From Trichocoleus sp. (lineage in GTDB: Bacteria; Cyanobacteriota; Cyanobacteriia; Elainellales; Elainellaceae), in contig DATNQD010000087.1 in assembly GCA_036702865.1 (NCBI GenBank), positions 62,001 to 126,000 of the forward strand: a stretch of 64,000 nt of DNA, given 5' to 3'. How positions within the stretch are numbered: position 1 is the first letter of the stretch; each line of letters begins with the position of its first letter. Below, piece after piece: positions 1 to 64,000 of this stretch. The notes under the pieces are model-generated. The model was given only the letters and a program-made list of their open reading frames with translations, was not told the origin of the DNA and made no database searches. The position numbers and the translations under genes are program-made.

Positions 1-62
1 ATGATGCCAACGATCGGTTTTCGCATGAAAGAACTTGGAATTGTTTCGTAAAAGCCAAGTGA
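1..62 (+). CDS. possible 3' tail of a gene entering from the left
   Basis: Reading from base 3, an open frame enters the window and stops at TGA 60-62, giving about 19 residues that end in WNCFVKAK. The glycosyltransferase begins 52 bases later on the same strand, so an upstream partner is plausible. The stretch is too short to identify. Another frame also stays open to a TAA at 49-51, so even the frame is uncertain. Confidence 0.3.
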   Translation, partial: DANDRFSHERTWNCFVKAK

Positions 63-114
63 AAATCTGTCCCACGGTGGGCAACCTGAGCTTAGAACCA
101 GTATCGGGCAGGCT

Positions 115-1158
115 ATGAATCAGGCTGTTGATTTTCATTTCACTCCATCTTGTAGCGCCACGCTACTGCCGCAAGTCTCGGTCATTGTGCCAATTTACAA
201 TGGAGCAGCAGACCTGCCCGATTTGTTACACTGCTTGCAGCTTCAAACCTATCCAGCCGATCGAGTAGAATACCTGCTGATTGATAACGGCAGCACTGAT
301 CAAACCTTAAACCAGCTCCAAATCCTGACAGCCAATCTGCAAGCACCGACTGGGGCACCGCTCACCTTTCGCATTCTTACAGAACCTCACATTCAAAGCT
401 CCTATGCGGCTCGGAATCAGGGCATTTGCTTATCTAGCGGCGAAATCTTGGCATTTACAGATGCAGATTGCCGCCCTCATCCCAACTGGCTAGAGCACAT
501 CATCCAGCCCTTTGTTGATACAGAAATTGCGATCGTAGCAGGGGAAATTCTCGCCTTATCGGGCAACACACTTCTAGAGCGGTATGCCGATCGCCACAAA
601 GTTTTATCTCAAGAACATACTTTGGCACATCCTTTTTACCCCTATGGACAGACGGCAAATTTGGCAATTCGCAGGCAAGCTCTAGAACAAGTGGGTTTAT
701 TTCGTCCTCACCTGACTACTGGCGGAGATGCTGATTTGTGTTGGCGGATTCAGCAGCAGCATGTCGGGCGAATTTGTTTTGTAGAGCAGGCGATCGTTCG
801 ACATCGACACCGTTCGACCTTTGCAGATTTGCAGAGTCAGTGGCAGCGATATGGACGATCGAACCGTTACTTACATCAACTCCATGGAATTGAGTTAGGC
901 AAAGCTTTCACTCAGCGTGAATTGCTCTACCGCTGGATTCGGTGGTTCTGTAAGGAAGTCCCTGCTGCTCTGCTCCAAACAAAACTGGATCGTGAGACTG
1001 GGGGAACTTTGATCGATCGACTGATAGACACGCCCTTAAGCCTGTTCTGTCAGTCTGCTCGCGTTACCGGACAACAGCAGGCAAGCCTCCCTGAACAAGC
1101 CGATCGAATTGACTGGCTCCCAAATCACGCTTGTCATTCCAATTGCCGATCGGACTAA
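115..1158 (+). CDS. family 2 glycosyltransferase (GT-A fold)
   Basis: The 347-residue protein probably transfers a sugar from a nucleotide-sugar donor to a cell-surface glycan or lipid. It opens with the GT2 nucleotide-binding strand (VSVIVPIYNG, residues 22-31), followed by the LLIDNGSTD loop. A DAD-type metal-binding motif (AFTDADCRPHPNW) lies near residue 120, and GGDADLCWRI near residue 200 fits the acceptor or catalytic loop. No membrane anchor is obvious; the C-terminal part is basic with aromatic residues and may associate with the membrane. ATG at 115 is the natural start. Substrate and acceptor cannot be inferred, since the next gene is an unrelated hydrolase. Family assignment is firm; the pathway is unknown. 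Confidence 0.88.
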   Translation: MNQAVDFHFTPSCSATLLPQVSVIVPIYNGAADLPDLLHCLQLQTYPADRVEYLLIDNGSTDQTLNQLQILTANLQAPTGAPLTFRILTEPHIQSSYAARNQGICLSSGEILAFTDADCRPHPNWLEHIIQPFVDTEIAIVAGEILALSGNTLLERYADRHKVLSQEHTLAHPFYPYGQTANLAIRRQALEQVGLFRPHLTTGGDADLCWRIQQQHVGRICFVEQAIVRHRHRSTFADLQSQWQRYGRSNRYLHQLHGIELGKAFTQRELLYRWIRWFCKEVPAALLQTKLDRETGGTLIDRLIDTPLSLFCQSARVTGQQQASLPEQADRIDWLPNHACHSNCRSD

Positions 1159-1353
1159 CCCGAGACACTCAGCCAAAGCAATTGCAGCGTTCTATTAGAA
1201 CATTACGAAGATGTTACAGGTTGGCGTGACGTTGCAAAAAACGGGAAATACTATAGGCAATGTTGGTACCTTGCTCTTTGCAGTTTTGGCCTCCATGACT
1301 GGGGTCGATTTTTCATTCAGATTCAAAGCTTGCTGCATTTAACGCTCAGTGAA

Positions 1354-3321
1354 ATGCCTGTGAATCAGCCCCTTCCGCCCAAAGCAGTTTTATCCATGCC
1401 GCAATCCCCTGTTGTGTCAGCTTCTCGATGTGAACAAGCCACACCACTGCATCAGCAAGCCTTACCCCACGCTTCTCGTTCAACCCCAACAGCAAATGGC
1501 TTAACGAGATGGAAACAGATTAAGGGGTTGCTTTGGGGCATCGGCTTGGGACTGGGATGGGGAGTTGCAGCACCAGGCTTGGCAGCAGAGCAGGTCGTAG
1601 TCCGGTTCGGTCCATTGCAGCAGTCGATCGCCATTTCAGATTTAGAATATTTCGCCCAAACGGGGAACGTTCCTTCGGGCTTGCAGTTCTATCGTCCATT
1701 GCTGAATCAAGAAGTGCGCTATGTGTTACGAAACCGTCTTCATCTTGATCCAAACGTGGGGGACAAACTGGTCGAAGACTTGCTCCACTCCTCGTCGGGT
1801 GAACGCTTTCTCAATACACTTCAGGTTGCCTTGCCCAGTGCCAATGCTAACCAGATCCGCGTTGCGATGATGCGGGCTGCAAAACAACAAGACGGCATGA
1901 GTGTTTTGAGCTTGCTGCGATCGTTCCCTGTCCAAACTGTGACTGTGGATGCCGCTTCAGCCATTGCACTCGCTTCTCAAATTAATCTTCCCTATTGGCA
2001 AAGCCAGACCCTAAGTTCAGTGCTGGAGCGAGAATTGACTGTTAAAAGTACGCCCCTCCGCACTCAAATTGATCCCGCTCAAACAGGTCCGTCCTGGGTT
2101 TGGAAGCAGAATTTGACGCTGCGCGACTATCAGCGCGATCGATCGATCCCCGTTGATATTTACTGGAGCCGCCGCACTCAGGGTCCGTTGGTTGTGCTTT
2201 CTCATGGGTTTGGAGCCGATCGCCGCTTTCTAGGGTATCTTGCCTATCATCTCGCTTCTTATGGAGTGACTGTAGTCGCGTTAGAGCATCCGGGAAGCAA
2301 TGTCACCTGGTTGACCAGCAATTCTTTGAATCAAGCAGGCATCAATGCAATGAGCACTATCCTGCCTGCCTCAGAGTTTATCGATCGCCCCAAGGATGTT
2401 AGCTTTGTTCTCGATCGGCTGAGCTTGATGAATCGGTTTTCGAGTACGTTGCGGGGTCGGCTCAACACAGATCAAGTCACAATCATTGGGCATTCACTCG
2501 GGGGATATACAGCGCTGGCGCTGGCAGGAGCACAGCCAAACTTGAAGCATCTGCGCCAGTTTTGTAATGATCCTGAACCCGTTGTTTTCTCCCCGGCTGA
2601 TCTGCTTCAGTGTAATGCTGCTGATCTCCCCGATCGTCCTGAAAAACTGCGCGATCGACGGGTTGTCCAAGCAATCTTGCTTAACCCGGTAATTGGGCGA
2701 CTCTTTGACGAAAAAGGGCTATCTCAGGTCACGACTCCAATCATGATGTTGGCGGGCACGGATGATGCCATTACACCAGCCGTGAGCCAGCAGTTTTTGC
2801 CATTTACAGAGTTAAAGACTGACAAATATCTGCTAACGGCGATCGGCGGCACGCACTTAAGCGTTGGTGATCCGGCAAATCTGAACCATGCCTTGACTCA
2901 AAGCATTTTTGTCCGTGAACGACCCGACAATGAGACAGAAGCCCTCCGCCAGCTGCTCAAAGGCGTGAGTTTGGCATTCATCAAGCAACTAACACCAGAA
3001 GCTCGCCGCTACAGCCCTTTTCTCTCTCCAGGCTACGCCCAATCATTTTCAACCCCAAATATGAAGCTGCGGTTGAATGCAGAACTGCCACCCAACTTTA
3101 CCAACTGGCTCAAAATGGCGGCTCTGCCAATGGAGCAACTGGTATCTGGGACACTGGCTCAGCGACGGCAAGCAGCACAACAAGGGATTTGTGACCTCAA
3201 TCCCAATTGCATTCTCAACAATCTGCCACTGGTGATGTTTATCTTACCGGGAGGGTTACCCATTGCCGCGAGTCAGATGTTCAACCTGAAGCGACGGATG
3301 CGACGCAAATCTCAACCCTAA
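1354..3321 (+). CDS. secreted DUF1400 / alpha-beta hydrolase protein
   Basis: This is a cyanobacterial two-part protein. A DUF1400-like region (from about residue 80, beginning EQVVVRFGPLQQS) is followed by an alpha/beta-hydrolase domain with the nucleophile elbow GHSLGG near residue 381 and an oxyanion region around LSHGFGADRR. A late aspartate (AGTDDA) and histidine (GGTHLS) complete a likely Ser-Asp-His triad. A hydrophobic segment ending APGLAAEQ (about residues 58-79) looks like a signal peptide or anchor after an unusually long polar leader. The frame opens with TTG at 1330; ATG 1354 is preferred, and ATG 1396 would shorten the leader further. It is probably an exported esterase or lipase-like enzyme. 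The substrate is not visible. Confidence 0.85.
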   Translation: MPVNQPLPPKAVLSMPQSPVVSASRCEQATPLHQQALPHASRSTPTANGLTRWKQIKGLLWGIGLGLGWGVAAPGLAAEQVVVRFGPLQQSIAISDLEYFAQTGNVPSGLQFYRPLLNQEVRYVLRNRLHLDPNVGDKLVEDLLHSSSGERFLNTLQVALPSANANQIRVAMMRAAKQQDGMSVLSLLRSFPVQTVTVDAASAIALASQINLPYWQSQTLSSVLERELTVKSTPLRTQIDPAQTGPSWVWKQNLTLRDYQRDRSIPVDIYWSRRTQGPLVVLSHGFGADRRFLGYLAYHLASYGVTVVALEHPGSNVTWLTSNSLNQAGINAMSTILPASEFIDRPKDVSFVLDRLSLMNRFSSTLRGRLNTDQVTIIGHSLGGYTALALAGAQPNLKHLRQFCNDPEPVVFSPADLLQCNAADLPDRPEKLRDRRVVQAILLNPVIGRLFDEKGLSQVTTPIMMLAGTDDAITPAVSQQFLPFTELKTDKYLLTAIGGTHLSVGDPANLNHALTQSIFVRERPDNETEALRQLLKGVSLAFIKQLTPEARRYSPFLSPGYAQSFSTPNMKLRLNAELPPNFTNWLKMAALPMEQLVSGTLAQRRQAAQQGICDLNPNCILNNLPLVMFILPGGLPIAASQMFNLKRRMRRKSQP

Positions 3322-3348
3322 AGCCCCTGAAGCCAACAATCGGGCTTT
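3320..3348 (+). terminator. weak terminator-like hairpin after the DUF1400 hydrolase
   Basis: Arms AAAGCCC (3320-3326) and GGGCTTT (3342-3348) can pair across a 15-base loop and lie directly on the hydrolase stop codon. Only a short T-rich stretch follows (TTTCTC), so termination strength is doubtful. Confidence 0.35.
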
Positions 3349-3414
3349 CTCGACAGCCTCCCGATAAAGGTCAGTAACGATACTGCGACAGGGGTGAACA
3401 TTTTTAGCTAGATT

Positions 3415-3457
3415 TAGGATCTATCTTTATGCAAGACGCACACCAGGGTAGATCCTA
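3415..3457. promoter_or_regulatory. 9-bp inverted repeat upstream of the nfeD-like gene
   Basis: TAGGATCTA (3415-3423) is matched by its exact reverse complement TAGATCCTA (3449-3457) across a 25-base spacer. The right arm lies inside a smaller palindrome, GGTAGATCCTACC. The element ends 18 bases before the ATG at 3476, so it could be an operator or an RNA hairpin that affects initiation. No regulator is identifiable. Confidence 0.4.
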
Positions 3458-3475
3458 CCTTTATTTTCTCAACTC

Positions 3476-3928
3476 ATGTCTAGCTTGCCGCCCTATGTCG
3501 TCTGGTTGTTTGTTGGGTTTCTTTGTCTCTTAATCGGCATGGCTGTGGGGGAACCCGTTGCTGCTTCGTTAGGGGTAGCTGCTTTAATTACTGCAATTGC
3601 TGCGTTATCTGTCCCTTCTATTCCCGTACAGGTTGTATTGTGGGGGATCTTATCGATCGCCCTTGCCGTTGTGTTACGAGGCATGGTTCCGCAAGCTTCA
3701 AAAGACCTTCAGCCAAGTGTCCAGGCGACTGTCAGTGAACCCATTTTGCCCGGAGAAGCCGGGTTGGTTTCCTATGAAGGGGTACTTTGGAAAGCCCGCT
3801 GTCAGATTTCAGATATCTCGATCGCCTCAGGTCAGATTGTACATGTAGTTGGTCGGCAAGGACTAACGCTAATTGTTCTACCGACCACTTTTGCAGAGGA
3901 GTTATCCGATCATCCCCGTTCTTTGTGA
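3476..3928 (+). CDS. NfeD-family membrane protein
   Basis: This 150-residue protein has two or three N-terminal hydrophobic segments (about residues 7-70: VVWLFVGFLCLLIGMAVG, then LGVAALITAIAALSV and VVLWGILSIALAVVL). A soluble C-terminal domain of about 70 residues follows, containing PGEAGLVSYEGVLWKARC, typical of the NfeD OB-fold domain. NfeD proteins partner with SPFH/slipin proteins in membrane microdomains, and the slipin gene begins 60 bases downstream on the same strand. ATG at 3476 is directly usable. The exact cellular role of short NfeD proteins is not settled. Confidence 0.82.
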   Translation: MSSLPPYVVWLFVGFLCLLIGMAVGEPVAASLGVAALITAIAALSVPSIPVQVVLWGILSIALAVVLRGMVPQASKDLQPSVQATVSEPILPGEAGLVSYEGVLWKARCQISDISIASGQIVHVVGRQGLTLIVLPTTFAEELSDHPRSL

Positions 3929-3988
3929 TAGGGATATATTTGAACTATGGGATAAATTCTCTCTATCCCCTCTGAAACGAAGGTATCT

Positions 3989-4852
3989 ATGAACTCTCCG
4001 CTCATTTGGGTCTTTGCTGTTGTTCTCAGCGTCATCGGAGCAACTGTTGGGTCAATCAAGCGAATTAACGAGGGAAATGAAGCCCTGGTCGAACGATTGG
4101 GACGTTATCACCGCAAACTCACGCCAGGATTAAATTTTTGGGTGCTGCCAGTGGTGGATGAGGTCGTGATTGAAGCATCAAGCCGGGAGCAAATCCTCGA
4201 CATTGACCCTAGCGACGCAATCACGAAAGACAACGTCACGATCAAAATTGATGCGGTGGTCTTCTGGAAAATTCTGGAACTCCAGCAAGCTTATTATGAG
4301 ATTTCCGACATTGAGGAAGCTCTAAGGAATCTGGTCATCACTACCCTTCGATCGCAGATTGGTCGCATGGATCTGCAAGATATTTACTCTTCGAGAACTG
4401 AAATTAACCGATCGCTGCTGGAAAACCTGGATGAAGCCACTGAACCCTGGGGCGTCAAGGTTACCCGAGTTGAAGTGCAAGACATTGAGCTACCCAGCAA
4501 CGTGAAAACATCTCTGGAGAAGGAACGCGCTTCAATTAGTGAGCGCCGAGCCATGGAAGCAGAAGCAGAAGGTAAAAAGAACGCGGCGATCGAAAGTGCT
4601 GAAGCGGTGGCTGAGTCAATTCGTCGGATCTCACAGGTGTTGAAGACAGAACCGGATGGCGAACGCATCTTAAAGTATCTCGTCACCCAAAGATATGTTG
4701 ATGCCAACTATCAGCTCGGACAAAGCGCCAACGCTAAAGTCGTCTTTATGAATCCTCAAGACCTTTCTGAAGGAATTGCAAACATCATTTCTGAAGAAGG
4801 TAGCCCCCAGCATAAAAAGAACATCGAAGGCGGAAAGGATAAGCAGGAGTAG
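3989..4852 (+). CDS. slipin / stomatin-like SPFH (band 7) protein
   Basis: An N-terminal membrane segment (LIWVFAVVLSVIGATVGSI) is followed by the canonical SPFH start (NEGNEALVERLGRYHRKLTPGL) and the band 7 core (DNVTIKIDAVVFWKI, then DLQDIYSSRTEINRSLLENLDEAT). A charged helical stretch rich in Ala and Glu (about residues 175-215) should form the oligomerising coiled coil. At 287 residues it matches the usual length. It likely forms ring or cage assemblies at the membrane together with the upstream NfeD-like protein; the pairing is a well-known conserved arrangement. The genes are probably one transcript. Confidence 0.9.
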   Translation: MNSPLIWVFAVVLSVIGATVGSIKRINEGNEALVERLGRYHRKLTPGLNFWVLPVVDEVVIEASSREQILDIDPSDAITKDNVTIKIDAVVFWKILELQQAYYEISDIEEALRNLVITTLRSQIGRMDLQDIYSSRTEINRSLLENLDEATEPWGVKVTRVEVQDIELPSNVKTSLEKERASISERRAMEAEAEGKKNAAIESAEAVAESIRRISQVLKTEPDGERILKYLVTQRYVDANYQLGQSANAKVVFMNPQDLSEGIANIISEEGSPQHKKNIEGGKDKQE

Positions 4853-4891
4853 GGAATAGGCAGCCCGTTCTCTTGGCTCTATCTCCGCAAC

Positions 4892-5773
4892 TCACTCCCT
4901 CACTTCCGGCAAATCACGTCTCCGCCAAATGACATCCGCAACCTGGCAAACTTCTCGCATTTCTGCAACATCATGAACGCGCAGCACATCAGCAGAGCCA
5001 GCAATTGCAGCACAGCAGGTCGCGGCAGTGCCCCACACTCTTTGCTGCGGGTCAGGCTGATTCAAAATTCGACCAATAAAGCTTTTGCGCGATGTCCCAA
5101 TCAGCAAAGGGTAGCCGAGTTCTCGGAACTGGGGCAGTTGCCGCAGGATCTCTAGATTTTGAGCAGCAGTTTTAGCAAATCCGATACCCGGATCGAGCAT
5201 AATGCGATCGGCAGGAATTCCAGCATCAATGGCACGATCAGCTTGCTGTCTCAAAAAATTGTAGATTTCGCCAATCAGATCTTCATAAGCCGTCAAATTT
5301 TGCATTGTCTTGGGATTGCCGCGAATATGCATCAAGACAATTGGCACTTTCAAGTCAGCAACAGTTGACAGCATTTTTGCATCAAAGGTTGCACCCGAAA
5401 TATCATTAATCAAGTCTGCTCCAGCGGTGATCGCGGCTTCGGCAACGCTCGATCGGGTCGTATCTACAGAAATGGGAATTTGGGAAAGCTTGGGGTGCGA
5501 TCGGATTGCCTCAATGACTGGAATGACGCGCTCAAGTTCTGCCGCAACAGAGACTTCTTCTGCCTGAGGACGAGTCGATTGTCCACCAATATCCAGAATA
5601 TGCGTGCCTGCGGCTACTAAACGCTCTGCCTGCATCAAAGCAGCTTCTAGTTGGTTGAATTGCCCACCGTCACTAAAACTATCTGGAGTAACGTTCAAGA
5701 CCCCCATGAGATAGGTCTGCTTTCCCCAATCAAAGGGTTGGTTGTGAATGATCCAGGGAGCGATCGTTGTCAT
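4892..5773 (-). CDS. folP: dihydropteroate synthase
   Basis: FolP condenses p-aminobenzoate with 6-hydroxymethyl-7,8-dihydropterin diphosphate to make dihydropteroate in folate biosynthesis. The diagnostic signatures are present: MGVLNVTPDSFSDGG near the N-terminus, GGQSTRP, SVDTTRSSVAEAA, INDISG, and the late lysine motif IGTSRKSFIGRI. From ATG 5773 it is 293 residues, normal for the family. A GTG at 5809 in the same frame would add 12 residues with no homology signal, so ATG is preferred. It converges on the slipin gene with only 39 bases between stops and diverges from the PP2C phosphatase gene. Confidence 0.96.
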   Translation of the reverse strand: MTTIAPWIIHNQPFDWGKQTYLMGVLNVTPDSFSDGGQFNQLEAALMQAERLVAAGTHILDIGGQSTRPQAEEVSVAAELERVIPVIEAIRSHPKLSQIPISVDTTRSSVAEAAITAGADLINDISGATFDAKMLSTVADLKVPIVLMHIRGNPKTMQNLTAYEDLIGEIYNFLRQQADRAIDAGIPADRIMLDPGIGFAKTAAQNLEILRQLPQFRELGYPLLIGTSRKSFIGRILNQPDPQQRVWGTAATCCAAIAGSADVLRVHDVAEMREVCQVADVIWRRRDLPEVRE

Positions 5774-6140
5774 CTTGTTGTCATCGTCGAAACGGACATT
5801 CAATCCCACAGTGAGTGCTTGAGCAATTTTGCAAAGTACTGCAATATTGGGTCAAGCACAAGCAAAAACCTATTTCTTCAATTTCAGAATTCGCAAAAAT
5901 GGGGAGAGGGGAGCTAAATTGAAGGAACTTCACTCGGGAAACTGAGTATTGCACTGTGATTTTGGGTACGTTAGGGGGGCGATACCAGATACAGGCTGAG
6001 CCCAGAATCGGATAACCTGTACAAAGGCAAAGTCTAGTTTAATCCCTATGAGCAGGAAATCATGTTCCACCACCTGCTACCACATCCGAAGCGATTCGTT
6101 CTTCGCCTTCGCCTATGCTGGGAGTTGAGGGAGTTCCTTC
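5774..6140. other. intergenic region between folP and the PP2C gene
   Basis: About 370 bases between divergent genes must hold both promoters. I see no credible ORF, hairpin terminator or riboswitch. A purine-rich patch (GGGAGTTGAGGGAG, about 6119-6132) lies before the phosphatase ATG and may serve as its ribosome-binding region. Confidence 0.5.
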
Positions 6141-8207
6141 ATGCTAATCTGTCCTGAATGCTTGTTCGAGAATCCAGATAACAATAAGTTCTGTCAGCAA
6201 TGTGGCGTTTCTCTCGTAGAGCAAACTTGCCCTAGCTGTGGCTTTTCTGTGCCCTTCACGCTGGCACAATGCCCCCAATGTCACGCTGCCACTGGCATTG
6301 CCCGCACCGCGATTCTTTCATTGTCCACTCCTCGCCCACCGTCTTCCTCTGAAGGCACTGGCTTGGATAGCCCTGGGTTTCCAGAAGCAGCACCCGGACA
6401 ATATTTGGATGCCCAACAGCGATACCAGCTGCTAGAACCGATCACCAATGACCCAGCCAGCGAGGAAGCCGATCGAACCGTTCGCGTTCTCGACTGCAAT
6501 CCGCTGCAAGCCTCCCTGCTACAAATCCTCTATCCACAGCTCGATCGCACTCCCCCCGCTTCTACCGCCACTACTCCCCTTAACATTCCGGCGCTTGCCC
6601 AGCGCTACTTAGACCTCCAGGCAGAATACCCTTCACTGCCGTTGCCGAAAATCTATGATGCCTGGGAGAGCCAGGGCATTTCGCTCATTCTGTTAGAAGA
6701 TCGCTCTCATTTCATCAAACTGGCTAACCTCTGGGAAGATCAGGCTGTTTTGCCGCTCCAAATTCTGCACTGGTTGCATGAAATGACTGAACTTTGGGCA
6801 GTTTTGGAACCTCAGCACTGTCGGCGCAGTCTGTTGGAGTTATCCAACTTGTATGTTGACGAAGACCACTTGCTTTGCCTACAGCGGCTCTATGAGGATT
6901 TGCCTGATCGCCCTCCTACCCTGCAAGACCTCGGCATCCTGTGGCAGCGATTATTCCAGCAATCTCAGCGCACCCTGATTGGAGAACTCGTTGTTCTTTG
7001 TCAGGAGTTAATCCTGGGAAAGGTGGATTCGGTTAAAACGTTGCGATCGAGAATTGAGACGATCGCCATCACCCTTCAATCCCATTCTGAAGCGATTGCC
7101 ATGAGTTCTGACCCAACCGAACCCCTCCATTCCTCGCCAAATCCTGAGCAGCCGCTCCAGAAAGCCGTCACTCCTGCTGCTGCCCAGCCTCCAGCAAGTC
7201 CGCCAACTGATCCACCCACTGATTCCTTAACCTTTGATGCTGACGACTACGCTGGACGCTCAACCGCCATCCAGTTCTCTGACACAGAGAATGAAGGGGG
7301 CACAGACAGCGATGATTTGCCCACCGTTGTATTGCCAATGCGCTTAGTCAGCTTGGAAGATGCCGGACGAACCGATGTTGGGCGACAGCGTGACCACAAC
7401 GAAGATTGCTTTAGCATCCATACTGAAGTTGTGAAAAACGAAAGCCTTCAGGGAAGAACCATGCGGGCAAAAGGGCTTTACATCCTCTGCGATGGAATGG
7501 GCGGTCATGCAGGGGGTGAAGTCGCTAGTGCGCTGGCAGTAGAAACTCTACGCAAATACTTTGCGACTCATTGGCAGGAAAGGCTACCAAGTGAAGCCTG
7601 TATTCGAGATGCCATTCAGCAGGCAAATAGCGTTATCTATGACCTGAACCAACAAAATGCCCGATCGGGCAGTGGTCGTATGGGAACCACTTTAGTTTTG
7701 GTTTTAATTCAAGATACCGAAGCAGCCGTTGCTCATGTTGGAGACAGCCGCCTCTACCGCTTTAGCCGCCGTCGGGGGTTAGAACAGGTAACGCTCGATC
7801 ATGAAGTCGGACAGCGAGAAATTCAGCGAGGGGTTGAACCTACGATCGCCTATGCCCGTCCTGATGCTTACCAATTGACTCAGGCACTTGGACCCAGAGA
7901 CGAGCATTTCATCAACCCAGACGTCAAATTTCTAGAAGTCAACGAAGACCTGCTGCTAGTTCTCTGCTCAGACGGGTTATCCGACAATGACCTGCTGGAG
8001 TCTCATTGGCATACCCATCTAGAACCTTTGCTCAGCACGCAAACCAATCTGGAGCAAGGAGCTTCCCAACTGATCGAGCTGGGCAACCGCCATAATGGAC
8101 ATGACAACATCACAGCGATTGTCATTCGAGCTAAGGTGCGTCCAGATCTGGAAATGTTGGGGCAGAAGCTGGAACAGGTTAGTCAGAGTCACCAGGAAGA
8201 AAGCTAA
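6141..8207 (+). CDS. PP2C-family Ser/Thr phosphatase with N-terminal zinc ribbons
   Basis: A 688-residue cytoplasmic signalling protein. Residues 1-50 form a double zinc ribbon with four CxxC pairs (CPEC, CQQC, CPSC, CPQC). Residues about 87-310 (starting GQYLDAQQRYQLLEPI) resemble a degenerate protein-kinase-like region without visible catalytic motifs. A Pro/Ser/Thr-rich linker follows to about 400. The PP2C catalytic domain runs from about 407 to 680, with metal-binding motifs DVGRQRDHNED, DGMGGHAGGE, VAHVGDSRLYR, CSDGLSD and GHDNITAIV. It should dephosphorylate phospho-Ser/Thr proteins using two Mn/Mg ions. It is isolated in the window, so its targets are unknown. The domain order is known from other cyanobacteria. 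Confidence 0.92.
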   Translation: MLICPECLFENPDNNKFCQQCGVSLVEQTCPSCGFSVPFTLAQCPQCHAATGIARTAILSLSTPRPPSSSEGTGLDSPGFPEAAPGQYLDAQQRYQLLEPITNDPASEEADRTVRVLDCNPLQASLLQILYPQLDRTPPASTATTPLNIPALAQRYLDLQAEYPSLPLPKIYDAWESQGISLILLEDRSHFIKLANLWEDQAVLPLQILHWLHEMTELWAVLEPQHCRRSLLELSNLYVDEDHLLCLQRLYEDLPDRPPTLQDLGILWQRLFQQSQRTLIGELVVLCQELILGKVDSVKTLRSRIETIAITLQSHSEAIAMSSDPTEPLHSSPNPEQPLQKAVTPAAAQPPASPPTDPPTDSLTFDADDYAGRSTAIQFSDTENEGGTDSDDLPTVVLPMRLVSLEDAGRTDVGRQRDHNEDCFSIHTEVVKNESLQGRTMRAKGLYILCDGMGGHAGGEVASALAVETLRKYFATHWQERLPSEACIRDAIQQANSVIYDLNQQNARSGSGRMGTTLVLVLIQDTEAAVAHVGDSRLYRFSRRRGLEQVTLDHEVGQREIQRGVEPTIAYARPDAYQLTQALGPRDEHFINPDVKFLEVNEDLLLVLCSDGLSDNDLLESHWHTHLEPLLSTQTNLEQGASQLIELGNRHNGHDNITAIVIRAKVRPDLEMLGQKLEQVSQSHQEES

Positions 8208-8209
8208 GA

Positions 8210-8446
8210 TTACTCGTTCTCTTCCCAGGTTTCTACAGTAAGGAAATCACTGATTGGGTCTTGCATTGAGAAGTCGAAATCTGCAAGTTCGCGCTTCCAG
8301 TAAGACCAATCATCTCCATACAAAAGAGCAATCTTCCACAGTTGATCGGTCGGCTTCAACACTTTGGACTGCACCAGCGATCGAACTTGGCGCTGCAACT
8401 TTTCCATCGGGTGAGCAACCTTCTGGCTTGTAACACTCTGTGTCAT
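8210..8446 (-). CDS. DUF4327-like small cyanobacterial protein
   Basis: The 78-residue soluble protein has the core HPMEKLQRQVRSLVQSK followed by an acidic, tryptophan-containing half (IALLYGDDWSYWKREL) and an acidic C-terminus. I match this from memory to DUF4327, a cyanobacterial family of unknown function. The gene converges on the PP2C gene with two bases between stops, so their 3' ends likely overlap in transcription. ATG at 8446 is clear. The function is unknown. Confidence 0.7.
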   Translation of the reverse strand: MTQSVTSQKVAHPMEKLQRQVRSLVQSKVLKPTDQLWKIALLYGDDWSYWKRELADFDFSMQDPISDFLTVETWEENE

Positions 8447-8782
8447 ATTGATTCGAGTTTAATTTTGCTTGGGTTCAGTTTTATGAATCTTTGGTTAGCT
8501 TGCTCCCGTTGCCCTACTTACAGTGCGCTCTTATCGAGCTTGTCATGCCGCACAAAATGTATCTAGGAGTAGCCTTTCAATAGTTTATGCTAGCACAAAC
8601 TTTTCAACGTTGCTTTAGATTTTCAGCACTGCTCAAGATATTGCTCATTGCAATCACCCTTGACTCTAAGCATAGCTTTTGCTAATTCATCATCTATTAA
8701 AATAGTAGCTCAAGATCTTTGCGGCTCACAGGCAATCTGCTAACATAAGGAGTTTGGGAAGCTTTAATAGAGAGGAAATCAG
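8447..8782. other. rpsD leader and intergenic region
   Basis: About 335 bases lie between the divergent DUF4327-like gene and rpsD. A TTGACT hexamer at 8660-8665 could be a -35 element, but no good -10 lies at 16-18 bases, so I do not call a promoter. A purine-rich GAGAGGA stands just before the rpsD ATG and is a good Shine-Dalgarno. No convincing ORF or tRNA was seen. Confidence 0.4.
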
Positions 8783-9391
8783 ATGTCACGGTATCGAGGT
8801 CCGCGCCTCCGGATTGTGCGCCGCTTAGGAGAACTCCCTGGGCTGAGCCGCAAGAGTCCCCGACGCGCTTATCCCCCCGGTCAGCATGGTCAGGCACGCA
8901 AAAAGCGTTCTGAGTATGCCGTTCGACTGGAAGAAAAACAAAAGCTCCGCTTCAATTATGGTGTTTCTGAGCGCCAGTTGCTTCGCTATGTGCGGAAAGC
9001 ACGTCGGGCATCTGGTTCCACTGGTTTAGTACTACTGCAACTGCTGGAAATGCGCCTTGATAACACCGTTTTCCGTTTAGGGTTGGGTCCAACCATCCCA
9101 GGCGCAAGGCAGTTGGTTAATCATGGTCACGTGACAGTGAACGGGCGTGTCGTTGACATTCCCAGCTATCAGTGCAAGCCAGGTGATGTAATTGCTGTGC
9201 GTGATAACGAGCGGTCTCGCAAATTAGTTGAAAGCAACCTGCAATTTCCCGGCTTGGCGAACCTGCCCAGCCACCTAGAGTTTGATAAGAACAAAAAGGA
9301 AGGCAAAGTCAACGGCGTTGTAGAACGCGAGTGGGTTGCTCTCCAGGTCAACGAACTCCTTGTGGTTGAGTACTATTCTCGTCAGGCATAA
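8783..9391 (+). CDS. rpsD: 30S ribosomal protein S4
   Basis: S4 nucleates 16S rRNA folding in the 30S body. The protein has the family start [16 protein letters not shown], the basic segment ending in [21 protein letters not shown], and the S4 RNA-binding domain with [10 protein letters not shown] and [14 protein letters not shown]. The end VEYYSRQA is typical, and at 202 residues it is full length. A strong ribosome-binding site (GAGAGGA) lies upstream. It is monocistronic here: a convincing intrinsic terminator begins 82 bases after the stop, and the next gene is convergent. Confidence 0.98.
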
Positions 9392-9472
9392 AACCCGACC
9401 TATCAGCTTCCTAAACAGTCCACTGTATTGTTGTCTCTGTGCGGCTGCGGAACAACAGATAAAATCTTGAAG

Positions 9473-9510
9473 CCCTCTAGACATTGTTTCGTCTGGGGGG
9501 ATGTTTTTTT
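9473..9510 (+). terminator. rpsD intrinsic terminator
   Basis: The arms 9473-9482 and 9491-9500 pair over ten positions, two of them G-U, around an 8-base loop, and are followed by a run of seven T (9504-9510). It lies downstream of rpsD and just short of the convergent moaA stop. Confidence 0.85.
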
Positions 9511-9519
9511 GGCAGTTCC

Positions 9520-10512
9520 CTAACCTCCAATCTGTGACATTGTGCGGGCATATGCCGAGCCGATCGTGCCGGATTCTCGCTGCTTGTAGTTGATGTCAGG
9601 TTTGAGGGTGAGTAAGTTTTGGACTTGGGCGCGGAGGTCGGCTGTCGAAATCCCTGAGCGAAGAGCGGTTTTGAGGTCAATTTGCCCCGTTTCGTTGAGC
9701 AGGCAAGGACGAAGCCAGCCATCTGCAGAAAGGCGCATTCGGTTGCATCGATCGCAGAAGCATTCCGACATTTGGCTGATGAAGCCAAGCGTTCCCTTTG
9801 CTCCAGGAATTTGAAAAACATCAGCAGGACCATTGCCCCGCACCTGACCTTCCGTTAAGCCCCACTTTTCGCGAATCTGGCAGCGCAGCGCTTCAGAATC
9901 AATCCACCCCTTATTTTGAAACAGCCCAGCATTGCCGATCGGCATGAACTCAATGAACCGGATATGCCAGTGGCGATCGATGCTTAAAGCTGCCAGATTC
10001 AGGACTTCGTGATCATTGACCTCCGGAATAACAACAACATTCAGTTTCAGCGGATCAAACCCAACCTGATGTGCCGCCTGAATGCCTGCCCAGACTTGCT
10101 GCCAGCGCGATCGTCCTCGGTTGCCAATAATTCGATCGAAGGTTTCAGGTTCGAGTGAGTCCAGGCTGATATTGATCCGCCGCAGCCCTGCTTCGTAGAG
10201 CGGTTGTGCCAGGTTTGGCAGCAAAAAGCCGTTGGTTGTCAGGGAGAGGTCTTGCGTTTCGGGGAAGGCAGCAATTTCTCGTACCAAATCAACGACCTTG
10301 GGACGCAGCAGCGGTTCTCCTCCCGTTAGCCGAAAGCGAGTGAAGCCACAGGGAATGAAGACCTCTCGCATTAGAGCCAGCAACTCATCAAAGGTCAGCA
10401 TGTCTTGCTGCTGGATATAATCCAACTCTGAACCTTCGGGCATACAGTATTGACATTGAAAGTTACAGCGATCGACAAGACTAATACGGAGATAGTCAAC
10501 AGTGGGGTTCAC
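9520..10512 (-). CDS. moaA: GTP 3',8-cyclase
   Basis: MoaA is the radical-SAM enzyme that starts molybdenum cofactor synthesis by converting GTP to 3',8-cyclo-GTP. The N-terminal SAM cluster motif CNFQCQYC, the SAM-binding LTGGEPLLR, and the C-terminal second cluster ([10 protein letters not shown], plus a later Cys in WLRPCL) are all present. The protein ends in GG, the conserved tail needed for activity. At 330 residues it is full length. The start is GTG 10512; the frame has no ATG that keeps the N-terminal strand [11 protein letters not shown]. Other Moco-related genes here, moeB and a sulfite-oxidase-like enzyme, lie elsewhere in the window. Confidence 0.97.
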
Positions 10513-10665
10513 AGGCTTTTGATGCTCCGAATGTTTAGAATTGAGACAGGAAGATTGAGTTGATCTTAACGAAGAGATCTTGCAGTTTGATTTGCTGCTG
10601 GTTTTCTCGATCGCTCGATTTGCTAATCCTTGCCCTTGATTCTCCTCTATACTTTTGTCAAACTT

Positions 10666-11841
10666 TTGTCAAACGCATCTCCATCTGCTCAACCGCGATC
10701 AGGCTATACCCTGCCTGTTTTTGCCTGTGCCTCAGCAATTGCCGCGCTGCGCTGGCTTCAAGAAGATTTATCTGGACTGGCTTCTGTAACCGTTGATTTG
10801 ATCGAACCTGCTGAAGTAGTGGAGATTGCGATCGAACAAGTGGCAAGACTGACGTCCCATTCTGCTTTAGCGATTACCCGCAGCGATCCGGGGGATAACC
10901 TTGATCTAACGAGAGATACCCCCATTTGGGCATGGGTAGAGGTGCGCGAGGGGGACAGCAGGCAGGAGGTAGATCAACCTATCCATGGCGAGGCAGCAGC
11001 TATCCCGATTCTGATTCAAGGAGGCGAAGGAATTGGGCGGTTGGTCAATGTAGACAATCAAGCGGCAATTTATCGCTATGCACAACGATTGATTCAGGAA
11101 AATTTGCAGCGTTGGGTGCAGCCCGGTCAGGAAGTTCAGATCACGATCATTCTGCCGGAGGGTCGATTGCTGGCAGAACGCACTTCTAACTCAGCATTTG
11201 GGGTTGTGGAGGGGTTGTCTTTGCTGGGAACCTCTGGCATTGCTCAGCCATTGAGTGCGCCTGGTCAACTTGAACAGTTTCGACAGTCATTGCGGCAGCA
11301 GGCAGACCAGCATGATTGTTTGGTTTTTTGCGTAGGGGAGAATGGGTTAGACCTGGCAAAACAGTTGGGGATCAAAGCCGATCGCCTGGTTAAGACGGCA
11401 AATTGGTTGGGTTCAATGTTGGTTGAGGCAGGGCTGCAAGGGGTGAATTCAATTTTGCTGTTTGGCTATCATGGCAAGTTGATCAAGCTGGCAGGTGGCA
11501 TTTTTCACACGCACCATTATGTTGCAGACGGACGGCAGGAAATTTTGGCGGCGCACTGTGCTAATCTAAAGCTTCCTTCTCACGACCTGCAAACAATTTT
11601 TGCGAGCGCAACGACTGAAGCCGCTTTACAGCATTTGCGAACTCTTGACACCACCACTGGAAGTCACTGGGTTACAGCAGTTTACAGGGCGATCGTTCAA
11701 CAGATTGATCAGCGATCGACTGCCTATATTCATGCTCATACGGGGCGGGCTGTGCAAGTGGGATCGATATTGTTTGACCGCGATCGACAGATCATTTGGC
11801 AAAGCGAAATCGGTGCATCACTTCTGACGCAGGTTTGTTAA
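10666..11841 (+). CDS. cbiD: cobalt-precorrin-5B C1-methyltransferase
   Basis: CbiD methylates C1 of the corrin ring in the anaerobic cobalamin pathway. The N-terminal [18 protein letters not shown] is the cyanobacterial form of the CbiD signature. It is followed by [10 protein letters not shown], a glycine-rich stretch ending [19 protein letters not shown], and [18 protein letters not shown]. The open frame starts just after a stop at 10624-10626 and has no methionine before the conserved core, so initiation must be non-ATG. TTG 10666 is the closest good choice; TTG 10630 and 10636 are alternatives. Two copies of ACTTTTGTCAA lie in tandem over the start (10651-10672). guaA follows 114 bases downstream. 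Confidence 0.9.
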
Positions 11842-11865
11842 GCTGGTTAGAATATCTAAATTTCC

Positions 11866-11871
11866 TATAAT
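11866..11871 (+). promoter_or_regulatory. possible -10 element for guaA
   Basis: A perfect TATAAT lies in the AT-rich spacer between cbiD and guaA, 84 bases before the GTG start. No consensus -35 is found at the usual distance, so this would be a -10-only promoter of the kind cyanobacteria often use. It would allow guaA to be transcribed separately from cbiD. Confidence 0.35.
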
Positions 11872-11955
11872 TGCTTTCTTTAAGTTTTCTGCTTTTAAGC
11901 GGGTTTACTCCAGTTATCTTGATTGACCTCTATTTCGACCTAGCAGGATTCAGCG

Positions 11956-13566
11956 GTGACTCTTCAAACTGAACAACCCCCAGCAGAATCATCGACGATG
12001 GAAAAGATCAATCGTCAGATGATCATCATTCTTGACTTTGGCTCACAATATTCAGAACTGATTGCACGGCGGATTCGAGAAACTCAGGTTTACTCTGAAG
12101 TCCTGTCTTATCGAACAACGGCAGAACAGTTGCGCCAGCTTGACTTGAAAGGCATTATTCTTTCGGGTGGACCCAGTTCTGTCTACGATGAGGGTGCGCC
12201 TCACTGTGACCCAGAAATTTGGAATCTTGGCATTCCAATTCTAGGAGTCTGTTACGGCATGCAGCTGATGGTGCAGCAGTTGGGCGGCGGTGTCGAACGA
12301 GCAGAGCGAGGCGAATATGGCAAAGCTTCTCTGTTTATTGATGACCCTACTGATCTATTAACGAACGTTGAAGACGGGACAACGATGTGGATGAGTCATG
12401 GTGATTCAGTCACTCATTTGCCCGATGGATTTGAGCGGCTCGCTCACACTGAAAATACATCCTGTGCTGCCATTGCAAATCACGATCGCAAACTCTATGG
12501 CGTTCAGTTTCACCCAGAGGTCGTACATTCGATTGGTGGGCTGGCTCTAATTCGTAATTTTGTTTATCACATCTGCGACTGCGAACCCACCTGGACGACT
12601 GAAACCTTTGTTGAAGAATCCATTCGAGAAATTCGAGCCAGAGTTGGCGATAAGCGCGTTTTGCTGGCGCTGTCGGGTGGAGTAGACTCTTCAACGCTGG
12701 CATTCTTGCTATACAAAGCGATCGGGGAAAAGCTCACCTGTATGTTCATCGATCAGGGCTTTATGCGAAAAGGAGAGCCGGAGCGATTGATCAAGCTGTT
12801 CAAGGAGCAGTTTCATATTCCGGTAGAGTATATTAATGCTCGCGATCGCTTCTTAGCACAGATTGATGGCATCGCTGATCCTGAAGAAAAGCGCAAGCGG
12901 ATTGGGCATGAGTTTATTCGCGTTTTTGAGGAAGAGTCGAGACGGCTAGGACCTTTTGACTATTTAGCTCAGGGCACACTTTATCCAGATGTGATTGAAT
13001 CTGCCGACACCAATGTTGATCCACAAACGGGTGAACGAGTTGCCGTCAAGATCAAGAGCCATCATAACGTTGGGGGTCTACCAAAAGATCTGCGCTTTAA
13101 GCTCGTTGAACCGTTACGGAAGCTGTTTAAGGACGAAGTGCGGAAGGTGGGACGATCGATCGGGCTGCCGGAAGAAATCGTCAGAAGGCATCCGTTCCCT
13201 GGTCCCGGTCTAGCAATTCGGATTTTGGGCGAAGTTACTGAAGAAAAGCTGGATATTCTGCGAGACGCTGATTTGATTGTGCGGCAAGAGATCAACCGCT
13301 GCGATATGTATCATGACTTCTGGCAGGCATTCGCGGTGCTGCTGCCAATTCGGAGCGTTGGCGTGATGGGTGATCAGCGTACCTATGCTTATCCGATTGT
13401 GCTACGGTTTGTCTCGAGTGAAGATGGCATGACAGCAGACTGGTCACGCGCCCCTTATGATCTGCTCGAAACGATCTCAAATCGAATTGTGAACGAAGTG
13501 CGGGGTGTCAACCGAGTGGTTTATGATATCACCTCAAAACCGCCTGGCACGATCGAGTGGGAGTAG
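11956..13566 (+). CDS. guaA: GMP synthase (glutamine-hydrolysing)
   Basis: GuaA aminates XMP to GMP. The N-terminal class I glutamine amidotransferase domain has the nucleophile motif GVCYGMQ (Cys about 99) and the catalytic His-Glu in GVQFHPEV. The ATP pyrophosphatase domain has the P-loop SGGVDSST near residue 240, and the C-terminal dimerisation domain ends [17 protein letters not shown], the usual terminus. At 536 residues it is complete. The start is GTG 11956; ATG 11998 would remove 14 poorly conserved residues. Placement behind cbiD on the same strand suggests possible co-transcription, though an internal promoter is possible. Confidence 0.98.
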
Positions 13567-13790
13567 TTTAGTCCAATTCGCCATTCCCCTGTAACCAGTT
13601 GTGTCGATCGCTCCTTTCTATTTCAGTGATCTGCTAACTTCGTTGCAGGTAGGAATGGCGACTCAAAACCAAATCGTTCTGTCGATCGAGAGAGCGCAAT
13701 CGTCGCACTAAGCTTTTCATTTCTGATCCCCTGATCCCGATCACCAACAATCTAAATGAATATTCTACAGGTTCCGTTTTTCCCAAGACC

Positions 13791-13862
13791 TGTGGAAAAC
13801 TCCGACAAAGTCTGTGGAAAACCCCGGTTTGCCTGTGGAAAACTCTGGAAAACTGTGGGGAA
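13791..13862 (-). repeat. phased array of DnaA-box-like repeats
   Basis: Three exact TGTGGAAAA sites (13791-13799, 13813-13821, 13834-13842) are followed by a one-mismatch copy (13844-13852) and a two-mismatch copy (13854-13862), all in one orientation. Read on the minus strand they are TTTTCCACA, the DnaA-box consensus reported for Synechococcus elongatus. Start-to-start distances are 22, 21, 10 and 10 bases, close to whole helical turns. The repeat unit extends to about 14 bases (CTGTGGAAAACTCC). Neither dnaA nor dnaN is nearby. It may bind DnaA as an origin, titration or regulatory site, or another factor altogether. Confidence 0.7.
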
Positions 13863-13883
13863 CTTCTAGAGGCACATTTTGGG

Positions 13884-14462
13884 CTACCGTCCCATTTGCC
13901 GCTTCAATGCTTCGAGTTCTTCTTCCATTTCCCAGCTGCGAAAACTTTGCTCTAGCGGATCAGATGATCCTGTGGGAGTCGAACTAGTCTGATTCCAGCC
14001 GATCGTTTGCCACCGCTGTTCTGTATGATTGTTGGCGCGAACTGCTGCTTCCGCTTCTGCTAATTTTACTTTGACTTCCTGCCGACGAACTTTAATCTGA
14101 CCCTGTAGCTCGATCGTCTGCTTAATTCGCTCCTTCACAAGCTCCATCTGTCCCCAAAGCTGGTTTCCCTGTCGCAGCAGAGCGGCTTCTCTTTCTTCAG
14201 CAGGCTTAAGCAGATCGAGCCGATTTGCAGTTTTTGCCTTCTCAATCCGGACATGCCACCGCTGGACTTCTTGCGCCGTTGCCAGAATTTCATCTTGAAG
14301 TTGTTTTTCTCGCAGACGCAGATCTCCCAGTAGCCGCACTGTTTCTGCTTCTTGGTCTTGCAACTTATCCGCAAGCGCTTGCAACTCTAGATGAGGATTC
14401 GCCTGCATAAATTCTTCGAGACGGCTCTCTAGAAAAGTACTGAAGTCCTCAAATACGCCCAT
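13884..14462 (-). CDS. TIGR04376-type coiled-coil protein
   Basis: The 192-residue soluble protein is almost entirely helical and charged. The N-terminus GVFEDFSTFLESRLEEFMQANPH..., then heptad-rich stretches to about residue 145 (EREAALLRQGNQLWGQMELV), a Ser/Thr-rich linker and a final helix (EEELEALKRQMGR). I recognise it as a cyanobacterial family catalogued as TIGR04376, function unknown. The frame opens at TTG 14468, but ATG 14462 is preferred. Its stop lies 21 bases from the DnaA-box-like array. It is 78 bases downstream of a membrane glycosyltransferase-like gene on the same strand, with no clear terminator between. Confidence 0.72.
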   Translation of the reverse strand: MGVFEDFSTFLESRLEEFMQANPHLELQALADKLQDQEAETVRLLGDLRLREKQLQDEILATAQEVQRWHVRIEKAKTANRLDLLKPAEEREAALLRQGNQLWGQMELVKERIKQTIELQGQIKVRRQEVKVKLAEAEAAVRANNHTEQRWQTIGWNQTSSTPTGSSDPLEQSFRSWEMEEELEALKRQMGR

Positions 14463-14539
14463 CCCCAATCGCTCCCGTTTTTCTGAATTCTCCTCATCCT
14501 AACAAGGGAGTCTAGCGTCTTTCATGCTGCAAAAGGTAG

Positions 14540-16420
14540 CTATTGGGTTGAAGGTGTAACGAAAACTTCTACTTGATAAGGTTCTAATCGTCTTTTGGGG
14601 AAGACACGGTTAACCTCAAGCTGAAGGGACATTTTATAAGTTCCAGGCTGCTGTGGAGTCCAGATTATGCCTTGAGCGATCGCTGTTTCTCCTTTGCGAG
14701 TAATGCCCTTGGTGTATAGCCAATTGCGAGAAAGAACTTTAACAGGCTGATCATCTGCATCCAAAAAGGTGACTTTGACGATCGTTTGCCCTTCAACTAC
14801 CCCTGTGTCGGATCCAAACCAGGGTGATTTTCCAGTATTTTTCAATTTCACCTGTAACGCTTGTTGCACCGCAGTCGGAACTGTAAACCCAGCTTTCACA
14901 GGTTGCCCTACTGCATCTGAAACAGACTCGATCGATCCCTTAAATCGGCGCAAATAGGCTTTTGGGTTAGAAATGGGTGGATGAAGCTTAAACCAAAGAT
15001 TTTTGGCATGTCTGCTAATCTGGTTATCTTGCCAATCCCACAATCGCTCAGGGCTGAAATAAGGCGAAGTATCCCAAATATGAGGGGTACTAAACGCACC
15101 CACCACTTCAGTAAAAGTTGAAACTAACGTGAGTGCCAAAAACACAGCCACGATCGATCGATAAACCTGCACTCGTCGCTGCCGCACCACTTCAAATTGA
15201 TATTCCAAGAAGTACCCAAGGGGATAACAAAGAATCGGTAGAAAATCAACCAGAAACCTGGAGCCGTAGGTGATTGCACCCCACCAGGGCATAAAGAAGC
15301 AATATTGCAAAAAGAGAATTAAGCAAGCAAATGATAGAAAAATCAGCAGCAGTTCATCAGGTTGAGTTCGTCGTTTCCAGATGCGATATGCTCCTGGAAT
15401 TGTGAAAAGCAACACGGGTGAGAAAATCAAAATGCCGCGACTCGGGCTGACTAAAAACCCTAAAAATGCTTCCTTGAAATAATCCCACGTGAAATGGTAG
15501 GAGCCAGAATGCTTTAACAGCGTTGAATATCCACCTGCCAGAATGCTTTTGAAGCTAAAGCCAAAATAATAGCTATTCCAAATCACATGCGGCAGAAAAG
15601 AGAGCGTGCCGATCGCAAAATAAACTGCTTTTTGACGATAAACCCAAACGACATAGCAGCCAGTCAGCAGCAGAAAGAGCAATCCTGTCGGACGAGTCGC
15701 CAGAAATAATCCACATAACGCGCCTGCAACGAGCAACAAAATTGCTTGCTGTTTGCCTTGAGTTCGGTTTGCCTTAAACAAACAAAGCAGCAAACTCACC
15801 AACAACAAATTGCCGATCGTATGAACCCACAATCCCTGTGAGCTGACCACCCAGTTGAGCGTGGCAAAGCCATAAACAAATGTGACTAGAAGACTAACAA
15901 CTTGGCTAAACTTCAGCCTTGCTAAACAGTAGAAAATAACATTTGCTAGTACAGTCAGAATCGTGCCTGCTAACTTCTCAAAGAATTGTCGCTGTAGCTC
16001 GAACTCAGGAGTTGTGATATCGATCGCAGCCGACCCAGCAGACAAAAGCGTAGTGAGTTTGAGGTAAAGCCAAAAACAACAATAAAGTGGAAAAGAAACG
16101 ATCGATGTGCCGATCGGGTAGGCGGAAGCAAGATGTCCGGTTGGAGACTCAATAAAGAAGTAAGGAATGCCATTGGCACCGAATAAGTTATTCGGCATAT
16201 AGTAATGCCCTTGTCGAAAGGCATCAAAATGAAAGGTTTGATTTTCTAGCCAGTTGAAAGCTAACAGTGAATTTGGAACACTATCATCTGAGCTAATGAA
16301 ATGCCCGTTTGCTAAATAAATAAACAGTGAAAAAAGCAGGATGAATAGACATTCAATCCACAGCGTTTCAAATGGAGCTTTCAACAGGACTCGACCTAAG
16401 TGAGGTATTTTTGTTTGCAT
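14540..16420 (-). CDS. polytopic glycosyltransferase-like membrane protein (GT39/GT-C type)
   Basis: This 626-residue protein has about ten to twelve hydrophobic segments through residue 430, among them LFILLFSLFIYLANGHF, LLLVAGALCGLFLATRP and ILIFSPVLLFTIPGAYRIW. An early lumenal loop contains ISSDDSVPNS, where acidic residues are expected in GT-C enzymes. After residue about 480 a soluble C-terminal domain of some 130 residues looks like an immunoglobulin-type beta sandwich (ALQVKLKNTGKSPW, then WTPQQPGTYKMSLQLEV). It probably transfers sugars from a polyprenyl-phosphate donor on the outer face of the membrane. No acceptor is apparent. It lies downstream of the FkbM methyltransferase, 73 bases apart, so one operon is likely. 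Confidence 0.72.
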   Translation of the reverse strand: MQTKIPHLGRVLLKAPFETLWIECLFILLFSLFIYLANGHFISSDDSVPNSLLAFNWLENQTFHFDAFRQGHYYMPNNLFGANGIPYFFIESPTGHLASAYPIGTSIVSFPLYCCFWLYLKLTTLLSAGSAAIDITTPEFELQRQFFEKLAGTILTVLANVIFYCLARLKFSQVVSLLVTFVYGFATLNWVVSSQGLWVHTIGNLLLVSLLLCLFKANRTQGKQQAILLLVAGALCGLFLATRPTGLLFLLLTGCYVVWVYRQKAVYFAIGTLSFLPHVIWNSYYFGFSFKSILAGGYSTLLKHSGSYHFTWDYFKEAFLGFLVSPSRGILIFSPVLLFTIPGAYRIWKRRTQPDELLLIFLSFACLILFLQYCFFMPWWGAITYGSRFLVDFLPILCYPLGYFLEYQFEVVRQRRVQVYRSIVAVFLALTLVSTFTEVVGAFSTPHIWDTSPYFSPERLWDWQDNQISRHAKNLWFKLHPPISNPKAYLRRFKGSIESVSDAVGQPVKAGFTVPTAVQQALQVKLKNTGKSPWFGSDTGVVEGQTIVKVTFLDADDQPVKVLSRNWLYTKGITRKGETAIAQGIIWTPQQPGTYKMSLQLEVNRVFPKRRLEPYQVEVFVTPSTQ

Positions 16421-16493
16421 CAGTTGAAGATGACTTATTTAGAAACTGGATTTCTGCCAATTCATCCTTTTCGCACTGTCAGCACTGATTCGA

Positions 16494-17876
16494 TTAACGA
16501 CGGCTCAAAAACAAATCCCAATAGCTATCTACTCGATCGTTCAAACATTGGTCGATCGTGATTTCATGAATCTCTGCGTCATAACCGACATAGCGCAGCT
16601 TGAACCCTTCAGCAATAATTTCCTGTAAAAACTCCCTGGCTTTCGCATAGCGAGCTGAGCCGAACTCCAGCACCACAATAATATCTGGGTTGCGACGAAT
16701 CGTTTCTTGCATTCCCTCCCAGATCACCTGCTCTGCTCCTTCTGCATCAATTTTGATGAAATTGACCTGTTCCCAACCTTGCGTTAGTTGATCGATCGTC
16801 ACTGTTTCAGCTTCAAACACTTCGTCTGTTGCAGTGGCATCGCGCATCATCGTTGCATGTCCGGTTTGCCCAGTAGGAACCATCAGGCGAATTGTTTCTC
16901 CTAGCCGGTTTGACACTGCCTTTGCCGCAACCGATGTCCAGTCTCGAAAACCGTTGACCTCAATGGTTCGGCTCACCAAACGCGCCAGTTTTGGGTTTGG
17001 CTCTAGTGCCACCACGCGACCCGACTCACCCACCGCACCTGCCATCAACACTGAATAGTAGCCATGATTTGCCCCAACATCGATGCAGTTCCAGCCCGGT
17101 TGCAGCACTCGCAAAAATGCCAAGCTAATCCAGGGTTCCCAGTAGCCGTTGAGGCAGAGATGAGGCAAGATACCAATGTCTTTCGCATCCCCATACAGCA
17201 AATAGTTTTTTAGGATTCGACAAAGGACAATTCCCTCGCCCAAATAAGCCGTTTGGCAAGCCGCTCGCGACACTGATTGCAGTTCGGACAAAGACATCTT
17301 GCCCGTAATTCGATCGCCATAGCGCACCGTCACACTTTGCTGCGCTTTGACATCTTCCTGAATCACTCTCAAGTTTTTTTCCAGTCGATCGAGCCGACCA
17401 AAAACGCCATTGATTTGATTGGAAAACTCTTCGCGATCGGGATAGTTGAGTCGAGGCTTAACTTTGGCAATCAAGCGGCTGAGCAAACCACCCATACCAG
17501 ACTGCGATCGAGTGATGGCTTGGCTGGCAGGATCAACTTTATCAATCAGCGCCTGTAAATGCTCCGGGTTAAAATCTGCTGGCCGAATCTCAGTTCGACT
17601 CGTCAAAATCACAAAAACTTCGTTGGCAAATACAGGCTTGAATTTTGCCAGAACCTGCTGCAAAAAGTTCCAGTTTAGGCGGGTGTTCATACCTTTATGA
17701 ATCAGCACCCACTGAAAATAATTTACGTTGTGGCTGAAGGTGAAATCGTAAGAGTAAGTATTGGGCAACTCCGCTTTCAGCCCAACTGGTGCAACGATTC
17801 GCTCTCCCAATGTCAGGTGAGTTTTGATGAAGGTCTTGGCATCAAGCCAGTGAGGATCATGAATGAGTTGCGTCAT
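16494..17876 (-). CDS. FkbM-family SAM methyltransferase with N-terminal extension
   Basis: The C-terminal half (from about residue 255) is an FkbM methyltransferase: the SAM-binding motif CIDVGANHGYYSV, the acidic strand VVALEPNPKLARLV, and the catalytic-region VNFIKIDAEGAEQVIWEG. FkbM enzymes O-methylate sugars or polyketides. The first 130 residues form an unassigned globular region (with FFxW-like aromatics), then a helical, possibly coiled-coil linker to about 190. At 460 residues it is longer than a bare FkbM domain. With the neighbouring GT-C-like gene it may build or decorate an extracellular glycan. ATG 17876 is clear. Confidence 0.83.
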   Translation of the reverse strand: MTQLIHDPHWLDAKTFIKTHLTLGERIVAPVGLKAELPNTYSYDFTFSHNVNYFQWVLIHKGMNTRLNWNFLQQVLAKFKPVFANEVFVILTSRTEIRPADFNPEHLQALIDKVDPASQAITRSQSGMGGLLSRLIAKVKPRLNYPDREEFSNQINGVFGRLDRLEKNLRVIQEDVKAQQSVTVRYGDRITGKMSLSELQSVSRAACQTAYLGEGIVLCRILKNYLLYGDAKDIGILPHLCLNGYWEPWISLAFLRVLQPGWNCIDVGANHGYYSVLMAGAVGESGRVVALEPNPKLARLVSRTIEVNGFRDWTSVAAKAVSNRLGETIRLMVPTGQTGHATMMRDATATDEVFEAETVTIDQLTQGWEQVNFIKIDAEGAEQVIWEGMQETIRRNPDIIVVLEFGSARYAKAREFLQEIIAEGFKLRYVGYDAEIHEITIDQCLNDRVDSYWDLFLSRR

Positions 17877-18021
17877 ACTGGGGGTAGCGAAGGGGTCAAC
17901 GAGAACTTACCCTTGAACAAGTCAGGGCTACAATTTGCAAACCAGTTGACGTTTCGTCTGGATCACAAGAATTGTATTAAAGAGGCTACCACATCAGCCC
18001 CCAATCTCTCCTTCAGTTGAC

Positions 18022-19080
18022 TTAAAACTGCTGCCCTACATAAATCGATCGCACTTCTCCATTCCGCCGCACGATCGCCTCCTGATTGGAGATGGAAACC
18101 AACGTCCAGCCACTATCACCAATTGCTGCACCGACCTGAATCCGCTGTGGGATACCATTTACCTCAAATAAAGCTGCCGATCGATCGCCCAATTCTAATA
18201 TCCCAATGAGCTTGTAACTGGAAGTTGGAGCAATATTGGGAGCTGTCGTCACAGCCGCAGGCGCTGAATTTGGAGCAGGGGCTGGATTTGGAGCAGGCGC
18301 AACTGGACTAGGCAGAACTGCAACGCTGGGCGGCACTGTCACTACCTGGGGCGGCTGATACATGGGGATGTAAATCCGCTCTACGACAGTTTGCGAGGGC
18401 TTAGTAGACTGCGGCTCTTCTTTTTGTTGCGCCAATGCTTGACGGTTGGCTTCTGTAACCCGATCGATCCGGTCGAGCGATCGACCCACATAGCTAAGAA
18501 AATCTTGATTTTGGGCTACTTGCAAATCTGCGGAACTGGGTGAAGGAGCCGTCGTTACTGAAGAGGTTGTCGTCTGGAACTTATCACGCAGGAAAAACCA
18601 AAGAATCCCAGTTGCGAGCAATGAGATAAATGCCGTAACAAGTAATAGCTGATCAATTGACCGCCCTTCTCGACGAGTCGGTTCTGTGGTGCTGGTTGCC
18701 AACAAAATATCTTCGTCCAGATCAACTTCACCTAGCGTCAGTTCACGGGGCGACAGTTTTGGCAGGGCAGCAACCTGAGATTCCGTCCAGGGTTCGATCG
18801 CATCTGCTGGTTCTTCAACCAGAACAGGGCTAGGATCCTCGAAGGGAAGGGGTTCTGCGATCGGTTCTTTGACTAGCGGCGTCCCTCGCTCTAGAGTCTG
18901 CTCTACCTCTTGAAACAGTTCGCTCATGAGGCGATCGGCGTTTGCTTCCAGAGAAAAAGCATTCGCTGCATCAAGGGATTCATCCCAATCTGCTGGCGTT
19001 GGAGCATGGGCTGGCTCTGGGGAAGCAGTTTGAGGTTGGGCAACCGTCGCCGTAGAAGAATCGCTGGTGTTCTGAGACAT
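18022..19080 (-). CDS. single-pass membrane protein with GspC/PilP-like C-terminal domain
   Basis: The 352-residue protein has an acidic, Pro-rich cytoplasmic N-terminus (about 140 residues) and one membrane segment (LLLVTAFISLLATGILWFFL). A Pro/Ala/Ser-rich periplasmic linker follows, then a compact end: YKLIGILELGDRSAALFEVNG, IQVGAAIGDSGWTLVSIS and VRRNGEVRSIYVGQQF. That pattern (identity-protein strand, self-reference to a signal, final VGQxF) is what GspC/PilP alignment proteins of type II secretion and type IV pili show. It may therefore link a pilus or secretion platform to its outer part, but no other pilus gene is nearby. A tandem 14-bp repeat lies upstream. Confidence 0.6.
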   Translation of the reverse strand: MSQNTSDSSTATVAQPQTASPEPAHAPTPADWDESLDAANAFSLEANADRLMSELFQEVEQTLERGTPLVKEPIAEPLPFEDPSPVLVEEPADAIEPWTESQVAALPKLSPRELTLGEVDLDEDILLATSTTEPTRREGRSIDQLLLVTAFISLLATGILWFFLRDKFQTTTSSVTTAPSPSSADLQVAQNQDFLSYVGRSLDRIDRVTEANRQALAQQKEEPQSTKPSQTVVERIYIPMYQPPQVVTVPPSVAVLPSPVAPAPNPAPAPNSAPAAVTTAPNIAPTSSYKLIGILELGDRSAALFEVNGIPQRIQVGAAIGDSGWTLVSISNQEAIVRRNGEVRSIYVGQQF

Positions 19081-19538
19081 AAGTACGGACTAAGCAGCAG
19101 GTGACTTAACTGTAGATCAAGATCGACTTTTGGCTGTAAAGATTTGGCTGTAAGGAAATGAGCATCCCTAGCCCCGAAAGATTTCACCCTGGAGGGCAAG
19201 CGCGATCGAATATGGCTTGCGCCACAAATTGTAGAGGCTAACTGAGGATTTGGGATCAATCCGTTCTTAAAAATCTAGCAGGCTTCTCAAGCGGTGACTG
19301 ATTTTTTAAGTAAATAATTAATCAACGTTTTGACAGGGGCAGGAAAAGTGGGGAATGGAGGCTGGACTGATTGAGGCGCGATCGTCCTAGATCTCAGGTA
19401 GTTCAGCCTAGCCAAGGCAAACCTATAATCAATGTGTTTGTTGCTACAAAAATGCTGTCCTCTTAGAGGAAAGATAGCAGAGGAATAAGATGTAGTTTCA
19501 GAGCATTATTCAGTTTAGAAATCTGCTTAGAACACGCT
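19081..19538. other. intergenic region with a 14-bp tandem repeat
   Basis: This 458-base gap holds two tandem copies of TTTGGCTGTAA(A/G)GA (from 19129 and 19143) about 50-60 bases upstream of the GspC/PilP-like gene; they may mark its promoter. An AT-rich patch (about 19300-19325) is followed by TTGACA at 19330 on the plus strand without a matching -10. No credible ORF or tRNA was found. Confidence 0.45.
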
Positions 19539-20129
19539 TTAGAACAACCTTTGCCAACCTTTTGATCGCTCAGCTCCTTCTTCACGCTTCTGCTTTTGAC
19601 GAAGTGCGGCAATGCCCATACCAACCAAACCGGGAAGTAACGCAGGGGTAGGGATTGGAGCCGGATCACGTCGAACATAGCCTCTACCATCTTCAAATGG
19701 GCTTTTAATTGGCGTAATGGTAATGGAGTGGTTGCCAGAGGTAAGAAAAAACACGCCACGACTATAGTTTAGGTCTGCGAATGCAGTGTCAGGATCGCTG
19801 GTGTAGTCTAAGGGATTGCCATTGATCGGAACTGGGGAAGTCTCACCAAGAAGCTGACCAAAATCAAAGATTTGAAAGGTGTCACCTTGAAGAAAAGCGT
19901 CGGTAACTTTCAATAGATCGCCTGTAGTTGGTGAAGTAAATTCAAAACTAGGGGGAATGGTGGGCTGTCCAATATCAAAGAAGTCAAAATATTTCCATGT
20001 TCCTGCATCCAGCGTGATTGCTTGTGTTGATTCTCTTGAAACAACAGAAATAGCTACCGCGCCAGCCACTACAATCGATACTTTTTTGATAAGTGTTGCT
20101 GTACTCACTGAACTGATTACTCCTGACAT
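19539..20129 (-). CDS. exported PTPA-CTERM sorting-domain protein
   Basis: A 196-residue secreted protein. An N-terminal signal segment (ATLIKKVSIVVAGAVAISVVS) precedes a beta-rich body of about 110 residues with no family I recognise. The tail is PTPALLPGLVGMGIAALRQK followed by basic residues, the PTPA variant of PEP-CTERM exosortase sorting signals. The tail is expected to be recognised by an exosortase-type enzyme, none of which lies in this window. After the sorting signal the protein carries an extra Arg/Lys/Glu-rich end of about 16 residues, longer than usual. A second PTPA protein gene lies 290 bases upstream on the same strand. Confidence 0.82.
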   Translation of the reverse strand: MSGVISSVSTATLIKKVSIVVAGAVAISVVSRESTQAITLDAGTWKYFDFFDIGQPTIPPSFEFTSPTTGDLLKVTDAFLQGDTFQIFDFGQLLGETSPVPINGNPLDYTSDPDTAFADLNYSRGVFFLTSGNHSITITPIKSPFEDGRGYVRRDPAPIPTPALLPGLVGMGIAALRQKQKREEGAERSKGWQRLF

Positions 20130-20421
20130 CGTAAATGCATAGTTGAAATGATGGGAGGAATCCCTGTCGATTGCAAAAACAGGGTCAACAAAAACAGTGC
20201 ATTACCTCTGGAGAAACATGACTCCTAGAGGAAAATGCTGCATTGATGCTCTATCAGGAATTGACGATCAGGGCATTTGTCATTTGTAAGCCTCATCTAC
20301 AGGTTGATGGCATAACCTCTATAACCAAACGAAAAAGCTGCGCCTCCGGAAGGAAACACAGCGTACAAACAAGATGCAGATTAAAAATTATCTGAAACTA
20401 TCAATGAATCAAAGTAGTGAA

Positions 20422-21067
20422 CTATGCTTCAGCAGATTGCTCAACCGCTTCACCTTTACGCTTCTTGTGAAGGGCAGCAATACCCATTCCCACTAAGCCG
20501 GGCAGCAGGGCAGGTGTTGGAACGGGAGTTGCATCAAATTGAAAGTTTGGTCCAAAATAACCATTTGCGACGCTGGGACCACCAGATGGAAAGACCAACA
20601 TACTGCTGCCTGCATAGGCATCCCTAATAAAGGTGATGTTTGGATCGACCGTAAAGCCCAAAACATCCCAAGTATAATTTTCAGAGCCAGTTGTCGCTGC
20701 GACAAAGTAGTTTTGTCCAGCTTGAAGCAAGGTCGGAGCTACAGAACTGTACCGGAACCAACCATCTAGTGTATCTCCTGGGTTCACTGTTCCAGAAACT
20801 AAGAGATTGCCTAAGCTATCAAAGATGCCGACGGCATGACTTTCAGTCAGATCGTTCTTTAAATCATCATAGAATCCTAGAGACTTAACCGAGATATTGT
20901 TATTTGCAGTGAATTCAAAGCCGAGGCTCCACTGTCCCTGGTTGAAGTTTGTGGAAGTCGCGAAATCTGATTGCAGCTGCATGTGCTGCACCTGTTGTTC
21001 CCAATGCAGCCAGTACTATGCTTACAGATGCTACTGAGAGCTTCTTCATCATTGTTGCTGTAGTCAT
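20422..21067 (-). pseudogene. PTPA-CTERM / DUF4082-like protein gene split by a 1-base frameshift
   Basis: A good start (ATG 21067) gives a signal peptide, MKKLSVASVSIVLAALG then TGAAHAAA, but the frame then runs into nonsense and stops near 20915. The mature protein continues in the next frame: SDFATSTNFNQGQWSLGFEF, then SVKSLGFYDDLKNDL and HAVGIFDSLGNLLVSGTV, resembling DUF4082. It ends with PTPALLPGLVGMGIAALHKK. Removing a single base around 20970-20980 (in GCTGCAATCAGA on the minus strand) joins signal and body perfectly. As read, the exported protein cannot be made in one piece. It may be a true mutation, a reversible change, or a sequencing error. Confidence 0.78.
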
Positions 21068-21604
21068 AATTTTTCTGTCTCTGAATAAAGGATGAATGAG
21101 TAGTAGGAGTCCCCTGTTCGATCGCGGATAAAATGCCAGCGAAAGTTGCACGTAGACAAGGCAACTACATAGCTATAAGACATGCATACACAAGTGCTAA
21201 AGCTGGTGAATACCGCAATAACTATTCAAAGTTCTAAAAACTGATAGATGCCGAAAATTGAGGTATTCGAGAGTTTTGTGGTGATGTCCCTATCAATTCA
21301 GCATTCTCTGCGCTCTTCACATAGAGTAGTGGAATTGATACAGATAATACCAGTGCTTCTACGGTAGTTCACATAAAGTACACAGAGCTGACACACATCC
21401 GTCTAAGGGAATATAAGCAGCGGGTTAGTAAATCCGATCGACTACCTCACGATCGAATAACACCCCAATCCCAGCTTGTCTAGCTCAATTTCCCAATGAA
21501 GGGCGCGGTTGCCTCGCCGCTACAAGATGCTTTACGGGGTAGGAGTTTGGCAATTAACCAATCAGGGCATCGCTCATAAAACTTTTATCAAGCAATTAGC
21601 CGGA
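21068..21604. other. intergenic region upstream of the frameshifted PTPA gene
   Basis: This 537-base gap separates the PTPA gene start from the mnmG 3' end, both on the minus strand. I see no convincing ORF, tRNA, intrinsic terminator or riboswitch. TTGATACAGATAATACC near 21336 contains a -10-like hexamer on the plus strand, but no gene follows it. Confidence 0.45.
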
Positions 21605-23518
21605 TCACATTGAGGCTGCCTCAGCTCTTTTCCGAGACTGAATTTCCAGATAAAGCAGCAGTGCATTGACATCCGCTGGATTGACTCCCCCAATTCTGGT
21701 AGCCTGACCGATCGTTAAAGGTCGGACTTTTGCGAGTTTTTCCCGCGACTCTTTTGAGAGGGTGCTGATTGCGGCATAGTCTAAGTCAGCCGGAAGGGGT
21801 CGATGTGCCTGCCGTGCAATTTGGTCAATCTGGGTTTGTTGCCGCTGAATGTAGCCAGAATATTTGATGTCAATTTCTGCGCCTTCTCGTTCGGCTTGCG
21901 TCAGGTCGGCATTACCCAACCCATAGCGATCGAGGCTTTCATAATGAATGCCCGGACGACGCAGCAGATCCGCCAGCGTAATTGAGCCTTTGATTGCCTG
22001 TTGGGTATCTGCAACAATTTGTTTGCCGATCGGCTCATGCTCTTTGACGCGGGTTTCGTGCAGTCGCTCTTTCTCGGCGACAATGTTAGCTTGCTTCTGG
22101 GTGAACAGATTCCAGCGGCGATCGTCAACCAGTCCGATTTCGCGCCCGAGGGGAGTGAGCCGTTGGTCGGCATTATCTGAGCGGAGCAGGAGCCGATATT
22201 CTGATCGAGAAGTCAGCATTCGGTAAGGTTCGCGCAGATCTTTGGTGCAGAGGTCGTCGATCAATGTGCCGATGTAGCTCTGTTCGCGGGGGAAGACCAT
22301 CATTTCCTGTCCGCGCACCAATCGAGCCGCATTAATTCCGGCAACCAAGCCCTGAGCAGCAGCTTCTTCATATCCGGTTGTGCCGTTCACCTGACCCGCA
22401 CAGAACAGCCCTTCCACTTTTTTCGTCATCAGCGTCGGGTAACACTGGGTTGCAGGCAGATAGTCATATTCCACCGCATAGGCAGGACGAAGCATCGTGC
22501 AGTTTTCCAGACCAGGGAGCGATCGGAGCATTTGCACCTGCAAGGTTTCGGGCAATCCGGTCGAGAAGCCCTGAATGTAGAGTTCGGGAATGTCGCGTCC
22601 TTCTGGCTCAATGAAAATCTGGTGCGACTCTTTATCGGCAAACCGGACAATTTTGTCTTCGATGCTGGGACAATAGCGGGGACCTTTGGCATCCACCCAG
22701 CCGCCATATACAGGAGACAGATGCAGGTTTTCTTGAATGAGTCGATGGGTTTCGGGAGTGGTGCGCGTCAGATAACAGCACATTTGCTCTCGCTCGACCC
22801 AAACTTCTGGATCAAAACTGAACCAGCGAACTTCGGAGTCTCCGGGCTGGAGTTCCATTTTGCTGTAATCCACGGAGCGGCGATCGACCCTTGCCGGGGT
22901 TCCGGTTTTTAGTCGTCCGGTCTCAAAGCCCAATCGATTGAGGGTGTCGGTCAGACCAACCGCAGCAAATTCGCCAGCGCGCCCGGCAGCCATTGATTTG
23001 TTGCCGACCCAGATAATGCCGCCCAAGAAGGTTCCGGTGGTCAGAATCACCGTTTTGCACTGAAAGGCAACCCCAAAGTAGGTCTGAACGCCAATCACTT
23101 CATCGTTTTTGCCCAGAACCAGATCCGTCGCCATGCCTTCTCGGACGAACAGATTTTCTTGATTGTCGATGATCTGCTTCATCACGGCAGCATATTCGCG
23201 CTTGTCAGTCTGTGCTCGGAGTGCCCACACTGCCGGACCCCGCGAAATGTTTAAAACGCGCTTTTGCAGATAAGTTCGATCTGCCATTTTGCCAATCTCG
23301 CCACCCAGCGCATCGACTTCATGAGTCAACTGCGACTTTGCCGGACCTCCGACTGCCGGATTACAGGGTTGCCAGGCGATTTTGTCCAGGTTCAGGGTCA
23401 GCAGCAGCGTTCGGCAGCCCAATCGAGCCGTTGCTAAAGCCGCTTCACAACCTGCATGTCCGGCTCCAACGACAACAACATCAAAATAGTCCTGAAATTC
23501 GACAGAAGGCAGGTTCAT
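21605..23518 (-). CDS. mnmG: tRNA uridine-5-carboxymethylaminomethyl modification enzyme MnmG
   Basis: MnmG (GidA) works with MnmE to modify U34 of tRNAs, using FAD, NADH and a folate one-carbon donor. The FAD-binding start [22 protein letters not shown], the region [22 protein letters not shown], and the conserved [11 protein letters not shown] and [17 protein letters not shown] are present. From ATG 23518 ([12 protein letters not shown]) the protein is 637 residues, matching the family. The open frame extends to 23617, adding 33 residues with no family counterpart, so the internal start is chosen. It is probably monocistronic: a terminator-like hairpin separates it from the upstream gene. 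Confidence 0.97.
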
Positions 23519-23611
23519 GGACGTTGAATTCTGAGACGCTAAATATTCCACCATCTTTGATATTAGTCCCCCAGGTTGAAACCATCCAAGTTTGTTGCTG
23601 TCTTTCAAGCC

Positions 23612-23658
23612 AAACAAAAACGATCGCCCATACTCCCCAGTACTTTGAGCGATCGTTT
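23612..23658 (-). terminator. HIP1-stem hairpin, likely terminator of the PPC-domain gene
   Basis: AAACGATCGC (23618-23627) and GCGATCGTTT (23649-23658) are exact reverse complements across a 21-base loop. On the minus strand the stem is followed by TTGTTTGG, with five T in a row if the last stem bases are counted. It lies between the PPC-domain gene and mnmG. On the plus strand GTTTAATT follows, so it may work in both directions. Each arm carries HIP1 core sequence. Confidence 0.55.
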
Positions 23659-23731
23659 GTTTAATTACCTGTAGCGGAAATCGTTCAGCAGCTTACAGGC
23701 GCTATTTGTCGTCATCAACCTAACCCTAAAC

Positions 23732-25951
23732 CTAAGCAGGAAGAAGCGTTAGCGTGTAAGGAGTGTTGCTATGACCTGTGCGAACGACACCATCTCCCAA
23801 ATCAGTATCGTAGCCTGCCCTTTCAATTTCAATGTAGTAAGTTCCAGGGTTCAACCTTGCATAGATATCTGTTGGCAGATTCGTGACAAATCCGTTATCG
23901 ATTGGTAGGTTAAACCGAGTGACGTCTGCAGGGCTTGCATAAGGTGGTAGAGGCGAGTAAAGAACAGTTGTGCCTGAAATTGAATCTACACCTGGCTCAA
24001 ATACTTCTGTCTGGTCTGGTGTCAGAAGGGTTGTACCATCCGCAGCAAAGGGACTATCTATCAATCCATTTCCGTTCTTGTCCTGTGCCAAGCGAATTTC
24101 AGCGGTGTCTGCCAACCCTGCTACCTTAATCAAAACGTTCTGTGGGGCAGCCCCACCAATGGTGAACTGATAAACATCAGAAGCATCCGTCGAGCCAACA
24201 AACTGACTGTAAGTTGAACCGTTAATCAACAGTGGCGTAGCCTGACCGAGGTTAGAGCTTGGATCGGCTGAGGCATAAGTATTGGTTAAGCTCTGAGTAA
24301 ACAGATCGAGGTTGTAGACCGTATTTTCGATCGTGCTTTGTTGATTGACGACCAGGAAATAAGTTCCCTGACCCAAAGTTCTCGTAATCGATGTTGCCTG
24401 AGTCTCCTCTTTTCCAGGGGATAGGAAAGTGCCACCAATAAAATCTCCTGGAATGACGCGGGTTTCTGATACTTTTTCACCCAAGTTCATAATGCCGTCA
24501 CCATTGCGATCATAGACCAAGGCCATTGTGATCTTGTCGCTTAAAGCAGCAGTACTGAGAGTTGCTTTGAAAGCGTTAACCTGACTATCCAGGGTGAATC
24601 GGTAAACATCAGCTGAATCAACGGAACCGACAAATTGCTTAACCAATTGACTTGTTCCACTCTGCACAGTTACCCCTTTGGCAGTTCCTAAACCACTGCC
24701 CGGATCGTCTGCATCACTCGTGTTAAAGCTCAATCCAGTTAGAGGTTTAGCAGCCACAGTGAGATCATAAACTGCGTTGCCAACATTTTCCTTTGGCTCA
24801 ATGCGGAGGAAGTATGCGCCTTTACCAAGAGTCTTGAGGTCTGAAGCAGAAACAGGCGTTTCATCAAAAACAAGTGGATCACCGCTATCAATCAAGCCGT
24901 TCGCATTAACATCATGGATTAGCGTCATGACAACGTCATCTGGCAATCCCTGGAGATCAACTTTGACACCACTGACTTGAGGAAGGGTGAAACGATACAA
25001 GTCGCTGAGATCGGCAGAGCCAACGAATTCTCGGATGCTGATACTGCCGTTCAATGCACCAAAATTGTAGGCAGTTCCAGGCACTTTACCTGGATCGTTG
25101 TTAGGATTCAGGTTTGCAATTGCACCTGTTTCAAGTTTCAAATCGTAACTGATATTGTTTTCGATCGAACCTGGAATCACGCCCACAAAATATGTGCCTG
25201 CTCCTAGAGGTTTCGTCAAGTTTGAACCGCTATTTGCAATTAAGTCATTCTCATCGACTAAACCATTGTTGTTAGCATCATAAATAAGATTGAGCTTGAC
25301 ATCCCCTCCTGCCAGGTTACCGATCGCCAGGGAAACTCTGCGAGTTTGAGCAAGCGTGAAGCGATAGAAATCGCCATTATCAGTGCCACCGCCCAGGTTA
25401 TTCCGATAGACCTTTGTTGCACTCAGCGCACCTGTATCAAAAGCAATCGCAGTTGTATTACCTGGATCAGGTGGCGTAATCGGACTGGGATCAGAAGAAT
25501 CAAACGAAGCAGCAGGGTTAACAACCTTATTGACGTCGCCAGTTACGGAGTCCAAATCTTTGGAAGCAGGCGCAGCGAGAGACGAGACACTGAAATTGTA
25601 AGCTGTCCCTTTTCCCTTGCCCGATAAACCAACCTTGACGTAGTAAAGTCCAGGCTTCAGGGTTTGAGTCATCGACTCTCCCTGCTTGCCCCCATTTTTT
25701 GAGGCAGAAAGTATCTTGTTATCCTCGTCATAAAGGATGAGATCAACATTGCGTTTCATGCCATCCAGAGACATAGAAACACTGCTGCGATTGGCGAGTC
25801 GAAACCGATAAAAATCTGCTGGGTCAAAATTGCGACGCGAAGGATTCAGAGAACCCTTAATATCAACTGCCTTACTGAGAGACCCAAGACCACGCGCGCC
25901 ACTGGCGGTATTATCAAAAACGTCTTTAACGATGCTTCCAAGACCAGGCAT
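23732..25951 (-). CDS. multi-module PPC-domain protein with Ca-binding-like loops
   Basis: This 739-residue protein has about five bacterial pre-peptidase C-terminal (PPC) beta-sandwich modules, starting near residues 46, 190, 300, 440 and 580. Each begins with a D-x-Y-R/Q-F strand (DFYRFRL, GDFYRFTL, SDLYRFTL, ADVYRFTL, SDVYQFTI) and ends with a GxYxVxV-type strand. Modules 2-5 each carry a DxNxNGxxD-type loop (DANNNGLVDEND, DVNANGLIDSGD, DRNGDGIMNLGE, DKNGNGLID) that resembles EF-hand or dockerin calcium sites. There is no catalytic domain and no N-terminal signal peptide, so any export would use another route. It may be a surface adhesion or scaffold protein; the function is inferred only. 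Confidence 0.78.
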   Translation of the reverse strand: MPGLGSIVKDVFDNTASGARGLGSLSKAVDIKGSLNPSRRNFDPADFYRFRLANRSSVSMSLDGMKRNVDLILYDEDNKILSASKNGGKQGESMTQTLKPGLYYVKVGLSGKGKGTAYNFSVSSLAAPASKDLDSVTGDVNKVVNPAASFDSSDPSPITPPDPGNTTAIAFDTGALSATKVYRNNLGGGTDNGDFYRFTLAQTRRVSLAIGNLAGGDVKLNLIYDANNNGLVDENDLIANSGSNLTKPLGAGTYFVGVIPGSIENNISYDLKLETGAIANLNPNNDPGKVPGTAYNFGALNGSISIREFVGSADLSDLYRFTLPQVSGVKVDLQGLPDDVVMTLIHDVNANGLIDSGDPLVFDETPVSASDLKTLGKGAYFLRIEPKENVGNAVYDLTVAAKPLTGLSFNTSDADDPGSGLGTAKGVTVQSGTSQLVKQFVGSVDSADVYRFTLDSQVNAFKATLSTAALSDKITMALVYDRNGDGIMNLGEKVSETRVIPGDFIGGTFLSPGKEETQATSITRTLGQGTYFLVVNQQSTIENTVYNLDLFTQSLTNTYASADPSSNLGQATPLLINGSTYSQFVGSTDASDVYQFTIGGAAPQNVLIKVAGLADTAEIRLAQDKNGNGLIDSPFAADGTTLLTPDQTEVFEPGVDSISGTTVLYSPLPPYASPADVTRFNLPIDNGFVTNLPTDIYARLNPGTYYIEIERAGYDTDLGDGVVRTGHSNTPYTLTLLPA

Positions 25952-26099
25952 AACAATACTGGGGAGATGTTTTGCAGTCCAAGTCTATTCCAGACCCTTA
26001 ACCAAACACTTCCTCAGCATTACCGACAGCGACATCTCCACGCTCAGCTAATTCAGTATATTCACTGAGCGGAGATGTTAATCTCTCTCCAAATATGAT

Positions 26100-27560
26100 C
26101 TACAACCCCTGCTTCACCACATTCATCCGATCGCTTTCAAACTTTGTGGGAATATCATCAGGTTGCAATGTCATCAATAGCTCATCAGTGAAGTTAGACA
26201 ACACTGCCAAACGATTTGCCTGACGCTCGATCGTTTTTTCAAACAAGTTGCGAACTAAACGACCATTGCCAAAATTTCGATCGCGCTTGGTGTACAAACC
26301 TTCAAAGAGTTGATGTAGTTTTTCCTTTGCAGCTGGTGTCAGCTTGAAGTGACTTTTACCGCACATTTTCTCAAAAATTGCCAGTAATTCTTCTGGCGCA
26401 TAATCTTTGAAATAAAAATAGCGATTGAAGCGTGATTCAAGCCCCGGATTTGATTCGATAAACGTGACCATTTCATCCGTATAGCCTGCCACAATCACCA
26501 CTAATCGATCGCGATAGTCTTCCATACGTTTCAGCAGCACATCGATCGCTTCCTGCCCAAAATCTCGACCCGATTCAGTTGGCACTAAGGCGTAAGCTTC
26601 ATCAATAAACAGCACACCATCCAGCGCAGAATTGACTAAATCATCGACTTTTTTTGCCGTTTGCCCAACATAGCCAGCCACCATGCCAGAGCGATCGGTT
26701 TCAATCAGATGTCCTTTCTCCAAGAATCCCAGTCCCTTGAAAATTCTGCCCATCAAACGAGCGACAGTCGTTTTACCCGTGCCCGGCGGTCCACCAAAAA
26801 CTAAGTGCAGAGAAACCGGAGTCTGGGCAAGCCCACGATCGGCTCGTACCTTCTGCACCTTGAGAAAGTTTGTGAGCGTTTGCACCTCTTCTTTAATATT
26901 CGCCATGCCCACCAAATCATTTAGTTCTGTCAGGGCTTGCGCTAAGGTTTGGGCAGGATCTTCTGCTGGTGGCGTTGCTTGTGCTGATGGAGTCTCAGGT
27001 GTTGAATTCGAGCTTGCAGTTGTCGGCGCAGAAATGAAGCCATCCTGATAGCGATCGAGTTTCTGATAGGAATGCAGCATTTGCCAGACCTGAGACAAAG
27101 CCTCCATTTCTGCTAAAGAAATCGTATCGTCCGCTTTAACAATGACCTGAGCAAAGGTATAAATCGCGTTGGTTGTTCGATTGAGATAATTTGTCCCTTT
27201 TTCTTCATCCAACCGATTCAAGACAGAAGGCAAAGTTAAGCGATCGGGTAATTGTTCCTTCGTTCGTTCTAACAACAGCTGCAGGGAAATTTTTTGATAT
27301 TTTAGCCGCTCTTCTGGAGAATTATCCCATAAGCGAATTGCAGCATTCAGTTTTTCTCCATCTTCTTTCAAGAGTGCATAAACAATGAGATAAGCCAATA
27401 GCTCAGACGATCGAATCTCACCGTTACTCTGTCCACAAATCTGGATTACTTTTGCCAGATCAATCAAAATCAGCTCTGTAAATTTTGGATCGAATTCCAC
27501 CAATGGCATCAGCGATTTATACAAAAGATTGGCTTCTTTTTTAACCAATGTGGAATTCAC
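26100..27560 (-). CDS. CbbX/SpoVK-like AAA+ ATPase with N-terminal TerB-like domain
   Basis: Residues about 15-170 are a helical TerB-like region (FTELILIDLAKVIQICGQSN, then ADDTISLAEMEALSQVW). A Ser/Thr/Pro/Ala linker follows to about 215. The AAA+ module has Walker A GGPPGTGKTT near 255, Walker B VLFIDEAYALVP near 312, a pore-type region (SGMVAGYVGQTAKK), the sensor VVIVAGYTDEM, and the arginine-finger region NPGLESRFNRYFYF. CbbX-type rings remodel target proteins, for instance inhibited Rubisco, but the TerB fusion is not the standard Rubisco activase. Start is GTG 27560. A 69-residue protein gene lies 21 bases upstream and a DUF1802 gene before that, suggesting one operon. Confidence 0.85.
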   Translation of the reverse strand: MNSTLVKKEANLLYKSLMPLVEFDPKFTELILIDLAKVIQICGQSNGEIRSSELLAYLIVYALLKEDGEKLNAAIRLWDNSPEERLKYQKISLQLLLERTKEQLPDRLTLPSVLNRLDEEKGTNYLNRTTNAIYTFAQVIVKADDTISLAEMEALSQVWQMLHSYQKLDRYQDGFISAPTTASSNSTPETPSAQATPPAEDPAQTLAQALTELNDLVGMANIKEEVQTLTNFLKVQKVRADRGLAQTPVSLHLVFGGPPGTGKTTVARLMGRIFKGLGFLEKGHLIETDRSGMVAGYVGQTAKKVDDLVNSALDGVLFIDEAYALVPTESGRDFGQEAIDVLLKRMEDYRDRLVVIVAGYTDEMVTFIESNPGLESRFNRYFYFKDYAPEELLAIFEKMCGKSHFKLTPAAKEKLHQLFEGLYTKRDRNFGNGRLVRNLFEKTIERQANRLAVLSNFTDELLMTLQPDDIPTKFESDRMNVVKQGL

Positions 27561-27581
27561 AGAAGGCTCCTCTTGGATACA

Positions 27582-27791
27582 CTAAACTTCTGGCTCTTTA
27601 ATTTCAGCACTTTTGCCTTTTACAGGCGGCAATCGATCGACTAACCCCATTTCAAATGCAATACTGGGAAGTTCTCCAGCAAAATACTTTCCAGGCGTAA
27701 AAACTCTAGCAGGCGTAAAGCAAACCTGTCGCAGTTCCACCACTTCCGTTGGCACAAACGTATTTCTAAAAATGCGATGTTCGATCGACAC
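27582..27791 (-). CDS. hypothetical 69-residue protein in the TerB-AAA+ operon
   Basis: I do not recognise this family. The protein starts with GTG 27791 and reads SIEHRIFRNTFVPTEVVELR, with a proline- and aromatic-containing middle (PARVFTPGKYFAGELP) and a charged end (KGKSAEIKEPEV). It has no membrane segment and no metal motif. The main reason to accept it is position: it lies 19 bases after the DUF1802 gene and 21 bases before the AAA+ gene on the same strand. It may be a substrate or adaptor of the ATPase. The plus-strand ORF over the same region has no support. Confidence 0.6.
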   Translation of the reverse strand: MSIEHRIFRNTFVPTEVVELRQVCFTPARVFTPGKYFAGELPSIAFEMGLVDRLPPVKGKSAEIKEPEV

Positions 27792-27810
27792 AGCTTATTT
27801 CCCCGATCGC

Positions 27811-28422
27811 TCAACTTTCCTTAGTTATATCAGGTGCAACGATCGCTGTAATTTGGTGAACCCGACGCTGATAGTCTGCGTCACTCAACACTGGCTTTGC
27901 AACCTCTGGCGATAGATTTGCTTGCAGTTCAATCCAGGATTTGCAGCCACCATACTCTGGTTGATAGGAAATTGCTTGGGGTTCTGGCGATCGATAAGCC
28001 CGCAACAACAGCACCGAAAGCGGCGATCGGGGTTTCCATTTCAGTCGTTCTGAAGCAAAATCAGCATTCCAAATGTGAAACGGCAGCAGAGCCTCTACAA
28101 TGGACGCCTCACTCACTTCGATCGCATGAGTAATTTCTGCCCAGGCTGAAATCACTACTGTCTCAGGATGCCAACCCGAAGGAACCAGACTCACCTGCCC
28201 AGCATATTCGGGCTTCAGCAGATGTGGCTTTTGATGCTCGTAAGTGGGATAGAGCCAGACGCGATGCTGGTGAACTGCAAACCGCCCTCCTTGCTCTCGA
28301 ATACCGCCTTTCCGCAAGAGGACGATCGTTTTGCCATCAGTTAGGGCAGAGACGGCAACTGCCCACTCCTTCAATGCAGCCGTCATCGAGGATACCGGAG
28401 AGCGTTGATCGAGGTTAAACAT
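27811..28422 (-). CDS. DUF1802-family protein
   Basis: A soluble protein of about 200 residues with the DUF1802 opening ALKEWAVAVSALTDGKTIVLLRKGGIRE (the first 20 of these residues already identify it), then FAVHQHRVWLYPTYEHQKP and a conserved WNADFASERLKWKPRSPLS region. Several tryptophans and a basic, nucleic-acid-like character are visible, but the function is not known. The frame opens at GTG 28467; ATG 28422 and ATG 28386 are better starts, the last directly before the conserved core. It leads an apparent three-gene operon with the 69-residue protein and the TerB-AAA+ ATPase. Confidence 0.8.
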   Translation of the reverse strand: MFNLDQRSPVSSMTAALKEWAVAVSALTDGKTIVLLRKGGIREQGGRFAVHQHRVWLYPTYEHQKPHLLKPEYAGQVSLVPSGWHPETVVISAWAEITHAIEVSEASIVEALLPFHIWNADFASERLKWKPRSPLSVLLLRAYRSPEPQAISYQPEYGGCKSWIELQANLSPEVAKPVLSDADYQRRVHQITAIVAPDITKES

Positions 28423-29058
28423 CTGCAGCAGATTGGCGCAAGGACAATTGGCACTAAAGGTTGGCACAAGAGAATGTGATCAGATAAAACCGACTATGAA
28501 AGCTGCAATTTTTGAATTTAGCGAATTATCTTGACATTTATCCTGACATTGTTACAGATAGATTGTGGCTGCGGCAGCTTTCGCCCGATCGATTAAAATT
28601 CATGCAAAAAGAGACTGACTTCCCAAGTCAATCTCCACATTTTGTCGTTTATGTCGTTTTCTCAAATGGAAGAAACCCAACTTGCGCGTTCCCAATTCGG
28701 CAATTTGGTTATAAGAGCATCTACACCTTTAGGTTGCCCTTTTCCAGAACTCATCGTAACAAAGTACACAAAACTTTTGTGATAAAACTTCATGTTACTT
28801 TCTATCTTAAGGCATAACTCCACTTAATGATTGTTTCATTTATCACTCACTCGCTGGAGCTGAAATCTGCACTTAAAGCAAGCCATAGGCAGCGCCAGGA
28901 CAGTTCTCGTGATCGAAATATCAGCAACTGCAAAATTTTTGCCAATTTCGGGCACTCTTTGTGTCAGAGATTCGTCGCCGATCGTATGTATCACGCTGAT
29001 GGCACAAAAGTTTCACTCTGAGGCTTAATCACCATCCTATCCAAGGGAACCTAAACCT
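28423..29058. other. long AT-rich intergenic region between DUF1802 and COP23 genes
   Basis: About 635 bases between divergent genes. Two plus-strand ORFs (101 and 64 codons) occur here but have no recognisable protein character, the longer one starts with TTG, and both are rejected. No repeat array, tRNA or terminator was found. The stretch must hold the promoters of both flanking genes. Confidence 0.45.
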
Positions 29059-29769
29059 ATGGCAGCAAGACAGACTCATTCTGGATCTCATGACATTTCA
29101 CAAAAACTCGCTCGCTGGACAATGAAAAGCACCTGTTTTGGCACAATAACCTTTCTCCTGAGCGGGCTGATTGCTCCAGGTTTAACCCTGGCACAGACTT
29201 CTCAAACTCCCAGCGTTTCTACGCCACCTCCCAGCGATGCTCGGTTTGTCTGTGAGCCTGTCAACGGCGAATACACCGTGATGTATAGCCCACAAAGCCA
29301 GCCTGGAAAAATGTATCCTTGGGCGGCTCCAGGTATGATGGGCGGAGGCTGGAGTGCCGATCGACGGTGTAGTGAGATCAGCCGACGGTTGGAGTTTTAC
29401 CGTCCAGATGGGCTATTAGAACTGAGAACTGCTGTAGAAAACGGGTATAACACGGTTTGTGTGACAACAGAGCAGGTTCCCGAATGCCGGATCGTGTTGA
29501 CTGTGCCCGAAGGACAAGACCCAATTAATACGCGCAATCAAGTCTTCGCCAATCTGTCTACTGCTGATTCAGGGCAACAAACTTCTGCGGTGAACACCTA
29601 CTCTGGCAACGGTGGAAATTCCCTTTTGAACCAAATTGGGCAGGTGATTGGGATCGATTTGTCTTCAGTCACGGGACAATCTAGACAACGGCAAAATAGT
29701 TCCGCAGGAATTAACCTACGCCCATTTCTTGATCCCGCTGATGGTGGTACGGGTGCAAGGCTAAGGTAA
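29059..29769 (+). CDS. exported COP23-domain protein
   Basis: A 236-residue secreted protein. A hydrophobic signal segment (TITFLLSGLIAPGLTLAQTS) ends near residue 48. The COP23 core follows: ARFVCEPVNGEYTVMYSP, RRCSEISRRLEFYRPDGLLEL and NTVCVTTEQVPECRIVL, with paired cysteines that could form disulfides. COP23 was first described as a circadian-oscillating membrane-associated protein in a unicellular cyanobacterium; its biochemical role is unknown. The C-terminal 60 residues are low-complexity (Ser, Gly, Gln, Asn). ATG 29059 is used; a second in-frame ATG 22 residues later would also keep the signal peptide. Confidence 0.83.
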   Translation: MAARQTHSGSHDISQKLARWTMKSTCFGTITFLLSGLIAPGLTLAQTSQTPSVSTPPPSDARFVCEPVNGEYTVMYSPQSQPGKMYPWAAPGMMGGGWSADRRCSEISRRLEFYRPDGLLELRTAVENGYNTVCVTTEQVPECRIVLTVPEGQDPINTRNQVFANLSTADSGQQTSAVNTYSGNGGNSLLNQIGQVIGIDLSSVTGQSRQRQNSSAGINLRPFLDPADGGTGARLR

Positions 29770-30051
29770 GCCATCAAGGGGAGACGCAGAACGCAGGAAA
29801 AGTTAGGAAAAGGGAAGTCATCTTTAAGTTTGTGGAAGTTTGAAGAGGGGACTGCTATCAAGAAGTGAGGCAGTCTTCCTGAACCGAAGCAAGTTATCTC
29901 TTTTCATCCTTCATCTTTCATTCCTCCATCTGCTGCCTCCCCTTGCAGATTCTTGCAAAGGAAGTTGCCAAACGTGATACTATCCGTTTTGCCGCTCCGC
30001 GATCGGTTTGGGTAATCTATCCGCCTTTGCCTATCTACTTCCGCAAGATTC

Positions 30052-31842
30052 ATGCAATCACAACATTCTCTCCATCGAACCAAAATTGTTGCAACGATCG
30101 GTCCTGCTACCAGTAGCCCAGAAGTATTGCGGGAGCTTATTCAAGCGGGAGCAACTACCTTACGCCTCAATTTTTCTCACGGGACGCATGACGATCATCA
30201 GCGCAGCATTCGCTTGATTCGTCAGATCTCGTTTGAACTGAATCAGCCTGTTGGCATTTTGCAAGACCTTCAGGGACCCAAGATTCGGTTAGGCAAGTTT
30301 GAAAATGGCTCAATCACGCTGAAAAAAGGCGATCCCTATATCCTGACAAGCAATCTGATGCCGGGGACGCAGGAAATGAGCTGTGTCACTTATAAGCCTC
30401 TAGCAGACGAAGTTCCAGAAGGCGCAACCATTCTGTTAGATGACGGACGGGTTGAAATGAAAGTGGAACAGGTCGATCGCACCAAACGGCAGCTTCACTG
30501 TCGCGTGGTTGTGGGTGGAGTTCTGTCCAACAATAAGGGCGTGAATTTTCCCGGCGTTTACCTCTCGATTCGTGCCATGACTGACAAGGACAGGGAAGAC
30601 CTGATGTTTGGTCTGGATCAGGGAGTCGATTGGGTTGCCCTGAGCTTTGTTCGCAATCCGCAGGATGTTTTAGAGATCAAAGAACTGATTTCGAGTGCAG
30701 GTAAGAGTGTCCCTGTAATCGCCAAAATTGAGAAGCATGAGGCGATCGAGCAAATGGAGGCAATCTTGTCGCTCTGTGATGGAGTGATGGTGGCACGGGG
30801 TGACCTGGGTGTAGAGCTTCCGGCAGAGGAAGTGCCTTTGCTGCAAAAAAGATTGATTGCAACCTCGAATCGTTTGGGCATTCCGGTCATTACTGCAACC
30901 CAGATGCTCGATAGCATGGTCAACAATCCTCGTCCAACGAGGGCAGAAATTTCGGACGTGGCAAACGCCATTTTGGACGGTACTGATGCCGTAATGCTCT
31001 CGAATGAGACGGCTGTCGGAAACTTTCCAGTCCAGGCGGTGGAAACCATGGCAAGGATTGCAATGCGGATTGAACAAGATCAGTCCCCCAACCGCAACTT
31101 TGACATTATGGCGGGGCGATCGATCCCCAACGCAATTAGTCAGGCAGTCGGGCGGATTGCAGAGCAGCTTCAGTCTGCCGCGATCATGACGCTGACGAAG
31201 ACCGGAGCGACAGCGCGCAACGTTTCAAAATTTCGTCCCAATAAACCCATTCTGGCAGTGACACCCCACGTCGATGTTGCCCGTCAGCTTCAACTGGTAT
31301 GGGGAGTCCGTCCGCTGTTAGTGCTCGATCTGCCCTCAACCGGACAAACCTTCCAGGCAGCATTAAACGTTGCTCAAGAGAAGAAATTGTTGCAAGAGGG
31401 TGATCTCGTCGTGATGACTGCCGGAACGCTGCAGGGAGTCGCTGGCTCAACCGATCTGATTAAGGTTGAAGTGGTGACTGCTGTATTGGGTAAAGGCATT
31501 GGCATTGGTCAGGGATCAATCAGTGCCCGCGCCAGGGTGGTTCGCAACAGCCGCGAACTAAACAGCTTCAATGCAGGTGAAATTTTGGTGGTGCAGAAAA
31601 CCAATGCTGACTATGTGGATGTGATTCGCAAAGCTGCAGGCATCGTGACTGAGGAAGATAGCCTCACCAGCCATGCCGCTGTGATTGGACTGCGCCTTGG
31701 GATTCCGGTGATTGTGGGCGTCAAGAGTGCAACAGAGGTGATCCGAGACGGAACAATCCTAACGCTCGACTTGCAACGAGGACTGGTCTATTCAGGCATG
31801 ATGAATTTTGTCCAAACTGATGAAGCAATGTCAGTTTACTAA
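30052..31842 (+). CDS. pyk: pyruvate kinase with C-terminal PEP-utiliser domain
   Basis: Converts phosphoenolpyruvate and ADP to pyruvate and ATP. The barrel shows RTKIVATIGPAT, LRLNFSHGTHDDH, VGILQDLQGPKIRLG, the catalytic IAKIEKHEAIEQM, MVARGDLGVELP and ITATQMLDSM. After residue about 480 an extra domain carries the phosphohistidine-type motif DSLTSHAAVIG, as in PEP-utilising enzymes; this C-terminal extension occurs in Bacillus and cyanobacterial pyruvate kinases. At 596 residues it fits the extended form. ATG 30052 is immediately before the conserved first strand. It stands alone, with no co-directional partner close by. Confidence 0.96.
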   Translation: MQSQHSLHRTKIVATIGPATSSPEVLRELIQAGATTLRLNFSHGTHDDHQRSIRLIRQISFELNQPVGILQDLQGPKIRLGKFENGSITLKKGDPYILTSNLMPGTQEMSCVTYKPLADEVPEGATILLDDGRVEMKVEQVDRTKRQLHCRVVVGGVLSNNKGVNFPGVYLSIRAMTDKDREDLMFGLDQGVDWVALSFVRNPQDVLEIKELISSAGKSVPVIAKIEKHEAIEQMEAILSLCDGVMVARGDLGVELPAEEVPLLQKRLIATSNRLGIPVITATQMLDSMVNNPRPTRAEISDVANAILDGTDAVMLSNETAVGNFPVQAVETMARIAMRIEQDQSPNRNFDIMAGRSIPNAISQAVGRIAEQLQSAAIMTLTKTGATARNVSKFRPNKPILAVTPHVDVARQLQLVWGVRPLLVLDLPSTGQTFQAALNVAQEKKLLQEGDLVVMTAGTLQGVAGSTDLIKVEVVTAVLGKGIGIGQGSISARARVVRNSRELNSFNAGEILVVQKTNADYVDVIRKAAGIVTEEDSLTSHAAVIGLRLGIPVIVGVKSATEVIRDGTILTLDLQRGLVYSGMMNFVQTDEAMSVY

Positions 31843-31928
31843 TGCAGCGATGTCAGTTTAAGGATCAGTTGAAGTAGGGGGCGGAGAGCAGGAGAACGGG
31901 GAATACTCTGCCTCCTGATCCCTGTTCC

Positions 31929-32486
31929 CTATCGACGATTTGCATCAACTGCCCCAAGTAATCTTTCAACGCTGGCATTCGTTTCAATAAACGAAAAGAG
32001 ATGCTTGAAGCGGATTTTGCCCTGGCGATCGATTAAAAACTGAGCAGGAAGGGGTGCACCTAGTGCCTGTCCCAGTTGATATTGGCGAAAGACTTTGCAT
32101 TCAGGATCACTCAGCAAAGGCATCTTGAGGCCGAGATCTTGTTGGACGATCTGGCTTTGTTGGGGATCGGTGCTGGTGATCATCACAAGGGCAACGCCAC
32201 GCCGCTTAAACTGATCGACAGCCTGGTTCAGGTCTTTGATGTGGGGATAGCAAAAGGGACAATAGTGCTGTTCTGAAAAGATACGAGTGAAAGCAAGCAG
32301 GACAAATCGATGGGCAGGGTTGCTGAGATAATCTGCCAGTTTGACGCGTTGCCCTGCCATGACATCAAACAGTTCAAACGGAGGAGCAAGGCTGCCAATC
32401 TGCAATGAGTTCGTCGGAGGAATTGGAAAAAAGTTCTTCGCGAAGCGTGGCGTGAACAGGCCGTTCAGTTCTGCGGAATTGACCAT
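31929..32486 (-). CDS. peroxiredoxin-like AhpC/TSA thioredoxin-fold protein
   Basis: A 185-residue thioredoxin-fold protein, LQIGSLAPPFELFDVMAGQR, then VLLAFTRIFSEQHYCPFCYPHIKDL with a CPFC active-site pair, ALVMITSTDPQ, and the cis-proline region APLPAQFLIDRQGKIRF. It likely reduces peroxides or acts as a thiol oxidoreductase. No signal peptide is apparent. Its ATG overlaps the TAA of the upstream glycosidase gene by one base (TAATG), so the two are translationally coupled. That coupling suggests linked expression rather than a known shared pathway. Confidence 0.82.
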   Translation of the reverse strand: MVNSAELNGLFTPRFAKNFFPIPPTNSLQIGSLAPPFELFDVMAGQRVKLADYLSNPAHRFVLLAFTRIFSEQHYCPFCYPHIKDLNQAVDQFKRRGVALVMITSTDPQQSQIVQQDLGLKMPLLSDPECKVFRQYQLGQALGAPLPAQFLIDRQGKIRFKHLFSFIETNASVERLLGAVDANRR

Positions 32487-33757
32487 TATCCAGAGTTCCT
32501 TGCTGCTGCAAACTGCTCTCGGTTTGGACGGGCTGCCTGGTTTGGAAAGAGAGACTGGAGAGAACCATCTCGATCGTTTAAGGTTTCGTAGAAGAAGAAC
32601 GATACACCAGCAAACTGTCGATCGCGAGTAACGTTGACCTGATCGATAATTTTTTGCGTATCAACCGGACGAGAAATCAAGCCTGCCAGGATACCAATGC
32701 CAACCGGAATACGACTGCGAAGACCCTTAAGTTCGGGACGATCGAGTTCACCGAGGAAGCGGTTCATATCTGCACGATAGACCTGCACAATCAATTCATC
32801 AATAAAGCCAAGTCGCTGCCAGGTAAACCAGTCTTGCAGATAGTTTTGATAAGCAAAATCTTTGGGATTGGGGGATAGGGAAATTAAGCTGTCAGGCTTG
32901 CGGGTTTTAACGGCTGAGTAAATTTTGACCATGAGATCAGTCACTTTACTCGCACGCCACTGCATCCAGTCCGGGTCGCGCGGATTTGCAGGCGGCAGTT
33001 TGCCTTTTTCCCGCTGATAAAGTTGCTGCGTGTAGGCGTCATATCCCAGATCTACAGGCATGCCAAAGTGATCATCAAACTGAATGCCATCCACTTTGTA
33101 TTTATCAACCACCTCGACTGCCAGATCAACAATGAGCTTCTCAACTTCAGGATGCATCGGATTAAGCCAAACCGAAACATCTTCACCATGCATGTTAAAG
33201 GTTTGAGTGCCATCCCGCCGACGCAGTACCCAATCTGGGTGTCGCTGCACAAGCTCTGAAGTAGCCGGTGCCATTAAGCCAAACTCAAACCAGGGGATCA
33301 CTGTTAAGTTGCGGCTGTGTCCCATTTCGATCGCTTCTGCCAACATATCCCGCTTCTCAAAGCCAGGATGAGGATGAACCTTGATACCTGTTGCTGTTTC
33401 TGCAACTTTGCTGGGGTAGAGGGTATAGCCGCTCTGCCAGACCGTTGGGTAGACCGTGTTGAAGTTGAGACGGCTCAATCGGCGCATCGCTTGACGCAGA
33501 TTATCGCGGGAAAACAGGACATCACTATCTACATTGGTGAGCCAAACACCCCGAATCTCGCCGCTGGGAGGAGGAGTCGTAATTTGAGCAACTGCTGATG
33601 CCGGAAATCGTACCATCAGAGCTAAAGACAACCCTACCGCCATCAGACCTGCCCACCGTAAACGGCGTATCGTTTGGAGCAGTCGATCGCGCCCTTGGGT
33701 CAGCATTGTGAGGCATTGGTGAGTAATTGTCTTCCAGCTAAGTCGATCAGATCCCAT
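32486..33757 (-). CDS. secreted family 10-like glycosyl hydrolase (GHL10)
   Basis: After a signal segment (WAGLMAVGLSLALMVRFPAS, then AVAQ) comes the GHL10 barrel: EIRGVWLTNVDSDVLFSR, FNTVYPTVWQSGYTLYPS, VIPWFEFGLMAP, VDGIQFDDHFGMP and the late IGILAGLISRPVD. These proteins are predicted glycoside hydrolases acting in the periplasm or outside; acidic residues in the barrel (for example QFDDHF) are candidate catalysts, but the substrate is unknown. The frame opens with TTG 33787; ATG 33757 is preferred and ATG 33706 would give the tightest signal peptide. Its stop overlaps the peroxiredoxin-like gene start. Confidence 0.86.
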   Translation of the reverse strand: MGSDRLSWKTITHQCLTMLTQGRDRLLQTIRRLRWAGLMAVGLSLALMVRFPASAVAQITTPPPSGEIRGVWLTNVDSDVLFSRDNLRQAMRRLSRLNFNTVYPTVWQSGYTLYPSKVAETATGIKVHPHPGFEKRDMLAEAIEMGHSRNLTVIPWFEFGLMAPATSELVQRHPDWVLRRRDGTQTFNMHGEDVSVWLNPMHPEVEKLIVDLAVEVVDKYKVDGIQFDDHFGMPVDLGYDAYTQQLYQREKGKLPPANPRDPDWMQWRASKVTDLMVKIYSAVKTRKPDSLISLSPNPKDFAYQNYLQDWFTWQRLGFIDELIVQVYRADMNRFLGELDRPELKGLRSRIPVGIGILAGLISRPVDTQKIIDQVNVTRDRQFAGVSFFFYETLNDRDGSLQSLFPNQAARPNREQFAAARNSG

Positions 33758-33845
33758 AAAACTTGATTGTTGAGACAGTGGCTTCAAGAGAATAGAGCAT
33801 TATGGCAATGGTTCGTCAACAGTGAGGTGTAAATTGTCAGAAATA

Positions 33846-34313
33846 TTAGGGCTTGCAAATCCAGTTCCAGAATGGGTGTGTTTTGCCTTGAGTCCGGATG
33901 CGAATCACCTCCCGTTCCAACTGTTTGCGCTGTGCTGACGGTATCCCTATCAGCAGGTTCCGGCTCTGCCAAATAAGCGTGGCAACAGTGAAGCCAATAC
34001 AAAGCGATAAACCAAAAGCAGCAATGCGGTGATAAACAATGCCGTAGCGAACGGCTGTCCAGGTAAAGTAGTCTCGCAATAGGGCAATTTCGGAGCGCAA
34101 ATCCCAGAGACAGAATGGCGCTACAACGAACCAGAGCAATAGCACCAGGCTCCATCTGCCATAAACCATCGCTTGATGCAGTCGTTGCACCTGCCGCTCA
34201 AAGTTTAGATCGGTAAAGTACGGCTCTGTCGAGGAGGTATCTGCTGTTGTTGAACTGATTGGCTGGGGGGAGGGTTCGGGCGAAGTCATAGCGTTATTGA
34301 AAATTGGTGTCAT
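33846..34313 (-). CDS. two-helix membrane protein of unknown function
   Basis: I do not recognise a named family. The protein has a polar, Ser/Thr/Pro-rich N-terminus (about 45 residues), two membrane segments (SLVLLLWFVVAPFCLWDL near residues 55-72 and AAFGLSLCIGFTVATLIW near 99-116), and a short basic C-terminal helix. ATG 34313 begins the frame; ATG 34289 (TSPEPSPQ) is also possible. It lies upstream of the glycosidase gene on the same strand, with about 90 bases between, and diverges from the DUF2721-like gene, which is also a membrane protein. Confidence 0.7.
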   Translation of the reverse strand: MTPIFNNAMTSPEPSPQPISSTTADTSSTEPYFTDLNFERQVQRLHQAMVYGRWSLVLLLWFVVAPFCLWDLRSEIALLRDYFTWTAVRYGIVYHRIAAFGLSLCIGFTVATLIWQSRNLLIGIPSAQRKQLEREVIRIRTQGKTHPFWNWICKP

Positions 34314-34464
34314 TGAGAATTAGAACAAAATAGGCGGAGCAGGATCAAAAATTGCTTTAGCCAAACAAAAACGGTTCAGTCCAAAACTTTTTTACGCGAT
34401 CGGGATGCCATACTAATACATAAGTACTAAAATTAGCCTGTGCAAATTTGGTCGCAGAGGATTT

Positions 34465-35034
34465 ATGACCGTTGAACAAACCTCTCAACTGATTCAACTC
34501 ATCCTCAACTCGGGGCTGCTTGTCGCAATCTGTAGTGTTTTGATGGTTGGGCTCATGTTCCGCCACCTGGTAATTGGGTATCGGTTGCGCCTGTTGCGCC
34601 AAACCTATTTTGACTTGCTCACGGTTGCAATTCCTTTGCGTCACGATCGCCTGCTTCACCTCAAAATTCAACTGCGCGATCTGCGACATCACTATCGCCT
34701 GACCTGCTGTAGCACCTGGGCTGGCTGCACAGCGTTAATTTGCTCATTGCTGAGTATGCTGACGATGACCCTGAGATCGCTGATTGAAGCAAACGCCTTG
34801 ATCCCGATCGCTCTGGTGTTTTTTGTACTTGGGATCGGAATTTTGCTTGTCAGCATCGGGTTTGTCTGGCTCGATTTTCAGGCAGACGATCGATCCCTCC
34901 TGCAAGAAATTCAGTGGATTTTAACCAACCGCTCAATTCCTGTAACCCTAGCAGCACCTAAGCTAACGCTGCCTCACCGAGTTTCCCAACGCCGCCAATC
35001 AGGAGTGAATTCATCCGCATCCGGTATGGATTAA
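34465..35034 (+). CDS. DUF2721-like membrane protein
   Basis: A 189-residue protein with three predicted membrane segments: LILNSGLLVAICSVLMVGL near the N-terminus, AGCTALICSLLSMLTMTL mid-protein, and IALVFFVLGIGILLVSIGFVWL. Between them lies a basic cytoplasmic loop rich in Arg, Leu and His (RLRLLRQTYFDLL, then RHDRLLHLKIQLRDLRHHY), the pattern I associate with DUF2721. Function unknown. ATG 34465 is clear. It is followed at 91 bases by the PstS/DUF4912 gene on the same strand. Confidence 0.72.
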   Translation: MTVEQTSQLIQLILNSGLLVAICSVLMVGLMFRHLVIGYRLRLLRQTYFDLLTVAIPLRHDRLLHLKIQLRDLRHHYRLTCCSTWAGCTALICSLLSMLTMTLRSLIEANALIPIALVFFVLGIGILLVSIGFVWLDFQADDRSLLQEIQWILTNRSIPVTLAAPKLTLPHRVSQRRQSGVNSSASGMD

Positions 35035-35125
35035 CCATCGAAATCCTTGACTAGGGGTTATATAATTGGCACGTCTTTTGCAAAAATTAACGTTAATCCG
35101 GGTTGGTTAACTTTATCTTTATCCG

Positions 35126-38100
35126 ATGCTCCAAGGTAAAACTCCCTCGGCATTCATACTGGCGTTGCTTCTATCCTTTGCTGCCTCTCCCAAGCCCCTG
35201 GCAGCATTGTTCGTGACCGACCCCGCTCTGGCACAGTCTGCTGCAACACAAACTTCTTTTCCACCCCCCGATTCTGTCCCTAGCGGTTCCACTCTGCGGA
35301 TCAGCAGTTCAGACAGTATGTCCGCAACGAATCAGGCACTCAAACAAAAATTTGAGGCGCAGTACTCTGGGACAGCCGTTGAGACAGCGATGGGTAGCTC
35401 GGATGAAGCATTGAAGGCGGTTTTAGATGGCAAAGCAGATCTGGCAGCGATCGGCAGAGCTTTGACCGAGGCAGAAAAATCTCAAGGACTCGTCGGAGTG
35501 CCGATCAGTCGCGAAAAGATTGCGATAATCGTTAGCTCAGACAGCTTGTTTCAGAGCAACCTATCCTTTGAGCAGTTTGCCAGAATTTTCCGAGGAGAAA
35601 TTACCAATTGGTCTCAAGTTGGAGGCGCTGCGGGAAAAATTCGCTTCGTTGACCGACCCGAAACAAGTGATACTCGGCAAGCGCTGAGTCAATATCAGGT
35701 TTTTCGATCGGCTCCCTTTCAGGCAGGTAAGACTGCAACGCCTGTTGCTGAGGACAAAGCGGCTGCCGTCATTACCAATTTGGGACAGGATGGAATTAGC
35801 TATGCCGTTGCGAACCAGGTAACCACTCAACCTAACGTTCGCATTTTGTCGATGCATGGCACGCTTCCCACTAACCCGGCTTATCCCTACTCCCAACCTC
35901 GTAACTATGTTTACAAGCAGATGACAAGCCCGGTAGCCCAGGGATTTCTTGGCTTTGTCGCTGCTCCAATTGGGCAAGAGACGATCGCCCAAGCTGACAC
36001 ACTCGGAACTGCTACCGCCCCATCTGTCTTACTTGCAACAAACGCAGCCAGCTCTAGCTCAACTGACTCTGCCAGTGGTGCAATTGCCACAACAGGTTCC
36101 TCTCCTGCTGCAACTGAGTCCCCTATTGCAACTGCTTCACCAGACGCCACAGCTCCAACAACTGCTGCCACAAACGATCCAAATCAAGCAGGTTGGCTTC
36201 CCTGGCTCTTGCTGCCCTTGCTGCTGGGAGGTCTTTTTCTTTGGTGGCGACGACGATCGACTGCCGCAGAACCCTTACCTGGTCAGCCCGTTTCCCCATC
36301 TGCCCCGTCGGAAACCCTACCTCCTGCAAGTTCAACGTTAGCGGCGAGGGCTGGATCTGTCATTTCTGCCGATCGTCTGGAAACGATGAACGAGCGACCC
36401 GTTGAGACCGTCGAGCAGAATCCAGAGTTGCCGGAAGGTTCACCGGAAAGGTTGGCTGCTACGTCCTCTACAACGACACCGCCAATTAGCGATCCTTGGG
36501 TGGAGACGGCTGAAACCACAGACCTGCCGGATACAACCCTGCTGGACACAGCTCTGCCGGATACAACCCTGCCGGATACAACCCTGCCGGACAATGATGC
36601 GTCTCCTTTAGAGGGAGCAGCCTTCGTAGCCGCAGCCGGAGTCCCTGTCGCAGAAACCGATCGCTCAAGTCCGCCTATCGAAGCGCCCACCGCAGAAACA
36701 CCTGTTGTAGAAATACCTGCTGTAGAAGCACCTATCACAGAAACACCTGTCACAGAAACACCGATCGAATCCTCCACTCCATCACCGGAAGTCTTTACCA
36801 CTGAGACGCCTGCTACGCCTGAATTAACTACACCTGATTCAAACTTGGCGGAGTCAATCGCATCAACACCCGATCACACACCAACTGCTGCCGAAGCAGC
36901 CCCTGAGGTTGATGGCATCCTGAGTGCTGGAGAAGCTGCCTTGATTGCCGGAGCCGCTGCATTAGTCGCCGCGCAACCCGATATGGCTCACGCCGATGAT
37001 TCACAATCCACGATTGCGGCAGCAAAGTTTAACGTTGGGCAGTCGGACTTATCGAGCGAAGAACTGGCAACTGTCGATCTAGAACTGCCTTCACTGCCAA
37101 GTGGCTATGGTGAGACCCATATTGTCTTACTGCCGCGCGATCCACAGTGGGCTTACGCTTATTGGGACGCTCCAGGAGAACACCGAGAAGCGCTGCGTCG
37201 GGCTGGAGGACGTCGTCTGGCACTGCGCTTCTATGACATCACAGATATTGATCTCGCCCGGCAGAACCCTCATAGTCTTCAGCAGTATGACTGTGACGAA
37301 ATGACGCGAGATTGGTACATCCCTGTGCCCATCAGCGATCGGGACTATATTGCTGAAATCGGCTATGTCACCGAGGATGGCGGCTGGCTGATGCTGGCTC
37401 GATCGCTCCCCATCCACATTCCTCCGGTCTATCCCACAGACTGGTATGAAGAGCAGTTCACAACCATCGATTGGCAAGAAGACCTGCACGACAAAACGGT
37501 TCTGGAGCTTACGCCTCCTGGCAAACGAAAGACTTTTGATAACCCCATTTACGATCGCATCTTTGGTTTAAACGAAGCGGCTGAGGCACAGCGAGTCGCA
37601 GGTTCTCTGTTTGGCTCAATGCATCAGGTCTCTCAAACTATCAGTTCTTTTGCTTCGGGAGCTGGCATAGTGGAACGCACAGAATCTGGCGTGGGTATGT
37701 CCGGCATCGGCATGACCATTCCCACCCTATCTGGTGCTGGGATGATGTCGGGTATTGGGATATTAGCTTATACAGAATCTGGGATCGGCATGTCTGGTAT
37801 TGGCATGGGAATCCCAACTCTATCCGGCATCGGCATGGTGTCTGGCGTGGGTATGGGTATTGCTGGAATGTCTGGAGTGGGCATGTCTGGCATGGGAATC
37901 CCAACCCTATCTGGCATTGGCATGATGTCTGGAGTTGGCATGTCTGGCATCGGTATGGGAGTCCCGACTCTGTCCGGCGTGGGCATGATGTCGGGTATTG
38001 GCATGTACAGCACATCCGGTATCGGGATGTATACAACCTCAGGAGTCGGCATGTACAGCACGTCTGGTGTTGGCATGTATACCTTATCTGGCATGGGTAT

Positions 38101-38419
38101 GTCAGGGGTTGGCTTTTCTGCTTCAATGCCGCCCATTCGTCCACGCAAATTCTGGCTGATTGCGGATGCAGAACTGATTGTCTATGGGGCAACCGAACCC
38201 GATGCAATCGTCACTATTGCTGGACAACCCGTCCAACTTGCACCAGATGGCACGTTCCGCTTTCAAATGTCCTTCCAGGACGGATTAATTGACTATCCCA
38301 TCATGGCAACTGCCGCTGACGGAGAACAGAATCGGGCAATTCACATGAAGTTCGTCCGCGAGACTCCTAGCCGGAATACGAACACAAAAGAAGAAGCAAC
38401 GGATGAATGGCCCAACTAA
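35126..38419 (+). CDS. PstS-like / DUF4912 protein with SG(I/V)GM pentad array
   Basis: A 1097-residue composite. Residues 1-37 form a signal peptide ending DPALAQS. Residues about 55-290 are a phosphate-binding-protein-like (PBP/PstS) domain (STLRISSSDSM..., VLDGKADLAAIGRAL, FRGEITNWSQVGG). A low-complexity linker leads to a membrane segment near 354-376 (GWLPWLLLPLLLGGLFLWW). Acidic Pro/Thr/Glu repeats follow (DTTLPDTTLPD; ETPVTETP). DUF4912 lies near 663-790 (THIVLLPRDPQWAYAYWD). Residues 854-997 hold twenty SG(x)GM/I/F pentads, mostly SGIGM or SGVGM. A final Ig-like domain (LIADAELIVYGATEPDA) ends near 1081. If the topology holds, the binding domain is periplasmic and DUF4912 cytoplasmic. 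The function is unknown. Confidence 0.85.
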   Translation: MLQGKTPSAFILALLLSFAASPKPLAALFVTDPALAQSAATQTSFPPPDSVPSGSTLRISSSDSMSATNQALKQKFEAQYSGTAVETAMGSSDEALKAVLDGKADLAAIGRALTEAEKSQGLVGVPISREKIAIIVSSDSLFQSNLSFEQFARIFRGEITNWSQVGGAAGKIRFVDRPETSDTRQALSQYQVFRSAPFQAGKTATPVAEDKAAAVITNLGQDGISYAVANQVTTQPNVRILSMHGTLPTNPAYPYSQPRNYVYKQMTSPVAQGFLGFVAAPIGQETIAQADTLGTATAPSVLLATNAASSSSTDSASGAIATTGSSPAATESPIATASPDATAPTTAATNDPNQAGWLPWLLLPLLLGGLFLWWRRRSTAAEPLPGQPVSPSAPSETLPPASSTLAARAGSVISADRLETMNERPVETVEQNPELPEGSPERLAATSSTTTPPISDPWVETAETTDLPDTTLLDTALPDTTLPDTTLPDNDASPLEGAAFVAAAGVPVAETDRSSPPIEAPTAETPVVEIPAVEAPITETPVTETPIESSTPSPEVFTTETPATPELTTPDSNLAESIASTPDHTPTAAEAAPEVDGILSAGEAALIAGAAALVAAQPDMAHADDSQSTIAAAKFNVGQSDLSSEELATVDLELPSLPSGYGETHIVLLPRDPQWAYAYWDAPGEHREALRRAGGRRLALRFYDITDIDLARQNPHSLQQYDCDEMTRDWYIPVPISDRDYIAEIGYVTEDGGWLMLARSLPIHIPPVYPTDWYEEQFTTIDWQEDLHDKTVLELTPPGKRKTFDNPIYDRIFGLNEAAEAQRVAGSLFGSMHQVSQTISSFASGAGIVERTESGVGMSGIGMTIPTLSGAGMMSGIGILAYTESGIGMSGIGMGIPTLSGIGMVSGVGMGIAGMSGVGMSGMGIPTLSGIGMMSGVGMSGIGMGVPTLSGVGMMSGIGMYSTSGIGMYTTSGVGMYSTSGVGMYTLSGMGMSGVGFSASMPPIRPRKFWLIADAELIVYGATEPDAIVTIAGQPVQLAPDGTFRFQMSFQDGLIDYPIMATAADGEQNRAIHMKFVRETPSRNTNTKEEATDEWPN
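37685..38116 (+). repeat. coding tandem array of twenty SG(I/V)GM pentads
   Basis: This 432-base stretch of the DUF4912 gene encodes pentads SGVGM, SGIGM, SGAGM, SGIGI, SGMGI and SGVGF separated by short spacers such as IPTL, M, YST and YTT. The spacing is regular enough to see a higher-order unit (SGIGMG-IPT-LSGIGM). Codon choice differs between copies (GGC, GGT, GGA and GGG for Gly), so the repeat is conserved in protein rather than recently duplicated in DNA. The antisense reading frame here is an artefact of the repeat. Confidence 0.9.
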
Positions 38420-38479
38420 GTTGTAGAGATTGTTGTAGAGATTAGGGAGGGAGTGGGGAGAAGTAATTTCGAGATCTGG

Positions 38480-39346
38480 TTACCGTCCGATCGCCGAAGC
38501 AGAAGCCTTCCTGGTCTTTTGGGTCAGAATACCGGAACTGGGGCTAAGCAGTAGAGCCAGCATAAACAAGCCCGATGCCACCAAAACGATCGCGGCTCCA
38601 GAAGGCAGATTGTAATAGTAGCTGAGATACATGCCGCTAATGCTGGCGATCGTCCCAACTCCTGCACCCACCATCATCATCTGATGAAATCGCGGTACAA
38701 GTAAATAGGCAGTTGCAGCAGGTGTGATTAGCAGTGACAAAACCAGAATGACGCCAACCGCTTTCATACTGGCAACAACTGTTAAAGCCACTAACACCAT
38801 CAACCCTGAGTTAAACCAGTTGACGGGCAATCCTGTCGCTTGAGCACCGAGGGCATCAAAGCTGAAAAAGAGCAATTCTTTATAGAGCAAGACAACGACC
38901 AGCAGCACAAATGCTGAAATGATGGCTGTGTCGCGTACTTCGCTACTGGTAACTCCCAGAATATTGCCAAACAAAAAGTGATTCAGGTCGATCTTGTTAT
39001 CTTTCTGGACGATCGTAATCAGCGTTACACCCAGAGCAAAGAAGGCAGAAAAGACAATTCCCATCGCGGCATCTTCTTTAATTGGCGATCGGGTGTGAAT
39101 CCAGCCAATGATTACTGCACTGATGATTGCGGCAATAAATGCCCCCAGGTATAAATTTGCGCCCACAATAAAGGCAATTGCTAACCCTGGTAAGAGCGAG
39201 TGACTGATTGCATCACCCAACAGCGCCATCCGCCGCACCACTAGATAGCTGCCCATCACCGAACAAAGAATGCCAACCAGAACTGCCACAATCAGCGATC
39301 GTTGCATGAAGCCGTACTGGAGTGGGTCGAGAAGGATGTGCAGCAT
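38480..39346 (-). CDS. metal (Mn/Zn) ABC transporter permease
   Basis: The integral membrane channel of a ZnuB/MntB-type importer. After a short N-terminus (ILLDPLQYGFMQRSLIVAVL) there are eight or so hydrophobic segments, with the family motifs GSYLVVRRMALLGDAISHSLLPG near residue 45, LVGILCSVMGS and VILVLSLLITPAATAYLL. ATG 39346 (MLHILLDPL) is chosen over ATG 39391. The gene lies downstream of the ATPase gene with about 95 bases between, so both are one transcript, divergent from the binding-protein gene. Whether the metal is Mn or Zn cannot be told from this subunit. Confidence 0.92.
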   Translation of the reverse strand: MLHILLDPLQYGFMQRSLIVAVLVGILCSVMGSYLVVRRMALLGDAISHSLLPGLAIAFIVGANLYLGAFIAAIISAVIIGWIHTRSPIKEDAAMGIVFSAFFALGVTLITIVQKDNKIDLNHFLFGNILGVTSSEVRDTAIISAFVLLVVVLLYKELLFFSFDALGAQATGLPVNWFNSGLMVLVALTVVASMKAVGVILVLSLLITPAATAYLLVPRFHQMMMVGAGVGTIASISGMYLSYYYNLPSGAAIVLVASGLFMLALLLSPSSGILTQKTRKASASAIGR

Positions 39347-39442
39347 GGGAATGTTGAGGGAGAGCAAGACACGGGGAAAAGACAACGGCAATGAATCCGT
39401 TAGATTTTGAGAAACTTTTGAGCAATCTTTCAGAAGGACAAA

Positions 39443-40246
39443 TTAGGCTGCTTTGCTATTGAAGAAGCTAACATGACCCCCGTAAGCGCGACTCATATTT
39501 TCAACCGTCAAAACTTCGGAGCGATCGCCCATTGCAATCAGTTCACGGTTGAGCAGGAGGAGGCGATCAAAGTGGGTAATCGATTCACCCAGATCATGGT
39601 TCACGACTAGCACAGTTTTGCCCTGGTCAGCCAGGTCGCGGAACATGTCAAACAGGAGATCCTCGGTTTTTTGGTCGATGCCGACAAAGGGTTCGTCAAA
39701 GAAGAATACTTCTGCTTCTTGTGCCAGAGACCGGGCAAGAAAGACGCGCTGTTGCTGTCCACCAGAGAGCTGTCCGATCGGTCGATCGCGGTATTCTGCC
39801 ATGCCCACTTTTTCTATCGCTTCTGCGGCAACCCGCCGACTGGGAACAGAAAATCGGCTGAAGTAGCCCGTTTTGCGAACTCTACCCATCAAAACAACAT
39901 CCCAAACGGTTGCCGGAAACGTCCAATCGATTTGCGATCGTTGGGGCACATAAGCGACTCGCTCCAGTTGTTCTGTGAGGGGGCGAGCACCGTAGAAGGT
40001 TGTTCCTGCAATTGATGGAATTAAGCCCAGCATTGCTTTAATCAGCGTACTTTTGCCTGCCCCATTGGGACCGAAAATGCCGATCAATTGACCAGGATGA
40101 ATCTTGAAGCTGACATTCTGTAGCGCTTGAACCATGCGATATTCAACGCTTAACTGTTGCACAGCGATCGTCCCTGGAGCGAAGGCGTGAACCTGGGAAC
40201 GGGCTGGAAGATGCTGAAGCTGGTGCAGCGAGGTGAGGGAGTTCAT
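39443..40246 (-). CDS. metal (Mn/Zn) ABC transporter ATP-binding protein
   Basis: The cytoplasmic nucleotide-binding subunit of the importer. Walker A is GPNGAGKST, the Q-loop region YVPQRSQIDWTFP, the ABC signature LSGGQQQRVFLARSLA, Walker B EVFFFDEPFVGID, and the switch His lies in LVVNHDLGES. About 25 N-terminal residues precede the ABC fold. It has its own ATG at 40246. It shares a spacer of about 100 bases with the divergent binding-protein gene, in which three ATGAAA-centred repeats are seen. Confidence 0.94.
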   Translation of the reverse strand: MNSLTSLHQLQHLPARSQVHAFAPGTIAVQQLSVEYRMVQALQNVSFKIHPGQLIGIFGPNGAGKSTLIKAMLGLIPSIAGTTFYGARPLTEQLERVAYVPQRSQIDWTFPATVWDVVLMGRVRKTGYFSRFSVPSRRVAAEAIEKVGMAEYRDRPIGQLSGGQQQRVFLARSLAQEAEVFFFDEPFVGIDQKTEDLLFDMFRDLADQGKTVLVVNHDLGESITHFDRLLLLNRELIAMGDRSEVLTVENMSRAYGGHVSFFNSKAA

Positions 40247-40275
40247 GAGGAGCGTTGCAAGGAGAAAGGTGAAAC

Positions 40276-40320
40276 AATTATGAAAACGAATCTACCATAA
40301 ATTATGAAACCAATATGAAA
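40276..40320. promoter_or_regulatory. AATTATGAAA direct repeats in the metal-importer divergent promoter
   Basis: The spacer between the divergent ATPase and binding-protein genes has AATTATGAAA at 40276-40285 and 40300-40309 and AATATGAAA at 40312-40320. Aligned at ATGAAA, the spacings are 24 and 11 bases, close to two and one helical turns. They lie between both start codons and could bind a metal-responsive regulator. They do not resemble the palindromic Fur/Zur box, so a different regulator, such as a ManR-type response regulator, may be involved. Confidence 0.35.
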
Positions 40321-40349
40321 AGATGGGTTCTGTCTCAAGGGAGGAATGG

Positions 40350-41339
40350 ATGAAATCAAGCGACAGAGTTTTGCAGATAAAAGGTCTATCTCAATATGTA
40401 AGTTTGTTTACAGCGATCGGGCTGTTGGGGCTAGGGCTGATTAGCTGTGACAGTTCTCGTCAGGCTACCAATGATGGCAAGCCGAATGTTGTAGCAACCA
40501 GTACGCTCATTACCGACTGGGCTAACGAAATCAGTCAGCAGGAAATTGACCTGACCAGCATCCTTAAACCTGGAAACGATCCTCACATCTATGAGCCTGT
40601 ACCCAGCGATACACAAGCAATGGAGGACGCCCAACTCATTCTCTACAACGGCTATAATCTCGAACCGGGGCTGATTCGCTTGATGAATAGTGCTGGAGCC
40701 AATGCTAGGAAAGTTGCCGTTGGGGAAGTTGTGCAACCCCTTGAGCTCAAGAAAGAAGGGCAAACGGTTCCTGATCCGCATGTTTGGGGTAGCGTGGAAA
40801 ACTCGATCGCCATGGTCAAAGCAACAAGGGACGCATTAATCGAGCTTTCGCCAGACGATCGCGCGCAATTTACCCAAAATGCCGACAAACTGATCGCAGA
40901 CATGGAACGCCTTCATACCTGGATTCAGCAGCAAATCGCTACCATTCCACCAGCGAAGCGCAAACTGGTTACAACCCACGACGCCTTTCAATACTACGCA
41001 AGGGACTATGGTTTGACGGTTTCTGGGACGCTCATCGGCATCAGCACGGAAGAACAGCCCAGCGCTCAAACTCTGCAAAGATTGGTGGAATCTATTAAAT
41101 CGCTTGGCATTCCGACGATTTTTGCTGAAACGACGATTAACCCCCAACTCATCAGCACAGCTGCTCAAGAAGCAGGCGTAAAGCTGGCACAACAACACCT
41201 TTATTCTGATTCGATCGGCACACCCGGCAGCGAGGGAGACACCTATATCAAAATGATGGTGGCGAATACAAAGGCGATCGTGGAGAATCTGGGCGGCAAG
41301 TACGAACCCTTTAAGTCGGTTGCAGATGTCGGGAATTAG
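40350..41339 (+). CDS. metal (Mn/Zn) ABC transporter substrate-binding lipoprotein
   Basis: Cluster A-I binding protein (ZnuA/MntC type). A signal with lipobox LGLISC marks a lipoprotein anchored at the outer face of the plasma membrane. Metal ligands are visible: His in DPHIYEP, His in PDPHVWGS, Glu in FAETTINP and Asp in YSDSIGTPGSEGDTY. There is no His-rich loop, which favours Mn over Zn. ATG 40350 follows a good ribosome-binding site (AGGGAGG); the frame opens at ATG 40323 without one. The gene diverges from the ATPase and permease genes and is followed by rpmF 83 bases later. Confidence 0.9.
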   Translation: MKSSDRVLQIKGLSQYVSLFTAIGLLGLGLISCDSSRQATNDGKPNVVATSTLITDWANEISQQEIDLTSILKPGNDPHIYEPVPSDTQAMEDAQLILYNGYNLEPGLIRLMNSAGANARKVAVGEVVQPLELKKEGQTVPDPHVWGSVENSIAMVKATRDALIELSPDDRAQFTQNADKLIADMERLHTWIQQQIATIPPAKRKLVTTHDAFQYYARDYGLTVSGTLIGISTEEQPSAQTLQRLVESIKSLGIPTIFAETTINPQLISTAAQEAGVKLAQQHLYSDSIGTPGSEGDTYIKMMVANTKAIVENLGGKYEPFKSVADVGN

Positions 41340-41422
41340 AGAGTAGGAGATAACAACAAAGATGCAATTTGGGGGCTGTCAGCTTAGTATAGAAAGGTTG
41401 TCAAGTATTTGATCGTTCGGTC

Positions 41423-41593
41423 ATGGCAGTTCCTAAGAAGAAAACCTCCAAATCTAAGCGCGACAAGCGCAAGGCGACCTGGAAAAATAAAGCAGCAGTT
41501 GCCGCTCAAAAGGCACTGTCTCTAGGCAAATCTGTGCTAACAGGTCGTTCAGCAAGCTTCATCTATCCGCAAAAAGAGGAAGAAGAAGAGTAA
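41423..41593 (+). CDS. rpmF: 50S ribosomal protein L32
   Basis: The 56-residue protein reads [20 protein letters not shown], then [18 protein letters not shown] and ends in a run of Glu after FIYPQ. This is the cyanobacterial/plastid form of L32 and lacks zinc-ribbon cysteines. It is short, so it is easily missed by length-filtered ORF searches. It sits 83 bases downstream of the metal-binding lipoprotein gene on the same strand and may be co-transcribed. Confidence 0.93.
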
Positions 41594-41760
41594 GGCGATC
41601 GGTAGTGGGAGGGATGGCTGGGGTGAAGCCTGGATCGGTTCTAAAGCGATTGTTGGTGTTTACATTTTCAGTCTTCCTTCGCGCTCTTGCGGTACTTTCA
41701 GGCTCAATTCGTTCAGGCGAACCGTTTGCATTGTCTTTTATATAGAGAAGACGGCTAAAA

Positions 41761-42348
41761 ATGAGCAAATTTTTTCACAAACCTAATCCAGACCAACAAG
41801 AGCGCGTCCCGCCGGGGCAACATCTCGCCAGCGGATTTCCAGTTCTGACTTATGGACAAACACCGATCGTCTCCACTGAAACCTGGGAGTTTAAGGTCTG
41901 GGGTTTAGCTACACCTCAAACTTTTTCCTGGCAAGACTTTATGGCAATGCCACAGAGCGATTTCACAGCAGACTTTCACTGTGTCACCACTTGGTCAAAG
42001 CTAGATGTAAAGTGGCGAGGAGTCAAAGTTGCAGACTTTATGCGATCGGTAGAAGTTGATCCTAAAGCAGTTCATCTGATTGAACACTGCTACGGCGGCT
42101 ACACCACAAACATTGCAATAGAAGACTTTCTGCGGGAAGAAAACTTCTTTGCTCATACTCTCTTTGACGAACCCCTTCCACCTGAACATGGTGGACCGAT
42201 GCGCTTCGTTGTGCCGCATCTCTATGCCTGGAAGAGTGCGAAGTGGATCAACGGGCTAGAATTTCTCGAGCGGGTTGAACTAGGCTTTTGGGAACGTAAC
42301 GGCTACCATCAGCGGGGTGAACCTTGGGCAGAAGAACGATATAGCTGA
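41761..42348 (+). CDS. molybdopterin-dependent sulfite-oxidase-like oxidoreductase
   Basis: A 195-residue cytosolic protein of the sulfite oxidase superfamily. The Mo-ligating cysteine lies in DFHCVTTWSKLDVKWRGV, followed by cofactor-binding IEHCYGGYTTNIAIEDFL and GGPMRFVVPHLYAWKSAKW, and the ending GFWERNGYHQRGEPW. It lacks the heme and dimerisation domains, so it resembles small YuiH-like forms. Its substrate is unknown. The cofactor links it to moaA and, possibly, moeB elsewhere in the window. ATG 41761; a clear terminator follows about 110 bases downstream. Confidence 0.86.
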   Translation: MSKFFHKPNPDQQERVPPGQHLASGFPVLTYGQTPIVSTETWEFKVWGLATPQTFSWQDFMAMPQSDFTADFHCVTTWSKLDVKWRGVKVADFMRSVEVDPKAVHLIEHCYGGYTTNIAIEDFLREENFFAHTLFDEPLPPEHGGPMRFVVPHLYAWKSAKWINGLEFLERVELGFWERNGYHQRGEPWAEERYS

Positions 42349-42458
42349 TCTCGTGAGTGAATTGGTTGGTTGGTCACTGAACGTTGTGTGCCAAACATCT
42401 TGTGCTCATTGCTCGTCAACGATGACCAATTTACCCATCCCCAAATTCTCTATTTTTT

Positions 42459-42492
42459 GTCTTGTGTCCTGATAAAGCACAAGGCTTTTTTT
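42459..42492 (+). terminator. intrinsic terminator after the sulfite-oxidase-like gene
   Basis: CTTGTG (42461-42466) pairs with CACAAG (42478-42483), extended by two flanking pairs, around an 11-base loop, and is followed by seven T (42486-42492). It closes the transcript before plsY begins at 42544. Confidence 0.78.
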
Positions 42493-42543
42493 GCGCGAAA
42501 TGACGCTGTAAACTGGAGTGGCAAGTTGGGAGGGATGGGCATC

Positions 42544-43215
42544 ATGGGGCTTTGGATTGGCTGCAGTCTGCTTGTACTGGTAATTGCCTATTTGTTTGGC
42601 TCAATTCCAACCGGATATTTGGCAGGACGGTTGCTGAAAGGCATTGATATTCGGGAGCATGGGTCGAAATCAACTGGCGCAACAAACGTATTGCGAACCC
42701 TTGGCAAAGTCCCAGCGATCGGCGTGCTGTTAATTGATGTGTTGAAAGGCGTTGCCGCAATTAGCTTTTCGCGCTGGTTTTTAACTCAGCCTAATATTGA
42801 GCAACTGGTTCCAGCAAGTGTAAATGCGACAAGTTGGCTGAACTGGATGATTACTCTGGCGGCAATGGCAGCCCTGCTGGGTCACAGTCGATCGATTTGG
42901 ATTCAGTTTACAGGCGGAAAGTCGGTGGCAACAGGGTTAGGAATTTTGTTGGCGATGTCCTGGCAAATTGGTTTAGGGGCGCTGTTTGGCTTCGGCATAA
43001 CGCTGGCAATTTTCCGCATCGTATCGCTTGGCTCGATTGTTGCAGCGCTAACAGGCATGGTTTTAATGATCATTTTGGGCTATCCGTTGCCCTATCAACT
43101 TTTGGTAATTGTAGGCGGTCTATTTGTGATTTGGCGACATCAAGCGAATATTCAGCGACTGTTTGCAGGTACAGAGCCTCGGATTGGGCAAAAATCCCAG
43201 CGGCTCCAAGGCTAA
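42544..43215 (+). CDS. plsY: glycerol-3-phosphate acyltransferase PlsY
   Basis: PlsY transfers an acyl group from acyl-phosphate to glycerol 3-phosphate in the first step of phospholipid synthesis. The multi-pass protein carries the family motifs YLFGSIPTGYLAGR, HGSKSTGATNVLRTLGK (motif 1), GHSRSIWIQFTGGKSVATGLG (the GGKSVAT core of motif 2) and a late WRHQANIQRL. ATG 42544 gives about 223 residues, normal for the family, with GGAGGGAT upstream; ATG 42535 is a second choice. The open frame extends upstream to 42370 but those residues overlap the terminator and are not real protein. Confidence 0.94.
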   Translation: MGLWIGCSLLVLVIAYLFGSIPTGYLAGRLLKGIDIREHGSKSTGATNVLRTLGKVPAIGVLLIDVLKGVAAISFSRWFLTQPNIEQLVPASVNATSWLNWMITLAAMAALLGHSRSIWIQFTGGKSVATGLGILLAMSWQIGLGALFGFGITLAIFRIVSLGSIVAALTGMVLMIILGYPLPYQLLVIVGGLFVIWRHQANIQRLFAGTEPRIGQKSQRLQG

Positions 43216-43231
43216 ATTTGTTACCCGATCG

Positions 43232-43498
43232 CTAAACTTCTGCCGCGACCTTCAATTCAAACCGATAGTTTTCAATCACCGGATTCGCCAAAAGCTGATC
43301 ACAAATGCGATCGAGTTGTTCACGCGCTGATGATTCGTTGTCGGCTTTGAGCGTCACCTCGACATATTTGCCAATTCTGACCTGCTCTACATTGTCGTAT
43401 CCCATGTGCTTCAAACCAGACTGCACGGCTGTTCCTGCCGGATCAAGCACAGAGGGACGCAGCGTTACATAAATTTCGGCGTGATAGGTTTGGCTCAC
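43232..43498 (-). CDS. purS: phosphoribosylformylglycinamidine synthase subunit PurS
   Basis: PurS is the small, structural subunit of the three-part FGAM synthase (PurLQS) in purine synthesis. The 88-residue protein has YHAEIYVTLRPSVLDPAGTA, GLKHMGYDNVEQVRIGKY and a final CDQLLANPVIENYRFEL, all characteristic. Start is GTG 43498. purQ usually lies beside purS, but here the downstream neighbour on the minus strand is the convergent plsY and the upstream neighbour is the divergent Fur-family gene, so purS stands alone. Confidence 0.94.
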   Translation of the reverse strand: MSQTYHAEIYVTLRPSVLDPAGTAVQSGLKHMGYDNVEQVRIGKYVEVTLKADNESSAREQLDRICDQLLANPVIENYRFELKVAAEV

Positions 43499-43642
43499 GA
43501 TTCGGTTCTTTAATTCAGGACATTTTTCATTCTATTGGGTTTGGGGTGAAGGAGAGGCAGGACAAGGGGAAGCGGAGAAGAAATGAGGGATGGGGAAATG
43601 GAGAGATAAGCTAGAGAGACAGGTAGGCGAACTCTTCAGGTT

Positions 43643-44041
43643 ATGAAATCTCACCGCACCCGCAGCCAGGATAGAATTCTCGATTTGCTGAAAGCGCTGA
43701 ATCGGGCAGTATCAGCTCAGGATATTTATCTGGAACTGCGAAACCGCAATCAAAGTATTGGGTTGGCAACCGTGTATCGATCGTTGGAAGCTCTGAAGCT
43801 AGAAGGTGTGGTGCAGGTGCGAACCCTGGCGAATGGCGAATCTCTCTACAGCACTGTCCAGGAAGATCGCCATCATCTCACTTGTCTTCAGTGCGGTGCA
43901 TCAATTCCGATCAACGAGTGCCCCGTTCACGAACTCGAAAACCAGCTTCACCAGTCCTATCAGTTCAAAATCTTCTATCACACGCTAGAGTTCTTTGGGC
44001 TTTGTACAGTCTGTCAGCTTCCTCAGGTGCAGGAAGGATGA
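43643..44041 (+). CDS. Fur-family regulator, FurB/Zur-like
   Basis: A 132-residue DNA-binding metal-sensing repressor. The winged helix has TRSQDRILDLLKALNRAVS and the recognition region QSIGLATVYRSLEALKLEGV. HHLTCLQCG and FGLCTVCQ give the two CxxC zinc-structural pairs. From memory the sequence closely follows cyanobacterial FurB, which acts as a zinc-responsive Zur; that is a family-level match. The Mn/Zn importer gene cluster lies less than 3.5 kb away, a possible target. It diverges from purS over a purine-rich 140-base spacer. ATG 43643. Confidence 0.85.
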   Translation: MKSHRTRSQDRILDLLKALNRAVSAQDIYLELRNRNQSIGLATVYRSLEALKLEGVVQVRTLANGESLYSTVQEDRHHLTCLQCGASIPINECPVHELENQLHQSYQFKIFYHTLEFFGLCTVCQLPQVQEG

Positions 44042-44135
44042 GAGATTTAGAGAGATTTAGACAACCAACGACAAATCGTTATTAGTTTGATACCTGCCAT
44101 CTATCTTCTAAGATCCATCCCCTAAAATCTATTCC

Positions 44136-45140
44136 CTAAAAATGCTGAAACCCTTTTTGTAGCGTTAGTGTTTCGTCAGGATAATGTCCTGTGCTGTCCC
44201 GTAATATCACGATCGGATCAGCAGTAATCGTGCCGACGATCGCGGCTCCTTCGCCCAATTCACTCACCAGGGTTTGAGCCAGCAGGGGAGAAAGGCAGAG
44301 CACCAGTTCAAAATCTTCGCCACCGTAGAGTATCCAATCTATCGATTGCAGGTCAGATACAAGGTTCTGGAAGCCAGGAGGGACAGGGATCTGACGACGC
44401 TCTAATACTGCACCCACTTGACTAGCATGGCAAATTTGAACGACAGCATCCGCTAAACCATCGCTACTATCCATGCCGCTGATGATCGGGCAAGCACTGG
44501 CTGAAGTGAGGGAATGGAGGCGAGAAACAACATCTAAGCGAGGATTGGGACGTTGATGAGCCTGGATCAGGTAAGCCCGATCGGCTGCGCTCAAGTTCTG
44601 CCCCAGTTTGGGGTTGAGCAACAATTCTAGCCCGGCTCTTGAAGCTCCGTGGTATCCGGTGATCACAATGGCATCCCCAGGTTGGGCAGTGGAGCGACGA
44701 ATCACGCGATCGGGTCGAACTTGCCCAAAGGCAGAAATTGCGACGCTCACCACCGCAGAACGGCAGATATCCCCTCCAACGATCGGGGTGTGCCAGGGTT
44801 GGAGGCAGCCAGTCATGCCCTCATAGAGTTGCTCGACCCAGGCGATCGGCATTTCTCCTGGTAAGGTCAAGCCGACCGTGATTCCCAGGGGTTCTGCTCC
44901 CATCGCAGCGAGATCTGATAAGTTTGCAGCAACAGCTCGCCAGCCTGCATCGGCAGGAGAAGTGGTTCGATCGCTGAAATGAACCCCATCAACGAGCGTG
45001 TCAGTTGTCACTACAAGCAAATGGTTAGCGGCAACCTGAAGCAACGCAGCATCATCCCCAACCACTCCCGCAAGGCAGTAGCGATGAAGTTTTTGCAGAA
45101 GCCCTTGTTCGCCAATGTCTTGCAAGCGAAGTTCGTTCAT
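44136..45140 (-). CDS. thiL: thiamine-monophosphate kinase
   Basis: ThiL phosphorylates thiamine monophosphate to the active diphosphate. The opening IGEQGLLQKLHRYC is followed by GDDAALLQV, VVTTDTLVDGVHFSDRTTSP, the ATP-site AVAANLSDLAAMGAEPLG and VGGDICRS, ISGMDSSDGLADAV and YGGEDFELVLCL. At 334 residues it is complete with ATG 45140. It is flanked by the cyclophilin gene upstream on the same strand, with no visible TPP riboswitch in the short leader. Confidence 0.95.
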   Translation of the reverse strand: MNELRLQDIGEQGLLQKLHRYCLAGVVGDDAALLQVAANHLLVVTTDTLVDGVHFSDRTTSPADAGWRAVAANLSDLAAMGAEPLGITVGLTLPGEMPIAWVEQLYEGMTGCLQPWHTPIVGGDICRSAVVSVAISAFGQVRPDRVIRRSTAQPGDAIVITGYHGASRAGLELLLNPKLGQNLSAADRAYLIQAHQRPNPRLDVVSRLHSLTSASACPIISGMDSSDGLADAVVQICHASQVGAVLERRQIPVPPGFQNLVSDLQSIDWILYGGEDFELVLCLSPLLAQTLVSELGEGAAIVGTITADPIVILRDSTGHYPDETLTLQKGFQHF

Positions 45141-45263
45141 GAGAAGGAGAATGAAGTAGGAAAGGGGAACTGAAAGCGAGGGCGCTGCAATAAATAAGGG
45201 GCAGATAACTTCACTTATCCACCCCGTGTCAGCATGATGTATTCGATCGCGCGAAACAACTCG

Positions 45264-46439
45264 TTAGGCTGCTTCTGGCTCGACTAAGTTCTCTAGCCCC
45301 TTCACAACTTTGGCAGAGATGATTTTGTCACCGGGCTTGATTTCACCCAAAACCTCTTTGTTTTCTGTGACGTAGCCAAACACAGCATAGCGACCATCCA
45401 GCAGATTGAGTCCGGCAGGCGTTAGCTCTGGTTCAAACAGGAAGAAGAAAAACTGGGAAGAACCACCATTTGCATCATCGCCTGGACGAGCCATGCCGAG
45501 CGTTCCATAAGAAGAGAAGGGCAGCACAGGCTGATCAAGATAGCGTCCTGCATCTTCCAACGTGATGCCATAGGTGGGTTTGGCGTCGCCTTTGACCATA
45601 ATTTCCAGCGGCACCGCCCGATATTTTCCGGTTTTAGGATCAATAAACCCTTCTTCTTTTCCCGGCGGATCACCAATTTGAGCCACATAAAAGTCTTCGG
45701 CACGAGTAAACTCTAGCCCATCGTAGAAGCCACGCTGCACCAGATCGATAAAGTTTCCGCCGGTGACAGGTGCATTATAGCCATCGACCACTAGCGTCAT
45801 ATCGCCTTTCGTGGTTTTGACTTCGACTGCGGCACGTCCTTTGAGTTGAGGCAGATTGCTATATTCTTCAGGAATTTCAAACGGGAACTTGTTCACCATC
45901 AGTTCTTCAAGCTGTCCCACCTGATCGAGCAACTGCGATCGTTTTTGCCAAATTGCCTCTTTATCTTGCACCTCAACCGCCGATCGCATTTCAGTCAACC
46001 CTGCCTGAAGTTGGTTGAGCACCGCTTCTGCTTTGGGTTTCCGATCGTCTGGTACGCTTGCCAGCAGGCTGTCTCGCTTCCGGGTCAGAACTCGCTCAGC
46101 ACTGTCCACGTTGCGGTTCACAGCATTAACTTTCCGGCGACCTCGCAGAGCCTCCGACATACTTTCAATGCTGACCTGAAGATCGCGCACTGGCTGATTA
46201 TCGATCGGCAGCGCATAGCGCAGTAATGCCTTACCATCTGTAATCGCGTTTCCTGGCGGCAGGGCATTTGCCGAGCGGCTCCATCCGATCGCCCCACCTC
46301 CCCAAAGCAAACTCGCCAGCAGCAAAGCTAGAACTCCTGTTCTAAACCAGTGCCCTACCTGGGTCAATAACTGACGACAAGCCCTCAACACAGTAGAATG
46401 TGCGATTGTCGAATCTGAATTTGCAAGCGTTCTAGTCAT
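45264..46439 (-). CDS. lumenal cyclophilin-type peptidyl-prolyl isomerase (CYP38/TLP40-like)
   Basis: The protein has a signal segment (FRTGVLALLLASLLWGGGAI) directing it across the membrane, probably into the thylakoid lumen or periplasm. A helical N-terminal region (about residues 75-210, rich in leucine and charged residues, LTRKRDSLLASVPDDRKPKA) precedes a divergent cyclophilin barrel (VTGGNFIDLVQRGFYDGLEFTR, then FSSYGTLGMARPGDDANGGSSQFFF). This domain order matches CYP38/TLP40, needed for photosystem II assembly in plants; the cyanobacterial role is inferred. ATG 46439 or 46445 are preferred over the longer frame that opens at 46523. Confidence 0.88.
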   Translation of the reverse strand: MTRTLANSDSTIAHSTVLRACRQLLTQVGHWFRTGVLALLLASLLWGGGAIGWSRSANALPPGNAITDGKALLRYALPIDNQPVRDLQVSIESMSEALRGRRKVNAVNRNVDSAERVLTRKRDSLLASVPDDRKPKAEAVLNQLQAGLTEMRSAVEVQDKEAIWQKRSQLLDQVGQLEELMVNKFPFEIPEEYSNLPQLKGRAAVEVKTTKGDMTLVVDGYNAPVTGGNFIDLVQRGFYDGLEFTRAEDFYVAQIGDPPGKEEGFIDPKTGKYRAVPLEIMVKGDAKPTYGITLEDAGRYLDQPVLPFSSYGTLGMARPGDDANGGSSQFFFFLFEPELTPAGLNLLDGRYAVFGYVTENKEVLGEIKPGDKIISAKVVKGLENLVEPEAA

Positions 46440-46742
46440 GGACATTTCACGAAGATAGCTCAGCAGGATTGCGTCTCTCGGATGCTTCGCTTGTCGTAAC
46501 AAGCCAGAAACTCCATTTATCATCTTCCCATATTGGGTAATCGCTATTGGGAATGGGGAATGGGTCGTGGGAAATCAGTAGTCGGTTGGGATCGAGATGG
46601 TGGTTTGGTTTGCTGGCAATCCAGTCACTTATCTACAACGCTCCATCTGCAATCCGTCATAAATTCCCACTTCATCTGTAATATCTCACCCTTGGAGCGG
46701 TAAAATGAATTGCCGATCGTTTTGCCGAAAACAGCAAGATTC

Positions 46743-47300
46743 ATGATTTCCAGTAATGACTTTCGTCCCGGTGTCAGCATTGTGCTCGACGGATCAGTAT
46801 GGCGGGTAGTGGAGTTCCTTCATGTCAAGCCAGGGAAAGGATCTGCCTTCGTCCGTACAAAGCTGAAGAATGTGCAGAATGGCAACGTTGTTGAGCGAAC
46901 CTTCCGGGCAGGTGAAACCGTTCCCCAAGCTGTAATCGAAAAAAGCACGATGCAGCATACCTATAAGGATGGGGATGATTACGTATTTATGGACATGGAG
47001 ACCTATGAAGAGGGTCGTCTGAGTGCCCAACAAATTGGCGATCGCGTTAAATACCTCAAAGAAGGGATGGAGGTTAACGTCGTCCGATGGGATACCCAGG
47101 TGCTAGAGGTGGAACTGCCAAACTCGGTTGTACTGGAAGTGGTTCAGGCTGATCCAGGCGTCAAGGGAGATACGGCAACGGGTGGTACAAAGCCTGCGAT
47201 CGTTGAGACAGGCGCACAAATTATGGTTCCCCTGTTTATCTCGACAGGTGAGCGCATCAAGATCGATACGCGGAACGATACTTACCTCGGACGCGAATAA
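46743..47300 (+). CDS. efp: translation elongation factor P
   Basis: EF-P relieves ribosomes stalled at polyproline. The start [20 protein letters not shown], the modified-residue loop [15 protein letters not shown] (Lys at about 32), the domain II region [15 protein letters not shown], and the end [17 protein letters not shown] are all conserved. From ATG 46743 the length is 185 residues, exactly as expected; the frame continues upstream to 46710 without support. accB follows on the same strand, the classic cyanobacterial efp-accB arrangement. Confidence 0.97.
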
Positions 47301-47463
47301 GATTCTGATTTTGGGATTCGGGAGTTAAGATTCGGCAGTCAGTCTCTTTGAAACCATGACTATCGGTTCGAGGGCAGAATGTCCTGTTTTGTTTGCTTGC
47401 AAAACCTGCCGATTCGCAAAACTCATATTTTTCTATTTTTTAAATAATTAGGTTGTAACGACT

Positions 47464-47964
47464 GTGGAACTCAACTTTACCGAACTCCGCGAACTCCTGA
47501 CCGTCATCAATCAGACAGATATCGCAGAGTTTAAGCTAAAGAGTGGTGATTTTGAACTGGTGGTTCGGAAGGGAACGCAGGCAGGCGAAGCAGCTCCAGC
47601 AGCGGATACTTCAGTGCGGGTCGAAGCGCCTCCTGCACTGGCTCCCATGCCCTCCCTCCCCAGTGCCACAGTTCCTCAGATCACGATGCAGACGCCGCCC
47701 CCCACTTCTCGATCGACTGAAAAGCTGATCGAAATCATTTCGCCCATGGTCGGCACTTTCTACCGTTCTCCCGCCCCCGATGAACCACCTTTCGTTGATG
47801 TAGGCGATCGCATCCGAACTGGACAGGCTGTCTGCATCATTGAAGCCATGAAGCTGATGAACGAACTAGAAGCCGAAGTCTCCGGCGAGATTGCCGAAAT
47901 TTTGGTGCAGAACGGTCAACCTGTGGAGTTTGGTCAGGTTTTGATGCGGGTAAACCCCGATTAG
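47464..47964 (+). CDS. accB: biotin carboxyl carrier protein of acetyl-CoA carboxylase
   Basis: AccB carries carboxybiotin between the carboxylase and transferase in fatty acid synthesis. After the N-terminal dimerisation helix ([19 protein letters not shown]) and a Pro/Ala/Thr-rich linker, the biotinyl domain shows [20 protein letters not shown] and the biotinylated lysine in [14 protein letters not shown] (Lys about 130). GTG 47464 is the start, since the family begins exactly there. It follows efp on the same strand at a distance of about 160 bases. A bidirectional hairpin terminator lies downstream. Confidence 0.96.
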
Positions 47965-47998
47965 CGCCAGATTAGGGATAGAACCATCCCAAAAAATT

Positions 47999-48045
47999 CA
48001 ACCTGAGAAGATGAACTTCGATCGCTCATCCTCCCAGGTTGTTTT
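47999..48045. terminator. bidirectional terminator between accB and dxs
   Basis: CAACCTG (47999-48005) pairs with CAGGTTG (48035-48041), with further pairing inside between GATGA and TCATC. On the plus strand TTTT follows (48042-48045); on the minus strand AATTTTTT follows. It serves convergent accB and dxs. Confidence 0.75.
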
Positions 48046-48069
48046 AGTATCTGAGGATTCAGATTTAGC

Positions 48070-49974
48070 TTAACTGACGGCGATCGGCTGAGGAGCCATA
48101 ATCTGCCGGATCCGTTCCGCGATTTGGGGTGAGGTTAAACCCAACTCAGCGAAGGACTGTTCGGGTGTGGCATGATCGACCAGCAGATCAGGCACGCCTA
48201 GTCGGGTTATAGGAACCATCACCTCGTGATCGAGCAGCGATTCTGCAACGGCAGACCCAAAGCCGCCCACAATGCAGCCTTCCTCCAGCGTGATCACTCG
48301 CTTGACCTGTTTCGCCAGGGGCACAATCAGTTCAGTGTCGAGGGGCTTGGCAAATCGAGCATTGACAACGGTTGCTTCAATGCCGTGTTCGCTCAAAATT
48401 TCAGCAACCTGAAGAGACGGATTCACCATTGAGCCATAGCCCAGCAGCAACACATCATCTCCCTGACGCAAAATCTCGCCTTTGCCGATCGGCAGCGGTT
48501 CCCAGCCTTCTTCCATCAGCGGCACCCCATAGCCGTTACCTCGCGGATAGCGCATGGCGATCGGGCCTTCAATGTAGCTCACCCCTGTTGCCAGCATTTG
48601 CTGGAGTTCGGCTTCATCTTTAGGAGCCATCAGCACCAGATTGGGGATGCAGCGCAGGTAAGAGATGTCATACATGCCCTGGTGAGTTGGACCATCTGCC
48701 CCGACAATGCCAGCCCGATCGAGACAGAAGAAAACGGGCAGGTTTTGAATACAAACATCGTGAATCACCTGATCGTAGGCGCGTTGCAGGAAGGTGGAGT
48801 AGATCGCCACAACCGGGCGCATTCCTTCACAAGCTAACCCTGCTGCCAGCGTCACTGCATGTTGTTCAGCGATGCCCACGTCAACGTACTGTTTGGGCAG
48901 CTTTTGCTGTAGCTTATCTAGCCCTGTTCCGGTTGCCATTGCTGCGGTAATACCGACAATGCGCGGATCATTCTCTGCCAGTTTGGTCAGCGTGTGAGCG
49001 AAAACTTTGGAGTAGCTCGGCGGCTTGGGCTTGCTGGCAGGCAGGGGCTTACCCGTCGCTAAATTGAACGGTGATTGAGCATGATAGCCCACCTGGTCTT
49101 GCTCGGCGATCGCATAGCCTTTGCCTTTCACAGTTGCCACATGGACGAGCACCGGACCCGCTTGCTTATGCGCTTGCTCAAACGTCGCGATGAGTTCTTC
49201 CAGATTGTGACCGTCGATCGGTCCCATGTAGGTGAAGCCCAGTTCCTCAAACACGGCTCCTACCTTGGACACTGCCAATCGCTTCATCCCTTCTTTGAGG
49301 CGGCTAAGTTCTGGCTTGAGCGAATCCCCCACAAAGGGCAGATGCTTTACTTGCTCCTCAAGATTGTCAGTGAGGAACTGCATCGGCGGGCTGAGGCGCA
49401 TTTTGTTGAGGTAGCGGGAAATTGCTCCTACGTTAGGCGAAATCGACATGTCGTTGTCGTTCAGCACGACCAGTAAATTCGTCTTGGGAAGATGTCCGGC
49501 ATGATTGATTGCTTCAAGCGCCATCCCTCCGGTCAACGAACCGTCACCAATGACCGCAACGGTTTTGAACTTTTCGCCCTTGAGATCTCGCGCAAGCGCC
49601 ATCCCCAAAGCGGCTGAAATACTAGTGGAGGCATGACCTGCCCCAAAATGGTCAAAGCGGCTCTCACACCGCTTCAAATAACCCGCCACGCCTCCCTGCT
49701 GCCGCAGCGTATGAAAATGGTTGTAGCGACCTGTGATCAGTTTGTGAGGATAGGCTTGATGCCCCACGTCCCAGATCACTTTGTCACGATCGAGATCCAG
49801 TGTCTGATATAGTCCTAACGTCAGTTCTACGACTCCTAGCCCCGGACCCAAATGCCCACCGCTGGCTGCGACCGTTTCCAGATGCTTTTCACGAATTTGA
49901 CGAGCAATCTGTTTGAGTTGATGAATCGACAGACCATGCAACTGGTTCGGATGGGTAATTTCACTCAGATGCAT
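48070..49974 (-). CDS. dxs: 1-deoxy-D-xylulose-5-phosphate synthase
   Basis: DXS condenses pyruvate and glyceraldehyde 3-phosphate, the entry step of the MEP isoprenoid pathway, using thiamine diphosphate. Present are the N-terminal [18 protein letters not shown], the ThDP motif [18 protein letters not shown] ending in [10 protein letters not shown], the transketolase-like region [19 protein letters not shown], and [19 protein letters not shown]. At 634 residues it is complete from ATG 49974. It is a plausible light- or circadian-linked gene in a phototroph. Thiamine use links it to thiL in this window only by pathway, not by operon. Confidence 0.97.
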
Positions 49975-50163
49975 ATTAAGTAAATACCTTCCAAGACTTT
50001 GAATGAGCTATTAATACTTATTGTTTCATCTTCAGACTTTTTCTGAAGCTAAACGATCAAGCTTAATAATCGGTGATTTTTCTACAGGTACAGTTCCTAG
50101 TACGGCAGCAGCAAGTAATATTCTTCCAGGGGCAGAAGCAGCGCGATCGTCTGCCAGCCTGAA

Positions 50164-50952
50164 TTACAGCCATCCCTTCAGCCAATAGATGATCCAGCCC
50201 AGATATTCCTTCAAAGCAAGCGTAAACTGTTGTAGGTAGCTCGCTTCGGGCAGCAGGGTCAGCATTGTGGCTTGCAGACTGGAATCACCCTGTGGATTTG
50301 CCTGAGTCATGATGAAATCCGTGGGCGCAGGAATTGCCTCAATCCCTATTTTCCAAAAAATCTGGATTGCTCGCGGCATATGCATCGCCGAAGTGACCAG
50401 CAAGACGCGATTGATCTGACGAGTTTGTAAAATCTTTCGCACATTCACAGCATTTTCATAGGTATTGAGGGAAGTTGGATCTTCGGCGATCGCAGTTCGG
50501 GGAACACCCAACGCCTGCACCAGTTTTGCCATATCTGAAGATTCTGGCTCGCCGCCGCCCTGCCACTCAATTCGTCCACCGCTGAGAATCACGAGAGGAG
50601 CCTTGCCTTGCAAATAAAGCTGTGCACCATAGATAGAACGATCGCCTGCCTCTGCGACATCAATCCAGGGACGAGGGGGAAACTGCGGCTTAATGCCACC
50701 TCCTAACACAACGATCGCTTCTGCTTTGGGTAACGCTCCGGTAGGAACGTATTGTGTTTCTAGCGATCGAACCAACTGCCCAGCAACTGCAGCGTTACCA
50801 GACACCAGCAGCAGGATTAACGCGGATGCAATACAGGCAGCAGCAATTTTTGGACGTTTCCACAACAGCAGCAACGCCAGCAGCAGCAGAATCGTAATTA
50901 GCCCTACTGGATAGATGAACAAGGGTAGCAATTTGGAAAAAAAGAGAAACAT
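50164..50952 (-). CDS. YdcF-family (DUF218) membrane-anchored protein
   Basis: A 262-residue protein with two N-terminal membrane segments (LLPLFIYPVGLITILLLLAL and AAACIASALILLLVSG) and a DUF218 Rossmann-like domain: AEAIVVLGGGIKPQFPP, GAQLYLQGKAPLVILSGG, the acidic EDPTSLNTYENAVNVRKIL and the histidine in VLLVTSAMHMPRAIQIF. The C-terminal helix (YLGWIIYWLKGWL) is amphipathic. Family members such as SanA and ElyC influence envelope integrity, but the reaction is not known. ATG 50952. It lies upstream of dxs on the same strand, with 189 bases between. Confidence 0.86.
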   Translation of the reverse strand: MFLFFSKLLPLFIYPVGLITILLLLALLLLWKRPKIAAACIASALILLLVSGNAAVAGQLVRSLETQYVPTGALPKAEAIVVLGGGIKPQFPPRPWIDVAEAGDRSIYGAQLYLQGKAPLVILSGGRIEWQGGGEPESSDMAKLVQALGVPRTAIAEDPTSLNTYENAVNVRKILQTRQINRVLLVTSAMHMPRAIQIFWKIGIEAIPAPTDFIMTQANPQGDSSLQATMLTLLPEASYLQQFTLALKEYLGWIIYWLKGWL

Positions 50953-51027
50953 AGGTAACCGAAAGGCTGATTTTCCTTAAATTAACTCCATGTAACCTAA
51001 ACTCAAGCCCGACAAAGCAAAACGCCC

Positions 51028-52146
51028 ATGAATCTTGAAACTATCGCGATCCATGCAGGTCGATCGATCGATCCGGCAACCGGAGCAGTCACGCCGCCTC
51101 TATACCTGTCCACGACCTTTGAGCGAGAAACTGACGGCAGCTATCCGCAGGGCCATATCTATGCCCGCACCAGCAACCCGAACCGGACAATGCTTGAGCA
51201 GTGTTTAGCTGCACTCGAAGGTGGTGAAGTTGCAGCCGCTTTTTCGTCTGGTTCAGCCGCGACCGCCACTGTGTTTCAGGCTCTAAGCCCCGGGGCTCAT
51301 GTGATTGCGCCGATCGATGCCTATTCTGGTACGCCCTTGCTGCTTAAAACCATTTTCCAGTCTTGGGGTTTGAACGTTTCCTTTGTCGATATAACTGATC
51401 TGGCGCAAGTGCAGCAAGCGATTCAGCCCCACACAAAACTGATTTGGACTGAAACACCGTCTAATCCGCTGCTCAAAATTACGGACATTGCCGAGGTTGC
51501 AGCGATCGCCCATACAGCGAATGCCCTCTGCGTTTGTGACAATACTTGGGCAACGCCAGTATTACAGCGCCCATTTGAGCAGGGAGCCGATTTGATTGTG
51601 CATTCTACGACCAAGTATTTGGGTGGGCATAGCGATGTATTGAGCGGGGCAGTGGTGGCGCGGACAGACTCCGACTTTTTTCAGCGCATTCGCCATATTC
51701 AGACAGCGGCTGGTGCAGTTGCGGCTCCATTTGACTGCTGGCTGGTGCTGCGAGGCATCCAAACTCTCCCTTATCGGATGGCAGGGCATGGCGCCAATGC
51801 CACCAAACTTGCAGCGTTTTTGAGCGAACATCCGGCGATCGAGCAGGTTCACTATCCAGGGCTATCCACGCATACGGGACATGAAATTGCGGCTCAACAA
51901 ATGCGCGGCTTCGGAGGGATGCTCTCTATCCAGATTAAAGGCGGACGCGATGAGGCATTTGCAATGCTGGCAAAGCTAAAGCTCTTTACGAGAGCCACCA
52001 GCTTGGGCGGTGTGGAAAGTTTGATTGAGCATCGTGCTTCAGTCGAGGGAGCGGGAACCCTAACTCCAGATAACCTGCTGCGACTTTCGATCGGCTTAGA
52101 ACATGCAGATGATTTAATTGCTGATCTGTCTCAGGCACTTGCATAA
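51028..52146 (+). CDS. PLP-dependent trans-sulfuration enzyme (cystathionine gamma-synthase/lyase family)
   Basis: The 372-residue enzyme belongs to the Cys/Met metabolism PLP family. Key signatures are IHAGRSIDPATGAVTPPLYL, YARTSNPNRTMLEQCLAALE, the serine-rich FSSGSAATATVFQAL, CDNTWATPVLQRP, the PLP lysine in HSTTKYLGGHSDVL, and SLGGVESLIEHRAS. It could be cystathionine gamma-synthase, beta-lyase or gamma-lyase; sequence alone does not decide. The start ATG 51028 is clear. It is followed 24 bases later by an Asp/Asn-hydroxylase-like gene on the same strand, likely one transcript. Confidence 0.9.
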   Translation: MNLETIAIHAGRSIDPATGAVTPPLYLSTTFERETDGSYPQGHIYARTSNPNRTMLEQCLAALEGGEVAAAFSSGSAATATVFQALSPGAHVIAPIDAYSGTPLLLKTIFQSWGLNVSFVDITDLAQVQQAIQPHTKLIWTETPSNPLLKITDIAEVAAIAHTANALCVCDNTWATPVLQRPFEQGADLIVHSTTKYLGGHSDVLSGAVVARTDSDFFQRIRHIQTAAGAVAAPFDCWLVLRGIQTLPYRMAGHGANATKLAAFLSEHPAIEQVHYPGLSTHTGHEIAAQQMRGFGGMLSIQIKGGRDEAFAMLAKLKLFTRATSLGGVESLIEHRASVEGAGTLTPDNLLRLSIGLEHADDLIADLSQALA

Positions 52147-52170
52147 AAGCAATAGAATCTATGGTAGAAA

Positions 52171-53004
52171 ATGATGGGAAAGTCGAGATTCCTTCACTTC
52201 GGGGATCCGTTTTTTAGAGCATTGTTTCCTAGAGCATTCAGCAAAGGACACAAGGAACAAAATATGCAAGGTGTAGCGAACCGTGTAAGGATGGCGATCG
52301 TCGATCAGCTAGAAGTTTGGGCAGCGCAGCAATCTTTAGTTGGAGATTCAGTTTTTTTCAGCAAAGAACAGTTCCCCTGGGCAAACAATTTGGAAGCAAA
52401 TTGGAAAACCATTCGCCAAGAGCTTGATCAGGTGATGCAAGACGTTGATATTCTGCCAAATTTTCAGGATATCTCGATGCGTCAGAGCAACATAACAAGC
52501 GACGATCGCTGGAAAACCTACTTTTTTTATGCCTTTGGCTTTAGAGCCGAGAAAAACTGCCAGCGCTGCCCAAAGACAACAAAACTCCTCGAAAATATTC
52601 CCGGTTTAAAGGTTGCATTTTTCTCGATTCTGGCACCCCACAAATATATTCCAGAACACAGAGGCAAATACAAAGGAGTCATTCGCTATCACCTGGGGTT
52701 AAAAGTGCCTCAACCCAGTTCTGCTTGCCGAATTCGCATTGCAGATCAAACCGCCCATTGGGAAGAGGGAAAGAGCTTGATTTTTGATGATACTTTTCCG
52801 CATGAAGTTTGGAACGACACAGACGATTATCGAGCAGTGCTTTTTCTTGACATTGAGCGACCCCTCAAGTTTCCCATGTCTTTTGTCAATTGGTTGGTGA
52901 GTAAGTTGCTCACGACTTCTTCGGTTATTCAAAGCGCTAAAACAAATCATGCTACTTGGGAAACGTATTTTGAGCAACAGAAGCAAGAAATCGCTGTGAA
53001 ATAA
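52171..53004 (+). CDS. aspartyl/asparaginyl beta-hydroxylase-like 2-oxoglutarate oxygenase
   Basis: This 277-residue protein has the core of the Asp_Arg_Hydrox family: LKVAFFSILAPHKYIPEHRG, then IRYHLGLKVPQ, ADQTAHWEEGKSLIFDDTFPHEVWN and the arginine in YRAVLFLDIERP. Two histidines (in PEHRGKY and FPHEVWN) and the late Arg are the expected iron and 2-oxoglutarate ligands. A Cys motif (NCQRCPKTTKLL) precedes the core. It may hydroxylate a protein, peptide or small molecule. A strong terminator follows (53104-53126), and a second oxygenase gene lies beyond it. ATG 52171 or 52174. Confidence 0.86.
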   Translation: MMGKSRFLHFGDPFFRALFPRAFSKGHKEQNMQGVANRVRMAIVDQLEVWAAQQSLVGDSVFFSKEQFPWANNLEANWKTIRQELDQVMQDVDILPNFQDISMRQSNITSDDRWKTYFFYAFGFRAEKNCQRCPKTTKLLENIPGLKVAFFSILAPHKYIPEHRGKYKGVIRYHLGLKVPQPSSACRIRIADQTAHWEEGKSLIFDDTFPHEVWNDTDDYRAVLFLDIERPLKFPMSFVNWLVSKLLTTSSVIQSAKTNHATWETYFEQQKQEIAVK

Positions 53005-53103
53005 AATAAGTTGGTATTGTCTTTGGTTTATTTCAGGACTGTATTTTTGTTTTTCAGTTCGTCATTCAGCATTGCTTGAACCTCATCAGTTTCTATCAGC
53101 TTC

Positions 53104-53126
53104 AACAGAACCTAATTCTGTTTTTT
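53104..53126 (+). terminator. intrinsic terminator between the two oxygenase genes
   Basis: AACAGAA (53104-53110) and TTCTGTT (53116-53122) are exact complements around a 5-base loop (CCTAA) and lead into TTTT (53123-53126). It should end the trans-sulfuration/hydroxylase transcript before the cupin-like gene, whose start is only 32 bases on. Confidence 0.72.
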
Positions 53127-53157
53127 AGCTTAAGCATGACGATAATTACGAAGCACC

Positions 53158-54132
53158 ATGACAAGTAAGATGACAACATCCTCAGCTCAGATCACCTGTC
53201 GTACGATCGATCGCATTCACGTTTCTCAACTTTCATCTCAGCAGTTCTTTCAGTGCTACAAAAAACCTGGAATTCCAGTTGTAATCACGGGCATCCTTTC
53301 CAAACAATCGGATTGGAATCTCAAATATTTATCGGAGCAGTTGGGCAGTCAGGAATTTGTCTTGCGGTACTATGGGCGCGATCGGTATCAGCAAGCCAAA
53401 AGCCAGTGGCGTAATATTGGCAGTGGTGTCACCGCAAAAACCAAAACCTTTGACGACTATGCAGATCTGTTGCGGAGTGGAGAGGCATATGAGCAGGATA
53501 TCTATCTAGCAAAATGCCCACTTCATCACACAGCTTTGATGCAAACAGAGGAAATTACTGCCATCAGAACTAAATTGGATGACCTGGGTTTCACGCAGCC
53601 TGCTAGCACTTTGAATCTATGGGTGGGTCCTGGGGGACATACTGAAGCACTCCACTACGATCCAATGGACGGTACTCTGATTCAGCTACATGGCTCTAAG
53701 CGATTGGTTCTATTTCCTCGATCGCAAACGGCAAACCTCTACCCCTATCCGTTCTATCTGCATTTGTGGCACGGCTTGAAGCTGCGATCGTGGTTCAGCC
53801 AGGTCTACCCCGATCGTCCTGATTTCGAGGCATTTCCTAAGCTACAAATCGCCTTACATCACCGATATGAAGTTGTTTTGAATGCGGGCGAAATTCTCTA
53901 CATTCCGGCAGGGTGGTGGCATGAAGTCACTTCACTCGGAAACGAAATGGTTTGTTCTGTGAATCGGTTTTGGCGGATTTATCCAGCTTCACGCGCCATC
54001 TTGTTTTGGGGACGGTGGCGAGCCTATTTGGGCAGCCTTTGCGCCATACCCCGAGTAATCCTGAGTGTCATCGTTGCCCTTTTTGGACCCAATCGACAGC
54101 AGCGAATTAAAGAGATCATGCAAATGTTGTAG
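53158..54132 (+). CDS. cupin-like (JmjC/cupin_8) 2-oxoglutarate oxygenase
   Basis: A 324-residue protein of the cupin_8/JmjC group, which uses Fe(II) and 2-oxoglutarate to hydroxylate proteins or small molecules. The pattern begins KPGIPVVITGILSKQSDW, and STLNLWVGPGGHTEALHYDP gives the His-x-Asp metal pair. LIQLHGSKRLVLFPRSQ follows, then the second His in ILYIPAGWWHEVTSLG. The C-terminal 50 residues include a hydrophobic stretch (CAIPRVILSVIVALF) that might bind the membrane. It immediately follows another 2-oxoglutarate oxygenase gene and precedes an MFS transporter. Starts at ATG 53158 or 53170. Confidence 0.86.
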   Translation: MTSKMTTSSAQITCRTIDRIHVSQLSSQQFFQCYKKPGIPVVITGILSKQSDWNLKYLSEQLGSQEFVLRYYGRDRYQQAKSQWRNIGSGVTAKTKTFDDYADLLRSGEAYEQDIYLAKCPLHHTALMQTEEITAIRTKLDDLGFTQPASTLNLWVGPGGHTEALHYDPMDGTLIQLHGSKRLVLFPRSQTANLYPYPFYLHLWHGLKLRSWFSQVYPDRPDFEAFPKLQIALHHRYEVVLNAGEILYIPAGWWHEVTSLGNEMVCSVNRFWRIYPASRAILFWGRWRAYLGSLCAIPRVILSVIVALFGPNRQQRIKEIMQML

Positions 54133-54257
54133 GGGCATTGAGCAACCGAGTAGAGTATGAGTTTGAAATATTGGCAATTCCTGAAATTACGAATTGGTGA
54201 CTGGTGCGGTGCCCTTGATTACCCACGACCAATGACCCATTGCCTTCACTCAAACCA

Positions 54258-55466
54258 ATGAACTCAAACTCAGAACCCTCCTCTTTCCAACGGCTCCATC
54301 GCAATCGCAGCCTGATTGTTTTGCTGATTGCAGGCTCTCTAGCCGTGATGCCAGGAGCCGTAATTGCGCCCGTTTTACCCAAAATTGTGCAGCAGCTTCA
54401 GTTAAGTAAAACGCTGGCAGGGTATCTCGTTAGTGCCCACTACCTGACTGTTGCCCTGTTTAGCCCACTCTTGGGCATTCTGGCAGACCGAATTGGACGG
54501 CGACGAGTTTTGATTGGCTCTTTGATCGCCTTTGCAGGGTCAGGCATCGCAGGAGCTTGGGCAGAGAGCTTTTTGCCAATGCTGCTGACACGCGGGTTTC
54601 TGGGCATTGCGACAGGTGGAATTGCCGCAGCCAGTTTGGGCTTGCTGGCACGCATGTATACAGATGAGCAGGCTCGATCGCAAGCCATTGCTTACGCTTC
54701 CAGTACACTCACCCTTGCGAACATTGCTTATCCACTCTTTGCCGGACTTGCTGGCGCTCAAAACTGGCAGACTGCTTTCTATCTTTACGGTCTAGGCATA
54801 CCGCTGGCGCTCCTGGTTGCCCTATTTCTGCAAGAAAATCCCCTGCCGTCTGAAGCTGACTCGATCGGCACGGCGATCGCAGATAACCGTAAACAACTAA
54901 GTCAAGTGCTGCTGCAACAACCTCAGGTTCTCCGGTTGCTGTTGACCCTTGGACTCGCTTCTGCGACAGCCTACGCAACCGTCATTTATCTGCCCCTCTA
55001 TCTTACTGCCACCCTCAATACTGCCACCCTTACCAATGGCTTAGTCCTGGCATCGCAAGCGATCGGGGCAGCTCTGATTTCTGCGCTGGGCGTTAGCTGG
55101 CTGGCTCGGCGGTTTGGCTCTGTATCCACCATAATCATCGGGCTGGGCATCATGGCTCTGACGCTGCTGCTCATTCCCGAAATTCGATCGCTCCAATTCC
55201 TGTTTCCAATCACGCTGCTGTTTGGCGTGGGGCTGGGGATCGCGATGCCAAGTCATTATGCGGCTCTCGCAACCCTTGCCCCTTTATCGCTTCAGGCGAG
55301 TATTCTGGCAATTGCGACAGGGGTTAACTTTTTGGGACAGTTTCTTTCGCCCACGCTGTTTGGTGTAGTGATTCACATGGGCGGCGTTGTGAGTGTGTTT
55401 TATGCAGCGGCGATCGTTGCTCTGGCGACAGGGATATTTTTGATGGTTACAGAGCGATCAGCCTAA
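54258..55466 (+). CDS. MFS transporter
   Basis: About 402 residues with twelve hydrophobic segments. The signature between segments 2 and 3 is GILADRIGRRRVLIGS, and segment 5 has the proton-linked pattern GIATGGIAAASLGLLAR. This suggests a drug or metabolite/H+ antiporter of the DHA1 kind. ATG 54258 is chosen; the frame opens with TTG 54240. It follows the cupin-like oxygenase gene by 125 bases on the same strand and might export a hydroxylated product, but this is only a guess from position. It converges on the beta-propeller gene. Confidence 0.9.
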   Translation: MNSNSEPSSFQRLHRNRSLIVLLIAGSLAVMPGAVIAPVLPKIVQQLQLSKTLAGYLVSAHYLTVALFSPLLGILADRIGRRRVLIGSLIAFAGSGIAGAWAESFLPMLLTRGFLGIATGGIAAASLGLLARMYTDEQARSQAIAYASSTLTLANIAYPLFAGLAGAQNWQTAFYLYGLGIPLALLVALFLQENPLPSEADSIGTAIADNRKQLSQVLLQQPQVLRLLLTLGLASATAYATVIYLPLYLTATLNTATLTNGLVLASQAIGAALISALGVSWLARRFGSVSTIIIGLGIMALTLLLIPEIRSLQFLFPITLLFGVGLGIAMPSHYAALATLAPLSLQASILAIATGVNFLGQFLSPTLFGVVIHMGGVVSVFYAAAIVALATGIFLMVTERSA

Positions 55467-55528
55467 TTCGTTCTAATTCGATCGCTTGATCGGGCAGTTG
55501 ATATTTCAATTGACAGGGCAGTTGCGCT

Positions 55529-56356
55529 TCAGCCTTGAATTTTCAACAAATAGCCGCTAACGGTACTTACCACCAGGTCATTGCCCCACACTGCAATTCC
55601 AGAAGGCACGCTGTAAGTGGGTCTGGGAATCTCTACGAAGGTGGTAATCACGCCAGCCGGATCAACTTTGACCACTTGCCCCAGATTTGTTGTGATCAGT
55701 AAATCATCGCCACTCGCCGCCAGCTTAAACGGAATGCCCATGCCCGCTTTCATCAAATCCGCCAATACAAATACCTCTCCAGTCGGCGCAATTTGCAGCA
55801 GATGCCCTTTCTCATGAATTGTCACAAAGTTGCCGCGATGCACCACCACATCTAACCCATTGCCAAACGGCTTCAGGTCAACCATTTTGAGCGCTGCGCC
55901 ACGCGAGTCGATCCGAAACAGTGCCCCATCTCCGGAAACAACATCTGTAGTTCCTGCCACCACATAGCCACTGTTGTAAGCTGCTACGCCAAACGGTGCC
56001 CCAAAAAAGCCATTAATTTCTGAGAAATTGACGATCGTTTCAAACGTGCCATCTGGCTTCACTCGCACCAAGTAATGAACTGGGTCAAACGCAGAAACCG
56101 TGACAATTACATCCTCATCGCTTGTCCCGATCCCAAACGGAATGCCTAGCTCCGCTTTTAGCAAATCTGTCAGCACTTCAATTGTTCCGTCTGCCGCAAC
56201 TCGCAGAATTTGCCCGTCTAAAGTTGGCACAATGACCCGATCGTTTTGCACCACCAAACCTTGCAAACTCTGAATCTTCAGATCTTGAGCCAGGACAGAA
56301 GCCTGAAGCGCTGCTTGAGGACGAATGAGCGGCTGAGACTCAGAACTTGTATGCAT
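55529..56356 (-). CDS. beta-propeller-like (NHL/SMP-30-type) protein
   Basis: The 275-residue protein is built of about six repeating blades, each of the pattern G-x-(L/I)-x-R/K-(I/V)-x-x-x-G followed by a loop and a GIPFGI/GAPFGV/GIPFKL segment: DGQILRVAADGTIEVLTDLL, YLVRVKPDGTFETIVNF, ALFRIDSRGAALKMVDL, HLLQIAPTGEVFVLADL, QVVKVDPAGVITTFVEI. It resembles NHL or SMP-30 propellers, but no catalytic metal site is clear. No signal peptide is seen. Start ATG 56356. Function unknown. Confidence 0.78.
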   Translation of the reverse strand: MHTSSESQPLIRPQAALQASVLAQDLKIQSLQGLVVQNDRVIVPTLDGQILRVAADGTIEVLTDLLKAELGIPFGIGTSDEDVIVTVSAFDPVHYLVRVKPDGTFETIVNFSEINGFFGAPFGVAAYNSGYVVAGTTDVVSGDGALFRIDSRGAALKMVDLKPFGNGLDVVVHRGNFVTIHEKGHLLQIAPTGEVFVLADLMKAGMGIPFKLAASGDDLLITTNLGQVVKVDPAGVITTFVEIPRPTYSVPSGIAVWGNDLVVSTVSGYLLKIQG

Positions 56357-56477
56357 ATCATCCAGTGAGGTGGGTTAGTGCGATCGTCTCATACTTCGGC
56401 AGTCGGAACGCCCTCTAGGCTCAGAATGCTTCTAGAATAACGATGGATTGTCTGCAAACCTTGGTAAATCAAGCAGT

Positions 56478-57137
56478 ATGGGTACAACGATCGAAAAAAT
56501 TGGCTATCTAGCACTTCCCGAGCCGGGTTCTGGGCAAGGAATTATTGTTCTACAGGAGTGGTGGGGCTTGGTTCCGCATATTCAAGATATTGCCGATCGC
56601 TTTGCTGCTGCTGGCTATGTTGCCGTTGCACCAGACCTTTATGAAGGAGAAAAAACGACCTCTCCTGATGAAGCCGGACGAATGCTGATGGCGCTTAACA
56701 TTGAGCAAACTGCCCAAAAGCTAGAGCAGGTCGCTAATTTTTTGCTGAACCATGAAGCGGTGACAGGTCAAAAGCTGGGTGTTATCGGCTTTTGTATGGG
56801 TGGACAACTGGCACTTCTCGCAGCAACCGTTAGCCAAAAGATTGGTGCAGTTGTCGATTTTTACGGCATCCATCCCAACGTTAAACCCGACTTCTCAAAA
56901 CTTGCTGCCCCTGTCCTGGGAATTTTTGGGGAAAAAGACCAATCCGTACCTCCTGAAACCGTCCAGCAGTTGGAAGCAGCCATTCAGCAGGCAGGGCGAT
57001 CGATCGAAACGCACACCTACCCCAACGCCGATCACGCCTTTTTCAACAACACTAGACCAGAAGTTTACCAACCTGATGCAGCTGCCGATGCCTGGAAGCG
57101 CACCCTAAATTTTTTCCAAACCCATCTGGCTGTGTAA
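56478..57137 (+). CDS. dienelactone hydrolase-family protein
   Basis: A 219-residue alpha/beta hydrolase. The nucleophile is the cysteine in GVIGFCMGGQLALLA, the aspartate lies in IFGEKDQSVPPE and the histidine in NADHAFFNN, the classical Cys-Asp-His arrangement. Other signs are IVLQEWWGLVPHIQDIADRF and AAGYVAVAPDLYEGE. The frame starts with TTG 56448, but ATG 56478 is the likely start. It converges on the carbonic anhydrase gene across a G/C-rich inverted repeat. The natural substrate is unknown. Confidence 0.93.
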   Translation: MGTTIEKIGYLALPEPGSGQGIIVLQEWWGLVPHIQDIADRFAAAGYVAVAPDLYEGEKTTSPDEAGRMLMALNIEQTAQKLEQVANFLLNHEAVTGQKLGVIGFCMGGQLALLAATVSQKIGAVVDFYGIHPNVKPDFSKLAAPVLGIFGEKDQSVPPETVQQLEAAIQQAGRSIETHTYPNADHAFFNNTRPEVYQPDAAADAWKRTLNFFQTHLAV

Positions 57138-57193
57138 ACCAGCTTCAAGCTTTTTAGTTCCAACTTTTTCAGTTCTAACTGAGGTCAACACTC

Positions 57194-57224
57194 AAAGTCC
57201 CCCGATTCTGCGGGATCAGGGGGC
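57194..57224. repeat. cyanobacterial AAAGTCCCCC palindromic repeat, copy 1
   Basis: AAAGTCCCCCGATTCTGCGG followed by GATCAGGGGGC can form a hairpin of CCCCC and GGGGG arms. A variant lies at 62166-62196. Similar 31-base palindromes occur between genes in many cyanobacteria, so this is a dispersed repeat that may also end transcripts of the convergent hydrolase and anhydrase genes. There is no T-run. Confidence 0.6.
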
Positions 57225-57313
57225 AAGACAACGTTCAACCTGAGTTCACCTGAATTCACAAGAATAGGCTCACCATCAAAGAGCCAGGCAATTTCTCGAT
57301 CGCTCCATTTTCC

Positions 57314-58000
57314 TTAAGCAATTACTTCAGCCCTACCTGTATCCAGGTCATATCTCGCGCCAACAATCTTGATCTGTTTTGCTTCAACTCGTTCCGCTAA
57401 GACGGGCGTTGATGCTCGCAGTTGAGCCGTTACAAAGCGAATATTTGCCCGAACTGCATTATCCAACCGATCGCCCTCTTCTTGAGCCGATGCTTCGATC
57501 GCTGGAAGAATTGCTGCTGCAAACTGGCTTAGATGTCCCGGAAGTTCTTGCTTTTCTAGAACAGCCGTTACTGCTCCGCACCGCTCATGTCCCAAGACCA
57601 TCACCAAAGGGACAGCCAAATTCCTCACCGCATATTCAATACTTGCCAGCGTCGAATCATTGAGGCTGTTTCCGGCAACCCGCACCACAAACAAGTCACC
57701 CAAGCCCCGATCGAACAGAATTTCTGGTGGCACGCGAGAATCAGCACAGCCCAAAATTACAGCAAACGGATGCTGACCCTGAGCAACTTCCTGTAGTCGG
57801 CTTTGCGTCTGGTTGAGATACATCTTTTTGCGTGAGATGTACCGCTGATTGCCAATTAAAAGATGCTCCAGGGCTTGATCGGCAGTGAGAGGAGCGATCG
57901 GAGCCGCATTCGCCAGTTTTGCCTGAAGGAGCGTCGCACTCATTCCCGCAGCCATAACACCAACACCCATTTGAAGGAACTGTCTTCTAGAAGTCTGCAT
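57314..58000 (-). CDS. Tat-exported beta-class carbonic anhydrase
   Basis: The 228-residue zinc enzyme interconverts CO2 and bicarbonate. The N-terminus SRRQFLQMGVGVMAAGMSAT is a twin-arginine signal, so the folded enzyme should act outside the plasma membrane. Zinc ligands are Cys in LGCADSRVPP (about residue 85), His and Cys in VLGHERCGAV; the Asp/Arg pair in CADSR is catalytic. The conserved VVRVAGNSLND and YAVRNLAVPLVMVLG confirm the family. ATG 58000. It diverges from the JAMM-domain gene and converges on the dienelactone hydrolase gene. It could help CO2 supply at the cell surface. Confidence 0.93.
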   Translation of the reverse strand: MQTSRRQFLQMGVGVMAAGMSATLLQAKLANAAPIAPLTADQALEHLLIGNQRYISRKKMYLNQTQSRLQEVAQGQHPFAVILGCADSRVPPEILFDRGLGDLFVVRVAGNSLNDSTLASIEYAVRNLAVPLVMVLGHERCGAVTAVLEKQELPGHLSQFAAAILPAIEASAQEEGDRLDNAVRANIRFVTAQLRASTPVLAERVEAKQIKIVGARYDLDTGRAEVIA

Positions 58001-58211
58001 TTGTGCTGCGATTTCTCCTGTCAGTCAACATAAAACAAGCAGGAATGAACTTCCACTCTTATCACCTTGCTGCAAACGTTGACGCGATCGCTTCTCAAAA
58101 TTTCATACCCGATAAAAAAAGTCGGGTTTCATTGCGTGGGGTTCACTTGTCCGTTATGATGTTTTTCTCGGATGGCTCATCCGTTTTCATCTCGATCGCA
58201 ATGACCTCAAA

Positions 58212-58721
58212 ATGACGGTTTTCCAGCTTCAAGCAACCCAACTTCAGCAGATTCAGAATCACGCTGAGCGCACCTATCCCGAAGAGTGCTGTGGTTTGCT
58301 GTTGGGGCAGGTCAAACGAGACAGCCCTGAAGTCAAAGTTCTGATTGAGGTTTGGGAAACCGCTAACGCCTGGGATTCACAACTTGCTGAAACGACAGAA
58401 ACTTTCACCCCAGAAGAATCTGAACGATCGCTAACCAAATCCCGCCGCTACTGGATCGACCCCAAAGACTTGCTGAACGCTCAACGGTCTGCCCGCGATC
58501 GAGGGTTAGATATCATTGGAATTTATCATTCCCACCCTGATCACCCAGCAGTGCCCTCAGAGTGCGATCGAACCCTTGCCTGGGCTGGCTATTCCTACAT
58601 CATTGTCTCTGTGCAACAGGGAACTGCACAAGACACCCGCTCCTGGCAACTCAATGAATCTCACCAGTTTCATGCCGAAACCCTTCAACTGATTCTCCCT
58701 CAATCCCAACTCCCCACCTAA
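58212..58721 (+). CDS. JAMM/MPN+ (M67) metallopeptidase-like protein
   Basis: A 169-residue protein with the JAB1/MPN+ zinc motif: the glutamate in PEECCGLLLGQ and the histidine pair and aspartate in YHSHPDHPAVPSECDR, matching HxHPxxPAxPSxxD. Bacterial members (Mec+ family) cleave peptide linkages from small sulfur-carrier proteins. The MoeB-like gene begins only 14 bases downstream, the known JAB-E1-like pairing. No ThiS/MoaD-like carrier gene is between them. ATG 58212. Confidence 0.92.
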   Translation: MTVFQLQATQLQQIQNHAERTYPEECCGLLLGQVKRDSPEVKVLIEVWETANAWDSQLAETTETFTPEESERSLTKSRRYWIDPKDLLNAQRSARDRGLDIIGIYHSHPDHPAVPSECDRTLAWAGYSYIIVSVQQGTAQDTRSWQLNESHQFHAETLQLILPQSQLPT

Positions 58722-58735
58722 CTCCTAAATCTGCC

Positions 58736-59908
58736 ATGCTAAATCCCAATCTGGACGAGGTCCAGTTAACCAAAGACGACTACGAACGCTACTCGCGCCA
58801 TCTCATCCTGCCGGAAGTGGGACTGGATGGGCAAAAACGCCTCAAAGCTGCCAGTGTGCTCTGCATTGGTACAGGTGGACTTGGCGCACCGCTGCTTCTC
58901 TATCTGGCTGCTGCCGGAATTGGTCGGATCGGCATTGTCGATTTTGACGTGGTCGATTTCTCCAATTTGCAGCGTCAGGTGATTCATGGTACTTCCTGGG
59001 TTGGTAAGCCCAAAATCCAATCTGCTAAAGAGCGAATTCTGGAAATTAACCCCTACTGTCAGGTTGACCTCTACGAGACTCGGCTTTCGGCAGAGAATGC
59101 GATGGGCATCATCGAACCCTACGATATCGTCGTCGATGGCACTGACAACTTCCCAACCCGCTACTTGGTGAACGATGCCTGTGTGCTGGCAGGCAAGCCG
59201 AACGTTTACGGCTCAATCTTCCGGTTTGAGGGACAGGCAACGGTCTTCAATTATCAGGATGGACCCAACTACCGCGACCTCTATCCCGAACCCCCGCCGC
59301 CAGGATTAGTTCCTTCTTGTGCAGAGGGCGGTGTACTGGGAATTCTGCCCGGTTTGATTGGCGTGATTCAAGCAACCGAAACCGTCAAGATTATTTTGGG
59401 TGTAGGCGAAACTCTCAGCGGTAGATTGCTGCTCTACAATTCACTCAGCATGACTTTCCGTGAGTTGAAGCTGCGTCCAAATCCGGTACGCCCCGTGATC
59501 GACAAGCTAATCGACTACGAAGAGTTTTGTGGAATTCCGCAAGCCAAAGCCGCAGAAGCACAAAAACAAGCTGATATGCAGGAAATCACCGTTCAGGAAC
59601 TCAAGCAAATTCTCGACAGCGAAGCCAAAGACTACGTGCTGCTAGATGTGCGTAATCCCAATGAATACGAAATTGCCCAAATTCCTAATTCTGTGCTGGT
59701 TCCCCTCCCCGATATTGAAAATGGCAACGGGGTCGAGCAGGTGAAAGAACTGGTGAATGGTCACAAGCTGATTGTTCACTGCAAAATGGGCGGACGTTCA
59801 GCCAAGGCGATCGGCATTCTCAAGGAAGCGGGAATTGATGGCATCAACGTCAAAGGTGGCATCAACGCCTGGAGCCAGGAAGTCGATCCGTCAGTACCAC
59901 AATACTAG
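58736..59908 (+). CDS. moeB: MoeB/ThiF-like adenylyltransferase with C-terminal rhodanese domain
   Basis: An E1-like enzyme that adenylates sulfur-carrier C-termini, and whose rhodanese domain can supply sulfur. The dinucleotide site is LCIGTGGLGAPLLLYLAAAG, with RxxR-type FSNLQRQVIHG and DGTDNFPTRYLVNDAC. The conserved active-site segment PPPGLVPSCAEGGVLGILPG holds the candidate catalytic Cys. The four zinc-binding cysteines of E. coli MoeB are replaced: GPNYRDLYPEP instead of CxxC, and NPVR instead of CxxC. The rhodanese domain has VHCKMGGRSAKAIG with the catalytic Cys. 390 residues; ATG 58736. Forms a unit with the upstream JAMM gene. Confidence 0.93.
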   Translation: MLNPNLDEVQLTKDDYERYSRHLILPEVGLDGQKRLKAASVLCIGTGGLGAPLLLYLAAAGIGRIGIVDFDVVDFSNLQRQVIHGTSWVGKPKIQSAKERILEINPYCQVDLYETRLSAENAMGIIEPYDIVVDGTDNFPTRYLVNDACVLAGKPNVYGSIFRFEGQATVFNYQDGPNYRDLYPEPPPPGLVPSCAEGGVLGILPGLIGVIQATETVKIILGVGETLSGRLLLYNSLSMTFRELKLRPNPVRPVIDKLIDYEEFCGIPQAKAAEAQKQADMQEITVQELKQILDSEAKDYVLLDVRNPNEYEIAQIPNSVLVPLPDIENGNGVEQVKELVNGHKLIVHCKMGGRSAKAIGILKEAGIDGINVKGGINAWSQEVDPSVPQY

Positions 59909-59944
59909 TACCGCAATACTAAAGACGAAATCAGCAACGCGATC

Positions 59945-59972
59945 GGGGCTTGGCACTGCTAAGCCTCTTTTT
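59945..59972 (+). terminator. intrinsic terminator after moeB
   Basis: GGGGCTT (59945-59951) pairs with AAGCCTC (59961-59967), one G-U included, around a 9-base loop, and is followed by five T (59968-59972). It closes the JAMM-moeB transcript. Confidence 0.8.
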
Positions 59973-60124
59973 GTTTGAGTCACTGGCAATCAAGTTCAAC
60001 CTCATTTCAAACAATAAGCTTAAGGCTGAGGACTGCCGGATTTCTCCGTGGTAGCGTGATCACTATCTTGATCATTACTTCGCTACTTCGCTTCAATTAC
60101 CTTGCGCTCACAGGAGAAATGGTT

Positions 60125-60604
60125 ATGAATCTGCAAACCCCGCCGCCGCCTTCAATTTCACCGCGTCAGATGAACATCCTGCGAATTGTGACCGCAATGG
60201 CTTGGTCTGATGGTGGACTGGCAACAGAAGAAGTGGATGTCATGCTCGATCGCTTTAGTGGTCTTTTTGCCTCCGAACCCATTCAGCACCAACAGCTTGA
60301 GCAAGAACTGCGAGATTATATGATGCAGAACATTCCGCTGGAAGAACTGGTGCCCAAACTGCAAAGCCAGGACGAAAAAGAATTGGTGTTGCGTCTGGGT
60401 TATGAGGTGATTAAATCGAGTGCCCGGACACCCGCAGAAGAGAATATCAACGAAGATGAAGCCGTTGCCTATGAAAGGTTGGTTGGCTTACTCGGGCTCT
60501 CACCAGATACCATTCAAAGAATTGAGGCGGAGGCAGAAGCATCAACCGATCAGGGCAGTCTGATCGACAAGCTGACTCATGAACTCCAGGACTTTATGCA
60601 CTAG
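60125..60604 (+). CDS. TerB-family protein
   Basis: About 159 residues. The TerB/DjlA-like helical fold appears in MNILRIVTAMAWSDGGLATE and VDVMLDRFSGLFASEP, then an acidic end (EDEAVAYERLVGLLGL). TerB proteins associate with membranes and metal or phage stress responses in some bacteria; the role here is not known. A clear Shine-Dalgarno AGGAG (60112-60116) lies 8 bases from ATG 60125, which sets the start; ATG 60119 is too close and the frame from 59975 has no support. It follows the moeB terminator, so it has its own promoter. Confidence 0.86.
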   Translation: MNLQTPPPPSISPRQMNILRIVTAMAWSDGGLATEEVDVMLDRFSGLFASEPIQHQQLEQELRDYMMQNIPLEELVPKLQSQDEKELVLRLGYEVIKSSARTPAEENINEDEAVAYERLVGLLGLSPDTIQRIEAEAEASTDQGSLIDKLTHELQDFMH

Positions 60605-60706
60605 ACGCGAAAAACAAAATACAGAGATGAGGGATTGAAAATGGGAACCCGAAAAATAATGGCGTCCCAATTCTCTCCCCCGCCTCCCTGTCAACGACCC
60701 TTTCTC

Positions 60707-61678
60707 CTAACTCATCTCCAGCATTCGCTGAATCGGACGGAGTGCTGCTTGTTGAGTAGACTCAGGCAACGAGATTTCGGGCGATCGGTTTTTCATTGCC
60801 CAATACACTTTTTCTAAGGTGTTGAGCCGCATGTGAGGGCATTCGTTACAGGCGCACTGATTCAGCGGTGGTGCAGGGATGAATTGCTTTTGGGGTGCTG
60901 ATTTCTGCATCTGGTGAATAATTCCCGGCTCTGTCACCACAATGAACTGTTCACGAGGGCTTTGGAGTGCGTACTTGAGCAGGGCAGTCGTCGAGCCGAT
61001 ATATTGAGCATGACGCAATACAGCCGGTTCGCATTCAGGGTGCGCGATCACTTCTGCCTGCGGATTTTCAATTTGTAGCTGCACAATCTTCTTCTCCGAG
61101 AAGGTTTCATGCACCATGCAGCTTCCCTGCCACAGCACCAGATCCCGCCCTGTCTGCTCCATCACATAGCGTCCCAGGTTGCGATCGGGTGCAAAAATAA
61201 TCGGTTGATCTGCCGGAATCTGCGAAACAATTTTGACGGCATTGGAACTGGTGCAGATAATGTCGCTCATCGCCTTGATCTCGGCAGTGCAATTAATATA
61301 CGACACGACTAAATGATTGGGGTGTGCCGCTTTGAACTGCGCGAACTCTGCCGGAGGACAGCTATCTGCCAGCGAACAGCCTGCTTCCAGGTCAGGCAAC
61401 AGCACTAATTTGTGCGGATTCAAGATTTTGGCAGTCTCCGCCATGAAGTGCACTCCCGCAAAAACGATCGTCTCTGCGTCAGTACTGGCTGCCTGTTGCG
61501 ATAGCCCTAAAGAATCGCCAATATAGTCAGCGATATCTTGAATGTCTGGATCTTGGTAATAGTGCGCCAAAATGACGGCGTTTAGCTCACGCTTCAGGTC
61601 TTGAATTGCACCAACAAGATCGAATGGAATCTGAGACGATCGAGCAGAATTTTGGTAAGAAATCGTAGTTGTGAACAC
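60707..61678 (-). CDS. nadA: quinolinate synthase A
   Basis: NadA makes quinolinate from iminoaspartate and dihydroxyacetone phosphate in NAD biosynthesis, with an oxygen-sensitive [4Fe-4S] cluster. Diagnostic parts are [20 protein letters not shown], the first cluster cysteine in [35 protein letters not shown] and the third in [18 protein letters not shown]. The 323-residue length fits. Start is GTG 61678, because ATG alternatives would remove the conserved beginning. It converges on the TerB gene. Confidence 0.96.
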
Positions 61679-61775
61679 AGCAATTCCTAAGTACTGGCGT
61701 AGAAGAACTGATTTTGCGAAGGCTTAGTCCACAATTATAGTTGATTTTACCAAAACTGTGTGGAACGTCAGGGAG

Positions 61776-61988
61776 TTATTGACCAAAAGCCTCTCCTTCA
61801 ATGCCAACCCACCATTCGCCCAGGTTCATCAAAGCCTGATGAATATCGGCTAACTCTTGTTCATATTCATAAGGGGTCAGTGATGCTCGTCGCTCTTGTA
61901 GCTTTTGCAGGCGAAGCTGTGCCAGTAGCCAGGGCTTCGAGATGCCGTTGGTGGCTTCAACGTATTTCGCAAGATCGTCGCTGTTCAT
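61776..61988 (-). CDS. small conserved hypothetical protein
   Basis: I do not recognise a named family. From ATG 61988 the 70-residue protein reads MNSDDLAKYVEATNGISKPW, then a basic helix (LLAQLRLQKLQERRASL) and an acidic Trp-rich tail (HQALMNLGEWWVGIEGE). It has no membrane segment. Its regular helices and typical codon use make it look real. It lies just upstream of nadA on the same strand, about 97 bases away. The sodB terminator lies further upstream, so the gene likely has its own promoter. Confidence 0.6.
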   Translation of the reverse strand: MNSDDLAKYVEATNGISKPWLLAQLRLQKLQERRASLTPYEYEQELADIHQALMNLGEWWVGIEGEAFGQ

Positions 61989-62072
61989 CGTGGGTGAGAG
62001 CAAGTTGTTTTATGTAGTTTAACAATTTGTAATATTTGTTGTGAGACGTTGGGTGCGGCAGGAAGGACGCAC

Positions 62073-62100
62073 AAAAAACAGCCACGATCGATCGTGACTG
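62073..62100 (-). terminator. sodB intrinsic terminator
   Basis: On the minus strand CAGTCACGA and TCGTGGCTG form a nine-pair stem with a TCGA loop, followed by six T (read as A at 62073-62078 on the plus strand). It lies 134 bases after the sodB stop and before the small gene at 61988. The stem is centred on the palindrome CACGATCGATCGTG. Confidence 0.8.
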
Positions 62101-62165
62101 CTCAAGCGCTATTTGGTTAAAAATTGTCCCGGATCACATCCCCTGGTTTAGGAAAACCCATCTTC

Positions 62166-62196
62166 AAAGTCTCCCAGAATTAGGGGATTTAGGGAG
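62166..62196. repeat. cyanobacterial AAAGTCCCCC palindromic repeat, copy 2
   Basis: AAAGTCTCCCAGAATTAGGG followed by GATTTAGGGAG is a variant of the element at 57194. Arms CTCCC and GGGAG can pair. It sits directly downstream of sodB and upstream of its terminator. Confidence 0.6.
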
Positions 62197-62233
62197 AAAA
62201 ATAACGTCTAGTCCGAATCTCGCTTCAGCGAAA

Positions 62234-62845
62234 TTAAGCGGCTGCGGCTAGGTTTTGTGCCACGAAGTCCCAGTTCACCAAGCTTTCAATAAAGGTCTTT
62301 TCGTAGTCGGGGCGGCGGTTCTGGTAGTCCAGATAGTACGCATGTTCCCAAACATCCATCGTCAGCAGGGGGACTTGACCCAGCGCGATCGGGTTAACGC
62401 CATCAGGAGTTTTGGTCACTTTGAGCGTGCCATTATCCAATACCAGCCATGCCCAACCGCTACCGAATTGGGTTGTTCCAGCACTGACAAACTCTTCTTT
62501 GAACTTGTCGAAGCTGCCAAAATCAGCGTTGATCTTGTCGAGCAATGCACCTGTAGGAGTACCGCCACCACTGGGCTTCATGCAGTTCCAGTAAAAGGTG
62601 TGGTTCCAGGCTTGAGCCGCATTATTAAATAAACCGCTCTGGCTCTTAGCCGCATCGCCGTTGAAGGACTGCTTAATCACTTCTTCGATCGGATTATCTG
62701 CCAAGCCTTGCTCCGTCGCCATCTTGTTGTAGTTGTTCACATAAGCGGCGTGGTGCTTGTCGTGATGGAATTCCAAAGTACCCGAAGAAATATGAGGCTC
62801 CAGGGCTTTGTAGTCGTAGGGCAGGGGGGCGAGTTCGTATGCCAT
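62234..62845 (-). CDS. sodB: superoxide dismutase, iron type
   Basis: Dismutates superoxide in the cytoplasm. The metal ligands are in GTLEFHHDKHHAAYVNNYN, AQAWNHTFYWN and DVWEHAYYLDYQNRRPDY. The glutamine two residues before the AWNH motif is the Fe-type residue, which supports SodB over SodA. GTTQFGSGWAWLVLDNG is also typical. 203 residues from ATG 62845, preceded by AAGGA at a good distance. Monocistronic, with its own terminator at 62073-62100. Confidence 0.95.
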   Translation of the reverse strand: MAYELAPLPYDYKALEPHISSGTLEFHHDKHHAAYVNNYNKMATEQGLADNPIEEVIKQSFNGDAAKSQSGLFNNAAQAWNHTFYWNCMKPSGGGTPTGALLDKINADFGSFDKFKEEFVSAGTTQFGSGWAWLVLDNGTLKVTKTPDGVNPIALGQVPLLTMDVWEHAYYLDYQNRRPDYEKTFIESLVNWDFVAQNLAAAA

Positions 62846-63131
62846 AGTGTTCGTCCTTATTTATAAGATCCTCTCAACTGCGTCCAGACCAGGTTGTCAT
62901 TTAAGTTGCAACGCTAGTCTCTCTTTCCCTAACTCATTCTGGAGTCAGCAGTGGAAAGCCTTTTGGGACTATTGATAGGATTTTATATCAAAACTAGGGA
63001 AGTCAGGTGTTTTCTACTCTACCTCCGAAGGAATAGATAGCTCTCCTCAAAACACAACATAACGAGCCAAAAATCCAGCTATCATAGCGGATGTTGCAGG
63101 GGCTACAGATAGGGGTTTATTACGGGGCAAC

Positions 63132-64000
63132 ATGGGAAGACAACGTTCCATTCTCGCACTTATTTTTGTGCTGGCAATCGCCGCGATCGTCGTTCTAACG
63201 CAGGTTCCAATTCGCTTAGGCTTGGATTTGCAGGGCGGTTCTCAGATTACGCTGCAGGTCAAAACGACTGAGGCAGTTCCGGAAATCACGCCCGAAAAGC
63301 TTGATGCCGTTAAGAAAGTGGTCGAAAACCGAATTAACGGATTGGGTGTCTCGGAAGCGGTCGTGCAGACGATCGGTCAAGATCAACTTCTGGTACAGCT
63401 ACCCGGAGTCAGCGATCCGGTGCAGGCAGAGAAAGTTCTGGGTGGCACAGCCCAACTCGATTTTCGCCAGCAACGTTCGGGTACAGAAGCGCAGTTACGC
63501 ATTGAATATCAAGTTTTGCAAGAGCTCCTGCAAGAGCAAGCCACGTTAAGCAAGGGTGGCGACCCAGCAGCGATTGAGAAGAATAAAGCAGCACTGCAAC
63601 GCAGTAATCAGGCGATCGCTGCCCTCTTCGACAAAACAGATTTAACAGGCGATAGTCTCAAAAACGCCTATCCTCAGCCATTGAATCAAGCAGGAAATTC
63701 CTGGGAAGTTGTGCTGGTCTTTGACGACAAAGGTGCAACCGGATTTGCTGACTTGACCAAGAGCGTGGCGGGAACAGGACGGAGTTTAGGCATTTTCCTC
63801 GACGAGCGGCTTTTGAGCGCGCCAACCGTGGAAGCCCGCTATGCCGAAACCGGAATCACTGGGGGCACTGCCAGCATCACAGGTGGATTTGATACGCAAG
63901 GCGCAAACAATCTGGCAGTTCAGTTGCGCGGGGGTGCATTGCCTGTTCCAGTCGAAGTTGTTGAAAACCGCACCGTTGGCGCAACCCTTGGACAGGACAG
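63132..64000 (+). CDS. secD: protein translocase subunit SecD (partial, runs off the window)
   Basis: SecD helps drive export through SecYEG using the proton gradient. Visible are the first membrane segment (SILALIFVLAIAAIVVLTQV), the conserved LGLDLQGGSQITLQV, a periplasmic domain with VVENRINGLGVSEAVVQTIG and PGVSDPVQAEKVLGGTAQLD, then GITGGTASITGGFDTQGANN and GGALPVPVEVVENRTVGATLG, where the C-terminal membrane part should begin. ATG 63132 starts it; the frame is open to base 64000, so the C-terminus is missing here. Confidence 0.94.
   Translation, partial: MGRQRSILALIFVLAIAAIVVLTQVPIRLGLDLQGGSQITLQVKTTEAVPEITPEKLDAVKKVVENRINGLGVSEAVVQTIGQDQLLVQLPGVSDPVQAEKVLGGTAQLDFRQQRSGTEAQLRIEYQVLQELLQEQATLSKGGDPAAIEKNKAALQRSNQAIAALFDKTDLTGDSLKNAYPQPLNQAGNSWEVVLVFDDKGATGFADLTKSVAGTGRSLGIFLDERLLSAPTVEARYAETGITGGTASITGGFDTQGANNLAVQLRGGALPVPVEVVENRTVGATLGQD

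Follow-up and report, generated by a model that had tools for sequence, protein, structure and literature searches.

The locus and its protein

The window, a 64,000-nucleotide stretch of Trichocoleus sp. DNA, includes one open reading frame encoding the long (PBP-type) paralogue of the cyanobacterial DUF4912 proteins, with its parts mapped as follows:

35126..38419, + strand: long (PBP-type) DUF4912 paralogue, single 1097-aa ORF
35126..35236, + strand: probable signal peptide, residues 1-37 (hydrophobic stretch at residue 10, KD 1.75; putative ALAQ cleavage, placed by eye)
35282..35962, + strand: PstS-like substrate-binding domain, residues 53-279 (Pfam PBP_like_2, E 4.6e-29)
36188..36244, + strand: transmembrane (TM) segment, residues 355-373, followed by RRR (KD 1.67)
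36523..36591, + strand: TTLPD-type tandem repeat of period 15 within an acidic Pro/Thr linker (TRF score 110)
36694..36766, + strand: ETPV/ETPI-type repeats of period 15 (TRF, two rows)
36917..36973, + strand: Ala-rich hydrophobic stretch, residues 598-616 (KD 1.88)
37106..37453, + strand: DUF4912 domain with fibronectin-III-like fold, residues 661-776 (PF16258, E 1.7e-40; AF2)
37580..37621, + strand: conserved AEAQRVAGSLFGSM element opening the linker, residues 819-832 (conserved columns in alignments A1-A3)
37655..37669, + strand: first seed copy, SGAGI, residue 844 (outside the interval of the sequence-only reading)
37685..38116, + strand: array of 20 SGxG(M/I/F) units, residues 854-997
38141..38365, + strand: C-terminal Ig-like beta-sandwich, residues about 1006-1080 (AF2 pLDDT blocks 77-90 over most of it)

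The architecture proposed by the sequence-only reading is borne out, with the ORF, Pfam, hydrophobicity and AF2 agreeing on a 1097-residue protein that carries a PBP-type domain, a membrane segment, DUF4912 and an Ig-like domain after the array. The PF16258 match scores 138.4 bits against a gathering score of 29.4, making the protein a member of the family, and structure comparison of the DUF4912 model returns 8fn8_B as the top row (Z 9.2, rmsd 3.4, 94 residues aligned), with many rows tied. The AEAQRVAGSLFGSM element overlaps a short AF2 helix, and the Ig-like domain is conserved among relatives, with weak Glucodextran_B matches in two of three (E 0.18 and 0.013). The PstS-family models TIGR02136 (73.5 vs 206.6 bits) and TIGR00975 (17.3 vs 205 bits) fall below their cut-offs in the window protein, and Rho_N (PF07498) is absent from its Pfam matches at E 0.01. 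The positive-inside rule suggests that the TM segment is oriented N-out/C-in, but the Ala-rich stretch at residues 598-616 leaves the topology uncertain: were it also to span the membrane, the array would lie on the outer side.

Exactly 20 SGxG units, the number counted previously, lie within residues 854-997, with Met at position 5 in 17 units, Ile in two and Phe in one; shuffling these residues 5000 times gave 1.9 SGxG on average and never more than 7. The description of Met recurring every five residues does not survive measurement, with only five of the 19 SGxG intervals equal to 5 (the others being 10 and 8, five times each, and 6, four times) and the Met-Met interval equal to 5 in seven of 22, the array holding 23 Met in 144 residues. 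Two exact copies of a 31-residue spacing pattern, 5-10-6-10, are followed by 5-8-6, 5-10-6, and then mostly 8. Eighteen of the 20 15-base units are distinct, drawing on four codons each for Gly and Ser, and in the organism's own genome a tandem DNA pattern for the motif gives 22 matches, of which 14 fall in the window gene and 8 in the paralogous one, with no match for the reversed control.

AF2 worked from shallow alignments of 24 and 29 sequences, and over the array the model from the smaller of these (24 sequences) has pLDDT values of 28-38 and is devoid of secondary structure; solved structures searched with the array gave no match. The beta-solenoid suggested earlier is disfavoured by this model, with its shallow alignment, and by the irregular spacing. 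These same features, together with the lack of a match to PF00805 at E 0.01 in the window protein, also set the array apart from the pentapeptide repeat family. A silk-like ordered fibre, in which Gly alternating with small residues stacks into beta-sheet, would suit the Gly alternation and a Pro content of just 2.8%; however, odd and even spacings are mixed, which interrupts the alternation, and no strands are predicted from the shallow alignment, so that such a fibre seems quite improbable. The array has a Met content of 16% and a GRAVY of 0.84, compared with 1.20 for VPGVG, and contains no VPG of the elastin VPGXG type; its low Pro also separates it from elastin-like repeats, a departure that weighs against self-association.

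Seed motif and repeated amplification

DUF4912, the linker, and the Ig-like C-terminus of the window protein align with cyanobacterial DUF4912 relatives, and the scaffold of the arrays is a short protein, comprising Rho_N, DUF4912, linker, and Ig-like domain, that is found throughout the sampled Cyanobacteriia. The linker of this short protein usually holds two to four SGxG, of which the seed is SG[V/I/A]G. Among 78 complete unexpanded short proteins, one has no copies, one has 1, 26 have 2, 37 have 3, nine have 4, and four have 5, so that at least two seeds are present in 76, and in 76 of the 78 the last SGxG lies at most 25 residues from the Ig-like domain. The SGAGI at residue 844 is the positional counterpart of the SGVG in the relatives' FPSGVGMWA, and seven seed Ser/Gly positions form invariant columns across 29 aligned proteins, though the linker has pLDDT below 50.

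At least six copies are found in 40 of 120 short proteins, with at least 11 changes of state, supporting repeated and independent amplification of the arrays, including that in the PstS-like/TM/DUF4912 paralogue of the window; although the best quick tree splits the family-f1 short arrays, a common origin for them is statistically acceptable (p-AU 0.278). The units differ by lineage, with mixed units of 5, 6, 8, and 10 residues in the window, YTQSGVG 7-mers in f10, TTSGVGL in f4, and 9-mers in f24. Microseira has instead amplified SSY/SSF/SSH (69) in the same linker, and three different linker motifs, QHVPGS, SSY, and SGxG, amplify.

Across 24 short-protein arrays with at least 10 copies, Met occupies position 5 in 8-95% of units, some arrays using Tyr, Leu, or Gln there; values of 8-31% are seen in L207, L182, L157, L160, L206, and L141, the L207 (Okeania) array holding a run of N that makes its copy number inexact. 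Total Met content reaches 30% in the Spirulina L174 array and is 0% in the SSY array. Arrays with at least 10 copies contain 22-40% Gly, mostly ~31%, with Lys+Arg and Asp+Glu each at 0-6%. Common to the arrays are a Gly content close to 30%, few charged residues, and the lack of a predicted fold; Met is dispensable.

This spread in Met bears on two functions proposed earlier. Soft-metal (Cu/Ag) binding through regularly spaced Met could draw on the Met count of the window array and on the Zn/Mn-type ABC transporter genes that adjoin the window gene. Met-Met spacings of 2 and 3, which are common in Cu sites, nevertheless occur once each in the 22 intervals, Met is not kept across arrays, and the adjoining genes are rarely near relatives, with ZnuA found in one (L071), the ATPase in three (L071, L080, L082), and the permease in none of 28 long-paralogue loci, several of them short. 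We consider metal binding very improbable, the repeats being more likely to help proteins cluster. An obligatory Met sink or general redox role is likewise unsupported, given the variation at position 5. A narrower redox switch confined to Met-rich arrays, in which Met oxidation would dissolve an assembly and Msr restore it by analogy with yeast ataxin-2/Pbp1, for which PMC8394241 gives the precedent, would fit the Met content of the window and Spirulina arrays and the oxygenic host; given the six arrays low in position-5 Met and the Met-free SSY array, this switch would be lineage-specific at best, and is improbable.

Probable selection on the repeats and proposed self-association

In the window linker pS is 0.58, near saturation, with codon 4 encoding Gly in all 21 SG-anchored units, and pN/pS over SG-anchored codons 3-5 is 0.32 (0.22-0.58 over 20 rows), a test that the anchoring makes conditional on codons 1 and 2 of every unit. 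Because codon-4 Gly is kept whilst synonymous sites approach saturation, the SGxG motif looks to be under selection at the protein level, in agreement with what differing codons had already been taken to indicate. Codon-4 Gly is imperfect elsewhere, at 53 of 70 units in Arthrospira L199 and 37 of 42 in L097.

Copy number spans 0 to 61 across the proteins counted, with 41 copies in G185 and 61 in G290, two proteins separated by ~0.04 changes per column. Shifts this fast between closely similar proteins are what neutral slippage would produce, and count against self-association. In a neutral account the two to four near-identical seeds slip in replication, the protein tolerates whatever flexible linker without charge joins DUF4912 to the Ig-like domain, and arrays are gained and lost with no role to play; this accommodates the range of copy number, the amplification of three different motifs, and the lack of a predicted fold. 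It sits poorly with Gly kept despite near-saturated synonymous sites, with the seeds of unexpanded proteins, and with independent arrays that stay low in charge, and we regard it as unlikely, although the most serious rival. The sequence-only reading had named a neutral insert as the outcome should relatives lack the pentads and keep everything else, or should copy number vary freely in the absence of structure or binding; the expansion is indeed absent with the rest kept in nine of 24 same-family genomes in which both paralogues could be counted, and copy number does vary, but at least two seeds persist in nearly all unexpanded proteins.

We tentatively favour, at somewhat less than even chances, an array that is an amplified SG[V/I/A]G seed in the DUF4912-Ig linker, serving as a multivalent low-complexity region for self-association. 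The analysis supports the homology, the seed, amplification on independent occasions, purifying selection acting on the Gly residues, low charge, and the absence of a predicted fold, and a gel or condensate appears the best of the functions listed previously. The copies would act as weak, interchangeable stickers or spacers, with more copies giving higher valency and hence self-association into a condensate or gel. The window protein would be the membrane-anchored partner, with the PstS-like domain outside, the TM segment, and a cytoplasmic DUF4912-array-Ig portion, and the Rho_N-DUF4912-array-Ig paralogue the soluble one; their shared arrays would allow co-assembly at the membrane, perhaps joined by RNA bound by Rho_N.

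Both paralogues were countable in 26 genomes, with both expanded in 14, neither in 11, and the long one only in one, a pairing that speaks for this reading. Statistical coupling of the two arrays was rejected, the comparison being confounded by clade and having two independent pairs and no statistical power. Against the pairing, three f10 genomes whose short proteins bear large arrays encode a TM-DUF4912 relative that lacks array and Ig. Gene conversion between the two arrays of one genome was also rejected, with protein 6-mers from the same genome resembling each other no more than those from different genomes (permutation p 0.22); nucleotide 12-mers do show such within-genome similarity (p 0.00015), possibly through codon usage.

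The arrays form a natural series at one site in one bacterial family, from 2 to ~60 copies, with Met, Tyr, Leu, and Gln versions and a Ser-Tyr substitute, and these natural alleles could be swapped to probe the sticker grammar of disordered linkers.

The Rho_N-bearing paralogue and known systems

Profile search finds DUF4912 in 139 and Rho_N in 136 of 141 Cyanobacteriia genomes, with full-length Rho (TIGR00767) over cut-off in none of the 141; across the phylum Rho exceeds the cut-off in eight of 291 genomes, all outside the class, with weak sub-cut-off matches nearly everywhere. Rho_N (PF07498, cut-off 24.9 bits) scores 45.4 bits in the short relative L242 and 45.1 bits in the paralogue from the window's own genome (G000:C59, L121), which has its own array. 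Solved structures compared with profile A3 match just two Rho chains, in their N-terminal parts (3l0o, E 7.5e-4; 7oqh, E 0.0092), and the short Rho_N-bearing relative is possibly RNA-binding. The proposal that a Rho_N-DUF4912 protein replaced Rho is weakened by the Rho-bearing genomes G063, G047, and G050, outside the class, which have both domains in one frame.

Plasmids searched with the short protein gave no match, and PHROGs nothing beyond weak matches to the Rho_N region and to phosphate transporters. At 12 of 40 loci the short gene has as neighbour a protein of 755 aa that looks J-domain-like by eye, the next commonest neighbour being found at 11 of 40. In the literature searched, DUF4912 matched solely a cotton expression table, SGVGM matched entries unrelated by their listing, no study of the window protein was found, and the short Rho_N-DUF4912-Ig protein has no described function. 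It is a long shot that in Rho-less Cyanobacteriia this protein serves as a core factor binding RNA during 3'-end formation or decay, and that SGxG arrays in it and in the membrane-anchored PstS-like partner set its condensation and membrane tethering; if true, the protein would be a class-wide candidate behind transcript ends unexplained by canonical termination. Its presence across the sampled Cyanobacteriia in any case merits attention.

Compared with other cyanobacterial DUF4912 proteins, the window paralogue swaps Rho_N for a signal peptide, PstS-like domain, and TM segment, and its linker is expanded. Elastin (VPGVG), abductin (Gly/Met), and silk fibroin (GAGAGS) are also built of short Gly-rich repeats, and the arrays here share this character and low charge; in contrast, they have little Pro, are bacterial, and are probably intracellular, and we claim no homology. 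Chloroplast RHON1 bears Rho_N at its C-terminus, a difference from the paralogue here. RHON1, described in PMC13289151 as a Rho_N RNA-binding protein, resembles the paralogue in having Rho_N. The same paper describes cyanobacteria as lacking Rho, with ~80% of Synechococcus elongatus transcription-unit ends reported as non-canonical, and a 2026 BLAST for RHON1 homologues in S. elongatus as finding none (PMC13289151). By profile search S. elongatus, among our controls, carries Rho_N, and a Rho_N protein throughout the sampled Rho-less Cyanobacteriia is a side result of this analysis.

In yeast Pbp1 a Met-rich region forms droplets (PMC8394241), and the window array is likewise Met-rich, aromatic-poor, and of low complexity, although Met is not conserved among the independent arrays here. 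In Bacteroides Rho a disordered insert makes the protein phase-separate, and Rho of two Lachnospiraceae bears short tandem repeats (PMC10284900). Shared with these inserts are a fast-varying, sometimes tandem-repeated, putatively disordered region and a Rho helix bundle at the N-terminus, which here belongs to the paralogue; unlike them, the present proteins have no Rho motor and their repeats are uncharged Gly/Ser/Val, with phase separation here being a proposal.

Organisation of the protein and its array

The ORF at 35126-38419 (+) encodes a protein of 1097 residues, arranged as follows.

N-terminus, +: probable signal peptide
residues 53-279, +: PstS-like domain
residues 355-373, +: transmembrane segment (TM), then RRR
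between TM and DUF4912, +: acidic Pro/Thr-rich linker with period-15 repeats
residues 661-776, +: DUF4912
after DUF4912, +: second linker, which holds the array
C-terminal end, +: beta-sandwich, predicted by AF2

The single TM with RRR behind it is our guide to the topology. An Ala/Gly-rich hydrophobic stretch ahead of DUF4912 (residues 598-616; window 36917-36973) could be a second membrane span; however, in the related loci L009 and L025, each of which carries DUF4912 twice, a similar stretch is seen by eye ahead of every copy, and as spans these would place the copies on opposite sides of the membrane, which counts against a second span.

The sequence-only reading had proposed an array of twenty pentads, and 20 SGxG units are indeed found in residues 854-997 (37685-38116), with Met following in 17; shuffling the same residues yields 1.9 on average and at most 7. 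The regular spacing of five claimed for it holds for only 5 of the 19 intervals, the order being 5-10-6-10 twice, 5-8-6, 5-10-6, four 8s, and one 5; an extra seed, SGAGI, lies at residue 844. A tandem-pattern search of the Trichocoleus genome gave 14 matches in this gene, 8 in one paralogue, and none elsewhere or in the control. AF2 modelling of residues 626-1097 (24-sequence alignment; mean pLDDT 50, pTM 0.29) is confident for DUF4912 and the C-terminal sandwich, and predicts no secondary structure for the array (block mean pLDDT 28-38). The DUF4912 model resembles fibronectin type III (8fn8_B, Z 9.2, rmsd 3.4 over 94 aligned, with many tied rows), and Foldseek with a Nostoc model likewise returned many such domains among its matches, a likeness that says nothing of function.

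Among the neighbouring genes, a small protein with no Pfam match (33846-34313) recurs near 10 of 28 long-paralogue loci and a DUF2721-like protein (34465-35034) near 3 of 28. Downstream, 38480-41339 carries Zn/Mn-type ABC transporter genes for a permease, an ATPase, and a divergent ZnuA-like binding protein. A second PBP-type gene of the same genome (G000:C64:111065-113251) has two DUF4912 domains and no array-pattern match.

Conservation and amplification of the seed

Short relatives were compared as a set of 120 proteins chosen for Rho_N and DUF4912 in one frame, which is no census: of 551 relatives, the named loci are the best 80 when ranked on similarity to the window, and the class sample of 141 genomes contributed loci from about 65. 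Linkers of the 78 complete short proteins below 6 copies carry 0-5 SGxG, 63 of them having 2 or 3, and seven positions are invariant in a 29-sequence alignment (S288, G289, G291, S304, G305, G310, and G312). As short-protein residues 229-329 have pLDDT below 50, this conserved seed in a linker with no predicted fold would resemble a short linear motif. The sole protein with no copy, L217 of Microseira wollei NIES-4236, has 69 SSY/SSF/SSH in place of SGxG, another motif of the same linker having been amplified, reminiscent of Tyr-rich low-complexity domains.

At least 6 copies occur in 40 of the 120 proteins, with a quick tree of Rho_N and DUF4912, array excluded, requiring at least 11 state changes; a DUF4912 and Ig tree of 82 proteins, 20 of them expanded, requires at least 5. 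The window's family mixes unit lengths of 5, 6, 8, and 10; a length of 7 predominates in families f10 and f4 and in Okeania, and one of 9 in f24. Met occupies position 5 in 8-95% of units (24 short-protein arrays, at least 10 copies). The arrays share Gly near 30%, Ser at 13-22%, low charge, and an almost complete absence of Cys. Repeated QHVPGS-type heptads occur directly upstream of the seed in L032/L082, L034/L112, L050, L186, and L198, where they sometimes replace SGxG.

With units anchored on SG within the linker and codons 3-5 scored, the window linker gives pS 0.58 and pN 0.19 (ratio 0.32), and the ratio is 0.22-0.58 over 20 rows from 19 genes, L207 contributing two frames. As pS is near saturation, the units must be old, and neutral loss of Gly should have been visible; xG follows SG in 21/21 cases in the window linker, using four Gly codons. 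Some genes retain the Gly less well, the minimum being 53/70 in Arthrospira L199.

The short Rho_N paralogue and pairing of arrays

DUF4912 occurs at five places in the Trichocoleus genome, including the paralogue G000:C59, which has an N-terminal Rho_N (45.1 bits) and a separate array of 20 copies. Pfam finds both domains in L242, L217, and L199, and AF2 an Ig-like end in L242. Proteins built this way occur throughout the class, with DUF4912 present in 139/141 sampled class genomes (E up to 0.001) and 151/291 phylum genomes (148 over cut-off), and Rho_N in 144/291 (135 over cut-off). Ten genomes outside the class were selected because they carry DUF4912 or Rho; DUF4912 is present in 9 of them, and in 3 (G063, G047, and G050) Rho_N is in frame with it. 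C-termini were compared at 6 of the 10 DUF4912 loci in these genomes: the Ig-like end recurs in L257 and L259 (SGxG 0 and 1), L263 ends within the linker (0), and L258, L260, and L261 have different C-termini (1 each). From these few sequences, the scaffold looks to predate Cyanobacteriia, and repeated seeds appear to have arisen near its base.

In 26 genomes with both paralogues countable (24 of the window's family and 2 of f14; G001 excluded, its long copy being cut), both are expanded in 14, neither in 11, and the long one only in 1 (G031). This pairing fits a joint function, albeit mostly within one clade, with two independent pairs and no statistical power. Three f10 genomes (G185, G283, and G290) combine a large array in the short protein with a TM-DUF4912 relative that lacks a PBP match, an array, and an Ig part, which speaks against both being strictly required. 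The TM-DUF4912 relatives at f10 loci L158, L149, and L161 have long tandem acidic repeats instead of the PBP/array/Ig-like part.

Proposed role and comparison with known systems

We favour a reading in which the array would be a multivalent, uncharged, flexible region promoting self-association, and the window protein may serve the Rho_N paralogue as a partner anchored in the membrane. Of this picture, the analysis backs the anatomy, the conserved seed and its repeated amplification, the selection on Gly, and the composition; disorder in solution, self-association, topology, co-assembly, and an RNA component are inferred.

PMC13289151 reports that cyanobacteria lack Rho, that about 80% of units in S. 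elongatus are not ended by canonical mechanisms, and that BLAST gave no RHON1 homologue in that species and only weak matches in the phylum. Full-length Rho over cut-off was found in 0/141 class and 8/291 phylum genomes, whereas Rho_N was detected in our S. elongatus control, in contrast to that BLAST result. Simple replacement of Rho by Rho_N-DUF4912 is disfavoured, with both coexisting in G063, G047, and G050. Rho_N proteins occur across the Rho-less class (136/141 genomes), with no function found for them in the literature searched, and the openly licensed literature searched yielded no study of this DUF4912 family; a proteomics table in PMC8147232 lists Nostoc 7120 all2705 under the name 'Rho termination factor'. 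As analogies for the array, we suggest the disordered inserts of Rho (PMC10284900) and Pbp1 (PMC8394241).
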